Below are positions 1-42,173 of a stretch of 42,173 nt of DNA, piece after piece. Each line of letters begins with the position of its first letter. Position 1 is the first letter of the stretch. This DNA comes from Dyella sp. C11 (GTDB lineage: Bacteria > Pseudomonadota > Gammaproteobacteria > Xanthomonadales > Rhodanobacteraceae): contig NZ_QAVX01000005.1 in NCBI RefSeq assembly GCF_003121485.1, forward strand, positions 1 to 42,173, in the 5' to 3' direction. The notes under the pieces are model-generated. The model saw only the letters and a list, made by a program, of their open reading frames with translations. It was not told the DNA's origin and did not search any database. A program made the translations under genes and the position numbers.

Positions 1-62
1 TCACGGACTGGCTGGGCTGCAAGCCCAGACAGCGCCAAGTGGGGGTGCCTTTTCTTTTGGTT

Positions 63-90
63 ACTTTTCTTTGGGCAAGCAAAGAAAAGT
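63..90. repeat. Perfect 11-bp hairpin, dispersed-repeat type
   Basis: ACTTTTCTTTG (63-73) is followed by a 6-base loop and its exact reverse complement (80-90). The arms are much more AT-rich than the surrounding DNA. I believe hairpins of this kind recur between genes in related bacteria, but that is recollection, not a search. A terminator for a gene left of the window is possible, but no clean T-run follows the stem. Confidence 0.6.
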
Positions 91-232
91 GACCCGGCGA
101 TCGGCAGATCGTCGGAAGCCCGCGGCAGGCGAGCCAGGTCGCGGAGAGGCCGCAAAAGAGCCCAAGCGCAAAGTCACTGGATGACCGGCCCTTCGGCCGT
201 TGAAAAGCACCTCCCGCCTTCGCGGGAATGAC

Positions 233-397
233 GGTGAGGGATAGGGACGTCGTCGCAAGGATGAAGGTGAGGGGTGGAGACGTCTTCGCTTGAATGGTGG
301 TGAGGGGTAGAAACGCCGTCGCCAGGACAGCGATGAGGGATAGGGACGCCATCACCAGGATGGCGGTGATGGATAGAAACGTTGTCGCGAGCACCCA
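233..397. repeat. Five tandem copies of a degenerate 33-bp repeat
   Basis: Copies start at 233, 266, 299, 332 and 365. Each begins GGTGAGGG(A/G)T or a close variant and carries GACG or AACG at the same offset. The period is exactly 33 bases and no unique spacer lies between copies. Because 33 is a multiple of three, the array is open on the minus strand as an 11-residue repeat of the type PGDGVPIPHRH. No start signal or conserved domain supports a protein, so I treat it as a minisatellite. Confidence 0.8.
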
Positions 398-436
398 CCC
401 CTCACCCCAACCCTCTCCCCGGAGGGGAGAGGGAGT
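387..436. repeat. 50-bp dispersed repeat, copy 1, with CTCTCCCCGGAGGGGAGAG core
   Basis: The core is a perfect palindrome. A nearly identical copy stands at 39576-39625. The two copies agree over about 50 bases with only isolated differences, and both lie between genes. This indicates a dispersed palindromic element. It directly abuts and slightly overlaps the last tandem repeat copy. Confidence 0.75.
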
Positions 437-597
437 GAAGAGCCGCGCCGTGATACCCGAGCGAAGCGACAAACGCACTCCCCATCGTTCCCCAACCACA
501 GCGCATCGTTCCCCACCCACAACGCATCGTTCACCCCACGACCGCTGCAATTCCTCACCAAACCCCTACCCTAGTGTGGTCCCCAAAGGTAACCACC

Positions 598-1398
598 ATG
601 AGCACCCTCCCCAGCCTCTACATCTCCCACGGCTCGCCCATGACTGCGATCCAGCCACGTCGCGTGGGTGAGCGCCTGGCAGAGCTGGCGCGCACGTTGC
701 CGCGCCCCAAGGCCATCGTGATTGCCACGGCCCACTGGCTCGCCCGCCAGCCGCATGTGGGCGGCGCCACGCGCCCGGAGACCATCCACGACTTCTACGG
801 TTTTCCGCAGGCGCTGTTCGACATCCAGTACCCGGCCAAGGGCTCGCCGGAACTCGCGGCGCGCGTTACCGAGATGCTGGACAAGTCGGGCCTGCCGACC
901 ACGCTCGATCCGACGCAAGGGCTGGATCACGGCGCATGGGTGCCGTTGCGCCTGCTTTATCCGGAGGCCGACATTCCCGTGGTGCCGTTGTCGATCCAGC
1001 CGCAGCTGGGTCCGGCGCACCAGTACGCCGTCGGGCGCGCGCTGGCTCCCTTGCGTGACGAAGGCGTGCTGGTCATTGGCTCGGGCAGCATCACGCACAA
1101 CCTGCATGACTTCCGCGCCGGTTACAGCGAGGAACGCGAGGCGCCGTACGTGCGTCCGTTCATCGAGTGGATCGAACGCAAGCTGTCGGAAGGCGACGTT
1201 GCCGCCCTGCTCGACTACCGCCGCCAGGCGCCTTTCGCCGAACGCGCGCATCCCACGGACGAACACTTCCTGCCGTTGTTCGTGGCACTGGGTGCGGCCG
1301 GCGACGACGCGCATGCGCAGCGCATCGACGCCGGCATCGAATACGGCCTGCTGGCGATGGACATCTATCGCTTCGACAGCACCGCTACTGCACGATGA
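598..1398 (+). CDS. ygiD: DODA-type extradiol aromatic ring-opening dioxygenase (YgiD family)
   Basis: Predicted cytoplasmic enzyme of 266 residues in the LigB-like class III extradiol dioxygenase superfamily, close to E. coli YgiD (4,5-DOPA dioxygenase). Such enzymes open catechol-type rings using a metal held by histidines. H11 (in SHGSP), H46 (in TAHW) and H223 (in DEHF) match the position and spacing expected for the three metal ligands. H111 (LDHGAW) and H167 (SITHNL) are further conserved active-site histidines. The ATG at 598 follows AAAGG; an in-frame GTG at 574 has no better ribosome site. The gene stands alone, and its last 14 bases overlap the end of the convergent cupredoxin gene. 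Substrate is not deducible; family assignment is secure. Confidence 0.92.
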   Translation: MSTLPSLYISHGSPMTAIQPRRVGERLAELARTLPRPKAIVIATAHWLARQPHVGGATRPETIHDFYGFPQALFDIQYPAKGSPELAARVTEMLDKSGLPTTLDPTQGLDHGAWVPLRLLYPEADIPVVPLSIQPQLGPAHQYAVGRALAPLRDEGVLVIGSGSITHNLHDFRAGYSEEREAPYVRPFIEWIERKLSEGDVAALLDYRRQAPFAERAHPTDEHFLPLFVALGAAGDDAHAQRIDAGIEYGLLAMDIYRFDSTATAR

Positions 1399-1750
1399 TG
1401 GTGCCCACCATCATGGGATGGATGGCGCAGTAATACGTGTAGGTGCCTGGGCGGTCGAAGGTGACGGCGTACGTGTCGCTGGTATCCAGTGCGCGCGATG
1501 TCGCGAACTGGTTGCCTGCACTCACGACCACATGGGGCTCGTCGTCGCGATTGGTCCATACCACGCGGGTTCCCGCCGCCACCGTCAGCGTTTTCGGCGC
1601 GAAAGCGAAATCGCGAATGTCGACGGTGACCGGCTTTGCTGGCTTGGTCGCCGTCGCGGCGGCGCCACTCGCGGCCCACGCCGGTGACAACACCGCCATC
1701 GAAAGCACGAGCGAAGCGATAAGGGCCAGCGCCCACGTCATGACGTTCAT
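1385..1750 (-). CDS. Exported cupredoxin (type 1 copper protein)
   Basis: A 121-residue protein with an N-terminal signal peptide (about 1-27, ending AWA) and one plastocyanin/azurin-like domain. Expected type 1 copper ligands are visible: H73 in EPHVV and the C-terminal loop C108-A-I-H111-P-M-M114. The predicted role is periplasmic electron transfer or copper handling. The ATG overlaps the stop of the upstream metallophosphoesterase by four bases, so the two are translationally coupled. The convergent dioxygenase gene overlaps its last 14 bases. It lies in the operon facing the ECF sigma operon and probably shares its control. The fold is clear; the redox partner is unknown. Confidence 0.93.
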   Translation of the reverse strand: MNVMTWALALIASLVLSMAVLSPAWAASGAAATATKPAKPVTVDIRDFAFAPKTLTVAAGTRVVWTNRDDEPHVVVSAGNQFATSRALDTSDTYAVTFDRPGTYTYYCAIHPMMVGTIIVQ

Positions 1751-2688
1751 GCCATCACCTCGTCGGTCACGGCCAGCGCGTGACTTCCCTGCACATGCCG
1801 TACATCACGAATGCCGAGGTATCGATGCAGGTCGTTCGGCGCCACATCCTTCATGGGACCTGGCGCAGGCGCGGTGCCGGGTGCAGGCTGCGGATACGCC
1901 GTGGACCGCGCGGTGTAGAAGGTGACGTTGCCTTCCACCTTCTGCTGGATCTGGTGGATGTGACCGTTCAACACACTCACCGAACCGAACCGCTTCAGAT
2001 AGCTCACCGCCTCGTTGCTGTCGTCGGTGCCCCAGCCCCAGTCGGGATACAGCGGCCACAGTGGCATGTGTGCGAACACCACCAGCGGAGTGTCCGGCGA
2101 TAGTGATGTGAGATCCTGCTTCAACCAGGCCAGCTGGTCGGCACCGAGCGAACCCAGACTACCGGCTTTCAGGTTGAGCACATTGATCAGGCCGACGAAA
2201 TGCACGCCGCGATGATCGAAGCTGTACCAGCCGCCGGGCTGCTGGCGCTCGCCGAAGCGACGGAAGAATTCCGCACCGTTGTCGCCGATCATGTCGTGCT
2301 CGCCCGGCACGTAGAACACCTTGCCCATGTGCGCGTCCTGCATGATGCCGGCGAGCGTGTCGAATTCCTCCGGTCGCGACAGATGCGTCAGGTCGCCGGT
2401 GTGCAGCACGAAATCGGGCTGTACTTTCTGCGCCTGGATCATCGCCAGCGATGAACGCAGGGTGCCGGCCACATCCATGTTCGGCGCCTTGTGAAAACCA
2501 ATGTGCGAGTCGCTGATCTGCACGAAGCCGAAGCTGGCGTCCGCCGCGGATGCTGCGCCCTTGGCCGTGAGTGGCTGGGCCCTGAGCACGCCGCCCTGCA
2601 TCATCCAGAGCGTCCCCGCGCCGGCCCAGGCCATGCATTTGAGGAAATGACGGCGCCCTTCCGTCCCGTGGTCTTCGATGTCGCGCAT
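1747..2688 (-). CDS. Tat-exported calcineurin-like metallophosphoesterase
   Basis: A 313-residue binuclear-metal phosphoesterase. A twin-arginine signal (RRHFLK, about 12-17, then a hydrophobic stretch to about 37) predicts export of the folded protein. Metal-site motifs run in order: D60-S-H62, G98-D99, G-E130-H131-D, H207 in FAHMPLW, and GH243IH245. The third motif is usually G-N-H-D/E; here the Asn is Glu. The start at 2688 follows GGAGAT seven bases upstream and keeps the Tat motif near the terminus; a longer frame from 2718 is less likely. The cupredoxin gene is coupled downstream. A promoter-like GGAATA-N15-GGGTAT lies upstream at 2741-2767 and matches that of the divergent sigma gene. 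Substrate unknown; CpdA-type cyclic-nucleotide phosphodiesterases are cytoplasmic relatives. Confidence 0.9.
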   Translation of the reverse strand: MRDIEDHGTEGRRHFLKCMAWAGAGTLWMMQGGVLRAQPLTAKGAASAADASFGFVQISDSHIGFHKAPNMDVAGTLRSSLAMIQAQKVQPDFVLHTGDLTHLSRPEEFDTLAGIMQDAHMGKVFYVPGEHDMIGDNGAEFFRRFGERQQPGGWYSFDHRGVHFVGLINVLNLKAGSLGSLGADQLAWLKQDLTSLSPDTPLVVFAHMPLWPLYPDWGWGTDDSNEAVSYLKRFGSVSVLNGHIHQIQQKVEGNVTFYTARSTAYPQPAPGTAPAPGPMKDVAPNDLHRYLGIRDVRHVQGSHALAVTDEVMA

Positions 2689-2740
2689 GATCGGATCTCC
2701 GGCATGGGTAGCAGGCACGTCGCCCGCTGCCTCACTCTCG

Positions 2741-2767
2741 ATACCCGCCGTCTGCCCCGTCTATTCC
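2741..2767 (-). promoter_or_regulatory. Candidate ECF promoter for the metallophosphoesterase-cupredoxin operon
   Basis: On the minus strand GGAATA (2767-2762) is followed after exactly 15 bases by GGGTAT (2746-2741). GGAA-type -35 elements are typical of ECF sigma factors. The same layout (GGAATA-N15-GGGTAA) occurs on the plus strand before the sigma gene at 2794-2820. Transcription would start near 2734, leaving a leader of about 45 bases with a good ribosome site. This is inference from motif symmetry. Confidence 0.55.
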
Positions 2768-2793
2768 CCGGCACGCGCGGGAAAAGGCGGCTT

Positions 2794-2820
2794 GGAATAA
2801 AGTCGACGCAACCTGGGTAA
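2794..2820 (+). promoter_or_regulatory. Candidate autoregulatory ECF promoter for the sigma/anti-sigma operon
   Basis: GGAATA (2794-2799), 15 bases, then GGGTAA (2815-2820). It mirrors the element at 2741-2767. Transcription would be expected to start at about 2826-2829, on or next to the sigma ATG at 2829, so the mRNA may be leaderless or nearly so. Confidence 0.5.
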
Positions 2821-2828
2821 ACCCTCGT

Positions 2829-3401
2829 ATGCCGACCGATTCCATCGCCCGTCCGAGAGGTGCCGATGCCGCACGAAGCGCCCGCTTCGAGGCGGTGGTG
2901 GTGCCGTATCTCGACGCGGCCTACAACCTCGCCTACTGGTTGGCGCGCAATCCCACCGACGCGCAGGATGTCGTGCAGGAAGCCATGCTTCGCGCGCTGC
3001 GTTATTTCGACAGTTTCCACGGCGGCGACGCACGCGTGTGGCTGCTCGCCATCGTGCGCAATACGTTCTACACGCTGCGCAGTCGTACACCGCACGACGC
3101 GCTGCACGACGAACTGGATGACGAAACCCACCCGTTGGTGGATGAGGGTCCTTCTCCCGAAACCCTCACCTTGCTCGCTGTCGATGTGGGGGCCCTGCAA
3201 TCGGCGCTGGAACGCATGCCACCGCCACTACGCGAAATCATCGTGCTGCGCGAACTGGAAGAATGCTCATACAAGGAAATTGCCACCATCACGGGGCAAA
3301 AGATCGGTACGGTCATGTCACGCCTTGCACGCGCGCGCGAACGACTGCGCGACGAACTCACCTGCCGGCCCAAGGAGGTACGTCGCCATGATGTGCGATG
3401 A
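2829..3401 (+). CDS. ECF-family RNA polymerase sigma factor
   Basis: A 190-residue alternative sigma factor that would direct RNA polymerase to stress promoters. Region 2 lies at about 20-85, with the acidic DAQDVVQEAMLRAL segment that binds core polymerase and melts the -10. The linker is acidic (about 95-112). Region 4 lies at about 120-175, with CSYKEIATITGQKIGTVMSRL as the helix-turn-helix that reads the -35. No in-frame ATG or GTG lies close downstream, so the ATG at 2829 is chosen although no ribosome site precedes it. The last 14 bases overlap the anti-sigma gene. The divergent exported phosphoesterase and cupredoxin genes share its presumed promoter motif and are its likely targets. 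Confidence 0.93.
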   Translation: MPTDSIARPRGADAARSARFEAVVVPYLDAAYNLAYWLARNPTDAQDVVQEAMLRALRYFDSFHGGDARVWLLAIVRNTFYTLRSRTPHDALHDELDDETHPLVDEGPSPETLTLLAVDVGALQSALERMPPPLREIIVLRELEECSYKEIATITGQKIGTVMSRLARARERLRDELTCRPKEVRRHDVR

Positions 3402-4164
3402 CGCCGGGCTGCTTCTGCACGCCTACCTTGACGACGAACTCGATGCCGCCGGCAGCGCGGCGATGGCGCGCCACCTTGAGGCATGCACCGCCTGCAAGAC
3501 ACGCTATGAGGCTTACGCCGTGATGCAGAAGGCCTTGTCCGAGCCCGTGCTTTATCACCGCGCACCCGACGCCCTGCGTGCACGCTGGACCACGCCAGCC
3601 GCCAGCACGGTAACAACGCTTCCCGCACGTCGACGCGTCATGCCGCTCGCCCTGGCGACGGCGGCGGGCTTCGTGCTGGCCATGCTGATCTCCGCACCTG
3701 CATGGCTGCATTGGTCACCGTCGCGTGCCGCAGGCGATGCCGTGATGGCCGAAGCCATTTCCGGCCACGTGCGGTCGCTGCAGGGCGAGCACCTGATGGA
3801 TGTGGTGTCGACCGATCAGCACACGGTGAAACCGTGGTTCGAAGGCAAGCTCGATTTCTCGCCACGCGTGAAAGACCTGGCCGGCGAAGGCTTTCCGCTG
3901 GTCGGCGGTCGCCTGGATGCGCTGGAAGGTCACAGCGTGGCCGCCCTGATCTACAAGCGGCGCCTGCACGTGATCAACCTGTTCCAGTGGCCCGCCGACG
4001 GCGTTCCGGCATCACAAGTCGTCGCGCAGGAACACGGCTACACCGTGATCCGCTGGACGGGCGACGGCTTGCACTACGTGGCCGTGTCCGACGTCAACGA
4101 GGGTGACCTCAAGCAGTTCGTCCTGGCGTTCCAGAACGAGGCGAATCCGGCGATGGCTCGCTGA
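3388..4164 (+). CDS. Membrane anti-sigma factor with zinc-type HxxxCxxC domain
   Basis: A 258-residue protein expected to hold the upstream ECF sigma factor at the membrane. The N-terminal cytoplasmic domain has H29-xxx-C33-xx-C36, the zinc-binding anti-sigma signature. One transmembrane segment spans about 84-108. About 150 residues follow on the periplasmic side, presumably the sensing part; I recognise no named domain there. AAGGAGG lies upstream of the ATG at 3388 inside the sigma gene, so both are translated together. The frame runs open upstream to 2860, but that part only shadows the sigma gene. The signal sensed is unknown. Confidence 0.9.
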   Translation: MMCDDAGLLLHAYLDDELDAAGSAAMARHLEACTACKTRYEAYAVMQKALSEPVLYHRAPDALRARWTTPAASTVTTLPARRRVMPLALATAAGFVLAMLISAPAWLHWSPSRAAGDAVMAEAISGHVRSLQGEHLMDVVSTDQHTVKPWFEGKLDFSPRVKDLAGEGFPLVGGRLDALEGHSVAALIYKRRLHVINLFQWPADGVPASQVVAQEHGYTVIRWTGDGLHYVAVSDVNEGDLKQFVLAFQNEANPAMAR

Positions 4165-4169
4165 CCCGG

Positions 4170-4529
4170 TCAGGCTTCGACCACCGCCGGCCAGTCGGCG
4201 GGCGTGAGTACCGGCAGCCCATGCGCGATGCGCGCCTTGTCGCATTGCGCACTGGGACGACCGAACTCCCAGGACGGCTCCACTTCCCGGCACACCGAAG
4301 GCCGGCGTTCGTAGATGCCGCACAGGGCGTCTTTGCCCAGCGTGCCCTTCAGGCCGACGCAACGCGGCTGGTACGCCCGCGTGCCCCGCATCACCAGGCG
4401 GTGCGGGTCCAGCGTTTCGGTGAGTTCCGGCGGCACCACGCCGCCCATGCCCTCATCGGCCTCCGACCAGTGGAAGGCCACAAGAAAATGGGCGCAACAA
4501 ACGCCACAGCCGATGCAGGGATGAGACAT
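4170..4529 (-). CDS. YkgJ-family cysteine-cluster protein
   Basis: A 119-residue small protein of the YkgJ/CxxCxxCC family, thought to bind zinc or an iron-sulfur cluster. The N terminus carries CIGCGVCC, followed by RCVGL, LCGIYERRP and VCREVE, which supply the remaining conserved cysteines. The biochemical role of the family is not settled. The stop lies only five bases from that of the convergent anti-sigma gene, with no clear terminator between. It appears monocistronic. Confidence 0.88.
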   Translation of the reverse strand: MSHPCIGCGVCCAHFLVAFHWSEADEGMGGVVPPELTETLDPHRLVMRGTRAYQPRCVGLKGTLGKDALCGIYERRPSVCREVEPSWEFGRPSAQCDKARIAHGLPVLTPADWPAVVEA

Positions 4530-4655
4530 GGAGTCGAAAGGAGACCGCGCCCCACGGCGCGCCTGGACGGCATTCTAAGATGTTTCCCAGCCCGCCATCG
4601 TTGCTCGCCATCACCCCGGCGGCTGCCGGAATGATGGTCGGGAGCTGCTCCGCGG

Positions 4656-5519
4656 TCAGGGCTGGCCGGCGAACGTATTGCAGCTGGAGATATCCCCGCT
4701 GTCGAAGCCGGCCTTGAACCATTTCACGCGCTGCGCCGACGTTCCATGGGTAAACGAATCGGGCACCACCCGCCCCTGCGCCTGCTGCTGGAGCGCGTCA
4801 TCGCCGATCTTGCTGGCCGCGTTGAGCGCCGATTCGATGTCGCCGGGCTGCAGCCATTGCAGGCGTTGCTGGCTGTGGTTGGCCCAGACGCCGGCAAAAC
4901 AGTCGGCCTGCAATTCCTGCCGCACCGACAGGCCATCGGCCCCTTCCATCGGTGCGCCGCGACGGCGTGCCTGCTCCACCTGGTCGAAAATGCCCAGCAG
5001 GTTCTGCACGTGATGTCCCACCTCGTGGGCAATCACGTAGGCGCGCGCGAAGTCGCCCGACGCATGGAAACGGTTTTCCAGTTCCTGGAAGAACGCCACG
5101 TCGAGGTAAACCTTCTGGTCGCCCGGGCAATAAAACGGGCCGACCGCCGTGGAGGCCGCACCGCATGCGGTATTCACGCCGCCGCTGAAGAGGTCCAGCT
5201 TGGGGTCCACATATTGGCGCCCGTGCGCGGCAAAAATGTCGCCCCAGGTTTTCTCGGTCGAGCCCAGGATGGCGCTGACGAAATCCTTGGTCTGCGGGTC
5301 CACCTGCACCGGCTGGCCACTGGGTGCGGCCGCTTGCTGGCCACCGTCGCCTGCCTGTCCCAACAGCGCCGTGGGGTCCTTGAAGAAGACCAGGCCCAGG
5401 ATGGCCAGTATCACGATGCCGCCGATGCCCATGCCGCGCCCGCCGCCAAAGCGCGGACCACCGCCACCACCGCTGTCTTCTTCGACGTTCTGACTGCGCT
5501 CGCCCTTCTGCCAATCCAT
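4656..5519 (-). CDS. ypfJ: YpfJ-family neutral zinc metallopeptidase, membrane-anchored
   Basis: A 287-residue protein of the YpfJ/KPN_02809 family. A cytoplasmic Gly-rich N terminus (GGGGGPRFGGGRG, about 17-29) precedes one membrane segment (about 33-46) and the peptidase domain. The zinc motif is H165-E166-VG-H169, with the downstream family block ELQADCFAG near 206-214. The start at 5519 gives the standard family N terminus MDWQ and has GAGGG upstream. Substrates are unknown; a role in envelope quality control is only presumed. It is divergent from the MAPEG gene. Confidence 0.92.
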   Translation of the reverse strand: MDWQKGERSQNVEEDSGGGGGPRFGGGRGMGIGGIVILAILGLVFFKDPTALLGQAGDGGQQAAAPSGQPVQVDPQTKDFVSAILGSTEKTWGDIFAAHGRQYVDPKLDLFSGGVNTACGAASTAVGPFYCPGDQKVYLDVAFFQELENRFHASGDFARAYVIAHEVGHHVQNLLGIFDQVEQARRRGAPMEGADGLSVRQELQADCFAGVWANHSQQRLQWLQPGDIESALNAASKIGDDALQQQAQGRVVPDSFTHGTSAQRVKWFKAGFDSGDISSCNTFAGQP

Positions 5520-5628
5520 GAGACGGCCCTCGCGTGTCTGACAGTGCCCTGACAATAACGCCTCATGCCCCCTCCCGCCACGGGCAGGCGATGGCTACAG
5601 TGAGCCACCTTTCGCCAGAGACCCACTC

Positions 5629-6024
5629 ATGATCCAGCACCTGCCCGCCATCGTCGTCCTGCTGACTGTCCTGTTACAGCTCGGCACCATGTGGGCGACC
5701 GGCCACGCGCGCGAAAAGTACGGCGTCAAGGCGCCGGCCATCAGCGGCCATCCCGCCTTTGAACGTGCCTGGCGCGTGCAGATGAACACGCTGGAATCGA
5801 CCGTCGCGTTCCTGCCCTCGTTGTGGCTGGCAGTGCAGTACGGCTTTCCGCTCTGGGGCGGCGTGGCGGGTCTGGTGTGGATTGCCGGCCGCGTGTGGTA
5901 CGCGGTGGCTTACCTCAACGATGCGTCCAAGCGTGGGCCGGGCTTTCTGCTGTCGTCGGGTGCATGGTTGATCACGCTGCTGCTCGGCGTGATCGGTTTG
6001 ATCCGCGCCCTGCTGATCGGTTGA
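5629..6024 (+). CDS. MAPEG-family membrane protein
   Basis: A 131-residue integral membrane protein with four hydrophobic segments (about 5-24, 50-70, 74-92 and 106-129). It matches the MAPEG family (membrane-associated proteins in eicosanoid and glutathione metabolism). The ERAWRVQMNTLES segment after the first helix is the family's conserved cytoplasmic loop, with Arg and Asn-Glu residues used for glutathione binding. Bacterial members may have glutathione transferase or peroxidase activity; the substrate here is not deducible. It is transcribed alone and converges on the TerC-type gene. Confidence 0.88.
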   Translation: MIQHLPAIVVLLTVLLQLGTMWATGHAREKYGVKAPAISGHPAFERAWRVQMNTLESTVAFLPSLWLAVQYGFPLWGGVAGLVWIAGRVWYAVAYLNDASKRGPGFLLSSGAWLITLLLGVIGLIRALLIG

Positions 6025-6044
6025 AGGCGCGACGAGCGCGCCTT
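6024..6044. terminator. Hairpin between the convergent MAPEG and TerC-type genes
   Basis: AAGGCGCG, a 5-base loop, then CGCGCCTT make an 8-bp perfect stem starting at the last base of the MAPEG stop codon. There is no T-run on either side, so termination would be weak or protein-assisted. The call rests on position between convergent genes. Confidence 0.35.
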
Positions 6045-6057
6045 CGTGCGCGCTCCG

Positions 6058-7617
6058 TCATTCCTCGACCGGATTCACCTTCAGGCGTTCGATGCGTGCA
6101 CCATCCATCGCCACCACTTCGAAGTGCAGCCCTTCGCTGGTGAACGTGTCGCCCGCGTTGGGCAAGCGCCCCATCTGCTGAAGCACGTAGCCGGCGAGCG
6201 TCGAGAAGCTGTCGTCGCCGGTGAGCTTGTGGTTGAGCAGATGCTCGACGCGGCGCAAATCCAGGCTGGCATCCAGCAACCAACTGCCATCGGTGTCCTG
6301 CACGGCAGACGGATCGCCGCTGTCTTCATCGGGGAACTCACCCGCGATCACTTCCAGCACGTCGGTGGGCGTGACCAGGCCAAGCACGCTGCCGTATTCA
6401 TCGACCACCAGGGCCACCTGCAACGGCGAACGACGGAATTCCTCGATCAGCCGCAACACGCTCAGTGATTCCAGCACGGTCAGCGGCTTGCGCACGACCT
6501 GCTCGACTTCGATGTGCCCATGTTCCAGCAGGCTCGCCAGAAGATCGCGTGACGACGCGACACCGACGAGCTGATCGAGATCGTCACCCGCCACCGGCAA
6601 CCACGCGTGGCTGGATGCCGAGAGCTCGGCGCGAAGCTGTTCGCTGCTTTCGCGCGGATCGATCCAGTTGATCTCCGGGCGCGGCGTCATGATGGAGCGC
6701 ACCGGGCGATGCGCCAGATCCAGCACGCCCTGCACCATCGCCAGCTCGTCCTTGCCGAACACGGCAACGCTGCCTTCGGTGTTCGCCGTGGCGGTCTTGG
6801 GCGCGGCATCCTCGTCCTCGCTGCCCACGCCGCCCAGCAGGTTCAGCACGGCAAGTGCGGTGCGGTCGCGCATGGTGCGCGCGCTGCCAAGCAGGCTGCG
6901 CTGGCGATTGCGGCGCATGGTCTGGTTGAACACTTCGATCAGGATCGAGAAACCGATCGCCGCGTACAGGTAACCCTTCGGAATGTGGAAACCGAAGCCT
7001 TCCGCAACCAGGCTGAAGCCGATCATCAGCAGGAACGACAGGCACAGGATCACCACCGTCGGACGCGCGTTGACGAAATTCGTCAACGGCTTGCTCGCAC
7101 TGATCATCAGCACCATGGCCACGACCACGGCGATCATCATCACCGAAAGGTGATCGACCATGCCCACCGCGGTAATCACGGAGTCCAGCGAGAACACCGC
7201 ATCGAGCGCCACGATCTGCGCCACCACCAGCCAGAACCTGGCCGGCGCGCGCTTGGCGGCCTCGTCGTGATCGCTGGCTTCAAGGCGTTCGTGCAGTTCC
7301 ACGGTGGCCTTGAACAACAGGAAGGCACCGCCGAGCAGCAGGATGATGTCGCGCCACGAGAACGACAGCGCGCCCAGTTCGATGATGGGCGTGGTGAGCT
7401 TGACCAGCCACGACATGGCACCGAGCAGTGCGAGTCGCATGATGAGGGCCAGCGAAAGGCCAAGCACGCGGGCCTTGTCGCGCTCCTTGGCCTGCAACTT
7501 GTCGGCGAGGATCGCGATGAAGACGAGATTGTCGATGCCGAGCACGATCTCCAGCACCACCAGGGTGAGGAGACCCGCCCAAGCAGTCGGGTCGGACAGC
7601 CAGTCGAATGCAAACAT
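6058..7617 (-). CDS. TerC-family membrane protein with CBS pair and CorC/HlyC domain
   Basis: A 519-residue protein in three parts. The TerC-like membrane domain (about 10-230) has the acidic motifs GIDN (27-30) and SLDSVITA (143-150), as in tellurite-resistance and Mn2+-exporter relatives. A pair of CBS domains follows (about 306-425), a nucleotide-sensing module. The CorC/HlyC transporter-associated domain is at about 440-515. The architecture matches E. coli YoaE/YegH. A metal-ion export role, perhaps Mn2+, is inferred from the family. The ATG at 7617 starts the usual [10 protein letters not shown] terminus. It is transcribed alone. Confidence 0.92.
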
Positions 7618-7840
7618 GGGCTGGCGCCTGAGCGCCGAATTCCTCCTTGGATCGTCCCCGTACTATACAGGCCGTGGTCGTGAACACGGTGACCGCAACG
7701 CGCCTACCCCCTGTTGACCATGCCAAAGGGCAGGATTGGCACGTGTCACCGCAGGGACTAGCGTGAACTTGCCGGTGCATGGCAAACATGCCATCTGTTG
7801 GCGAACTTCACCCGCGCGCGTGCGCCCTGGATTGTTTTTG

Positions 7841-8647
7841 ATGGATGCGAACCGCCTGATCGACCTGCCCGTGGCGCCGCCCTACCCGATGTCGCGCGCG
7901 CCCACGCCGTGGCACGCCCTGGCCCTGATCGCGCTTTACTTCGTACTTCAGCTTGCCGTGGGCAGCCTGATCACTCTCGTGGCAGGCCTGGTTGCCATGC
8001 TTCGCGACGGTGCCGGACTCGGCGAACTGGTTCACCTGGGCCGGGAATGGCTGGGCCGTTCGGACATGACGGCGCTGGCCGTGATACTCACGCTGCTGGT
8101 ATCGGCAGGGGTGATCGTCCATCTCGCCCGGCGCTGGTGGCCGTCGTGGTGGTCGGTTGGCGAACCACCCGGGTTGGGCTTCACGGGTTCTCCACACATC
8201 GCCTTCTACATCGCCGCGCTATGCATCGGCATGACGATGCCCATTCTGGGCGGCATGCTCACGCAGTGGCTGGCGCAGGGTCACGAAGTCAGTCAGGACA
8301 TCAAGCAGCTGGGTGCCAATACATCGCTGGCACTGCGGCTGCCGCTCGCGTTGCTGGTGATCACCATCGGCCCGATGGTGGAAGAATTGCTGTTTCGCGG
8401 CGCACTGCTTTCCGCCTTGACACGCTACACGGGCAACGCAGGTGCCATCGTCGTATCGGCGCTGCTGTTCGCCTGCGTGCACCTGCCGGACCTGTCCTTC
8501 CTTTGGTACGCACTCCCGAACCTTGCATTGCTCGGCCTGGTGCTCGGATGGTTGCGCGTGCAATCGGGCTCCATCTGGCCAGCGATCATTGCGCACGGCA
8601 TGAACAACCTGCTGGCCGTGGTGTCGTGGTTCGTGATCAGTTCCTGA
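7841..8647 (+). CDS. CPBP-family intramembrane metalloprotease
   Basis: A 268-residue polytopic membrane protein of the CPBP/Abi family (relatives of Rce1 and bacterial PrsW-like proteases). The active-site motifs are E181-E182-xxx-R186, H214 (CVHLP) and H252-xx-N (HGMNN), with about seven hydrophobic segments. Bacterial members are linked to processing of membrane-bound peptides or immunity; the substrate here is unknown. The start is uncertain: ATG at 7841 has only a weak ribosome site, and ATG at 7889 (MSRAPTPW) is possible. The 3' end lies 17 bases from the convergent maf gene, and CCTGAG/CTCAGG arms there could form a weak hairpin. Confidence 0.9.
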   Translation: MDANRLIDLPVAPPYPMSRAPTPWHALALIALYFVLQLAVGSLITLVAGLVAMLRDGAGLGELVHLGREWLGRSDMTALAVILTLLVSAGVIVHLARRWWPSWWSVGEPPGLGFTGSPHIAFYIAALCIGMTMPILGGMLTQWLAQGHEVSQDIKQLGANTSLALRLPLALLVITIGPMVEELLFRGALLSALTRYTGNAGAIVVSALLFACVHLPDLSFLWYALPNLALLGLVLGWLRVQSGSIWPAIIAHGMNNLLAVVSWFVISS

Positions 8648-8664
8648 GTATGCCGGGCGTTCGC

Positions 8665-9234
8665 TCAGGCACCGATCAAACCGTGCGCACGCAATAGCCG
8701 CGCGGTTTCGTAGATGGGCATGCCCATCACACCGGAATGGCTGCCGTCGAGATGCTCGATCAGCTTTGCACCGTGACCCTGGATGGCATAAGCGCCGGCC
8801 TTTCCGAACGGCTCGCGCGTTGCGATGTAAGCGGTGATGGTGGCGTTGTCCAGCGTCGGCATGGTGACGCGCGAAAGACTGGTATCGGACCACTCACCTG
8901 CACGCGTCACCAGCCACACGGTGGAGATCACTTCGTGCACGCGACCCGATAACTGGCGCAGCATGCGTGCCGCGTCTTCCGCATCGTCGGGCTTGCCGAA
9001 TACTTCGTCACCCAGCACCACTTCGGTGTCCGCACCGAGAATGGCCACGCTGGCCTCTTCCAGCGCGGCCAACCCTGCACGCGCCTTTTCGCGCGCCACG
9101 CGACTGACGTAATCGCGTGGCGATTCACCGACCGCGCGCTGTTCAGGCACATCAACGTCAACGATGCGGAAACTCACGCCGATCTGCTCAAGCAGCTGGC
9201 GGCGGCGCGGCGATTGGGAAGCAAGGTAAAGCAT
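8665..9234 (-). CDS. maf: Maf-type nucleoside triphosphate pyrophosphatase
   Basis: A 189-residue house-cleaning enzyme that hydrolyses non-canonical or surplus nucleoside triphosphates, releasing pyrophosphate. The N-terminal phosphate-binding motif is ASQSPRRRQLL (5-15). The catalytic GADTEVVLGDEVFGKP block is central, and the C-terminal GAYAIQGHGAKLIEHLDGSHSGVMGMP block is typical of the YhdE (dTTP/UTP) branch. The gene follows the CoA-transferase by 30 bases on the same strand and could share its transcript. In relatives maf follows rlmH directly; here two genes lie between them. Confidence 0.94.
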   Translation of the reverse strand: MLYLASQSPRRRQLLEQIGVSFRIVDVDVPEQRAVGESPRDYVSRVAREKARAGLAALEEASVAILGADTEVVLGDEVFGKPDDAEDAARMLRQLSGRVHEVISTVWLVTRAGEWSDTSLSRVTMPTLDNATITAYIATREPFGKAGAYAIQGHGAKLIEHLDGSHSGVMGMPIYETARLLRAHGLIGA

Positions 9235-9264
9235 GTCTGACCGTCCCGTGGGCGACGTAAGCGC

Positions 9265-10776
9265 TTAAGGTCGCATATCGCCGGTGTCGAGGAAACGCTG
9301 ATGCCACGAAAGTGCTTCCTGCAGCAAATGCGGCGTGTGCTTTCCGCGGCTGTCATGCATGGCCCGGTCGAAATAATCCTGCAACATGGGGCGATAGCTC
9401 GGGTGCGCACAACGCTCGATCACCACTTTCGCACGCTGACGCGGCGAGAGGCCACGCAAATCGGCCAAGCCTTGTTCGGTGACGATCACGGCCACGTCAT
9501 GCTCGGTGTGATCGACGTGGCTCACCATCGGCACGATGCACGACACCGCGCCGTTCTTGGCCGTGCTCGGCGTGAGGAAGCACGAGAGGAAACCATTGCG
9601 CGCGAAATCACCCGAACCGCCGATGCCGTTGATGATACTGGTGCCAGCCACGTGCGTGGAATTGATGTTGCCGTAGAGATCCGCCTCCACCATGCCGTTC
9701 ATGGCAATGCAGCCGAGGCGACGCACCAGTTCCGGATGATTGGATATCTCCTGCGTGCGCAGGATGATGCGCTTGCGGAAGAAGTCGAGCTTGGCGAGGA
9801 AGCGCTCGATGCCTGCGGGGCTCAGCGAGAACGATGTGGCCGAAGCCACCGACAACACGTCGTTTTCCAGCAGATCGAGCATGCCGTCCTGGATCACTTC
9901 GGTGTAGGCGCTCAAACCACGAAAGCCGCCTTCGCGCAGGCCTGCCAGCACGGCATTGGCAATGTTGCCCACGCCCGACTGCAACGGCAGCAGCTGCGGC
10001 CCCAGCCGGCCCTTGGCAATTTCGTGGCGGAAGAATTCGATGAGGTTGCCGGCGATCTGGCGTGACGTCTCGTCCGGCGGTGCAAACGCGCTGTTGCGGT
10101 CGGGTGCGTTGGTCTCCACCACCGCGATGACCTTGTCGGGATCGAGTCGCAGATAAGGCTCGCCAATGCGGTCGTCCGGCTTGAGCAGCGGAATCGGCTT
10201 GCGATGCGGCGGCAACGCCGTGCCGTAGTAGATGTCGTGCATGCCGTCGAGTTCGAGCGGCTGCCAGTGATTCACCTCGACGATGACCTTCTCGGCAAGA
10301 TCGATCCACGTCTTGTTGTTACCCACCGACGAAGAGGCCAGCAGGCTGCCATCGGGCATGATGGCCGTGGCTTCGATCACCGCCAGGTCGATTTTCCCGA
10401 AGAAACCAAACCACGCGTACTGCGCCACGTGGCTGAGATGGATGTCCAGGTAATCCATCTCGCCGCGATTGATGCGCGCGCGCAGCTCGGGATCGGATTG
10501 GTACGGCAGGCGAAGATCGATGCCATCCGCACGCGCCAGCGCACCGTCGAGTTCCGGCGCAGTGGACGCGCCCGTCAACACTCGCACACGGAACGGGTCG
10601 CCACGTTCATGCGTGGCCACCATGCGTGCGGCAAGCGCTTCGGGCACGGCCTTGGGATAACCCGCACCGGTGAAGCCACTCATGCCGATCGTCATGCCGT
10701 GGTCGACCAGCTCGGCGGCCTTTGCGGCCGTCATGACTTTGGCGGCCAGCCCCGCATGCCGAATGCGCTTGTCCAC
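9265..10776 (-). CDS. Acetyl-CoA hydrolase/succinyl-CoA:acetate CoA-transferase
   Basis: A 503-residue class I CoA-transferase. The full length and the C-terminal signature (GIGGSGDFARNG, then VTEQGLADLRG) place it in the acetyl-CoA hydrolase/transferase family. The block YTEVIQDG carries E293, equivalent to the catalytic glutamate of AarC (Glu294), which forms the glutamyl-CoA intermediate. The likely reaction is CoA transfer from succinyl-CoA to acetate, or propionyl-CoA:succinate exchange. A link to the acnD-prpF propionate genes 20 kb away is possible but speculative. The start is GTG at 10776 with GGAGA about eight bases upstream. Confidence 0.92.
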   Translation of the reverse strand: MDKRIRHAGLAAKVMTAAKAAELVDHGMTIGMSGFTGAGYPKAVPEALAARMVATHERGDPFRVRVLTGASTAPELDGALARADGIDLRLPYQSDPELRARINRGEMDYLDIHLSHVAQYAWFGFFGKIDLAVIEATAIMPDGSLLASSSVGNNKTWIDLAEKVIVEVNHWQPLELDGMHDIYYGTALPPHRKPIPLLKPDDRIGEPYLRLDPDKVIAVVETNAPDRNSAFAPPDETSRQIAGNLIEFFRHEIAKGRLGPQLLPLQSGVGNIANAVLAGLREGGFRGLSAYTEVIQDGMLDLLENDVLSVASATSFSLSPAGIERFLAKLDFFRKRIILRTQEISNHPELVRRLGCIAMNGMVEADLYGNINSTHVAGTSIINGIGGSGDFARNGFLSCFLTPSTAKNGAVSCIVPMVSHVDHTEHDVAVIVTEQGLADLRGLSPRQRAKVVIERCAHPSYRPMLQDYFDRAMHDSRGKHTPHLLQEALSWHQRFLDTGDMRP

Positions 10777-10860
10777 GTGGATGTCTCCTGCACTGCAATC
10801 CGCCCATGGTAGCGCGCGGAAACGTCAAACTCTTGGCAAGGTAGACGATGGTCGAGGGCG

Positions 10861-11310
10861 TCAGAAGCGGAGGAAATACTCGCGAAACACCTCGTCGCGC
10901 GTCCATCCCAGCGACTCGTAAAGCCGCTGCGCCGTGACATTGGTATGCGCGGTGGCGAGCGTCATGCCACGCGCCCCCACCGCCTTGGCGTAGGCGGCGG
11001 CTTCATTCATCAATGCCGCAGCCACGCCGCGCCGACGGGCGTGCGGTGCGACAAACAGGTCGTTGAGCAGGTAGATGCGCTTGGCGCTTACCGACGAAAA
11101 AAGCGGATACAGCTGCACGAAACCGGCGCCCTCGCCTTCACCGTCCAACGCAAGGAACACCACCGATTCGTGATGCTGGAAACGCTCACGCAAAAAGCGT
11201 GTCGCCAACGCCAGGTCCGGTGCTTCGCCGTAGAAGCTGCGATACCCATCGAACAGCGGTGCAACGATATCCAGATCATGGATGGAGGCCTGGCGAACCG
11301 TGATGGACAT
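10861..11310 (-). CDS. GNAT-family N-acetyltransferase
   Basis: A 149-residue protein with one GNAT fold. The acetyl-CoA pyrophosphate-binding loop is LFVAPHARRRGVAAALM (about 87-103), and the C-terminal LYESLGW block is typical of the family. The start at 11310 gives the usual MSITVRQA beta strand with AGGGAT upstream; the open frame extends further upstream only as a shadow. The acceptor substrate is not deducible; small amines or protein termini are possible. It lies between rlmH and the CoA-transferase gene on the same strand. Confidence 0.9.
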   Translation of the reverse strand: MSITVRQASIHDLDIVAPLFDGYRSFYGEAPDLALATRFLRERFQHHESVVFLALDGEGEGAGFVQLYPLFSSVSAKRIYLLNDLFVAPHARRRGVAAALMNEAAAYAKAVGARGMTLATAHTNVTAQRLYESLGWTRDEVFREYFLRF

Positions 11311-11417
11311 GCGCGGATCCCTGGAATGGCGCGGTCGCAACCAGTATGCGTGGCGCCCCAGGGCTCGCCTATGACCACTTTCGCGACGAAACACGCGTCG
11401 CTGGTACGCGCCAAACG

Positions 11418-11888
11418 TCAGGCGCGATGGTAGGGATGGCCCGAAAGCAGCGTGGTGGCGCGATACAGCTGTTCGGCCAGCACCAGCCGCACCAGCATGT
11501 GCGGCAGCGTCAGCGGACCCAGTGACCACGATTGATCGGCGCGCGCCAACACCTCGGGTGCGTGGCCATCGGGGCCACCGATGAGGAACGCGATATCACG
11601 ACCGGACATGCGCCACTTCTCCAACTGTGCGGCAAGGTCTTCGCTCGACCACGTCTTGCCGCGACCATCGAGCGCGACGACATGGATGTCACGCGGAAGT
11701 GCGGCAAGAATCGAGGCGCCTTCATCCTGGATCGCACGCGCATCATCACGGCCCTTGCCGCGCGTGCCGGGCTTCAGTTCGATCAGTTCCAGCGGCAGGT
11801 CGTGCGACAGGCGCTTGCGGTATTCGGCGAACCCTTCCGCCACCCAGGCGGGCATGCGTTCACCAACGGCAATCAGTCGGGCGCGCAT
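11418..11888 (-). CDS. rlmH: 23S rRNA pseudouridine-1915 N3-methyltransferase
   Basis: A 156-residue SPOUT-class methyltransferase that methylates pseudouridine 1915 in helix 69 of 23S rRNA using S-adenosylmethionine. The family N terminus MRARLIAVGERMPAW, the AdoMet-binding segment FLIGGPDGH, the knot block SLGPLTLPHMLVRLVLAEQLYRA and the terminal HPYHR are all intact, and the length is standard. It lies 86 bases downstream of rsfS on the same strand, the usual order. In many relatives maf follows directly. Confidence 0.97.
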   Translation of the reverse strand: MRARLIAVGERMPAWVAEGFAEYRKRLSHDLPLELIELKPGTRGKGRDDARAIQDEGASILAALPRDIHVVALDGRGKTWSSEDLAAQLEKWRMSGRDIAFLIGGPDGHAPEVLARADQSWSLGPLTLPHMLVRLVLAEQLYRATTLLSGHPYHRA

Positions 11889-11974
11889 GCATAGGGTTCC
11901 GAAAAATCAGGGAAACAAGGGGGACGCCACGCGCGCAGGAGGCGCGCGGCATATCACCGCCAGGGCGCGGGCAA

Positions 11975-12367
11975 TCAGCCCGCGCTGGCGACTTCGGCGT
12001 CGACTTCGCGGTCGCCCACGGTCCACAGCCTTTCCAGGCCATAGAACTCGCGGATACGCGGAAGCATGACGTGGACGATCACGTCACCCAGGTCCACCAG
12101 TACCCATTCGGCTTCGCGCTCGCCTTCCACGCCGAGCGGCATCACGCCCGCCTGCTTGGCGAACTTGACGACTTCGTCGGCAATGGATTTCACGTGGCGC
12201 GCGGAGGTGCCGGATGCAACAACCAGCAGATCGGCGATGGAGGTTTTGCCGCGGACGTCGATTTCACGAATGTCCTTGGCCTTCAGTTCGTCCAGCGCGT
12301 TGATGACATGCTGGCGAAGGACCGCCGTGGTGGCGGATTTGGTGTTGCGCGTGGCGGTCTGACTCAA
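11975..12367 (-). CDS. rsfS: Ribosomal silencing factor RsfS
   Basis: A 130-residue RsfS/Iojap-type protein. Family members bind ribosomal protein uL14 and block subunit joining when nutrients are short. The core runs from LDELKAKDIREIDVRGK through VVASGTSARHVKSIADEV to EWVLVDLGDVIVHVM. The start is TTG at 12367 with GAGG nine bases upstream; no in-frame ATG would keep the conserved N-terminal helix. In relatives rsfS directly follows nadD; here nadD ends at 18008, so 5.6 kb of other genes separates them. Confidence 0.95.
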   Translation of the reverse strand: MSQTATRNTKSATTAVLRQHVINALDELKAKDIREIDVRGKTSIADLLVVASGTSARHVKSIADEVVKFAKQAGVMPLGVEGEREAEWVLVDLGDVIVHVMLPRIREFYGLERLWTVGDREVDAEVASAG

Positions 12368-12521
12368 GTGCGTTTGCCTCGATGCGGGATCGATGCGCGG
12401 GATGGCGCGCCCGCAGTATACCGGACCACTTTGAAGCCCATGTCAAACAGTCCGTGGAAGCGTCCGGAAACGCCTGTTCAGAAAGGCCAGAATCTCCCCG
12501 CCTTCGCCCCAGTCGCGCATG

Positions 12522-12552
12522 AAAAAGGGCGCCCTCCGTTGAGGGCGCCCTG
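12522..12552 (-). terminator. Rho-independent terminator of the heptapeptide-repeat gene
   Basis: Read on the minus strand, GGGCGCCCTC, a 4-base loop and GAGGGCGCCC are followed by a run of T. The hairpin lies directly after the stop of the small secreted protein gene at 12568. Confidence 0.85.
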
Positions 12553-12567
12553 GGGGACATCAGCGCA

Positions 12568-12849
12568 TCAATGACCGGCGCTGGAGGAAGAAGCCGGCGC
12601 GCCGCTCTTCTTCGACTTGTGCTGTTTCTTGTGCTGCGTGCTCTGGGTGGCATCGCTCTTCATCGAATCGCTGCTGGACTTCATGGCGTCCGAGCTGGAC
12701 TTCATGGCATCGGAGCTGGACTTCATCGCGTCCTTGCTGGCGTCCTGGGTCGACTGCGGCGTGGTGTCCTGTGCCATGACGGGAGCCATGGCCATACCGA
12801 ACACGGTGGCGGTCGCGAAGGCGAGTACGGCGTAACGGGAAACTTTCAT
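12568..12849 (-). CDS. Small secreted protein with AMKSSSD heptapeptide repeats
   Basis: A 93-residue protein with a clear signal peptide (about 1-26, ending VMA). Three exact tandem copies of AMKSSSD (41-61) and a partial fourth (SMKSD, 62-66) follow, then a basic tail (KKQHKSKKSG) and a Ser-rich end. The DNA repeat unit is 21 bases. It resembles the short exported Met/Lys/Asp pentapeptide-repeat (MxKDx) proteins of proteobacteria, whose function is unclear. GGAGAT precedes the ATG at 12849, and a strong terminator follows. It appears to be a single-gene transcript. The open frame upstream to 13029 is not supported by a start signal. Confidence 0.8.
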   Translation of the reverse strand: MKVSRYAVLAFATATVFGMAMAPVMAQDTTPQSTQDASKDAMKSSSDAMKSSSDAMKSSSDSMKSDATQSTQHKKQHKSKKSGAPASSSSAGH

Positions 12850-13273
12850 GGGTAGGTATCTCCAAAAGCGGTGAGGTAACCGTGCGGTCGACGCCGCACT
12901 TCCATGGAACAGCCACCATCGTTCTTCCTGAACGACTAAGGCAATCCGGCAACGACGCATCGGCACCGGCCACGCCGCATCAGCATTCCTGCCCGATGCG
13001 AACGGCCCGTCCCTGGCCCGTGAAACCACTTCAACGAGCCATCCGCCGGCCCGCGCCCCCTTTCGGAGGCACAGCCTATACCCGCCGGCAACGCGCGAAT
13101 GTGGCAGTCCGACATGGCCATTCAGTTGGAATATGGACAGACGCGCAGCAATAAATTGCGATTGTTGCGGCGCCCACCGGGCACGGCATCACCGCGAGCC
13201 CGCAGGCCTTGCCATCGTCATTGAGACGCAGATATGCATGCTGCAACGCAGCAGCAAGGAAATGATCCGTCGA
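12850..13273. other. Intergenic region without recognised gene
   Basis: This stretch separates the small secreted protein gene from the end of nrsF, both on the minus strand. It must contain the promoter of the former. GTAACC occurs at about 12874, but no CGAA stands 16 bases downstream and no plus-strand gene follows. Short open frames here have neither ribosome sites nor recognisable domains. Confidence 0.5.
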
Positions 13274-13933
13274 TCACTTCAACGCAGGTTGAAGCAGGCG
13301 CCCGCCCATCAGGGCATTGAGCATCACCACGATGGCCACGGCCATGGCGTGGGTGAGCAAATCCGTGGCGGCCACGGCAAACGCGTGGCAAATCTCCAGC
13401 AACGCCGCCGATGCCGCCGCAGAGGCAAGGCCAATCATGATCGCGGTCAATACCGGCCGCAGCGGGCACGCGCGACGGAGCAGCCAGATCAGCAGCGCCG
13501 ACAGCGGTACCGAAAAGCTGATGATGAAGACGAGGCAATCGCTGGCTTCATTAATCCTGGCGATATGCGCCGACGGACCCAGCCAGTCGTGCAGGCAACC
13601 CAACCCACTGGCCACCACCCAGACCACCAGGCCAGGCAGCGGCAGCAGGCCCCAGCGCCAGGAGCGCCCCGGCACACCCAGCGTGAAGGCAGCCCATGCC
13701 GCACAGATGGCGGTGACCACGGCACCCAGGCCGGCGATGGCGATGTCCGGCGAAGCAATCCAACGCTGCACCATGTGGCTCGCCCCGAAGTGCCACAGCA
13801 GCACCGCCGCCATCACGGCCACCGCCAGCAACCAGCCCAGCGTGCGCCGCCACGGGGGCGGCAGGCGCCGCACCGGCGTGAGCTGCTCGCCCAGCGTCTG
13901 GATCAGTGACTCGGGGGTTCGCATCTCGGACAT
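13274..13933 (-). CDS. nrsF: NrsF-type (DUF1109) membrane anti-sigma factor
   Basis: A 219-residue integral membrane protein with six hydrophobic segments (about 31-48, 62-83, 95-113, 133-150, 160-177 and 190-206). It matches the DUF1109/NrsF family, which negatively regulates SigF-type ECF factors. Caulobacter NrsF needs two cysteines (131 and 181) to sense dichromate or cadmium; C133 (SDCLVF) and C182 (EICHAF) stand at nearly the same positions here. The start at 13933 lies five bases after the sigma stop, so the pair forms one operon. The family call is strong; the inducer is inferred. Confidence 0.9.
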   Translation of the reverse strand: MSEMRTPESLIQTLGEQLTPVRRLPPPWRRTLGWLLAVAVMAAVLLWHFGASHMVQRWIASPDIAIAGLGAVVTAICAAWAAFTLGVPGRSWRWGLLPLPGLVVWVVASGLGCLHDWLGPSAHIARINEASDCLVFIISFSVPLSALLIWLLRRACPLRPVLTAIMIGLASAAASAALLEICHAFAVAATDLLTHAMAVAIVVMLNALMGGRLLQPALK

Positions 13934-13938
13934 GATGC

Positions 13939-14598
13939 TCAGGGTTCTCCGTGGAAACGCGAACGCAGCGCCTTCATCGCGCGATGCAGGTTGACCTTCA
14001 GTGCCCCCGCCTGGCGCCCCGTGTGTTCGGATGCTTCTGCCAGTGAACGCTCCTGCAGACCCAATTGCTCCACGGCTTCGCGCTGGCCGGGCGGCAGCGA
14101 TGCAATCGCCTCGCGCAATCGCCGGGCTTCCTGCTCGCGTTCCGTGGCAGCGGTGGCATCGTCTTTGTCGGGGTGCATGTCGTAAGCGTGCTCGTCGTGC
14201 ACTTCGCGCTGACCGCGTCGGCCCTGGCTGCGCAGCGCGTCGATCGCACGTCGCCCCGCCAGCGCCGATATCCATGCGTCGTACGAACGCGAGGGATCGT
14301 AGGTGTGACGAACCCGATGCACGGTGAGCAGCGTCTCCTGCACCACGTCGTCGACGGCATCGGGCAAGACACCCTGACGCCGCGCCGCCATGCGGATCAA
14401 CGGCACGGACGCCGCCAGCACACGCTCGTACGCCCGCCGGTCGCCGCCCTGGGCTGCCGCCATCCACGCCGCGCGCTGACGCTCCTGCGTGTCGACAGTG
14501 GGGGCAGCAGCATCGGTCACGATCGGATAGGTCCTATCCCGGCGGGAAAGGACGCTATTCAGACCCATGGTGGCAGGCGCGGTCAAGCTGGCGGTCAT
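13939..14598 (-). CDS. sigF: SigF-type ECF RNA polymerase sigma factor (ECF16-like)
   Basis: An ECF sigma factor encoded directly before its presumed NrsF anti-sigma factor. Region 2 carries VDDVVQETLLTVHRVRHTYD and the SYDAWISALAGRRAIDALR melting segment. Region 4 (about 160-215) carries LPPGQREAVEQLGLQERSLAEASEHTGRQAGALKVNL. The start is uncertain. ATG at 14598 (219 residues) is used, but ATG at 14568 and GTG at 14520 (193 residues, closer to the usual family length) are possible, and none has a strong ribosome site. GTAACC-N16-CGAA upstream (14655-14630) exactly fits the Caulobacter SigF promoter, implying autoregulation. The same motif precedes dipZ. Confidence 0.9.
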   Translation of the reverse strand: MTASLTAPATMGLNSVLSRRDRTYPIVTDAAAPTVDTQERQRAAWMAAAQGGDRRAYERVLAASVPLIRMAARRQGVLPDAVDDVVQETLLTVHRVRHTYDPSRSYDAWISALAGRRAIDALRSQGRRGQREVHDEHAYDMHPDKDDATAATEREQEARRLREAIASLPPGQREAVEQLGLQERSLAEASEHTGRQAGALKVNLHRAMKALRSRFHGEP

Positions 14599-14629
14599 AA
14601 AGGAGCATCGCTGAGGCTCTCCTCTTGCA

Positions 14630-14655
14630 TTCGCCAGCCAATGACGAGGGGTTAC
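14630..14655 (-). promoter_or_regulatory. SigF-type promoter of sigF-nrsF
   Basis: On the minus strand GTAACC (14655-14650), 16 bases, then CGAA (14633-14630). This is the consensus reported for Caulobacter SigF promoters. Transcription would begin near 14623, about 25 bases before the ATG at 14598. Confidence 0.75.
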
Positions 14656-14819
14656 TTCGGCAGCGCTGCTTCTCCCTGTCCGGCGCCGAGGCTTCCCCAA
14701 AAAACCGCAGCCTCAGAGCTTTTCAGAGCGCTCCAATAGCCCTGATTTCCTTTCGACTGGCCTAATCCGGGCCCGGCTCTCCCCCCGAGTCGAATCATTA
14801 CCCGTCGCTAGGAAAGCCC

Positions 14820-15476
14820 ATGAAGAAGACCCTTTTGACCTTGGCATTCGCTGCCTTGATCGCCCCCATCACCGCTCAAGCCACCGAGGCCAATGGCATC
14901 GGCTACACGTACGTGCAGCTCGACTATGTCAACGCCAATCAGACAGGCCATGGCACTTTGTCCGACGGCGCCACGCTCAACGGCTCCTTCCAGTTTGCAG
15001 ACAACTTCCACGTCTTTGGCAGCTACAGCAGCCTTAGCTACAGGGACTCGTTTCTGCAGGACACGGCTGATCTCTATGGTCTGAATGTCTACAACACGAG
15101 CGGTACTGAAAAGCCGTGGTCGCTGGGTTTTGGCTACGCCGCCGCCATCGGCAATCGTGCCGACTGGGTCACGCAGCTGTCCTATACCCACGACAACATC
15201 AAGTTTCGTGGCTGCGTTGACACCTGGGGCTGCTTCAGCTCACGCGATACGGCCAACGTCTGGACCATCAACACAGGCGTGCAGGGCCGCGTCTTCGACA
15301 ACCTCACGGCAAACGCCTATGTCGGTTACAGCAATGCGGGCCGCCACGATGACAACGTCTTCGGTGACTTCGGCATGGTCTACAGCTTCAACAAGACCTG
15401 GGCCATGCACGGCGGCGTACGCGTGAACAGCCTCAGCCACGAGCTGTACAGCGTTGGCGTTCGCGCCAGCTTCTGA
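14820..15476 (+). CDS. Ax21-like outer-membrane beta-barrel protein
   Basis: A 218-residue exported protein. The signal peptide is MKKTLLTLAFAALIAPITA with cleavage near QA-TE (about 21). Alternating amphipathic strands follow (YTYVQLDYV, FHVFGSYSSL, WSLGFGYAAAI, NLTANAYVGYS), ending in the C-terminal Phe typical of outer-membrane barrels. It matches the Ax21 family of Xanthomonadales. That family was once proposed as a quorum signal, but I regard it simply as an outer-membrane or vesicle protein. Two cysteines (GCVDTWGC) may form a disulfide. AGGAAA precedes the ATG, and a strong terminator follows at 15499. It lies between divergent sigF and dipZ, but no SigF-type promoter was seen directly upstream. 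Confidence 0.85.
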   Translation: MKKTLLTLAFAALIAPITAQATEANGIGYTYVQLDYVNANQTGHGTLSDGATLNGSFQFADNFHVFGSYSSLSYRDSFLQDTADLYGLNVYNTSGTEKPWSLGFGYAAAIGNRADWVTQLSYTHDNIKFRGCVDTWGCFSSRDTANVWTINTGVQGRVFDNLTANAYVGYSNAGRHDDNVFGDFGMVYSFNKTWAMHGGVRVNSLSHELYSVGVRASF

Positions 15477-15498
15477 TCTTCCCTGGTTCATCCCAAAG

Positions 15499-15526
15499 GC
15501 CCGGCTGACACCGGGCTTTTTTTATT
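15499..15526 (+). terminator. Rho-independent terminator of the Ax21-like gene
   Basis: GCCCGG, a short loop and CCGGGC are followed by seven T residues. It lies 22 bases after the stop codon and separates this gene from the dipZ promoter. Confidence 0.9.
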
Positions 15527-15568
15527 TGCAAAACAAAGCCGGGAACGGCGTGGGTAGTGAAGGCAGAT

Positions 15569-15594
15569 GTAACCTTGGATGGGTCTGCGACGAA
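15569..15594 (+). promoter_or_regulatory. SigF-type promoter of dipZ-msrB
   Basis: GTAACC (15569-15574), exactly 16 bases, then CGAA (15591-15594). It is identical in hexamer, spacing and -10 to the motif before sigF. The start of transcription would be near 15600, about 27 bases before the dipZ ATG. I saw no third exact copy between genes, but this was by eye. Confidence 0.72.
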
Positions 15595-15626
15595 AGACAC
15601 CATGACCCTCCACGGACATCGCACCC

Positions 15627-17345
15627 ATGCTTGTGCTGATCCTTGCCTACCTCGGTGGCGTATTCACCATCCTGAGTCCGTGCATCCTGCCGGTGCTCCC
15701 GTTCGTTTTTGCGCGGGCAGACCGCCCCTTCGCACGTAACGGGCTACCCATGCTGGTTGGTATGGCGCTGACCTTCGCGTTGGTCGCCACACTGGCTGCC
15801 GTTGGTGGCAGTTGGGCCATCCAGGCCAATCAATACGGCCGCGTGGTCGCAATGGTGGTGTTGGCTGTCCTGGGGTTGACGCTGCTTTCGACGCATCTGG
15901 CCGAATGGATCAGCCGCCCGTTCGTGGCGTTGGGCAACCGGCTTTCCCAACGTTCCGGGGATGACGATTCGGTGTGGTCGGCGGCAGGCCTGGGTGTCGC
16001 CACGGGACTGCTGTGGGCGCCGTGCGCTGGCCCCATCCTTGGGCTGCTGCTCACCGGCGCCGCGCTCAATGGCGCGAGCTTCCAGACATCCCTGCTGTTG
16101 CTGACGTATGCACTGGGCGCCGCCACCTCGCTGGCATTGGCGCTGGTGATTGGCGGGCGCGTCTTTTCACTGATGAAGCGCTCGCTGGGCGCTGGCGAAT
16201 GGGTACGTCGTGCGTTGGGCGTGCTGGTACTTGCGGGCGTGGTCGCGATTGCACTGGGCCTGGATACGGGCGTGCTCACGCGCGTCTCGCTGGCCAGCAC
16301 GGGCGGCATCGAACAGAAGCTGATCGAAGCGGTGCGTCCTGCGCCGAAGCCACAACCCGTGGTGAAGCAAGGCGAGCCGCTTCCCGTGGAAGGCGAGCTG
16401 CCGTCGCTGGATGGCGCAACGCAATGGTTCAACACGCCGCCGCTCACCGCGCAGTCGCTGCGCGGCAAGGTGGTGCTGGTCGATTTCTGGACATATTCCT
16501 GCATCAACTGCATCCGCGCCCTGCCCTACGTGCGCGCCTGGGCAGACAAGTACAAGGATCATGGCCTCGTGATCATCGGCGTGCATGCGCCGGAATTCGC
16601 CTTCGAAAAAGACCCGCAAAACGTCGCCAAGGCCATCAAGGACCTGGGCGTCGACTATCCCGTCGCGCTCGACAACGACTACGCCATCTGGAAGGGCTTC
16701 AACAACGAATACTGGCCGGCGCATTACTTCATCGATCCGCAAGGGCGCATTCGTCATCACCACTTCGGTGAAGGCGAGTACGAACAAAGCGAGGACGTGA
16801 TTCGCCAGCTGCTGACCGAAGCGGGACAGAAGAATCTCCCGGGCGGTTACGTGCAGCCTGGTGCACAGGGCGCGGAAGCGGCGGGCTCCGGTGACGTGAT
16901 GCGCTCGCCGGAAACCTACGTGGGTTACGCGCGCGCAGAAAACTTTGCCGGCGGCAAAGTGGCACACGACGATGCATGGACCTATCACGCGCCAGAGTCG
17001 CTGATGGCCAATCAATGGGCATTGAGCGGACGCTGGGTGGTGCGTGACGAAAACGCCCAACTGGACAAGGCCAATGGCAGCATCGTGTACCGCTTCCGCG
17101 GCCGCGACCTTCACCTGGTGCTCGGACCCAACAGCGACGGCAAGCCCGTGCGTTTCCGCGTCACCATCGATGGCAAGGCGCCCGGCGCCGATCACGGCAT
17201 GGATACCGATGCCGACGGCAATGGCACGGTGACATCGCAGCGCCTCTACCAGCTCGTCCGCCAGGCCAATGGCACCGGCGAACGCACTTTCGAAATCACC
17301 TTTCTCGATCCGGGTGTCCAGGCCTACGCCTTTACGTTTGGCTGA
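15627..17345 (+). CDS. dipZ: DipZ: CcdA-type electron transporter fused to thioredoxin and C-terminal domain
   Basis: A 572-residue inner-membrane protein that would carry reducing power from cytoplasmic thioredoxin to the periplasm. The CcdA/DsbD-type domain (about 1-225, six or more helices) has redox cysteines C19 (LSPCILPV) and C133 (LWAPCAGP). A TlpA-like thioredoxin domain follows (about 255-400) with active site C292-I-N-C295. The third part (about 430-572) is the beta-sandwich domain found in DipZ proteins. msrB begins 29 bases downstream, and DipZ is a plausible reductant for that exported enzyme. A SigF-type promoter lies upstream. The ribosome site is weak. Confidence 0.93.
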   Translation: MLVLILAYLGGVFTILSPCILPVLPFVFARADRPFARNGLPMLVGMALTFALVATLAAVGGSWAIQANQYGRVVAMVVLAVLGLTLLSTHLAEWISRPFVALGNRLSQRSGDDDSVWSAAGLGVATGLLWAPCAGPILGLLLTGAALNGASFQTSLLLLTYALGAATSLALALVIGGRVFSLMKRSLGAGEWVRRALGVLVLAGVVAIALGLDTGVLTRVSLASTGGIEQKLIEAVRPAPKPQPVVKQGEPLPVEGELPSLDGATQWFNTPPLTAQSLRGKVVLVDFWTYSCINCIRALPYVRAWADKYKDHGLVIIGVHAPEFAFEKDPQNVAKAIKDLGVDYPVALDNDYAIWKGFNNEYWPAHYFIDPQGRIRHHHFGEGEYEQSEDVIRQLLTEAGQKNLPGGYVQPGAQGAEAAGSGDVMRSPETYVGYARAENFAGGKVAHDDAWTYHAPESLMANQWALSGRWVVRDENAQLDKANGSIVYRFRGRDLHLVLGPNSDGKPVRFRVTIDGKAPGADHGMDTDADGNGTVTSQRLYQLVRQANGTGERTFEITFLDPGVQAYAFTFG

Positions 17346-17374
17346 TTCACGCCACTAACCTCACGGAGGTTGCC

Positions 17375-17992
17375 ATGTCCCGCACACAGGACATCGTGAA
17401 ACTGGAGCGTCGCCGCTTTCTGCGCGCGGCGCTGACAGGAGGAGCTGTTGCTGCCATCGGAGGCTTTGCTTTTCCCACGCTGATGAAGCGTGGATCACTG
17501 GGTGGAACCGCCATGGCAGCCACGCCGGCCGCCGCCGGTGGCGAGGTGCTGCTGATGTGCTTCGCCGATGACGGGCACAAGCTGGGGCCGTGTCATGTAC
17601 CCAAGCTGGTACTCAACGATGCGCAATGGCATGAGCGCCTGAGTGACGACCAGTATTACGTGATGCGTCGTGCCGGCACGGAGCGGGCATTCAGTGGTCC
17701 GCATGAAAAGACCGGCGCCGGCCTGTACCGCTGCCCCGCCTGCGATACCGCCTTGTTCGATGCCGCCACGCAATTCGATTCGGGCACGGGCTGGCCGAGT
17801 TTCTGGCAGCCGATCGCAAAACAGAACGTCACTGAGAAGCGTGACACGGCCTTCGGCATGGAACGCATCGCGGTGAGTTGCGCCGGTTGCGACAGCCACC
17901 TGGGCCATGTGTTTGACGATGGTCCGGCACCCACGGGACTGCGCTATTGCATGAACTCGGTAGCGATGAGGTTCGTGCCGAGAACGTCGTAA
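17375..17992 (+). CDS. msrB: Tat-exported peptide-methionine (R)-S-oxide reductase
   Basis: A 205-residue MsrB that reduces the R form of methionine sulfoxide in proteins. A twin-arginine signal (RRRFLR, 12-17, then a hydrophobic Ala/Gly stretch) predicts periplasmic export of the folded enzyme. The MsrB core carries zinc cysteines C120/C123 (CPACD) and the CAGCDSHLGH pair, the substrate segment GTGWPSFW, and the catalytic C192 in RYCMNSVAMRF. Typical MsrB proteins are cytoplasmic and shorter. GGAGG precedes the ATG. It is the second gene of the dipZ operon, whose product can supply electrons, and is thus predicted to be under SigF-type control. Confidence 0.95.
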   Translation: MSRTQDIVKLERRRFLRAALTGGAVAAIGGFAFPTLMKRGSLGGTAMAATPAAAGGEVLLMCFADDGHKLGPCHVPKLVLNDAQWHERLSDDQYYVMRRAGTERAFSGPHEKTGAGLYRCPACDTALFDAATQFDSGTGWPSFWQPIAKQNVTEKRDTAFGMERIAVSCAGCDSHLGHVFDDGPAPTGLRYCMNSVAMRFVPRTS

Positions 17993-18007
17993 CGTAAGCA
18001 GTGCCGG

Positions 18008-18640
18008 CTACGCGCGATAAGGCGCCAGCACTGACGGGTCCTCGAACAGGCCGCAAGGCAGCAAATAGCGAGGATCCCGTCCTTCCGCCAGCAATTCGCG
18101 GATGCGCGTGGCGGAAATTTCCAGCGGCGTCACCGCCAGCTCGATCACCTTTCCGGCGGGCAGCTCGTGCAGGAGCTTGGCATCGCTGGTGCGACGGGGA
18201 AGTATCTCCAGCGCCAGGTCGACCGACCATGCGGCGTCGATGCCGGGGCGGTTCAACACGCCGATATGAGCGTACTCGAACAAGTCGCGCCAGCTGTGCC
18301 AGCTCGGCAAACCGGCGAATGCATCCGCGCCAAGCAACAGCACGAGCGGCCGTTCGCCCAATTCGTCACGCAGCTCGCGCAAGGTATCGATGGTGTACGA
18401 AGGACCCTCGCGGCGCAGTTCGCGGGTATCCAGCGTCAGGCGATCCTGCCCTTGCAACGCTGCCTGCAGCATGGCCACGCGCTGGGCCGGCGAGGCCGTG
18501 GGTGCGTGACGATGCGGCGGCACATGCGCAGGCATCAGGCGCACTTCGGCATCAAGCAGTTCGGAAGCTTCCCAGGCGACGCTCAAATGCCCCAGGTGCA
18601 CCGGGTCGAACGTGCCACCAAAAACGGCCAGCGGTTTCAT
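18008..18640 (-). CDS. nadD: Nicotinate-nucleotide adenylyltransferase
   Basis: A 210-residue enzyme of NAD synthesis that joins nicotinate mononucleotide and ATP to give deamido-NAD. The nucleotidyltransferase motif GGTFDPVHLGHL lies at about 8-19, and the C-terminal ISATRIRELL motif near 174 is the ISxTxxR signature. The ATG at 18640 overlaps the holA stop by four bases, so translation is coupled. The open frame extends upstream only as a shadow of holA. rsfS normally follows nadD but lies 5.6 kb away here. Confidence 0.96.
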   Translation of the reverse strand: MKPLAVFGGTFDPVHLGHLSVAWEASELLDAEVRLMPAHVPPHRHAPTASPAQRVAMLQAALQGQDRLTLDTRELRREGPSYTIDTLRELRDELGERPLVLLLGADAFAGLPSWHSWRDLFEYAHIGVLNRPGIDAAWSVDLALEILPRRTSDAKLLHELPAGKVIELAVTPLEISATRIRELLAEGRDPRYLLPCGLFEDPSVLAPYRA

Positions 18641-19647
18641 GCCAGTGCGCCGGCCGCCCGCGGTTCGGCGATGGCGGCAATCAGTCGCTCCGCCTCCAGC
18701 CACGCGTCGCCCTGCTCCCGGCCTTTGGCCATGCGATCGATGCGCGCGGCGCGAGCCAGGCATTGCAACCAGTGTTCGCGGGGCGCGCGACGCAACGCCT
18801 TGCGGAACAGCTGTTCGCGGGCCGGCCACAACCGTTCGGCGCGGGCCTGCGCGGCGAAATCACGTGCATTGGCGAGCCGCAGGGCGAGCTGCAGCTGATT
18901 CACCAGCCAGCCCATCAAGCCGATCAGCTCTTCGCCCTCGGCATGCAGGCCATGAAGGATGCGCAGCGCGCGCCCACCATCGCCGCCGAACGCGGCATCG
19001 GTGAGCTTGAATGCGTCGTAACGAGCGCTGTCGGCGACGAGGTTTTCCATTTCCTGCGCGTCGATCTTGCCCTGCCCGTGCAGGACAACCAGCTTGTCGA
19101 TTTCCTGCGCGGCGGCGAGCAGATTGCCCTCGACGCGCTCGGCCAGCAACGCGGCGGCATCAGGCGTGGCGGAGAGCCCGCGCGAAGCGAGCCGCGCACC
19201 GATCCACGATGCCCACTCGTTCGGCCGAGGCGCGTTGAACACCACCAGCGCGCCAGCCGCATCGAGGTTCTTCGTCCACGCACCTTCGTGCTTGTTGCTC
19301 CAGTCGGTCGCCGTGATCAGCAGGGTGACATCCGGCGGCGGATTGGCGCAGAACTCGTTGATGGCCTTCGCGCCTTCCGTGCCAGGGCGCCCGGTAGGAA
19401 GACGCAGGTCCAGCAGACGGCGCGTGGCAAACAAGGACATGCCCGCGGCTGAGCGGGCAAGGTCATCCCAGTCAAAATGGTTGCCGACGTCCAGCACTTC
19501 ACGCTCGGCATAACCGAGCTTGCGCGCCTGCGCACGCAGCGCATCGGCGGCCTCAAGCACGAGCAGTTCTTCACCGGCGAGCAGATACACCGGCAGCAGA
19601 CGGTCTGCCGCCAGCGATTTCTGCCATTGCACTGCGTTCAGCGGCAT
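18637..19647 (-). CDS. holA: DNA polymerase III subunit delta
   Basis: A 336-residue clamp-loader subunit that opens the beta sliding clamp during replication. The N terminus MPLNAVQWQKSL and VYLLAGEELLVLEAADALR match the HolA AAA+-like domain, and YDAFKLTDAAFGGD with the following helices matches the collar region. Length is typical. It starts 15 bases after lptE and overlaps nadD by four bases, the usual order in this group. Confidence 0.95.
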   Translation of the reverse strand: MPLNAVQWQKSLAADRLLPVYLLAGEELLVLEAADALRAQARKLGYAEREVLDVGNHFDWDDLARSAAGMSLFATRRLLDLRLPTGRPGTEGAKAINEFCANPPPDVTLLITATDWSNKHEGAWTKNLDAAGALVVFNAPRPNEWASWIGARLASRGLSATPDAAALLAERVEGNLLAAAQEIDKLVVLHGQGKIDAQEMENLVADSARYDAFKLTDAAFGGDGGRALRILHGLHAEGEELIGLMGWLVNQLQLALRLANARDFAAQARAERLWPAREQLFRKALRRAPREHWLQCLARAARIDRMAKGREQGDAWLEAERLIAAIAEPRAAGALA

Positions 19648-19662
19648 GACGCGTCGATGCGA

Positions 19663-23244
<3,582 letters not shown>

Positions 23245-23375
23245 CATCCTGCATGTGTCCGGCGCCGTAAGTTTGCGGGCTGCCACCGGGCTTTCCGATG
23301 GTCAGCTGGGAACGGGGCAGACTAGCAGAATTGGGGGGTGCTCCGCGCCAAAAAGCGGCTCCCGCCGGGCATTCC

Positions 23376-23445
23376 TGTAGGAGCGCACTTGGGCGCGACC
23401 GCCCCAACAAAGGGTGCGGCGGTCGCGCCCAAGTGCGCTCCTACA
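23376..23445. repeat. GTAGGAGCGCACTTG palindrome, 28-bp perfect arms
   Basis: Arms at 23376-23403 and 23418-23445 are exact reverse complements around a 14-base loop. The same half-site recurs at 35860-35923 and 42026-42135. It lies 14 bases beyond the pqiC stop and may form a transcript-ending hairpin for the pqi operon. It looks like a REP/BIME-type dispersed repeat. Confidence 0.85.
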
Positions 23446-23458
23446 GCATCGGTAACGG

Positions 23459-24070
23459 TTAAATCTCGGGGCAGCGGGCGCCCTGACCAGCCGCCATGGC
23501 GCCGGCCACGACGCCAATCTGCCCGGCCAGCCGGTTGATGGCCTGCTGATGCCCTTGCACCAGGGCGTCGTACCCTTCGCCCACGGTTTCGCTGATGCGG
23601 CTGGTGCAAGCCAACGGCTCGCCACCCTTGAGGGGGCGCACGCTCCAGGCCGCATCGATGTAGGCATAGCTGCCTGGCACGGAATCGAAACGGCGAAGGT
23701 CGATCTTGATGCGCACGCCGTTGCCCTGCGAAGGCAGCCCCGTCACGTCCTGGGCACGGAAATCCCGCGCCAGGTCCGCCGACAACGCGCCACGCACTTC
23801 GTCAGCCAGCGGGGCAATCCAGCGCTGTCCCTGCATCACGGACACGCCCTGCCCGCCCTGCCTCACCACCATCGCGGGCTGATCGACCTGGGCAGGAACG
23901 GTGATGGGCAACAGTTCGACCTGGAACGGCTGGGCGGTGGGCGCGACCGTGGCGGCGCCACCTGCCGGCGGCACCAGCGTGTAGTAGTGGGTCGGCGGTG
24001 CCGAGCCGCAGGCTCCCAGCACCAGCGCCAACGTGGCGACGGCCAGATTCAGCGTTCCCCAGCGGCTCAT
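23459..24070 (-). CDS. pqiC: PqiC-type outer-membrane lipoprotein of the Pqi lipid-transport system
   Basis: A 203-residue lipoprotein of the ABC-type transport auxiliary (DUF330/PqiC) family. The signal peptide ends in the lipobox LGAC with C21. THYYTL near the mature N terminus is the family signature. PqiC is thought to sit in the outer membrane and contact the PqiB needle, helping move phospholipids between membranes. The ATG at 24070 overlaps the pqiB stop by four bases. It is the last gene of pqiA-pqiA-pqiB-pqiC. Confidence 0.92.
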   Translation of the reverse strand: MSRWGTLNLAVATLALVLGACGSAPPTHYYTLVPPAGGAATVAPTAQPFQVELLPITVPAQVDQPAMVVRQGGQGVSVMQGQRWIAPLADEVRGALSADLARDFRAQDVTGLPSQGNGVRIKIDLRRFDSVPGSYAYIDAAWSVRPLKGGEPLACTSRISETVGEGYDALVQGHQQAINRLAGQIGVVAGAMAAGQGARCPEI

Positions 24071-25749
24071 GGCTTGCTCCCTTGTGACGGTGCGTCCTGC
24101 GGCGGAGGCAGCGGCGGTGCCTGCGACGGCTTGTCGTTGTCGGCACGACGACCACGCAACAGCGCATCCGGATGGTCGCCGAGGTAATCGGTCAGCACGC
24201 GCAGCGAACGTGCCGCGCGCTGCAGTTCCTGCAAGGTGCCACCCAGGTTCTGCTGCAGCTGCGAGTCAGGCGCGAAGGTGTTGTTGGCGTTGCCAAGCGT
24301 CTTCTGCGCGCCCTGCAAGGTCGTCTTCACTTCCGGCAGCACGCTGCCGTTGACCTGCTGCAAGGTCTTGTGGAGCTCGACCAGCGAATCGTTGAGGTTG
24401 TTGCCGATCTGGTCGAACGGCACCTTCTGGATCTTCGCCACGATGTCGGCGATCTGTTCCTGGATCTTGTCGAAGTCACCCGGCGCCGGCGGAATCTCCA
24501 GCGGCCTGGCGCGACCATCGAACTCCACCTTCGGCGCCTTGGGCAGGAAATCCATGGCGATGTAGAGCTGGCCCGTCAGCAGGTTGCCGGTGCGCGCCTG
24601 CGCGCGCAGGCCGCGATCGACCAGCTTGCCCAGCATCTGCGACATCTGCTCGTCGTCGCCCTGCGCCTTGGCCAGCGCCACCAGCTTGTCGTTGGCCTTG
24701 CCCAGTCGTGCCGGATACACCACGGCACCCACGAGCGTGGAGAAGGTTTGCGACTTCTCGTCGAAATCGAGGTTGATCGACACCACCCGGCCGAACGACA
24801 CGCCAAGGAATTCCACCGGCGCGCCCACCGCCATGCCACGCACCGGCTGGTTGAAGCGCATGCGGATGTAGCGCGGCTCGCCATCGGGCGGCGCCATCGC
24901 GGTGGCCTGGTCGTTGAACAGGGTGAACGCGTCGTTCTCCTGCGCCTTGGTCGCATCGTGCGGGCCCGGCGGGTCCTGGAAGGCCACGCCGCCGGCAAGC
25001 ACGGTGGCCAGCGACTGCGTGTTGACCTTCAGGCCGTCGGCACCGAGCGACACGTCGATGCCGCTGGCGTTCCAGAAGCGCGACGAGGTGGTGACGAACT
25101 GGTCGTTGGGTGCATCCAGGAAGATCTGCAGCGTGACGCCCTTGCCATCCTTGTTGAGGTGATAGGACGACACACGGCCCACCTGGATGCGGCGGTAGTA
25201 CACGGGCGAGCCGATATCCAGCGAGCCCAGGTCATCGGAATGGAGATCGAAGGTCTTGCCGGGCGAACCGTGCGTCACGGTCGGCGGCGTTTCCAGGCCA
25301 ACGAAGTCGTCCTTGGGTTCCTGCGACTGGCCGACATCCGCGCCAATGAAGGCACCGGAAAGCAGCGTGTCGATGCCCGAAACACCACCCAGGCCGATGC
25401 GCGGACGCACCACCCAGAAGCGCGTGTCGGCCGTGGCGAAGCCCCTGGCGCTCTTTTCCAGCGCGACGCGGGCGACCACGTGCGAACGGTCTTCGCTCAG
25501 GCGCACGGCAGTCACGCGTCCGATGATCACGCTCTTGTACTTCACCGGCGTCTTGCCCGGGTCCAGGCCTTCGGCGCTCTGGAAGCCGATGTTGATGGTC
25601 GGGCCGGCCTCGTACCACGCATGGATTACCAGCGACAGGCCGACCAACGCGGCGATGACGGGCACCAGCCACACCAGCGACGCATTGATGCGCGGCTTGC
25701 TCACCACCGGCTCGGGAAGGTCTTCCGTGAGCTTTTTGTCGTCAGTCAT
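24067..25749 (-). CDS. pqiB: PqiB-type MCE protein (intermembrane lipid transport)
   Basis: A 560-residue protein with a short cytoplasmic N terminus, one membrane helix (about 29-51), three successive MCE domains (about 52-145, 165-270 and 285-400) and a long helical C-terminal part (about 425-540) that forms the periplasm-spanning needle in E. coli PqiB. The segments INIGFQSAEGLDPGKTPVKY and YIRMRFNQPVRGMAVGAPVEF are typical MCE starts. The end is Pro/Gln-rich. The ATG at 25749 has AGGGA upstream and overlaps the second pqiA gene by eight bases; ATG at 25764 is less likely. Confidence 0.94.
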   Translation of the reverse strand: MTDDKKLTEDLPEPVVSKPRINASLVWLVPVIAALVGLSLVIHAWYEAGPTINIGFQSAEGLDPGKTPVKYKSVIIGRVTAVRLSEDRSHVVARVALEKSARGFATADTRFWVVRPRIGLGGVSGIDTLLSGAFIGADVGQSQEPKDDFVGLETPPTVTHGSPGKTFDLHSDDLGSLDIGSPVYYRRIQVGRVSSYHLNKDGKGVTLQIFLDAPNDQFVTTSSRFWNASGIDVSLGADGLKVNTQSLATVLAGGVAFQDPPGPHDATKAQENDAFTLFNDQATAMAPPDGEPRYIRMRFNQPVRGMAVGAPVEFLGVSFGRVVSINLDFDEKSQTFSTLVGAVVYPARLGKANDKLVALAKAQGDDEQMSQMLGKLVDRGLRAQARTGNLLTGQLYIAMDFLPKAPKVEFDGRARPLEIPPAPGDFDKIQEQIADIVAKIQKVPFDQIGNNLNDSLVELHKTLQQVNGSVLPEVKTTLQGAQKTLGNANNTFAPDSQLQQNLGGTLQELQRAARSLRVLTDYLGDHPDALLRGRRADNDKPSQAPPLPPPQDAPSQGSKP

Positions 25750-26365
25750 CGAAGTCCCTGCCATCCCAGATCAAACGTGGATCGAACGTCATCGAGGCGA
25801 GCATGGTAATCACCACCGTGAGCCCGAAGAACACCACACCAGGCAGGGGCGCCACCTGGCTGAAGAAACCGAACTGCACCAGCGCCGTAAGCAGCGCCAC
25901 CACGAACACGTCCAGCATCGACCAATAACCGATGAACTCTACCAGCCGGTAAAGCTTGGACCGCTGCCGCTGCGCCCACTGGCTATGGCGTTGCGAACTG
26001 ATCAGCAACAGGCCCAGCGCGATGAATTTCAGCATGGGCACGACGATGCTGGCCGTGAAGACGATGACGGCCAGGTCCGGCGATCCCTTCACCCACAACT
26101 CGATGATGCCGCTGAGTATCGTGTTGTCATCGACATCGCCCAGGCTCACCGTGCGCATGATGGGAAGGATGTTGGCGGGCAGGTAGAACATGAAGGCCGC
26201 GATCAGCAGCGCCCACGTGCGCGTGTAGCTGGCCGACTTGCGCTTGTGCAGCGGCGAACCGCAACGCGGACACGCGGCGTCCGGCGCGCCGATGTCACGG
26301 CACACCATGCGGCATACGTGGCAGCCGATGAGGCCCAGATCCTGCGCTCGCGGCAAGTCACTCAT
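25742..26365 (-). CDS. pqiA: PqiA-type inner-membrane protein, second half
   Basis: A 207-residue protein equal to one PqiA repeat. The N-terminal zinc-ribbon pair CHVC and CPRC is followed by four membrane helices including the conserved FYLPANILPIMRTVSLG and GYWSMLDVFVVALL. E. coli PqiA carries two such repeats in one chain of about 417 residues; here they are separate genes. The ATG at 26365 overlaps the stop of the first half in an ATGA junction, so the two are made together. No frameshift is implied, since each half has its own start and a complete domain. Confidence 0.92.
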   Translation of the reverse strand: MSDLPRAQDLGLIGCHVCRMVCRDIGAPDAACPRCGSPLHKRKSASYTRTWALLIAAFMFYLPANILPIMRTVSLGDVDDNTILSGIIELWVKGSPDLAVIVFTASIVVPMLKFIALGLLLISSQRHSQWAQRQRSKLYRLVEFIGYWSMLDVFVVALLTALVQFGFFSQVAPLPGVVFFGLTVVITMLASMTFDPRLIWDGRDFDD

Positions 26366-27003
26366 GCCATGCGCTCCTCGGTGAGGTCCCACAGGCGACG
26401 GATGTCGATGCTGGAGAACGCAGTAATGATCAGCATCAGCACGCCGTACGCGAAGATGCCCGGGTTCGGTTGTACTTCGAAGTACATGTGCGCCTTCACG
26501 ATGGCCACCAGCGCGCCCAGCACGAACACCTCGCTCATCGTCCACGGCCCCACCCGGTAGAGCATCACCATGACCCAGCGAAACCCCGGTGCTCGCCGCC
26601 CGTTGCGGGCATAAGCCAGCACCCAGAACAGGGCCCCCATCTTGATGATGGGAAAGAAGAACAAGGTCAGGGCAGCAATGACGGCCACCACCTGCGCCTG
26701 CTCGCGCCACATCATCACCAGGCAACCCCACAGCGTGGTGCTGATCATCTGGCCGTTGAGCCCGAGCGTAACGATGGGCCAGATATTGGCCTGCACAAAG
26801 GCGATCATCGCCGTGATGGTCAACGCCAGCATGCCGCGCACCGTCAGGCTGTGGTGACGGGCGAGAATGGCATCGCAGCGCTGGCAGCGCGCCACTTCGC
26901 CACGAGCCAGCTTGCGACGCCGGTATACCGTGTCGCAGTGCTCGCAAATCCACAGCGTGGGAGGAGCGATGGCGGGTTTGATGCCTTGCGATGGCATGGT
27001 CAT
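26362..27003 (-). CDS. pqiA: PqiA-type inner-membrane protein, first half
   Basis: A 213-residue protein equal to the N-terminal PqiA repeat. The zinc ribbon has CEHC and CQRC, then four membrane helices with ALTITAMIAFVQANIWPIVTLG and GPWTMSEVFVLGALVAIVKAH. It is the first gene of the pqi operon. The ATG at 27003 is preceded by a C-rich stretch and no ribosome site; ATG at 26997 is an alternative. The promoter must lie in the 152 bases before the divergent thioredoxin gene. Together with the second half it would form the PqiA membrane part of a lipid transporter. Confidence 0.91.
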   Translation of the reverse strand: MTMPSQGIKPAIAPPTLWICEHCDTVYRRRKLARGEVARCQRCDAILARHHSLTVRGMLALTITAMIAFVQANIWPIVTLGLNGQMISTTLWGCLVMMWREQAQVVAVIAALTLFFFPIIKMGALFWVLAYARNGRRAPGFRWVMVMLYRVGPWTMSEVFVLGALVAIVKAHMYFEVQPNPGIFAYGVLMLIITAFSSIDIRRLWDLTEERMA

Positions 27004-27155
27004 GGGGGGATTTTCGCAAATATCCGTGTCGACGCCGATAGGGCACGGTCAGGCAGGTTCGCTGAACCCTGGCAGAGCCGCTCCGGAAGAGCTTGCGACC
27101 TTGATATGCTGACCGACGCCCTGATGTGAAGGGCATTCGTCAACGGGAGCCCCCA

Positions 27156-28016
27156 GTGAGTGCAACGACCGCCGATACGCATGTTTTTGACGTGCGCGAG
27201 GACAATTTCGAAGCCGAAGTGCTGCAGGCCTCGCTGACCACGCCGATCCTGGTCGATTTCTGGGCCGAATGGTGTGGCCCCTGCAAGACGCTGGGCCCCA
27301 TGCTGGAAAAGCTGGCCGCCGAGTTCAACGGCGCCTTCCGGCTGGCCAAGGTCGACGTGGACAAGTCCCAGCAACTGGCGGGCATGTTCGGCATACGCAG
27401 CATACCCACCGTGATGCTGGTGAAGGACGGCCAGATCGTCGACGGCTTCGCCGGTGCCCTGCCCGAAGGCCAGCTGCGCGAATTCCTTCAGCGTCACGTG
27501 CAGCCGCTGGACGGTGCCGCAAATGACGAAGAAGTCGCCCCGGAATCCCCGGAAGAAGCCATCAACCGTATCCAGCAGGCCATCGCCGCCGAGCCGGACC
27601 GCGCGGAACTCAAGCTCGATCTTGCGCTGGCACTGATGCGTGCCGGCAACGCGGACGCCGCCGAGGCGGAACTCACCTCCCTGCCCGCCAACCTGGCCAC
27701 GGACGCGCGCGCCGTTCGCCTGCGCAACCAGCTGGATCTGGCCCGTGCCCTCAAGGGCGCACCGTCGCTGCCCGAGCTCCAGCAGCGCGTGCAGGCCGAC
27801 GCCAACGACTGGGCCGCGCGCGACCTGCTGGGCGTGCGCCTGCTCCTTGAGGATGACGCCGCCGCCGGGCTGGACCAGTTCCTGGCCATTCTTGAAAAGG
27901 CCCGCGACTGGAACGACGGCCAGGCCAAGAAACGCCTGCTGGCCGCGTTTGCCACGCTGGACGACGCCGAACTGGTCGGCCGTTACCGTCGCCGCATGGC
28001 GTCGTTGTTGTTCTGA
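27156..28016 (+). CDS. cnoX: CnoX/YbbN-type thioredoxin with TPR-like C-terminal part
   Basis: A 286-residue protein. The thioredoxin domain (about 8-112) has the intact active site W-C40-G-P-C43, and the C-terminal helical region (about 130-286) is TPR-like. E. coli CnoX (YbbN) binds GroEL and protects oxidised proteins, and lacks one active-site cysteine; here both are present, so the protein is probably also a redox enzyme. The start is GTG at 27156 with GGGAG upstream; an ATG at 27126 without a ribosome site would add ten residues. It is transcribed alone, divergent from pqiA. Confidence 0.92.
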   Translation: MSATTADTHVFDVREDNFEAEVLQASLTTPILVDFWAEWCGPCKTLGPMLEKLAAEFNGAFRLAKVDVDKSQQLAGMFGIRSIPTVMLVKDGQIVDGFAGALPEGQLREFLQRHVQPLDGAANDEEVAPESPEEAINRIQQAIAAEPDRAELKLDLALALMRAGNADAAEAELTSLPANLATDARAVRLRNQLDLARALKGAPSLPELQQRVQADANDWAARDLLGVRLLLEDDAAAGLDQFLAILEKARDWNDGQAKKRLLAAFATLDDAELVGRYRRRMASLLF

Positions 28017-28028
28017 TTTGCGTAAAAG

Positions 28029-28055
28029 CCGGCATCACCGCAAGGGTGATGCCGG
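28029..28055. terminator. Terminator hairpin between thioredoxin and S9 peptidase genes
   Basis: CCGGCATCACC, a 5-base loop and GGTGATGCCGG form an 11-bp perfect stem. On the minus strand the stem is followed by CTTTT, so it best serves the S9 peptidase gene ending at 28066. It can also act as a 3' hairpin for the convergent thioredoxin gene. Confidence 0.75.
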
Positions 28056-28065
28056 ACAGTGTTGA

Positions 28066-30066
28066 TTACGGCGAGCCGGCTGCTACCGAGCCACCCGCGG
28101 CACCCGTGCCGATCTGGCGATCGAGGAACTGCGTGACGCGCAGGAACAATTCGGCATTGTTCTTCTCGTCGTAGAAACCGTGGCTTTCATCGGGCTTATA
28201 GAGCCACTCATAGCCGATTCCTCGCTTGTCGAGCGCAGCGCGCATGTTCTGTGCGTGCACCGGCGGAACGCGGACGTCCTGGCCGCCTGCGATCAGCATG
28301 ACACTGGCTTTCAGTCGATCCACCTGGTTTACCGGGGAATGGGCCGCCAATGCCTGCTCATCGTTGCCCAGGGTGGATCGCCAGAAGTTCCTGGCCATGG
28401 TGCTGTCGGAGCCATCGCCCCGACTCAGCATCAATGGCAGGTCATAGACACCCACGTAGCCGATGGCGCAACGATAGAGGTCAGGCTCCTTCATCACGCC
28501 TTCCAGCGCCGCGTATCCGCCGTAGCTGGCGCCGAAGATGCACACGTGACCGGGCATGGTGATGCCCTGATTGATCGCCCATTGCGTCGCGTCGGTAACG
28601 TCATCCTGCATCTTGCCGCCCCATTCGTTGTAACCGGCATGCATGAAGCCGCCGCCATAGCCACCTGAGCCTCGATAGTTCACCTGGAGCACGGCATAAC
28701 CATGAGTGGCAAGCGCCTGCACGGTGGAGTCGTACTCCCAGTAGTCGCGAATGCCAAAGGGGCCGCCATGGATGAACATCACCAGCGGAAGATGCTTCGC
28801 CTCCTCTTTGCCTGGCGGCATGCTGAGATAGCCATGAAGCGGCAGGCCGTCGCGCGCCTTGAATTCAACCGGCTGTGCAGCGGCCATCTTGTTGGGATCA
28901 ATCCAGCTTGCGCGCTGCAACAGTGCCGTCGCCTTGCCGGTGGTGTTGTCCCACAGGTAGTACGTGCCCGGGTCCATGGACGAAAAAGCCAGCACGATCG
29001 ATTTGCTGCCATCGCTCGAGCTCGACACGATGCGCACGCTTTCGCCCGGCAACGAGCGCGACAGCGAGCTGATCACCTTCATGGCGTCGGAACCCGGCAC
29101 GAATGCCTCGGCGGTTGGCGCACCCGGGTCGGAATAGACACCCACGACATCCATGCCATCAAGGCTGGCCATAAGCCGGCTGATCTCGACGGTGGAACTG
29201 CTCCAGACGGGTTCGCCCATCTTCTGGGTAGCAACATCCCACTCGCACAGCGCGTCTACCTTGCCTGGTGCATCGCACGACATGAAAACCTTGCTGTCGT
29301 CTCGATTGAAAGCCAGAGGCAGCGGCACCGCCTGTGTGATCGAACCCTGGAACAGCAGCGTCCAAGGCTTGTCGTTGGCCTGCCGGTAATACACGACTGG
29401 ACTGGCGTGGCTGTCCAGGCCTTCGGCAAAGCGCACTGCTCCCTGGTTGTCCCTTATGAAACTGGCATTGCGAAACGGCGCCTTGCCCAGCGGTTGCTTG
29501 GCGCCGTCATTGACGTCCAGCAGGTAGATATCGCTGAAAGCGCCCTCCGCACCGGTGTCCCAGGGCGACTCGGCGATAAGGATGTGCTTGGGATCGCTGC
29601 GCACCGTGGCGATGACTTCACCGTGAGCGCGCTCCCCTTCCTGATGCTGGATGTGCGTGGCCACATGGCTTTCGCCCGCACGATAGCCAAAGAGAATCTT
29701 CGGATTGGTGCCATCCGCATTCACGGCGAAGATCTCGCCGGTGGTGAACGGACGATCCCAGCCGGAAACCTTCGTGCCTTCGGTATAGACAACGCGGTTG
29801 TCGTTTACCCACCAGAAATTGACGACCTGATCGTTATCGCGAGGCGTCACCATGGCGCCTTTCTTGGTATCCAGGTCAATGAGCGCCAGCAGCGGCTTGT
29901 CCTTGACCATCGTGGTCGCCGCAATATGCCGGCCGTCCGGCGAGATCTTCACACTGGTGTACTGCATGTGACGCGCCAGGTCCTCGAACGAAACTTCCGA
30001 GGCCAGCAACGGGTACGACAACACGCTAAACGCGCAGAACGCTGCGCGCCGGATTCCCTTTCTCAT
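28066..30066 (-). CDS. Exported S9-family (prolyl oligopeptidase-type) serine peptidase
   Basis: A 666-residue protein with a signal peptide (about 1-22, ending LLAS), a beta-propeller-like N-terminal region with WD40-type strands (VKISPDGRHIAATTMV) and a C-terminal alpha/beta-hydrolase domain. The catalytic triad is S514 (GASYGGYA), D597 (GQDVRVPP) and H629 (DESHGF). Such enzymes cleave short peptides, often dipeptides after proline or acyl-amino acids. GGGGGAGAAA precedes the ATG at 30066; the longer frame to 30123 lacks support. It is transcribed alone, with a hairpin terminator downstream. Confidence 0.93.
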   Translation of the reverse strand: MRKGIRRAAFCAFSVLSYPLLASEVSFEDLARHMQYTSVKISPDGRHIAATTMVKDKPLLALIDLDTKKGAMVTPRDNDQVVNFWWVNDNRVVYTEGTKVSGWDRPFTTGEIFAVNADGTNPKILFGYRAGESHVATHIQHQEGERAHGEVIATVRSDPKHILIAESPWDTGAEGAFSDIYLLDVNDGAKQPLGKAPFRNASFIRDNQGAVRFAEGLDSHASPVVYYRQANDKPWTLLFQGSITQAVPLPLAFNRDDSKVFMSCDAPGKVDALCEWDVATQKMGEPVWSSSTVEISRLMASLDGMDVVGVYSDPGAPTAEAFVPGSDAMKVISSLSRSLPGESVRIVSSSSDGSKSIVLAFSSMDPGTYYLWDNTTGKATALLQRASWIDPNKMAAAQPVEFKARDGLPLHGYLSMPPGKEEAKHLPLVMFIHGGPFGIRDYWEYDSTVQALATHGYAVLQVNYRGSGGYGGGFMHAGYNEWGGKMQDDVTDATQWAINQGITMPGHVCIFGASYGGYAALEGVMKEPDLYRCAIGYVGVYDLPLMLSRGDGSDSTMARNFWRSTLGNDEQALAAHSPVNQVDRLKASVMLIAGGQDVRVPPVHAQNMRAALDKRGIGYEWLYKPDESHGFYDEKNNAELFLRVTQFLDRQIGTGAAGGSVAAGSP

Positions 30067-30225
30067 TTTCTCCCCCTGTGGCGCGGCGCCCCTCGCGCCC
30101 TCGCTGCGGCGGAGTATAGGCACGGAATTACGGGAGAGGGAGGGCGGCGCGTGGCATTTTCGCGCTTTCTTTCGGGCAACCTCCGTTCAAGGGGCCCGAG
30201 CCACGCGCCGGCTAGCCGGCAGGCA

Positions 30226-31416
30226 TCAGACCGCGTCGCCCGGCACGCGCACCCAGCCTTCCATCAATACGCGCGCGCTGCGGCTCATGATGGCCTTGGT
30301 CACGGCCCAGGTGCCGTCCACCAACGTAGCCTCGGCACCCACGCGCAGCGTGCCGGATGGATGGCCAAACCGCACCGCCTGACGCTCGCCACCGCCAGCC
30401 GCCAGGTTCACCAGCGTGCCGGGGATCGCCGCCGCGGTGCCGATGGCCACCGCCGCCGTACCCATCATGGCGTGATGCAGCTTGCCCATCGACATGGCGC
30501 GCACCAGCAGATCGATGTCACCCGCCTTCACCGGCTTGCCACTCGACGCCACGTAGTCGGCAGGCTTCGCGACGAAGGCCACCTTGGGCGTGTGCTGGCG
30601 CGTGGCGATCTCGTCGAGCGAGTTGATCAGCCCCATGCGCAACGCACCATGCGCGCGAATGGTTTCAAACATCGCCAGCGCCTTGGCATCGCTGTTGATG
30701 GCTTCCTGAAGTTCCGTGCCCGTGTAGCCGATCGCAGAGGCGTCCACGAAGATCGTGGGAATGCCCGCATTGATCATCGTGGCCTTGAGCGTGCCCACGC
30801 CTGGCACATCCAGGTCGTCGACGATGTTCCCCGTGGGGAACATGGCGCCGCCGGCGCCCTCTTCGTCCGCGGCCGGGTCCATGAATTCCAGCTGCACTTC
30901 GGCTGCGGGAAACGTGACGCCATCCAGTTCGAAATCGCCGGTTTCCTGCACGGCGCCCTTCGTCATCGGCACATGGGCAATGATGGTCTTGCCGATGTTC
31001 GCCTGCCAGATGCGCACCGTCGCCATGCCGTCGTGCGGCACGCGCGCCGCATCCACCAGGCCGCCTGCAATGGCGAACGGCCCGACCGCAGCCGAGAGAT
31101 TGCCGCAGTTGCCGCTCCAGTCCACGAACGCCTTGTCGATGGCAACCTGGCCGAACAGGTAATCCACATCGTGATCCGGGCGCGTGCTCCTGGAGACGAT
31201 CACCGTCTTGCTGGTGCTGGACGTGGCGCCGCCCATGCCATCGATCTGCTTGCCGTAAGGATCGGGACTGCCAATCACACGCTGCAGCAGCGCATCGCGC
31301 GCTGCGCCGGGCACCTGCGCCGCTTCGGGCAAATCCTGCAGTCGGAAGAACACACCTTTGCTGGTGCCGCCGCGGAGATAGGTGGCGGGGATGCGGATCT
31401 GGGGAGCGTGTGCCAT
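30226..31416 (-). CDS. prpF: 2-methylaconitate cis-trans isomerase
   Basis: A 396-residue PrpF protein of the diaminopimelate-epimerase fold. It isomerises the 2-methylaconitate made by AcnD so that it can be hydrated to 2-methylisocitrate. The N-terminal IPATYLRGGTSKGVFF block with its catalytic Lys, VDWSGNCGNLSAAVGPFA and INAGIPTIFVDA are family signatures. It lies 173 bases downstream of acnD on the same strand, with a palindromic repeat between. prpB, prpC and a prpR-type regulator are not in the window. Confidence 0.96.
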   Translation of the reverse strand: MAHAPQIRIPATYLRGGTSKGVFFRLQDLPEAAQVPGAARDALLQRVIGSPDPYGKQIDGMGGATSSTSKTVIVSRSTRPDHDVDYLFGQVAIDKAFVDWSGNCGNLSAAVGPFAIAGGLVDAARVPHDGMATVRIWQANIGKTIIAHVPMTKGAVQETGDFELDGVTFPAAEVQLEFMDPAADEEGAGGAMFPTGNIVDDLDVPGVGTLKATMINAGIPTIFVDASAIGYTGTELQEAINSDAKALAMFETIRAHGALRMGLINSLDEIATRQHTPKVAFVAKPADYVASSGKPVKAGDIDLLVRAMSMGKLHHAMMGTAAVAIGTAAAIPGTLVNLAAGGGERQAVRFGHPSGTLRVGAEATLVDGTWAVTKAIMSRSARVLMEGWVRVPGDAV

Positions 31417-31476
31417 GGGTGGTGTCCTAAACTCGGTATGCGATTACACAAAGCGTTGCAGCGCCCTCACCCTGCC

Positions 31477-31565
31477 CGTCATTCCCGCGAAAGCGGGAAT
31501 CCAGCGACTTTGCCCTTTCGGCAAGATTCGAGGGTCACTGGATTCCTGCTTTCGCAGGAATGACG
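31477..31565. repeat. REP-type palindrome between acnD and prpF
   Basis: Arms of about 34 bases (31477-31510 and 31532-31565), each built on CATTCC(C/T)GC(G/T)(A/T)(A/T)..., form an imperfect inverted repeat with an inner hairpin in each arm. A degenerate relative lies at about 172-233. In an acnD-prpF transcript it would fold into a strong hairpin and could reduce prpF expression or stabilise the acnD message. Confidence 0.8.
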
Positions 31566-31589
31566 ATCAAAAGAGAGGGCACGGCGTCA

Positions 31590-34199
31590 TCAGGCCGCCT
31601 GGGAGGCTTCGAGGAAGTCCTGCGCGAAACGCTGCAGCACGCCACCCGCTTCGTAGATCGACACTTCTTCGGCCGTGTCGAGGCGGCAGGTCACCGGCAC
31701 GTCCACGCGTTCGCCATTCTTGCGATGAATGACCAGCGTGAGATCCGCGCGCGGCGTGCGCTTGCCGATCACGTCGAAGGTTTCGGTGCCATCGATGCCA
31801 AGCGTCTTGCGGTTGGTTCCCGGCTTGAACTCCAGCGGCAACACACCCATGCCAATCAGGTTGGTGCGATGAATGCGCTCGAAGCCTTCGGCCGCAATCG
31901 CTTCCACGCCCGCCAGGCGCACGCCCTTCGCCGCCCAGTCACGCGACGAACCCTGGCCATAGTCAGCGCCGGCGATCACGATCAGCGGCTGCTTGCGATC
32001 CATGTAAGTCTCGATCGCTTCCCACATGCGCATCACTTCGCCTTCCGGCTCCACGCGTGCGAGCGAACCCTTCTTCACCTCGCCATTCACCACCGCCATT
32101 TCGTTGAGCAGGGTGGGATTGGCAAAGGTGGCCCGCTGCGCCGTGAGATGGTCGCCGCGGTGCGTTGCGTATGAATTGAAGTCCTCTTCCGGCAGGCCCA
32201 TCTTGGCGAGGTATTCGCCGGCCGCGCTGTCGAGCAGGATCGCGTTCGACGGCGACAGGTGATCGGTGGTGATGTTGTCGCCGAGCACGGCCAGCGGACG
32301 CATGCCCTGGAGCGTGCGCTCACCTGCCAGCGCACCTTCCCAATACGGCGGGCGACGAATGTAGGTGCTCTGCGCGCGCCAGTCGTACAGCGGCGCGGCG
32401 CTGGTGCCGGTGCTGCCGGTGCGCGCGAACATCGGATCGTAGACCTTGCGGAACTGCTCCGGCTTCACGCTGGACGACACGATGGCGTCGATTTCCTCAT
32501 CCGACGGCCAGATGTCCTTGAGCGTGACGGGCTGGCCGTGGGCATCGATGCCGAGCACGTCCTTCTCGATGTCGAAACGGATGGTGCCTGCGATGGCGTA
32601 GGCAACCACCAGCGGCGGCGACGCGAGGAACGCCTGCTTGGCGTACGGGTGGATGCGGCCATCAAAGTTGCGGTTGCCGGAAAGCACCGCCGTCGCATAC
32701 AGGTCGCGGTCGATGATTTCCTGCTGGATCTTGGGATCGAGCGCGCCCGACATGCCATTGCACGTGGTGCAGGCGAACGCGACGATGCCGAAGCCGAGCT
32801 TTTCCAGATCCGGCAGCAGGTTTGCTTCTTCGAGGTACAGCTGCACCGCCTTGGAGCCCGGCGCCAGCGAGCTCTTCACCCACGGCTTGCGCGTCAGGCC
32901 GCGCGCATTCGCGTTGCGCGCGAGCAGTGCTGCAGCGATCACGTTGCGCGGGTTGCTGGTGTTGGTGCAGCTGGTGATGGCGGCGATGATCACCGCGCCA
33001 TCGGGCATCTGGCCCTTGGCCTCCTGCGCCTGCGCGGCGTCGAGGTTCACGGCGATGCCGCGCTCCGCCAAGTCGGACGTCGGCAAGCGCTTGTGCGGAT
33101 TCGACGGGCCGGCCATGTTGCGCACTACCGACGACAGGTCAAACGTCAGCGTGCGCTCGTACTGCGCGTGATCCAGCGTGTCGGCCCACAAGCCCGCGGT
33201 CTTTGCATAGGTTTCGACCAGCTTCACCTGCTCGTCGCTGCGGCCGGTAAGGCGCAGGTAATCGGTGGTCTGGCTGTCGATGAAGAACATCGCCGCGGTT
33301 GCGCCATATTCGGGCGCCATGTTGGAAATGGTCGCGCGATCGCCCAGCGTGAGGCTGGACGCGCCTTCGCCACGGAACTCCAGATAGGCGCCAACCACCT
33401 TTTCCTTGCGCAGGAATTCGGTGAGTGCGAGCACGATGTCCGTCGCCGTGATGCCCGGCTGGCGCTTGCCGGTGAGTTCCACGCCGATGATGTCCGGCAG
33501 GCGCATCCACGAGGCGCGGCCGAGCATCACGTTCTCCGCTTCCAGGCCGCCCACGCCGATGGCGATGACGCCCAGCGCGTCCACGTGCGGCGTGTGGCTG
33601 TCGGTGCCCACGCAGGTGTCGGGATACGCCACACCCTCCTGCACCTGAATTACCGGCGACATTTTCTCCAGGTTGATCTGGTGCATGATGCCGTTGCCCG
33701 GCGGAATCACGTCGACGTTCTCGAACGCCTTCTTCGTCCAGTTGATGAAGTGGAAGCGGTCTTCGTTGCGGCGATCTTCAATGGCGCGATTCTTCGTGAA
33801 CGCATTCGGATCGAAACCGCCGCATTCCACCGCCAGCGAGTGGTCGACGATCAACTGCACCGGCACTACCGGATTCACCTTGGCCGGGTCGCCACCGCGC
33901 TCGGCAATGGCATCACGCAGGCCAGCCAGATCCACCAGCGCGGTCTGGCCAAGAATGTCATGGCACACCACGCGCGCCGGGAACCACGGGAAATCGCGAT
34001 CGCGCTTGCGTTCGATGAGCTGCTTGAGCGAGTCGGTGAGGATGGCCGGATCGCAGCGGCGCACCAGGTTCTCGGCAAGCACGCGCGAGGTGTACGGCAG
34101 CGCGTCGTAGGCGCCCGGCTGGATCGCTTCCACGGCGGCGCGCGCGTCGAAATAGTCCAGCGACGTGCCGGGGAGGGATTGGCGGTAGGCGTTATTCAT
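31590..34199 (-). CDS. acnD: Fe/S-dependent 2-methylisocitrate dehydratase AcnD
   Basis: An 869-residue aconitase-superfamily enzyme that dehydrates 2-methylcitrate in propionate breakdown. The [4Fe-4S] ligands are C411 (TSCTNTS), C477 and C480 (ACTTCNG), with the 66- and 3-residue spacing of aconitases. The N terminus MNNAYRQSLPGTSLDYFDARAA and the swivel-domain block GADYGQGSSRDWAAKG are AcnD-like. prpF immediately downstream supports AcnD rather than AcnA. The ATG at 34199 is chosen because the family starts there; the frame upstream to 34340 is unsupported. Confidence 0.96.
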   Translation of the reverse strand: MNNAYRQSLPGTSLDYFDARAAVEAIQPGAYDALPYTSRVLAENLVRRCDPAILTDSLKQLIERKRDRDFPWFPARVVCHDILGQTALVDLAGLRDAIAERGGDPAKVNPVVPVQLIVDHSLAVECGGFDPNAFTKNRAIEDRRNEDRFHFINWTKKAFENVDVIPPGNGIMHQINLEKMSPVIQVQEGVAYPDTCVGTDSHTPHVDALGVIAIGVGGLEAENVMLGRASWMRLPDIIGVELTGKRQPGITATDIVLALTEFLRKEKVVGAYLEFRGEGASSLTLGDRATISNMAPEYGATAAMFFIDSQTTDYLRLTGRSDEQVKLVETYAKTAGLWADTLDHAQYERTLTFDLSSVVRNMAGPSNPHKRLPTSDLAERGIAVNLDAAQAQEAKGQMPDGAVIIAAITSCTNTSNPRNVIAAALLARNANARGLTRKPWVKSSLAPGSKAVQLYLEEANLLPDLEKLGFGIVAFACTTCNGMSGALDPKIQQEIIDRDLYATAVLSGNRNFDGRIHPYAKQAFLASPPLVVAYAIAGTIRFDIEKDVLGIDAHGQPVTLKDIWPSDEEIDAIVSSSVKPEQFRKVYDPMFARTGSTGTSAAPLYDWRAQSTYIRRPPYWEGALAGERTLQGMRPLAVLGDNITTDHLSPSNAILLDSAAGEYLAKMGLPEEDFNSYATHRGDHLTAQRATFANPTLLNEMAVVNGEVKKGSLARVEPEGEVMRMWEAIETYMDRKQPLIVIAGADYGQGSSRDWAAKGVRLAGVEAIAAEGFERIHRTNLIGMGVLPLEFKPGTNRKTLGIDGTETFDVIGKRTPRADLTLVIHRKNGERVDVPVTCRLDTAEEVSIYEAGGVLQRFAQDFLEASQAA

Positions 34200-34534
34200 G
34201 ATGTGGGCAACCCTTGCTGTGACCTTCGACGGGCAGCAGGCGGACATCGGCGCATGTACGCCGTTGCGCGACCAAGCCCGCGCCTTCAGCCCGCTATTGT
34301 AACGCACCACCCCAAACCGACCCACGCGGCAGCGCCGCACGCGATGCGGATGGAGGCGCCGGGATCAACGCATGCCAGGGGGCTGCCGCGTGTTCGACGT
34401 TCGCGGCGAGCGACCCGCGAGACTGTATGAAACAGTGATAAACGCGGTGCGAAGAAGCGGCATTTTTAGCCATCGGCGGCAAACATACGCAACCGTATGG
34501 TATGCTATGCGTTCTTTCGCCGATCCCCTGCCCT
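34200..34534. other. Intergenic region with promoters of acnD and the DUF4442 gene
   Basis: Divergent spacer. Its right part holds the palindrome CATACG-N4-CGTATG (34484-34499) followed directly by a possible -10 TATGCT (34501-34506). I saw no recognisable acnD promoter or small gene in the rest. Confidence 0.5.
34484..34499. promoter_or_regulatory. Candidate operator palindrome upstream of the DUF4442 gene
   Basis: CATACG, CAAC, CGTATG: a perfect 6-bp inverted repeat. It fills the 17-base spacer before a plausible -10 hexamer (TATGCT, 34501-34506), a classic repressor position, although the matching -35 (GGCAAA) is weak. No regulator gene is adjacent. Confidence 0.4.
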
Positions 34535-35023
34535 ATGCGCGCATCCACTTTCCGCCGCCTCATGAACCTGTGGCCGCCGTTTCTGTTCAACAGCATCCGC
34601 GTGCAGCACGTGTCGGAAGACTGGTCCGAGTTGAGCGTGGCACTGCGTCTGCGCCCATGGAACCGCAACTACGTGCGCACCCAGTTCGGCGGCAACCTGT
34701 TTGCCATGACCGATCCGTTCTGGATGCTGCTGACCATGCACCAGCTGGGCAACGACTACTTCATCTGGGACAAGGCCGGCGCGATCGACTTCGTGGCGCC
34801 GGGGCGTGAAGACGTCTACGCGCACTTCAAGCTGGAACCGTCCGTCGTGCAGGAATTGCGGGATGCCGCTGCCGGCGGCGAAAAAGTGCTGCGCTGGTTC
34901 GACGTGGATGTCGTGACCCGAAGCGGCGAAGTGGTCGCCCGCGTGCGCAAGCAGCTGTACGTGCGACTCAAGCCGAAGGCGCGCACGGAATCGGTCGAGG
35001 AACGCCAAACCAGCGCAGCCTGA
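34535..35023 (+). CDS. DUF4442 hotdog-fold protein (thioesterase-like)
   Basis: A 162-residue protein of the DUF4442 family, which has a hotdog fold and resembles acyl-CoA thioesterases. Family features are the N-terminal MNLWPPFLFNSIRVQHVSED, the RPWNRNYVRTQFGGNLFAMTDPF helix block and the basic C-terminal strand. No catalytic assignment is possible from sequence. ATG at 34535 is used; ATG at 34562 (MNLWPP) is also possible, and neither has a clear ribosome site. The next gene begins 81 bases downstream on the same strand. Confidence 0.85.
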   Translation: MRASTFRRLMNLWPPFLFNSIRVQHVSEDWSELSVALRLRPWNRNYVRTQFGGNLFAMTDPFWMLLTMHQLGNDYFIWDKAGAIDFVAPGREDVYAHFKLEPSVVQELRDAAAGGEKVLRWFDVDVVTRSGEVVARVRKQLYVRLKPKARTESVEERQTSAA

Positions 35024-35104
35024 TCTTTCACGTCGAAAGCCGGGCAGCCCGACGAAGGACGCTTCTGGCCATACAATGCCGAGTCCCCCACCCGGCATGT
35101 CCCC

Positions 35105-35779
35105 ATGAAGCACCTGCGCATCAAGCGTTATCTGTTTACCGGCCTGCTCACGTTCATTCCGCTGTGGGTGACGTGGGTGGTGTTCAAGTTCGTGCTGAGC
35201 ATGCTCGCGGGCATCGGTGCGCCACTCGCCTCCGCACTGCTCACCACGCTGTCCTCCACCACGCCGCTGGCCGGTGTTGCACTCAACAACGCGTGGATCA
35301 CCTTCGTGATCGCGCTGATGTTGACGCTGGGCGTGCTGTACGTGCTCGGCTGGCTGGCCAATCGCGTGATCGGCCAGCGCTTGATCGACGGCTTCGATGC
35401 CCTGCTCGCCCGCATCCCGCTGGTGCAGACCATTTATGGCGGCACCAAGAAGCTGATGGCCGTGCTGCAGCAGAAGCCGTCCGGCGTGCAGCGCGTGGTG
35501 GTGATCGATTTTCCGCGCAAGGGCATGAAGGTGGTGGGTTTCGTCACGCGCGTGATGACGGAAGAAGGCACGGGGCGCGAAATGGCAGCGGTCTATATTC
35601 CCACCACGCCCAACCCGACCGGCGGCTACCTGGAAGTGGTGGCGGTGGACGAACTCACGCCCACCGACTGGACCATGGACCAGGCCATGGCTTTCATCAT
35701 TTCCGGTGGCGCGGTGGCGCCCGATACCTTGCCGGCTCCGCCTGCCTCGCTGCGTGATGCCGCTCGGGATTCCGAATGA
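35105..35779 (+). CDS. DUF502 inner-membrane protein
   Basis: A 224-residue membrane protein of the DUF502 family. Two hydrophobic helices (about 8-36 and 60-85) flank an Ala/Thr-rich loop, and a soluble domain carries RIPLVQTIYGGTKKLMAVLQ and AVYIPTTPNPTGGYLEVV, both diagnostic. Function is unknown in bacteria. The ATG at 35105 gives the usual KRYLFTGLLTFIPLWVTWVV terminus. It probably shares a transcript with the DUF4442 gene. Confidence 0.92.
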   Translation: MKHLRIKRYLFTGLLTFIPLWVTWVVFKFVLSMLAGIGAPLASALLTTLSSTTPLAGVALNNAWITFVIALMLTLGVLYVLGWLANRVIGQRLIDGFDALLARIPLVQTIYGGTKKLMAVLQQKPSGVQRVVVIDFPRKGMKVVGFVTRVMTEEGTGREMAAVYIPTTPNPTGGYLEVVAVDELTPTDWTMDQAMAFIISGGAVAPDTLPAPPASLRDAARDSE

Positions 35780-35859
35780 AATCAGGCAGCCTCGTCGTTT
35801 TATGAAGCGGTGTGCGGCGACGTTAGAGCGACTGTAGTTCCGAGCATTTCGCGTTGCCC

Positions 35860-35923
35860 GTCGCGCACAAGTGCGCTCCTACAGTGAATGTAACGCGTTG
35901 TAGGAGCGCACTTGGGCGCGACC
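35860..35923. repeat. GTAGGAGCGCACTTG inverted pair
   Basis: A left half-site (35860-35883) and an inverted right half-site (35899-35923) share TGTAGGAGCGCACTTG and the flanking GCGCGAC, differing at one base. It lies between the ends of the convergent DUF502 and multicopper oxidase genes. It is related to the pairs at 23376 and 42026. Confidence 0.8.
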
Positions 35924-35933
35924 GCTCTTCGCC

Positions 35934-37547
35934 TCAAGCCACCACTTCAAACGGCCGCATCATCTCGTTGGATGCATGCTCCAACAGGTGGCAATGCCAC
36001 ACATACCGGCCCGTGTAGCCTTCAAACGTGATGATGTAGCGCGTGATCATCCCGGGGTAGACCTGCGCCGTGTCTTTCCAGCCAGCCTCATGCGCCGGCG
36101 GCGGTTGCGCAGGGCCGGTGTATCGAATCGTCTTCGATTCCAGGTATTGATCCACATCGAACGGACGCCGATCCAGGATCTGGAATCGCACCAGGTGAAG
36201 ATGGATGGGATGCGTGTCCTCGGTGAGGTTCACGAAGCTCCAGATCTCGGTGCTGCCCAGCCTGGGCTTCTCGCTCACCGGCTCATGCCAATGCTTTCCA
36301 TCAAGCAGCATCAACATGGGCGTGGAAACGCAGTCGGCATACTCATCAATGGTGAGCACGCGCGTGTTGCTGGCGGCAGATTCGGCCACGCGCGGCACAT
36401 CACGCAGTTTTTCGGGAACGTGACTGGTGTCGGACGCCTGCCCGGCAGACACCTTGAACTGCATCAGCGACAACGCATCGCTCATCAGCTCAATGGCGCC
36501 ACCACCCAGCCCTGCAAAGTCCACGATGAGATCCGCGCGCTCGCCCGGCGCCAGGAACAGACTCGTCTGTTGCACCGGTGCTGCGAGCAGTCCCTGATCA
36601 CTGCCGATCTGCGTAAAGGGGCGCTGGCCTCGCAGGCTCAAATGAAAGAAACGACCGTTCGCCGCGTTCAACACGCGAAAGCGATAGCGCCTCGGCTGCA
36701 CATTCAGATACGGCATCAGCGCGCCATTCACCAACATCACGTTGCCGAACACCTCCGGCACCCACGGCGCGTCGCTCACCCCGGATACCGGGTAGTAGAG
36801 CTGCCCGCTTTCGGTGAGCAGGCGATCGGTCAGGATCAACGGCACCTCGAACTCGCCGCTCGGCAGGCCAAGCGACAGTTCGTGTTCGTCGCGCAGCAGA
36901 TACATGCCAAACAGGCCGGCGTAGAGATTCAGCCGTTCGATGCCCATGGTGTGGTCGTGGTACCACAGCGTCGCTGCGTCCTGCTTGTTGGGGTAGGTCT
37001 GCCGCTTTGACTGTCCGGGCACGAACCAGTCGGTGGGGTAGCCATCGTCTGTTGCCGGCACGCGCGCGCCATGCACATGCACCACGCCGCGCACTTCGGG
37101 CTTGTCGGCTTCGGCGCCGCAGATGTGATGATCAATCGGCAGGAAATGTTTTTGCGGCAGGCTGTTGACCCATTCCACGTGAGCCGCCTCGCCGCTGCGC
37201 GCCTCAATGGTGGGACCGGGCATGGTCTTGCCGTATGTCCATACACGCGATGGCGCGAGATCGCGATGCAGTCGCTGCTCGCTTTCCTGCATGGCGATGC
37301 GCAACGTGGCTCCTGCTTTCGCATGCAGCACGTCCGGTAGCGGCAGCGGATCGACGAACGGTGCCAGCCGCGAAGGATCAAGCAAGCGCGGCACCGTGAG
37401 CTGGTCCGCAATGGCGTGCGTGCAAAGGCTTTTGCCCTTGGCCATGGGTTGCATGGCCATGTGCATGGGTCCGGCGAAGGCGCGCAACGCACCTGTACCC
37501 GCCAGCCAGCCCATGCCCTGAAGAAATCGACGACGTGAGGGATGCAA
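35934..37547 (-). CDS. Tat-exported multicopper oxidase (CotA/bilirubin oxidase-like)
   Basis: A 537-residue laccase-type oxidase. The Tat signal RRRFLQ (5-10) is followed by a hydrophobic stretch to about 26. Three cupredoxin domains carry copper-binding motifs HVHG (about 157), WYHDHTMG (about 195), HPIHLHL and H518-C519-H520-xxx-H524-xxxx-M529, so type 1, 2 and 3 copper sites are complete. HGARVPATDDGYPTDW resembles CotA. A Met/His-rich stretch follows the signal (MHMAMQPM). The start is TTG at 37547 with GGAGG nine bases upstream; the next ATG would destroy the Tat signal. Likely role: copper tolerance or oxidation of phenolics or metals. Confidence 0.93.
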   Translation of the reverse strand: MHPSRRRFLQGMGWLAGTGALRAFAGPMHMAMQPMAKGKSLCTHAIADQLTVPRLLDPSRLAPFVDPLPLPDVLHAKAGATLRIAMQESEQRLHRDLAPSRVWTYGKTMPGPTIEARSGEAAHVEWVNSLPQKHFLPIDHHICGAEADKPEVRGVVHVHGARVPATDDGYPTDWFVPGQSKRQTYPNKQDAATLWYHDHTMGIERLNLYAGLFGMYLLRDEHELSLGLPSGEFEVPLILTDRLLTESGQLYYPVSGVSDAPWVPEVFGNVMLVNGALMPYLNVQPRRYRFRVLNAANGRFFHLSLRGQRPFTQIGSDQGLLAAPVQQTSLFLAPGERADLIVDFAGLGGGAIELMSDALSLMQFKVSAGQASDTSHVPEKLRDVPRVAESAASNTRVLTIDEYADCVSTPMLMLLDGKHWHEPVSEKPRLGSTEIWSFVNLTEDTHPIHLHLVRFQILDRRPFDVDQYLESKTIRYTGPAQPPPAHEAGWKDTAQVYPGMITRYIITFEGYTGRYVWHCHLLEHASNEMMRPFEVVA

Positions 37548-37576
37548 GGTTCACCGCCTCCGTGGAAAAAAGGAAA

Positions 37577-37600
37577 CGCCCCGGACCCAGGTCCGGGGCG
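37577..37600 (-). terminator. Rho-independent terminator of the phosphoesterase gene
   Basis: A 10-bp perfect GC-rich stem (CGCCCCGGAC/GTCCGGGGCG) with a 4-base loop. On the minus strand it is followed by a T-rich tract corresponding to 37565-37576. It lies 18 bases beyond the stop at 37619 and separates this gene from the multicopper oxidase gene. Confidence 0.9.
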
Positions 37601-37618
37601 TGCGAACATGCTGACCGA

Positions 37619-39328
37619 TCAACCGTGATGCGGTTGCGGACGGCTCGACCAGGGCCACGGCCACGGCGAGGGCTGCTTCACCGGCTGGCCGGTGGACTCG
37701 TCGAGGATCAGGTGACGCTGCTCGGGGAACGGCTGGTAGAAATCGAACATCGAGTTCAGCGAACCGGACACCGCATCGAACGAACCGCCACCGATGCGCT
37801 CGCCACGCAGCCAGTTGTCCTCGATGAAGCGCGTGATCGACGACTGGTCCGTCTGCGTGTGATCGACATGGTTGCTGCGCGACCACGGCGAAATCACCAG
37901 CAGCGGCAGACGCGGGCCAAAGCCGCAACGGCCCTGTACCGGCTGACCCTTGCTGTTGGTGCCCGCGAGCGTGCCGTGTGCCTTGCACACGCCGGCGCCA
38001 TCGAGCGCATCGGCCGTGGTGCTGGAAGCGTTCACGCGCGGCGCCGCCTGGTGGTCGTACCAGCCATCGGAGTCGTCATACGCAATGACCACGGCTGTTT
38101 CTTTCCAGTCCGGCTGCTGCTGCAGGAAGTTGATCACGTGCACGATGAACTGCTGCTCGTCCAGCGGATCGGAATAACCAGCGTGACCATCCTGGTAGCC
38201 CGGCGCCTTGAGGAAGCTCACGGCCGGGAAATTGCCCGCCTTCACCGCGGTGTAGAAGTCGTTCGTGTCGTACTGGTGGTTCGCCGCATCGCCCTGGTGG
38301 CCGATCATCGCCACCGAGGTCGGACGCGCATGCGTCGGGTTGGCGGTGGAGGTGTAGTACTGGAACGGCTGGTGATGCGGGATGTAATCAGCCTTAACCG
38401 TGTTGGTGACGGTGGATAGCGTGGTGCGTGCGCAACCCGTGGTGTTGTTGCTGTTCACCTGCGTCAGGTCGAAGCCGCCTTCGAAGAAGCCCCACGTCAC
38501 GCCGGCCGCGTTGAGCAGATCGCCCACGTTCTTGCCGCCGAACTGCACCTGGTTGCCGCTGGGCGAGGAGCACACGTCGCCGATCGGATCGGCATCGCTG
38601 ATCAAGGTCAGGCCACCCTGGCCGTCGGCGATTTCATTCGCGGTGCCGTTGAGCGTGGCCGTCACGCCGTTGGTCTGGCCCGACACCAGGTTGATCGCGC
38701 CCGGCGTGGACGGACCAAACGTGGTGCCGTAGCTGTTGTCGTTCAACGCGAACCACTGCGCGTAGTTCCACATGGCGGTGACGGTGTTGCCGTCGTAGTA
38801 ACCCATCACCTGGCCGGTGCCGTTTTCATCCGCCGGTGCACCCGGCAGCGTTTCGCCAGTACCCGTGTACTTGGGGAACAGGTCCATCGCGCCGCCGTCG
38901 AACGCCTGCTGTTCCGGACCGTAGTCGTGATCCTGGTCAGCCGTCGCGGCCTGCGCGCGCGACAGGCGGAACGGATTGATCGCACCCGTACCGTTGCCGC
39001 TGTTGGCCGCATTCGGATTCTTGGTGAGCAGTTTCTTGTCGTAGCCATTCACGCTGGGGGTGAACGGGCGCGGATAGAACACCGGCTCGCCCTTGCCGTT
39101 CGCAGCAAAGGGATACGTGCCGAAGTAGTGATCGAAGGAGACGTTCTCCTGGAAGATCACCACCAGATGCTTGATCGGTGTAGCCGTATGGACGTCCGGC
39201 CCATTTCCACCGCCATGGTTCTGGCTGAGGTCGGAAACGGCTTCGGCGTGCACGGGAAGTTGGGCGAGGGAAACAGCGGAAAGGCTTAAAACGCACGCGG
39301 CAATGCAGACTGCGAGGTTGTTTCGCAT
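37619..39328 (-). CDS. Secreted AcpA/phospholipase C-type phosphoesterase
   Basis: A 569-residue protein of the phosphoesterase family that holds phospholipases C and the acid phosphatase AcpA. The signal peptide spans about 1-29. The metal-binding N-terminal motif ENVSFDHYFGTYP is intact, and the block FALNDNSYGTTFGPSTPGAINLVSG carries the expected nucleophile region (Ser or Thr). AYDDSDGWYDHQAAPR and FGPRLPLLVISPWSR are the C-terminal metal and core motifs. The chain ends in a Trp/Pro-rich tail (PWPWPWSS). GGGAG precedes the ATG. The substrate is likely a phosphomonoester or phospholipid. Confidence 0.92.
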   Translation of the reverse strand: MRNNLAVCIAACVLSLSAVSLAQLPVHAEAVSDLSQNHGGGNGPDVHTATPIKHLVVIFQENVSFDHYFGTYPFAANGKGEPVFYPRPFTPSVNGYDKKLLTKNPNAANSGNGTGAINPFRLSRAQAATADQDHDYGPEQQAFDGGAMDLFPKYTGTGETLPGAPADENGTGQVMGYYDGNTVTAMWNYAQWFALNDNSYGTTFGPSTPGAINLVSGQTNGVTATLNGTANEIADGQGGLTLISDADPIGDVCSSPSGNQVQFGGKNVGDLLNAAGVTWGFFEGGFDLTQVNSNNTTGCARTTLSTVTNTVKADYIPHHQPFQYYTSTANPTHARPTSVAMIGHQGDAANHQYDTNDFYTAVKAGNFPAVSFLKAPGYQDGHAGYSDPLDEQQFIVHVINFLQQQPDWKETAVVIAYDDSDGWYDHQAAPRVNASSTTADALDGAGVCKAHGTLAGTNSKGQPVQGRCGFGPRLPLLVISPWSRSNHVDHTQTDQSSITRFIEDNWLRGERIGGGSFDAVSGSLNSMFDFYQPFPEQRHLILDESTGQPVKQPSPWPWPWSSRPQPHHG

Positions 39329-39798
39329 GGAGGGCTCCCTTCGGTCGCGATGGAGCGCTTCCCCTCAAGCGCTGATTCGCCGAACGATAGGCGCGCAAGG
39401 TGACAGGCGAATAACAGCAGGCGGCGCATTTTCCTGCGATTTGTGGCGTGCGACAGTGGTCGCACGTGTGTTGTGGCTTGATTGGCACATGGCGGTGGTC
39501 GGCATGCGTTGTGAGGCGTTATTGGGTTCGTGTTTGAAGAAGCGAGGCAGGCAATCGCATCAATATGGCCTTGCCGCGAGCACCCGCCCCTCACCCCAGC
39601 CCTCTCCCCGGAGGGGAGAGGGAGTCGGGCTGGAAGGCCCGGCCAGCCTCACTTCCGATACCGCCCCATCCCTTTGGCCCCTGACCTTTGACACTATTGT
39701 CCCCATGACTTGCGGCCTAGCCTGACCTGTCGTCCTTGCGCTCACGGGGTGCCTCCCCTTATGGCGCGCAGCCATCCACGAACCACAGAGGGAAATCC
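39329..39798. other. Intergenic region between divergent phosphoesterase and M13 peptidase genes
   Basis: It must hold both promoters. The only clear structure is the second copy of the 50-bp dispersed repeat at 39576-39625. A TTGACA-like hexamer occurs near 39690, but no -10 at a proper distance was found. No gene is supported here. Confidence 0.5.
39576..39625. repeat. 50-bp dispersed repeat, copy 2
   Basis: Nearly identical to 387-436, including the perfect CTCTCCCCGGAGGGGAGAG palindrome and the preceding GCGAGCACCC. Same orientation as copy 1. Confidence 0.75.
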
Positions 39799-41925
39799 AT
39801 GACCAAACCGTATATGAAGCCCATCGCGCTCGCCGTGAGCATGGCCCTGTCGCTCAGCGCCTGCGGCAAGCACGAAGACGCCGCGCAGGCCCCGGCCGCC
39901 AGCAGCACCGCGCCCGCCCCTGCCAGCACCGCCGCCATGACGGCCGCAGCGCCCAAGAGCGTGTTCGATATTGCCGACCTGGACAGCAACACCCAGGCCT
40001 GTCAGGACTTCAACGGTTTCGTCAACAGCAAGTGGGTTGCCGCCAACCCGATCCCGAACGACCGCAGCCGTTGGGGCGCGTTCGACAAGCTGGCCGAGGA
40101 CAGCCTCAACACCCAGCATTCGATCGTCGACGACGCCGCCAAGGGCGCCGCCAATGCACAGGCTGGCTCCATCGAGCAGAAGATCGGCTACCTGTACGCC
40201 TCGGGCATGGACGACGACGCCATCGAAAAGGCCGGCTTCGACCCGATCAAGCCCAAGCTCGATGCCATTGCCGCCTTCAAGTCCAACAAGGACGTGGCCA
40301 ACTACATCACCCAGAACTTCACCACGGGTGACCAGCAGGTGTTCCAGTTCGGCTCCGGCGCGGACTTCAAGGACGCCAAGATGCAGATCGGCTTCACCCA
40401 GCAGGCTGGCCTGGGTCTGCCGACCAAGGACTACTACACGGATGCCAAGTACAAGGACATCCGCGATGCCTACGTCGCGCACATGGTCAAGGTGCTTGAG
40501 CTGACCGGCGTGTCCGAAGCCGATGCCAAGAAGCAGGCCGACCAGGTGCTCGCGTTCGAAACGCAGCTGGCTGCCGGTTCGCTGGCGCCGGTGGAACTGC
40601 GTACCCCGGAAAACCAGTACCACTTCGTGACCGTGAAGGAAGCGGACAAGATCACCCCGCACTTCAACTGGGAAGATTTCTTCAAGGCCCAGGGCGTGAC
40701 CATCGACAAGGGCTTCTCGCTGTCGCAGCCGAAGTTCTTTGCTGAATTCGACAAGCTGCTGGCCTCGGCGCCGGTGGACCAGTGGCAGGCTTACCTGCGC
40801 GTCCACACCATCGACGACGCCTCGCCGCTGCTGAGCAAGGCCTTCCAGGACGCCCGCTTTGACTTCTACAACCACACGCTGTCCGGTCAGCCGGAACAGA
40901 AGCCGCGCTGGAAGCGCGTGCTCGGTGGCGTGAACGAGTCGATGGGTGAAGCCCTCGGCCAGCTGTACGTGGCCAAGGTGTTCACGCCGGAAGCCAAGCC
41001 GCGCGCGCAGGAGCTGGTGGACAACGTGCGCAACGCGTTGAAGGCACGCATCCAGAACCTCGACTGGATGAGCGACGCCACCAAGGAAAAGGCCATCGCC
41101 AAGTGGGACACGTTCCTGCCGAAGATCGGCTACCCGGACAAGTGGCGTGACTGGTCGGGCCTGGACATCAAGCAGGGCGACTACTACGGCAACGTCATGG
41201 CCGCCGCCAAGTTCAACTACCAGTACGACCTGAGCAAGATCGGCAAGCCGACCGACCGCAAGGAGTGGGGCATGACCCCGCAGACGGTCAACGCGTATTA
41301 CAACCCGACCGACAACACCATCAACTTCCCGGCCGCGATCCTGCAGCCGCCGTTCTTCTATGCCAACGGCGACGACGCGATCAACTACGGCGGTATCGGT
41401 GCGGTGATCGGTCACGAAGCCAGCCATGGCTTCGACGACGAAGGCAGCCAGTTCGACGGCGAAGGCAACAACGTCAACTGGTGGACCAAGGACGACAAGG
41501 CCAAGTTCGAGGCTCGCACCGCCAAGCTGGTGGCGCAGTTCAACGACTACACCCCGATCAAGGACAAGCCGGATGCGCACGTCAACGGCCAGCTGACCCT
41601 CGGCGAGAACATCGCCGACCTGGGCGGCCTGAACGTGGCGTACGACGCCCTGCAGGAAGCTTTGAAGAAGAACCCGCAGGAAGCCAACGAGAAGATCGAC
41701 GGCTATACCGAAGACCAGCGCTTCTTCCTGAACTGGGCTCGCGTGTGGCGCGGCAGCGTGCGTGAGAAGGAAGCCCTGCTTCGCCTCAACACCGACCCGC
41801 ACGCACCGGCCTCGCTGCGCGCGATCGGCGCCCCGTCGAACATGGAAGCCTTCGCCACGGCGTTCCAGTGCAAGCCTGGCGACACGATGGTGCGTCCGGC
41901 CGACAAGCAGGTGAAGATCTGGTAA
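39799..41925 (+). CDS. M13-family (neprilysin/PepO-type) zinc metallopeptidase lipoprotein
   Basis: A 708-residue peptidase of oligopeptides. The signal peptide ends in a lipobox (LSAC), so the protein is predicted to be lipid-anchored on the periplasmic or outer face. An Ala/Pro-rich linker follows to about residue 50, then the M13 N-terminal helical domain (CQDFNGFVNSKWVAANPIP) and the catalytic domain. The zinc site is H539-E540-xx-H543 with E603 and D607 of GENIAD. VNAYYNP is the substrate-binding block, and VKIW is the family C terminus. GAGGGA precedes the ATG at 39799. A strong terminator follows. Confidence 0.95.
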   Translation: MTKPYMKPIALAVSMALSLSACGKHEDAAQAPAASSTAPAPASTAAMTAAAPKSVFDIADLDSNTQACQDFNGFVNSKWVAANPIPNDRSRWGAFDKLAEDSLNTQHSIVDDAAKGAANAQAGSIEQKIGYLYASGMDDDAIEKAGFDPIKPKLDAIAAFKSNKDVANYITQNFTTGDQQVFQFGSGADFKDAKMQIGFTQQAGLGLPTKDYYTDAKYKDIRDAYVAHMVKVLELTGVSEADAKKQADQVLAFETQLAAGSLAPVELRTPENQYHFVTVKEADKITPHFNWEDFFKAQGVTIDKGFSLSQPKFFAEFDKLLASAPVDQWQAYLRVHTIDDASPLLSKAFQDARFDFYNHTLSGQPEQKPRWKRVLGGVNESMGEALGQLYVAKVFTPEAKPRAQELVDNVRNALKARIQNLDWMSDATKEKAIAKWDTFLPKIGYPDKWRDWSGLDIKQGDYYGNVMAAAKFNYQYDLSKIGKPTDRKEWGMTPQTVNAYYNPTDNTINFPAAILQPPFFYANGDDAINYGGIGAVIGHEASHGFDDEGSQFDGEGNNVNWWTKDDKAKFEARTAKLVAQFNDYTPIKDKPDAHVNGQLTLGENIADLGGLNVAYDALQEALKKNPQEANEKIDGYTEDQRFFLNWARVWRGSVREKEALLRLNTDPHAPASLRAIGAPSNMEAFATAFQCKPGDTMVRPADKQVKIW

Positions 41926-41963
41926 GGCTTCACGGCTGACGTTTCGACGTCTGCAACATCGAA

Positions 41964-41992
41964 GGGCGCTGCAGCGATGCAGCGCCCTTTTT
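41964..41992 (+). terminator. Rho-independent terminator of the M13 peptidase gene
   Basis: GGGCGCTGCA, a 4-base loop, TGCAGCGCCC and then five T residues. It lies about 38 bases after the stop codon. Confidence 0.93.
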
Positions 41993-42025
41993 GTTTGGAT
42001 GTCCGTTTCTAGGGTGAGACCATCC

Positions 42026-42135
42026 TGTGGGAGCGCACCCTGTGCGCGACAACCTGACGGAGCGGTGCCCTCGGGGTTGCGGTCGCGCACAAGTGCGCTC
42101 CTACACAACCCAAGCCGATTGTAGGAGCGCACTTG
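42026..42135. repeat. Three GTAGGAGCGCACTTG half-sites
   Basis: Half-sites at 42026-42050 (plus orientation, diverged as GTGGGAGCGCACCCT), 42081-42105 (inverted) and 42120-42135 (plus). The first two form a BIME-like hairpin. They follow the terminator, and no gene is seen between them and the window end at 42173. Confidence 0.8.
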
Positions 42136-42173
42136 CTGTCTCGAAAACACATCTCCGAGCCCCCGAGGCTGCG

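Follow-up and report, generated by a model that had tools for sequence, protein, structure and literature searches.

A conserved SigF/NrsF regulon predicted to serve thiol-based repair of envelope methionine sulfoxide in Dyella sp. C11

Results and discussion

In the soil bacterium Dyella sp. C11, a sigma/anti-sigma gene pair lies close to genes for a DipZ-type membrane protein and a methionine sulfoxide reductase, raising the question of whether the two pairs form one stress circuit and, if so, what that circuit repairs. The window, by which we mean the whole stretch of 42,173 bases that was analysed, holds the following features:

12568..12849, minus strand: gene for a secreted methionine-repeat peptide of 93 aa with 8.6% Met, located after nrsF
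13274..13933, minus strand: nrsF, anti-sigma factor, 219 aa, PF06532, six predicted membrane helices
13939..14598, minus strand: sigF, ECF sigma factor (ECF16/SigF-type), 219 aa, Sigma70_r2 and Sigma70_r4_2
14630..14655, minus strand: predicted SigF-type promoter of sigF-nrsF, exact GTAACC-N16-CGAA, ATG 31 nt further
14820..15476, plus strand: gene for an OmpO/Ax21-like outer-membrane protein, 218 aa, between sigF and the dipZ promoter
15569..15594, plus strand: predicted SigF-type promoter of dipZ-msrB, exact GTAACC-N16-CGAA, ATG 32 nt further
15627..17345, plus strand: dipZ, with DsbD_TM, AhpC-TSA/Redoxin and Thioredoxin_10 domains
17375..17992, plus strand: msrB, methionine-R-sulfoxide reductase, SelR E 2.3e-45, TIGR00357 over cut-off

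An earlier note on this DNA had reported both motif sites (14655-14630, minus; 15569-15594, plus), with identical hexamers and spacing, and had equated them with the Caulobacter SigF consensus; the positions are exact, and GTAACC-N16-CGAA is the consensus stated in PMC3511200, which, like the other papers below, is cited from excerpts. These are the only two matches in the window, where 0.03 were expected, and two matches were reached in none of 100 shuffles of it. In the scan of the whole genome that the note had proposed, six of the 10 exact matches are promoter-positioned and recur in relatives, but the motif is not enriched in this genome, the relaxed pattern (any sixth base) giving 21 matches against 29 for a reversed control. 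Three exact matches sit within ORFs, with no ORF of more than 70 aa starting within 150 nt downstream, and the remaining one (C2:31213) precedes a 485-aa ORF; the comparison with relatives covered the six promoter-positioned exact matches, and the 11 additional relaxed matches carry another sixth base. We therefore rejected the motif as a stand-alone genome predictor, and since its presence alone is not enriched, our argument rests on conservation of the sites.

Conservation of the SigF sites

Conservation was assessed in 80 named nrsF loci of Rhodanobacteraceae, Dyella, Rhodanobacter, Frateuria and Fulvimonas among them. All 80 keep the sigF promoter as GTAACn-N16-CGAA, 48 of them in the exact form, and the dipZ promoter is kept in each of the 76 named loci holding dipZ. 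Across these loci the spacers drift while the boxes stay invariant, at a similar distance from the start codon, and none of 2159 permuted box pairs used as decoys scored above 3/80 for sigF or 10/76 for dipZ. The site was found at none of nine control loci, comprising two dipZ paralogues in NrsF genomes and seven NrsF-less loci (four dipZ and three msrB). The proposal that SigF controls both sigF-nrsF and dipZ-msrB is thus supported by sites kept in 80/80 and 76/76 loci and absent at the seven NrsF-less ones.

The SigF/NrsF pair

SigF, whose start we took as the ATG at 14598 although later start codons are possible, matches Sigma70_r2 and Sigma70_r4_2 over cut-off and no other family at cut-off. 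Directly downstream lies nrsF; nothing else in the genome matches PF06532 (NrsF scores E 1.2e-20 and 74.7 bits against a cut-off of 26.8), and the AF2 model of NrsF (mean pLDDT 75.2) shows six long helices; sigF is present in 80/80 of the named nrsF loci. A sigma factor with regions 2 and 4 only, a six-helix NrsF/DUF1109 protein downstream and a site before sigF together mark the ECF16 group, for which the promoter tGTAACc-N16-CGAA is quoted in the excerpted PMC3420878. The two proteins are best read, by these features, as an ECF16-type sigma/anti-sigma pair that would bind one another and part under stress.

NrsF has cysteines at positions 77, 113, 133, 156 and 182. The earlier note had likened C133 and C182 to C131 and C181, the important cysteines of Caulobacter NrsF (PMC3511200, excerpt); both are present, but C182 is replaced in 6/80 named relatives and kept in 74/80, whereas C113, along with C133, is kept in 80/80. 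C113 is thus more strictly kept than C182, and the pattern calls into question which cysteines sense stress in ECF16 systems. The second cysteine of the pair also falls one residue away from the HC position seen in L289-L293.

DipZ, MsrB and further predicted targets

DipZ joins a DsbD-type membrane domain to a periplasmic thioredoxin-like domain, with Thioredoxin_10 at the C-terminus, and its four cysteines (C19, C133, C292 and C295) are all present in 73/73 full-length copies, which supports by comparison the proposal that it relays electrons. MsrB likewise keeps five cysteines in 74/74 full-length copies: C192, presumably of catalytic type, and the CxxC pairs 120/123 and 169/172, which we take to be of zinc type. 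That MsrB is exported, as had also been suggested, is favoured by its Tat-like N-terminus (RRRFLRA), RR-x-[FLM]-[LIVMA] occurring near the N-terminus in all 74 full-length copies, but the Pfam TAT_signal model scores it at 13.9 bits, below the 22.7 cut-off.

The two operons of the window do not exhaust the apparent regulon, and the earlier note, right about both, had drawn it too narrowly: in this genome, exact conserved sites also precede genes for an exported lipoprotein MsrA, an RclR-like regulator, a cytosolic MsrA and a DUF308 protein. Sixty-one genomes each were searched for the exported msrA, RclR-like and DUF308 genes, with NrsF genomes numbered up to G036. The exported msrA has an exact site in 28/28 NrsF genomes read and in 0/2 NrsF-less genomes read (G029, G030), G025 and G082, with diverged NrsF, being left aside; among the other NrsF-less genomes of the search, the reading covered the rows of G072 and G081. 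The lipobox pattern is seen in 27/28 copies read. Three NrsF-less genomes of another family carry msrB, dipZ and exported msrA in one row, an independent tie among the three genes. The RclR-like gene, which follows a bufferin-type operon comprising MNIO and DUF2063, has the site in 17 of the 18 NrsF genomes where a close orthologue occurs (the second copy in G014 left aside) and lacks it in NrsF-less G023; no close orthologue was found in 12 of the 30 NrsF genomes searched. Conservation is patchier for the cytosolic msrA (7/20 evaluable NrsF genomes) and for the DUF308 gene, where four of the seven genomes having the gene show the site and two with NrsF lack it. What emerges is a sequence-defined regulon, shared by named loci of Dyella, Rhodanobacter, Frateuria and Fulvimonas, each gene of which can be put to a separate test.

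Proposed circuit and its signal

These observations are best explained, with a probability that we put at roughly 80%, by an ECF16-type SigF/NrsF system whose regulon uses thiols to repair methionine sulfoxide in the envelope. NrsF would hold SigF at the inner membrane until its cysteines close to the periplasmic side, possibly C133 with C113 and/or C182, react with an oxidant, probably a peroxide or a chlorine species. Freed SigF would then transcribe from GTAACC-N16-CGAA its own operon, dipZ-msrB and the gene for the exported lipoprotein MsrA; further targets in this genome would be the genes for the cytosolic MsrA, the RclR-like regulator and the DUF308 protein. DipZ would take up electrons from cytosolic thioredoxin, its membrane domain passing them on to the thioredoxin domain in the periplasm; the latter would re-reduce Tat-exported MsrB, acting on the R-sulfoxide, and probably also lipoprotein MsrA, acting on the S-sulfoxide. 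By thiols, the three proteins would thereby fill the role that molybdenum MsrPQ has elsewhere among bacteria.

The earlier note had left the signal as metal or oxidant, sensed by NrsF cysteines; gene content points to the oxidant part and makes metal less likely. We consider it unlikely, though the strongest of the alternatives, that the circuit answers metals as in Caulobacter, with NrsF cysteines binding chromate or cadmium and the Msr proteins repairing secondary damage. Consensus and cysteines are indeed those of Caulobacter SigF/NrsF, which in the excerpted PMC3511200 answers chromium (as dichromate) and cadmium but not ROS, and the RclR-like gene follows an operon of the bufferin type, bufferins being copper binders (PMC12452194, excerpt). 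The conserved targets, however, are Msr genes and an RclR-like regulator rather than the MNIO, DUF2063, DoxX and YedY genes of Caulobacter, making an oxidant the likelier signal, and two sigma factors with Msr targets, Bradyrhizobium EcfF and Brucella BcrS, are described in excerpts as answering H2O2 (PMC3420878) and HOCl (PMC8315932), respectively.

It is less probable still that the SigF promoters are genuine but that their physiological purpose is DipZ-dependent upkeep of disulfides or cytochrome c, with MsrB a passenger. A DsbD/CcdA-type protein could serve several periplasmic partners, and two genomes (L108, L109) hold a further full-length dipZ that has no SigF site and, within the 7.5 kb read, no msrB; against this, the exported msrA bears its exact site in every NrsF genome read while being unlinked to dipZ, and msrB stays behind a SigF site in rows missing dipZ (L055-L057, L212, L237, L256). 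Those rows also suggest that DipZ is not always needed or that another CcdA serves. Very improbable is an origin of the identical motifs in inherited intergenic DNA, GC-rich chance or composition, with another regulator driving dipZ-msrB, which we reject despite the absent enrichment on account of invariant boxes amid diverging spacers, near-zero decoys, the same site at unlinked genes and its absence from the NrsF-less loci read.

Comparison with known systems

The nearest proven circuit is EcfF/OsrA of Bradyrhizobium japonicum, followed by Brucella BcrS/AbcS, so the type of circuit is known and the Dyella version is new in its parts. According to the excerpted PMC3420878, EcfF/OsrA is likewise an ECF16 factor with a DUF1109/NrsF anti-sigma factor, two needed cysteines, autoregulation and an Msr regulon; microarrays show control of three Msr genes and a DsbD-like/thioredoxin pair, and the authors propose that DsbD-like Bll1027 and thioredoxin Bll1026 reduce periplasmic Msr. 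That electron path consists of two proteins encoded away from the Msr genes, and promoter spacing is N14-15 with a looser -10, whereas in Dyella DipZ is fused and in an operon with a Tat-type MsrB beside sigF, one of the MsrA proteins is a lipoprotein, and NrsF conserves a third cysteine where the excerpt describes only two in OsrA. Brucella melitensis BcrS/AbcS with bcrXQP is also an ECF16 pair beside an operon for envelope methionine sulfoxide repair, with a Met-rich peptide (PMC8315932, excerpt), but its reductase is MsrPQ in place of thiol MsrB/MsrA with DipZ. Caulobacter SigF/NrsF shares motif, NrsF family and two important cysteines, yet its targets are DUF692 (MNIO), DUF2063, DUF2282, DoxX and YedY, with msrA unchanged in the excerpted text (PMC3511200). 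Haemophilus influenzae RpoE2 is a hypochlorite-induced ECF sigma factor over periplasmic thiol Msr, CcdA and thioredoxin, but MsrAB is one fused protein there, and no NrsF appears in the excerpt of PMC9404787. Neisseria Ecf-msrAB we group with it, as a reportedly ECF-controlled periplasmic thiol Msr.

In Azospira suillum, the gene order is reportedly sigF-nrsF-mrpX-yedY. This is a SigF/NrsF system with a methionine-rich bait peptide (cited in PMC8315932) and a periplasmic Msr, the reductase being of the MsrP (YedY) type, and the Met-rich peptide gene of the Dyella window, unlike that system, has no SigF site.

Possible replacement of MsrP by DipZ

True MsrP, scored over cut-off, occurs in none of the 42 genomes with full-length DipZ and in 32 of the 59 others; by genus the comparison is 0/15 against 22/36 (Fisher p 2.7e-5, uncorrected for kinship). 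The genome studied here (G000) has no match to NF003767, the MsrP molybdopterin subunit, and MsrP relatives below cut-off are present in many DipZ genomes. In one genome with MsrP (G089), a DipZ-like sequence can be read as two neighboring pieces (residues 4-398, 30 and 50% identity). This mutual exclusion of full-length DipZ and MsrP suggests that the thiol pathway may replace MsrP, predicting that it can stand in for molybdenum MsrPQ in the envelope and making genomes with one or the other a natural experiment.

Tentatively, and at slightly under even odds, we would go further and propose that the ECF16 system of Rhodanobacteraceae was rewired from bufferin or molybdenum targets to a complete thiol pathway of the envelope that has displaced MsrPQ, with NrsF sensing through C113-C133. 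A single fused relay, DipZ, would then feed two exported reductases of opposite stereochemistry, Tat-type MsrB and lipoprotein MsrA, and a new cysteine pair flanking one periplasmic loop would render the classical second cysteine dispensable.

A class survey, in which 15 of 369 genomes including our own were over the cut-off, gave 14 other loci to read, none with DipZ-MsrB. MNIO is found near sigF in six of these and neither MNIO nor an MsrP relative in another count of six; two have a molybdopterin-type MsrP relative (27-28% identity) and two a CcdA-like stretch (25-26% identity).

Neighboring genes

Two neighbors of the circuit were considered as regulon members and rejected. The OmpO/Ax21-like ORF, which matches TIGR04273 at E 2.3e-20 and 73.5 bits, below the cut-off of 250, has no SigF site of its own and is present in 5/80 named loci. 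The methionine-repeat peptide gene also lacks a SigF site, and this genome thus holds no SigF-driven Met-rich secreted peptide of the MrpX type; a Met-richer peptide gene following nrsF is driven from a SigF site in 16 of the 80 named relatives.

Conservation of the SigF site

Comparative evidence supports well the interpretation that SigF/NrsF controls dipZ-msrB, with sites conserved across loci. The window (42,173 bases out of a 4.73-Mb genome) comes from a Dyella-type bacterium, Dyella being its closest named relatives. In it, the earlier note had placed GTAACC-N16-CGAA upstream of both sigF and dipZ, and both sites proved exact at those positions, two matches versus 0.03 expected:

13274-13933, minus, nrsF
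13939-14598, minus, sigF
14630-14655, minus, GTAACC-N16-CGAA, exact match
14820-15476, plus, OmpO/Ax21-like gene
15569-15594, plus, GTAACC-N16-CGAA, exact match
15627-17345, plus, dipZ
17375-17992, plus, msrB

We compared the best 80 of 155 confirmed loci, drawn from Dyella, Rhodanobacter, Frateuria, Fulvimonas, and related metagenome bins. In these best 80 of 155, GTAACn-N16-CGAA lies upstream of sigF in 80/80 loci (48 exact) and the motif precedes dipZ in all 76 loci holding that gene. The dipZ site is within 200 nt in 75 loci (65 exact, 7 differing in the sixth base, 3 with a spacer of 15 or 17), and in L216, counted apart from these, an exact site lies about 195 nt upstream. The GTAAC and CGAA positions each carry about 2 bits of information, with spacer positions at 1 bit or less. 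As a control, 2159 other permutations of both boxes reach at most 3/80 sigF, 10/76 dipZ, 3/27 exported msrA, and 1/18 RclR-like upstream regions. A second set of 43 loci, which includes the window and overlaps the first and so is not independent evidence, has the sigF site in 41/43, the two exceptions (L059 and L060) being diverged loci of G082 and G025; all 36 of its loci with dipZ carry the dipZ site. No upstream site was found in nine controls, comprising dipZ paralogues of NrsF genomes (L108, L109), dipZ of NrsF-less genomes (L110-L113), and Tat-type msrB genes of NrsF-less genomes (L114-L116). The OmpO/Ax21-like gene that separates sigF from the dipZ promoter is present in 5 of the best 80 of 155 loci.

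A larger predicted regulon

The genome scan for GTAACC-N16-CGAA proposed in the earlier note returned 10 exact N16 matches, six of them in promoter position and recurring in relatives. The predicted SigF regulon is larger than originally noted; in addition to sigF and dipZ-msrB, these sites precede:

C1:83834, exported lipoprotein MsrA, exact N16 site
C10:66174, cytosolic MsrA, exact N16 site
C11:85998, AraC-type protein, RclR-like, exact N16 site
C7:42431, DUF308-like membrane protein, exact N16 site

The AraC-type protein has RclR as its best NCBIfam match (E 1.3e-38), but at 132.9 bits versus 400 needed, and the DUF308-like protein scores 24 versus 25 bits needed. The exported msrA site is exact in 28/28 NrsF genomes read, a count in which one contig-edge locus was placed by hand and from which G025 and G082 are excluded, and occurs in 0/2 NrsF-less genomes read. 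For the RclR-like gene, 17/18 NrsF genomes with a close orthologue have the site (13 exact, 1 differing in the sixth base, 3 with a spacer of 15 or 17), the exception being one of two G014 copies; NrsF-less G023 has none, and a close orthologue is absent from 12 further NrsF genomes. The site precedes cytosolic msrA in 7/20 evaluable NrsF genomes and 0/9 NrsF-less genomes, and the DUF308 gene in 4/7 genomes possessing it. In L306, a SigF site just upstream of the DUF308-like gene (2842-3393, minus) is followed by the palindrome ACCAACTGGTTGGT, perhaps the operator of a second regulator.

A bufferin-type operon (MNIO-DUF2063) precedes the RclR-like gene, whose SigF site lies at the 3' end of DUF2063, and DoxX-like, thioredoxin-like, and CcdA-like genes, the first two labelled by eye, run divergently from it; the whole arrangement spans L303:2051-6915 (C11:85050-89915 in the window's genome). 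In 19 of the best 80 of 155 loci, an additional site follows nrsF within 900 nt, and 16 of the 19 precede a secreted-type peptide with 11-18% methionine (L182, L184-L186, L189, L194, L203, L204, L210, L213, L214, L216, L217, L227, L229, L257). In L247, the site precedes a peptide in the same slot that is bufferin-like, though without a family match. Downstream of nrsF in the window, 12568-12849 (minus) encodes a small secreted-type peptide (93 aa, 8.6% Met) with DAMKSSS repeats and has no SigF site; peptides of this type occur in at least 17/19 same-genus loci.

DipZ, MsrP, and published circuits

MsrP exceeds the curated cut-off in 32/101 genomes and in 0/42 genomes with full-length DipZ (41 complete readings plus G036, split between contigs), with below-cut-off MsrP relatives occurring in many DipZ genomes. 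By genus, counted regardless of descent, MsrP is found in 0/15 with DipZ versus 22/36 of the others (Fisher p 2.7e-5). In G089, which has MsrP, a DipZ-like reading spans two neighbouring pieces and lacks the C-terminal domain. Of the 44 genomes that match NrsF, three also carry MsrP, namely G025 and G082, whose NrsF is diverged (28 and 41% identity), and G085, whose match reaches only 20.8 bits; full-length DipZ is absent from all three. Three NrsF-less genomes of a second family carry msrB, dipZ, and exported msrA in one row, and MsrP is missing from them. At other gammaproteobacterial NrsF loci, the partner is MNIO in 6/14, a molybdopterin oxidoreductase in 2/14, and DipZ-MsrB in 0/14.

The circuit logic is known from published systems. 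No report of the present regulon was found in literature linking Rhodanobacter, Dyella, or periplasmic DipZ to methionine sulfoxide or its reductases; what came up for Dyella was off the subject, judged by titles and abstracts, and for DipZ concerned Salmonella CpxR. Literature on ECF16 with methionine sulfoxide reductases yielded only EcfF/OsrA and BcrS/AbcS, most subscription papers being outside these searches. The same logic appears in Bradyrhizobium EcfF/OsrA, which responds to H2O2 through the motif GTAAC(g,a)-N14-15-(c,t)CG(t,a) and targets three Msr genes, DsbD-like Bll1027, and thioredoxin Bll1026 (PMC3420878), and in Brucella BcrS/AbcS, which pairs MsrPQ and a methionine-rich peptide with an HOCl signal (PMC8315932). 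Haemophilus RpoE2 with msrAB-ccdA is comparable (PMC9404787).

NrsF cysteines and the electron path

In the best 80 of 155 loci, NrsF C113 and C133 are kept in 80/80 and C182 in 74/80, all six loci without C182 retaining the other two; the 43-locus set gives 42/43, 43/43, and 36/43 for C113, C133, and C182. C133 is also retained in 14/14 loci from the rest of the class. Among 11 of these aligned closely, the second cysteine directly follows a His in L289-L293 and stands there without the His in L296 and L299, and it is absent from L297 and L298, the two that have C113. L294 NrsF has one cysteine in total, which counts against a simple two-cysteine rule. In a structure model (25 sequences, mean pLDDT 75.2, pTM 0.72), helix 99-118 has C113 close to its end, helix 127-152 has C133 close to its start, and helix 160-182 ends with C182; all three lie on the same membrane face, periplasmic if the N-terminus is inside. 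Together, the conservation counts and modelled positions suggest that C113 and C133 may form the functional pair in this NrsF.

DipZ C19, C133, C292, and C295 are kept in 73/73 full-length copies, and MsrB C192 and four zinc-type cysteines in 74/74. The usual MsrB resolving cysteine, of the SGCGWPSF type, is absent, the window MsrB reading SGTGWPSF. Window MsrB (17375-17992) also carries a pair of N-terminal cysteines that roughly half of copies from the best 80 of 155 loci share (C62 in 41/74, C73 in 40/74), and the four loci lacking it in the second set lack both residues together. This is a possible resolving or relay pair; since it is not universal and the resolving cysteine is absent, reduction of MsrB must fall to another cysteine or to DipZ itself. 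Co-regulation and the shared row in NrsF-less genomes suggest that lipoprotein MsrA would also be reduced by DipZ.
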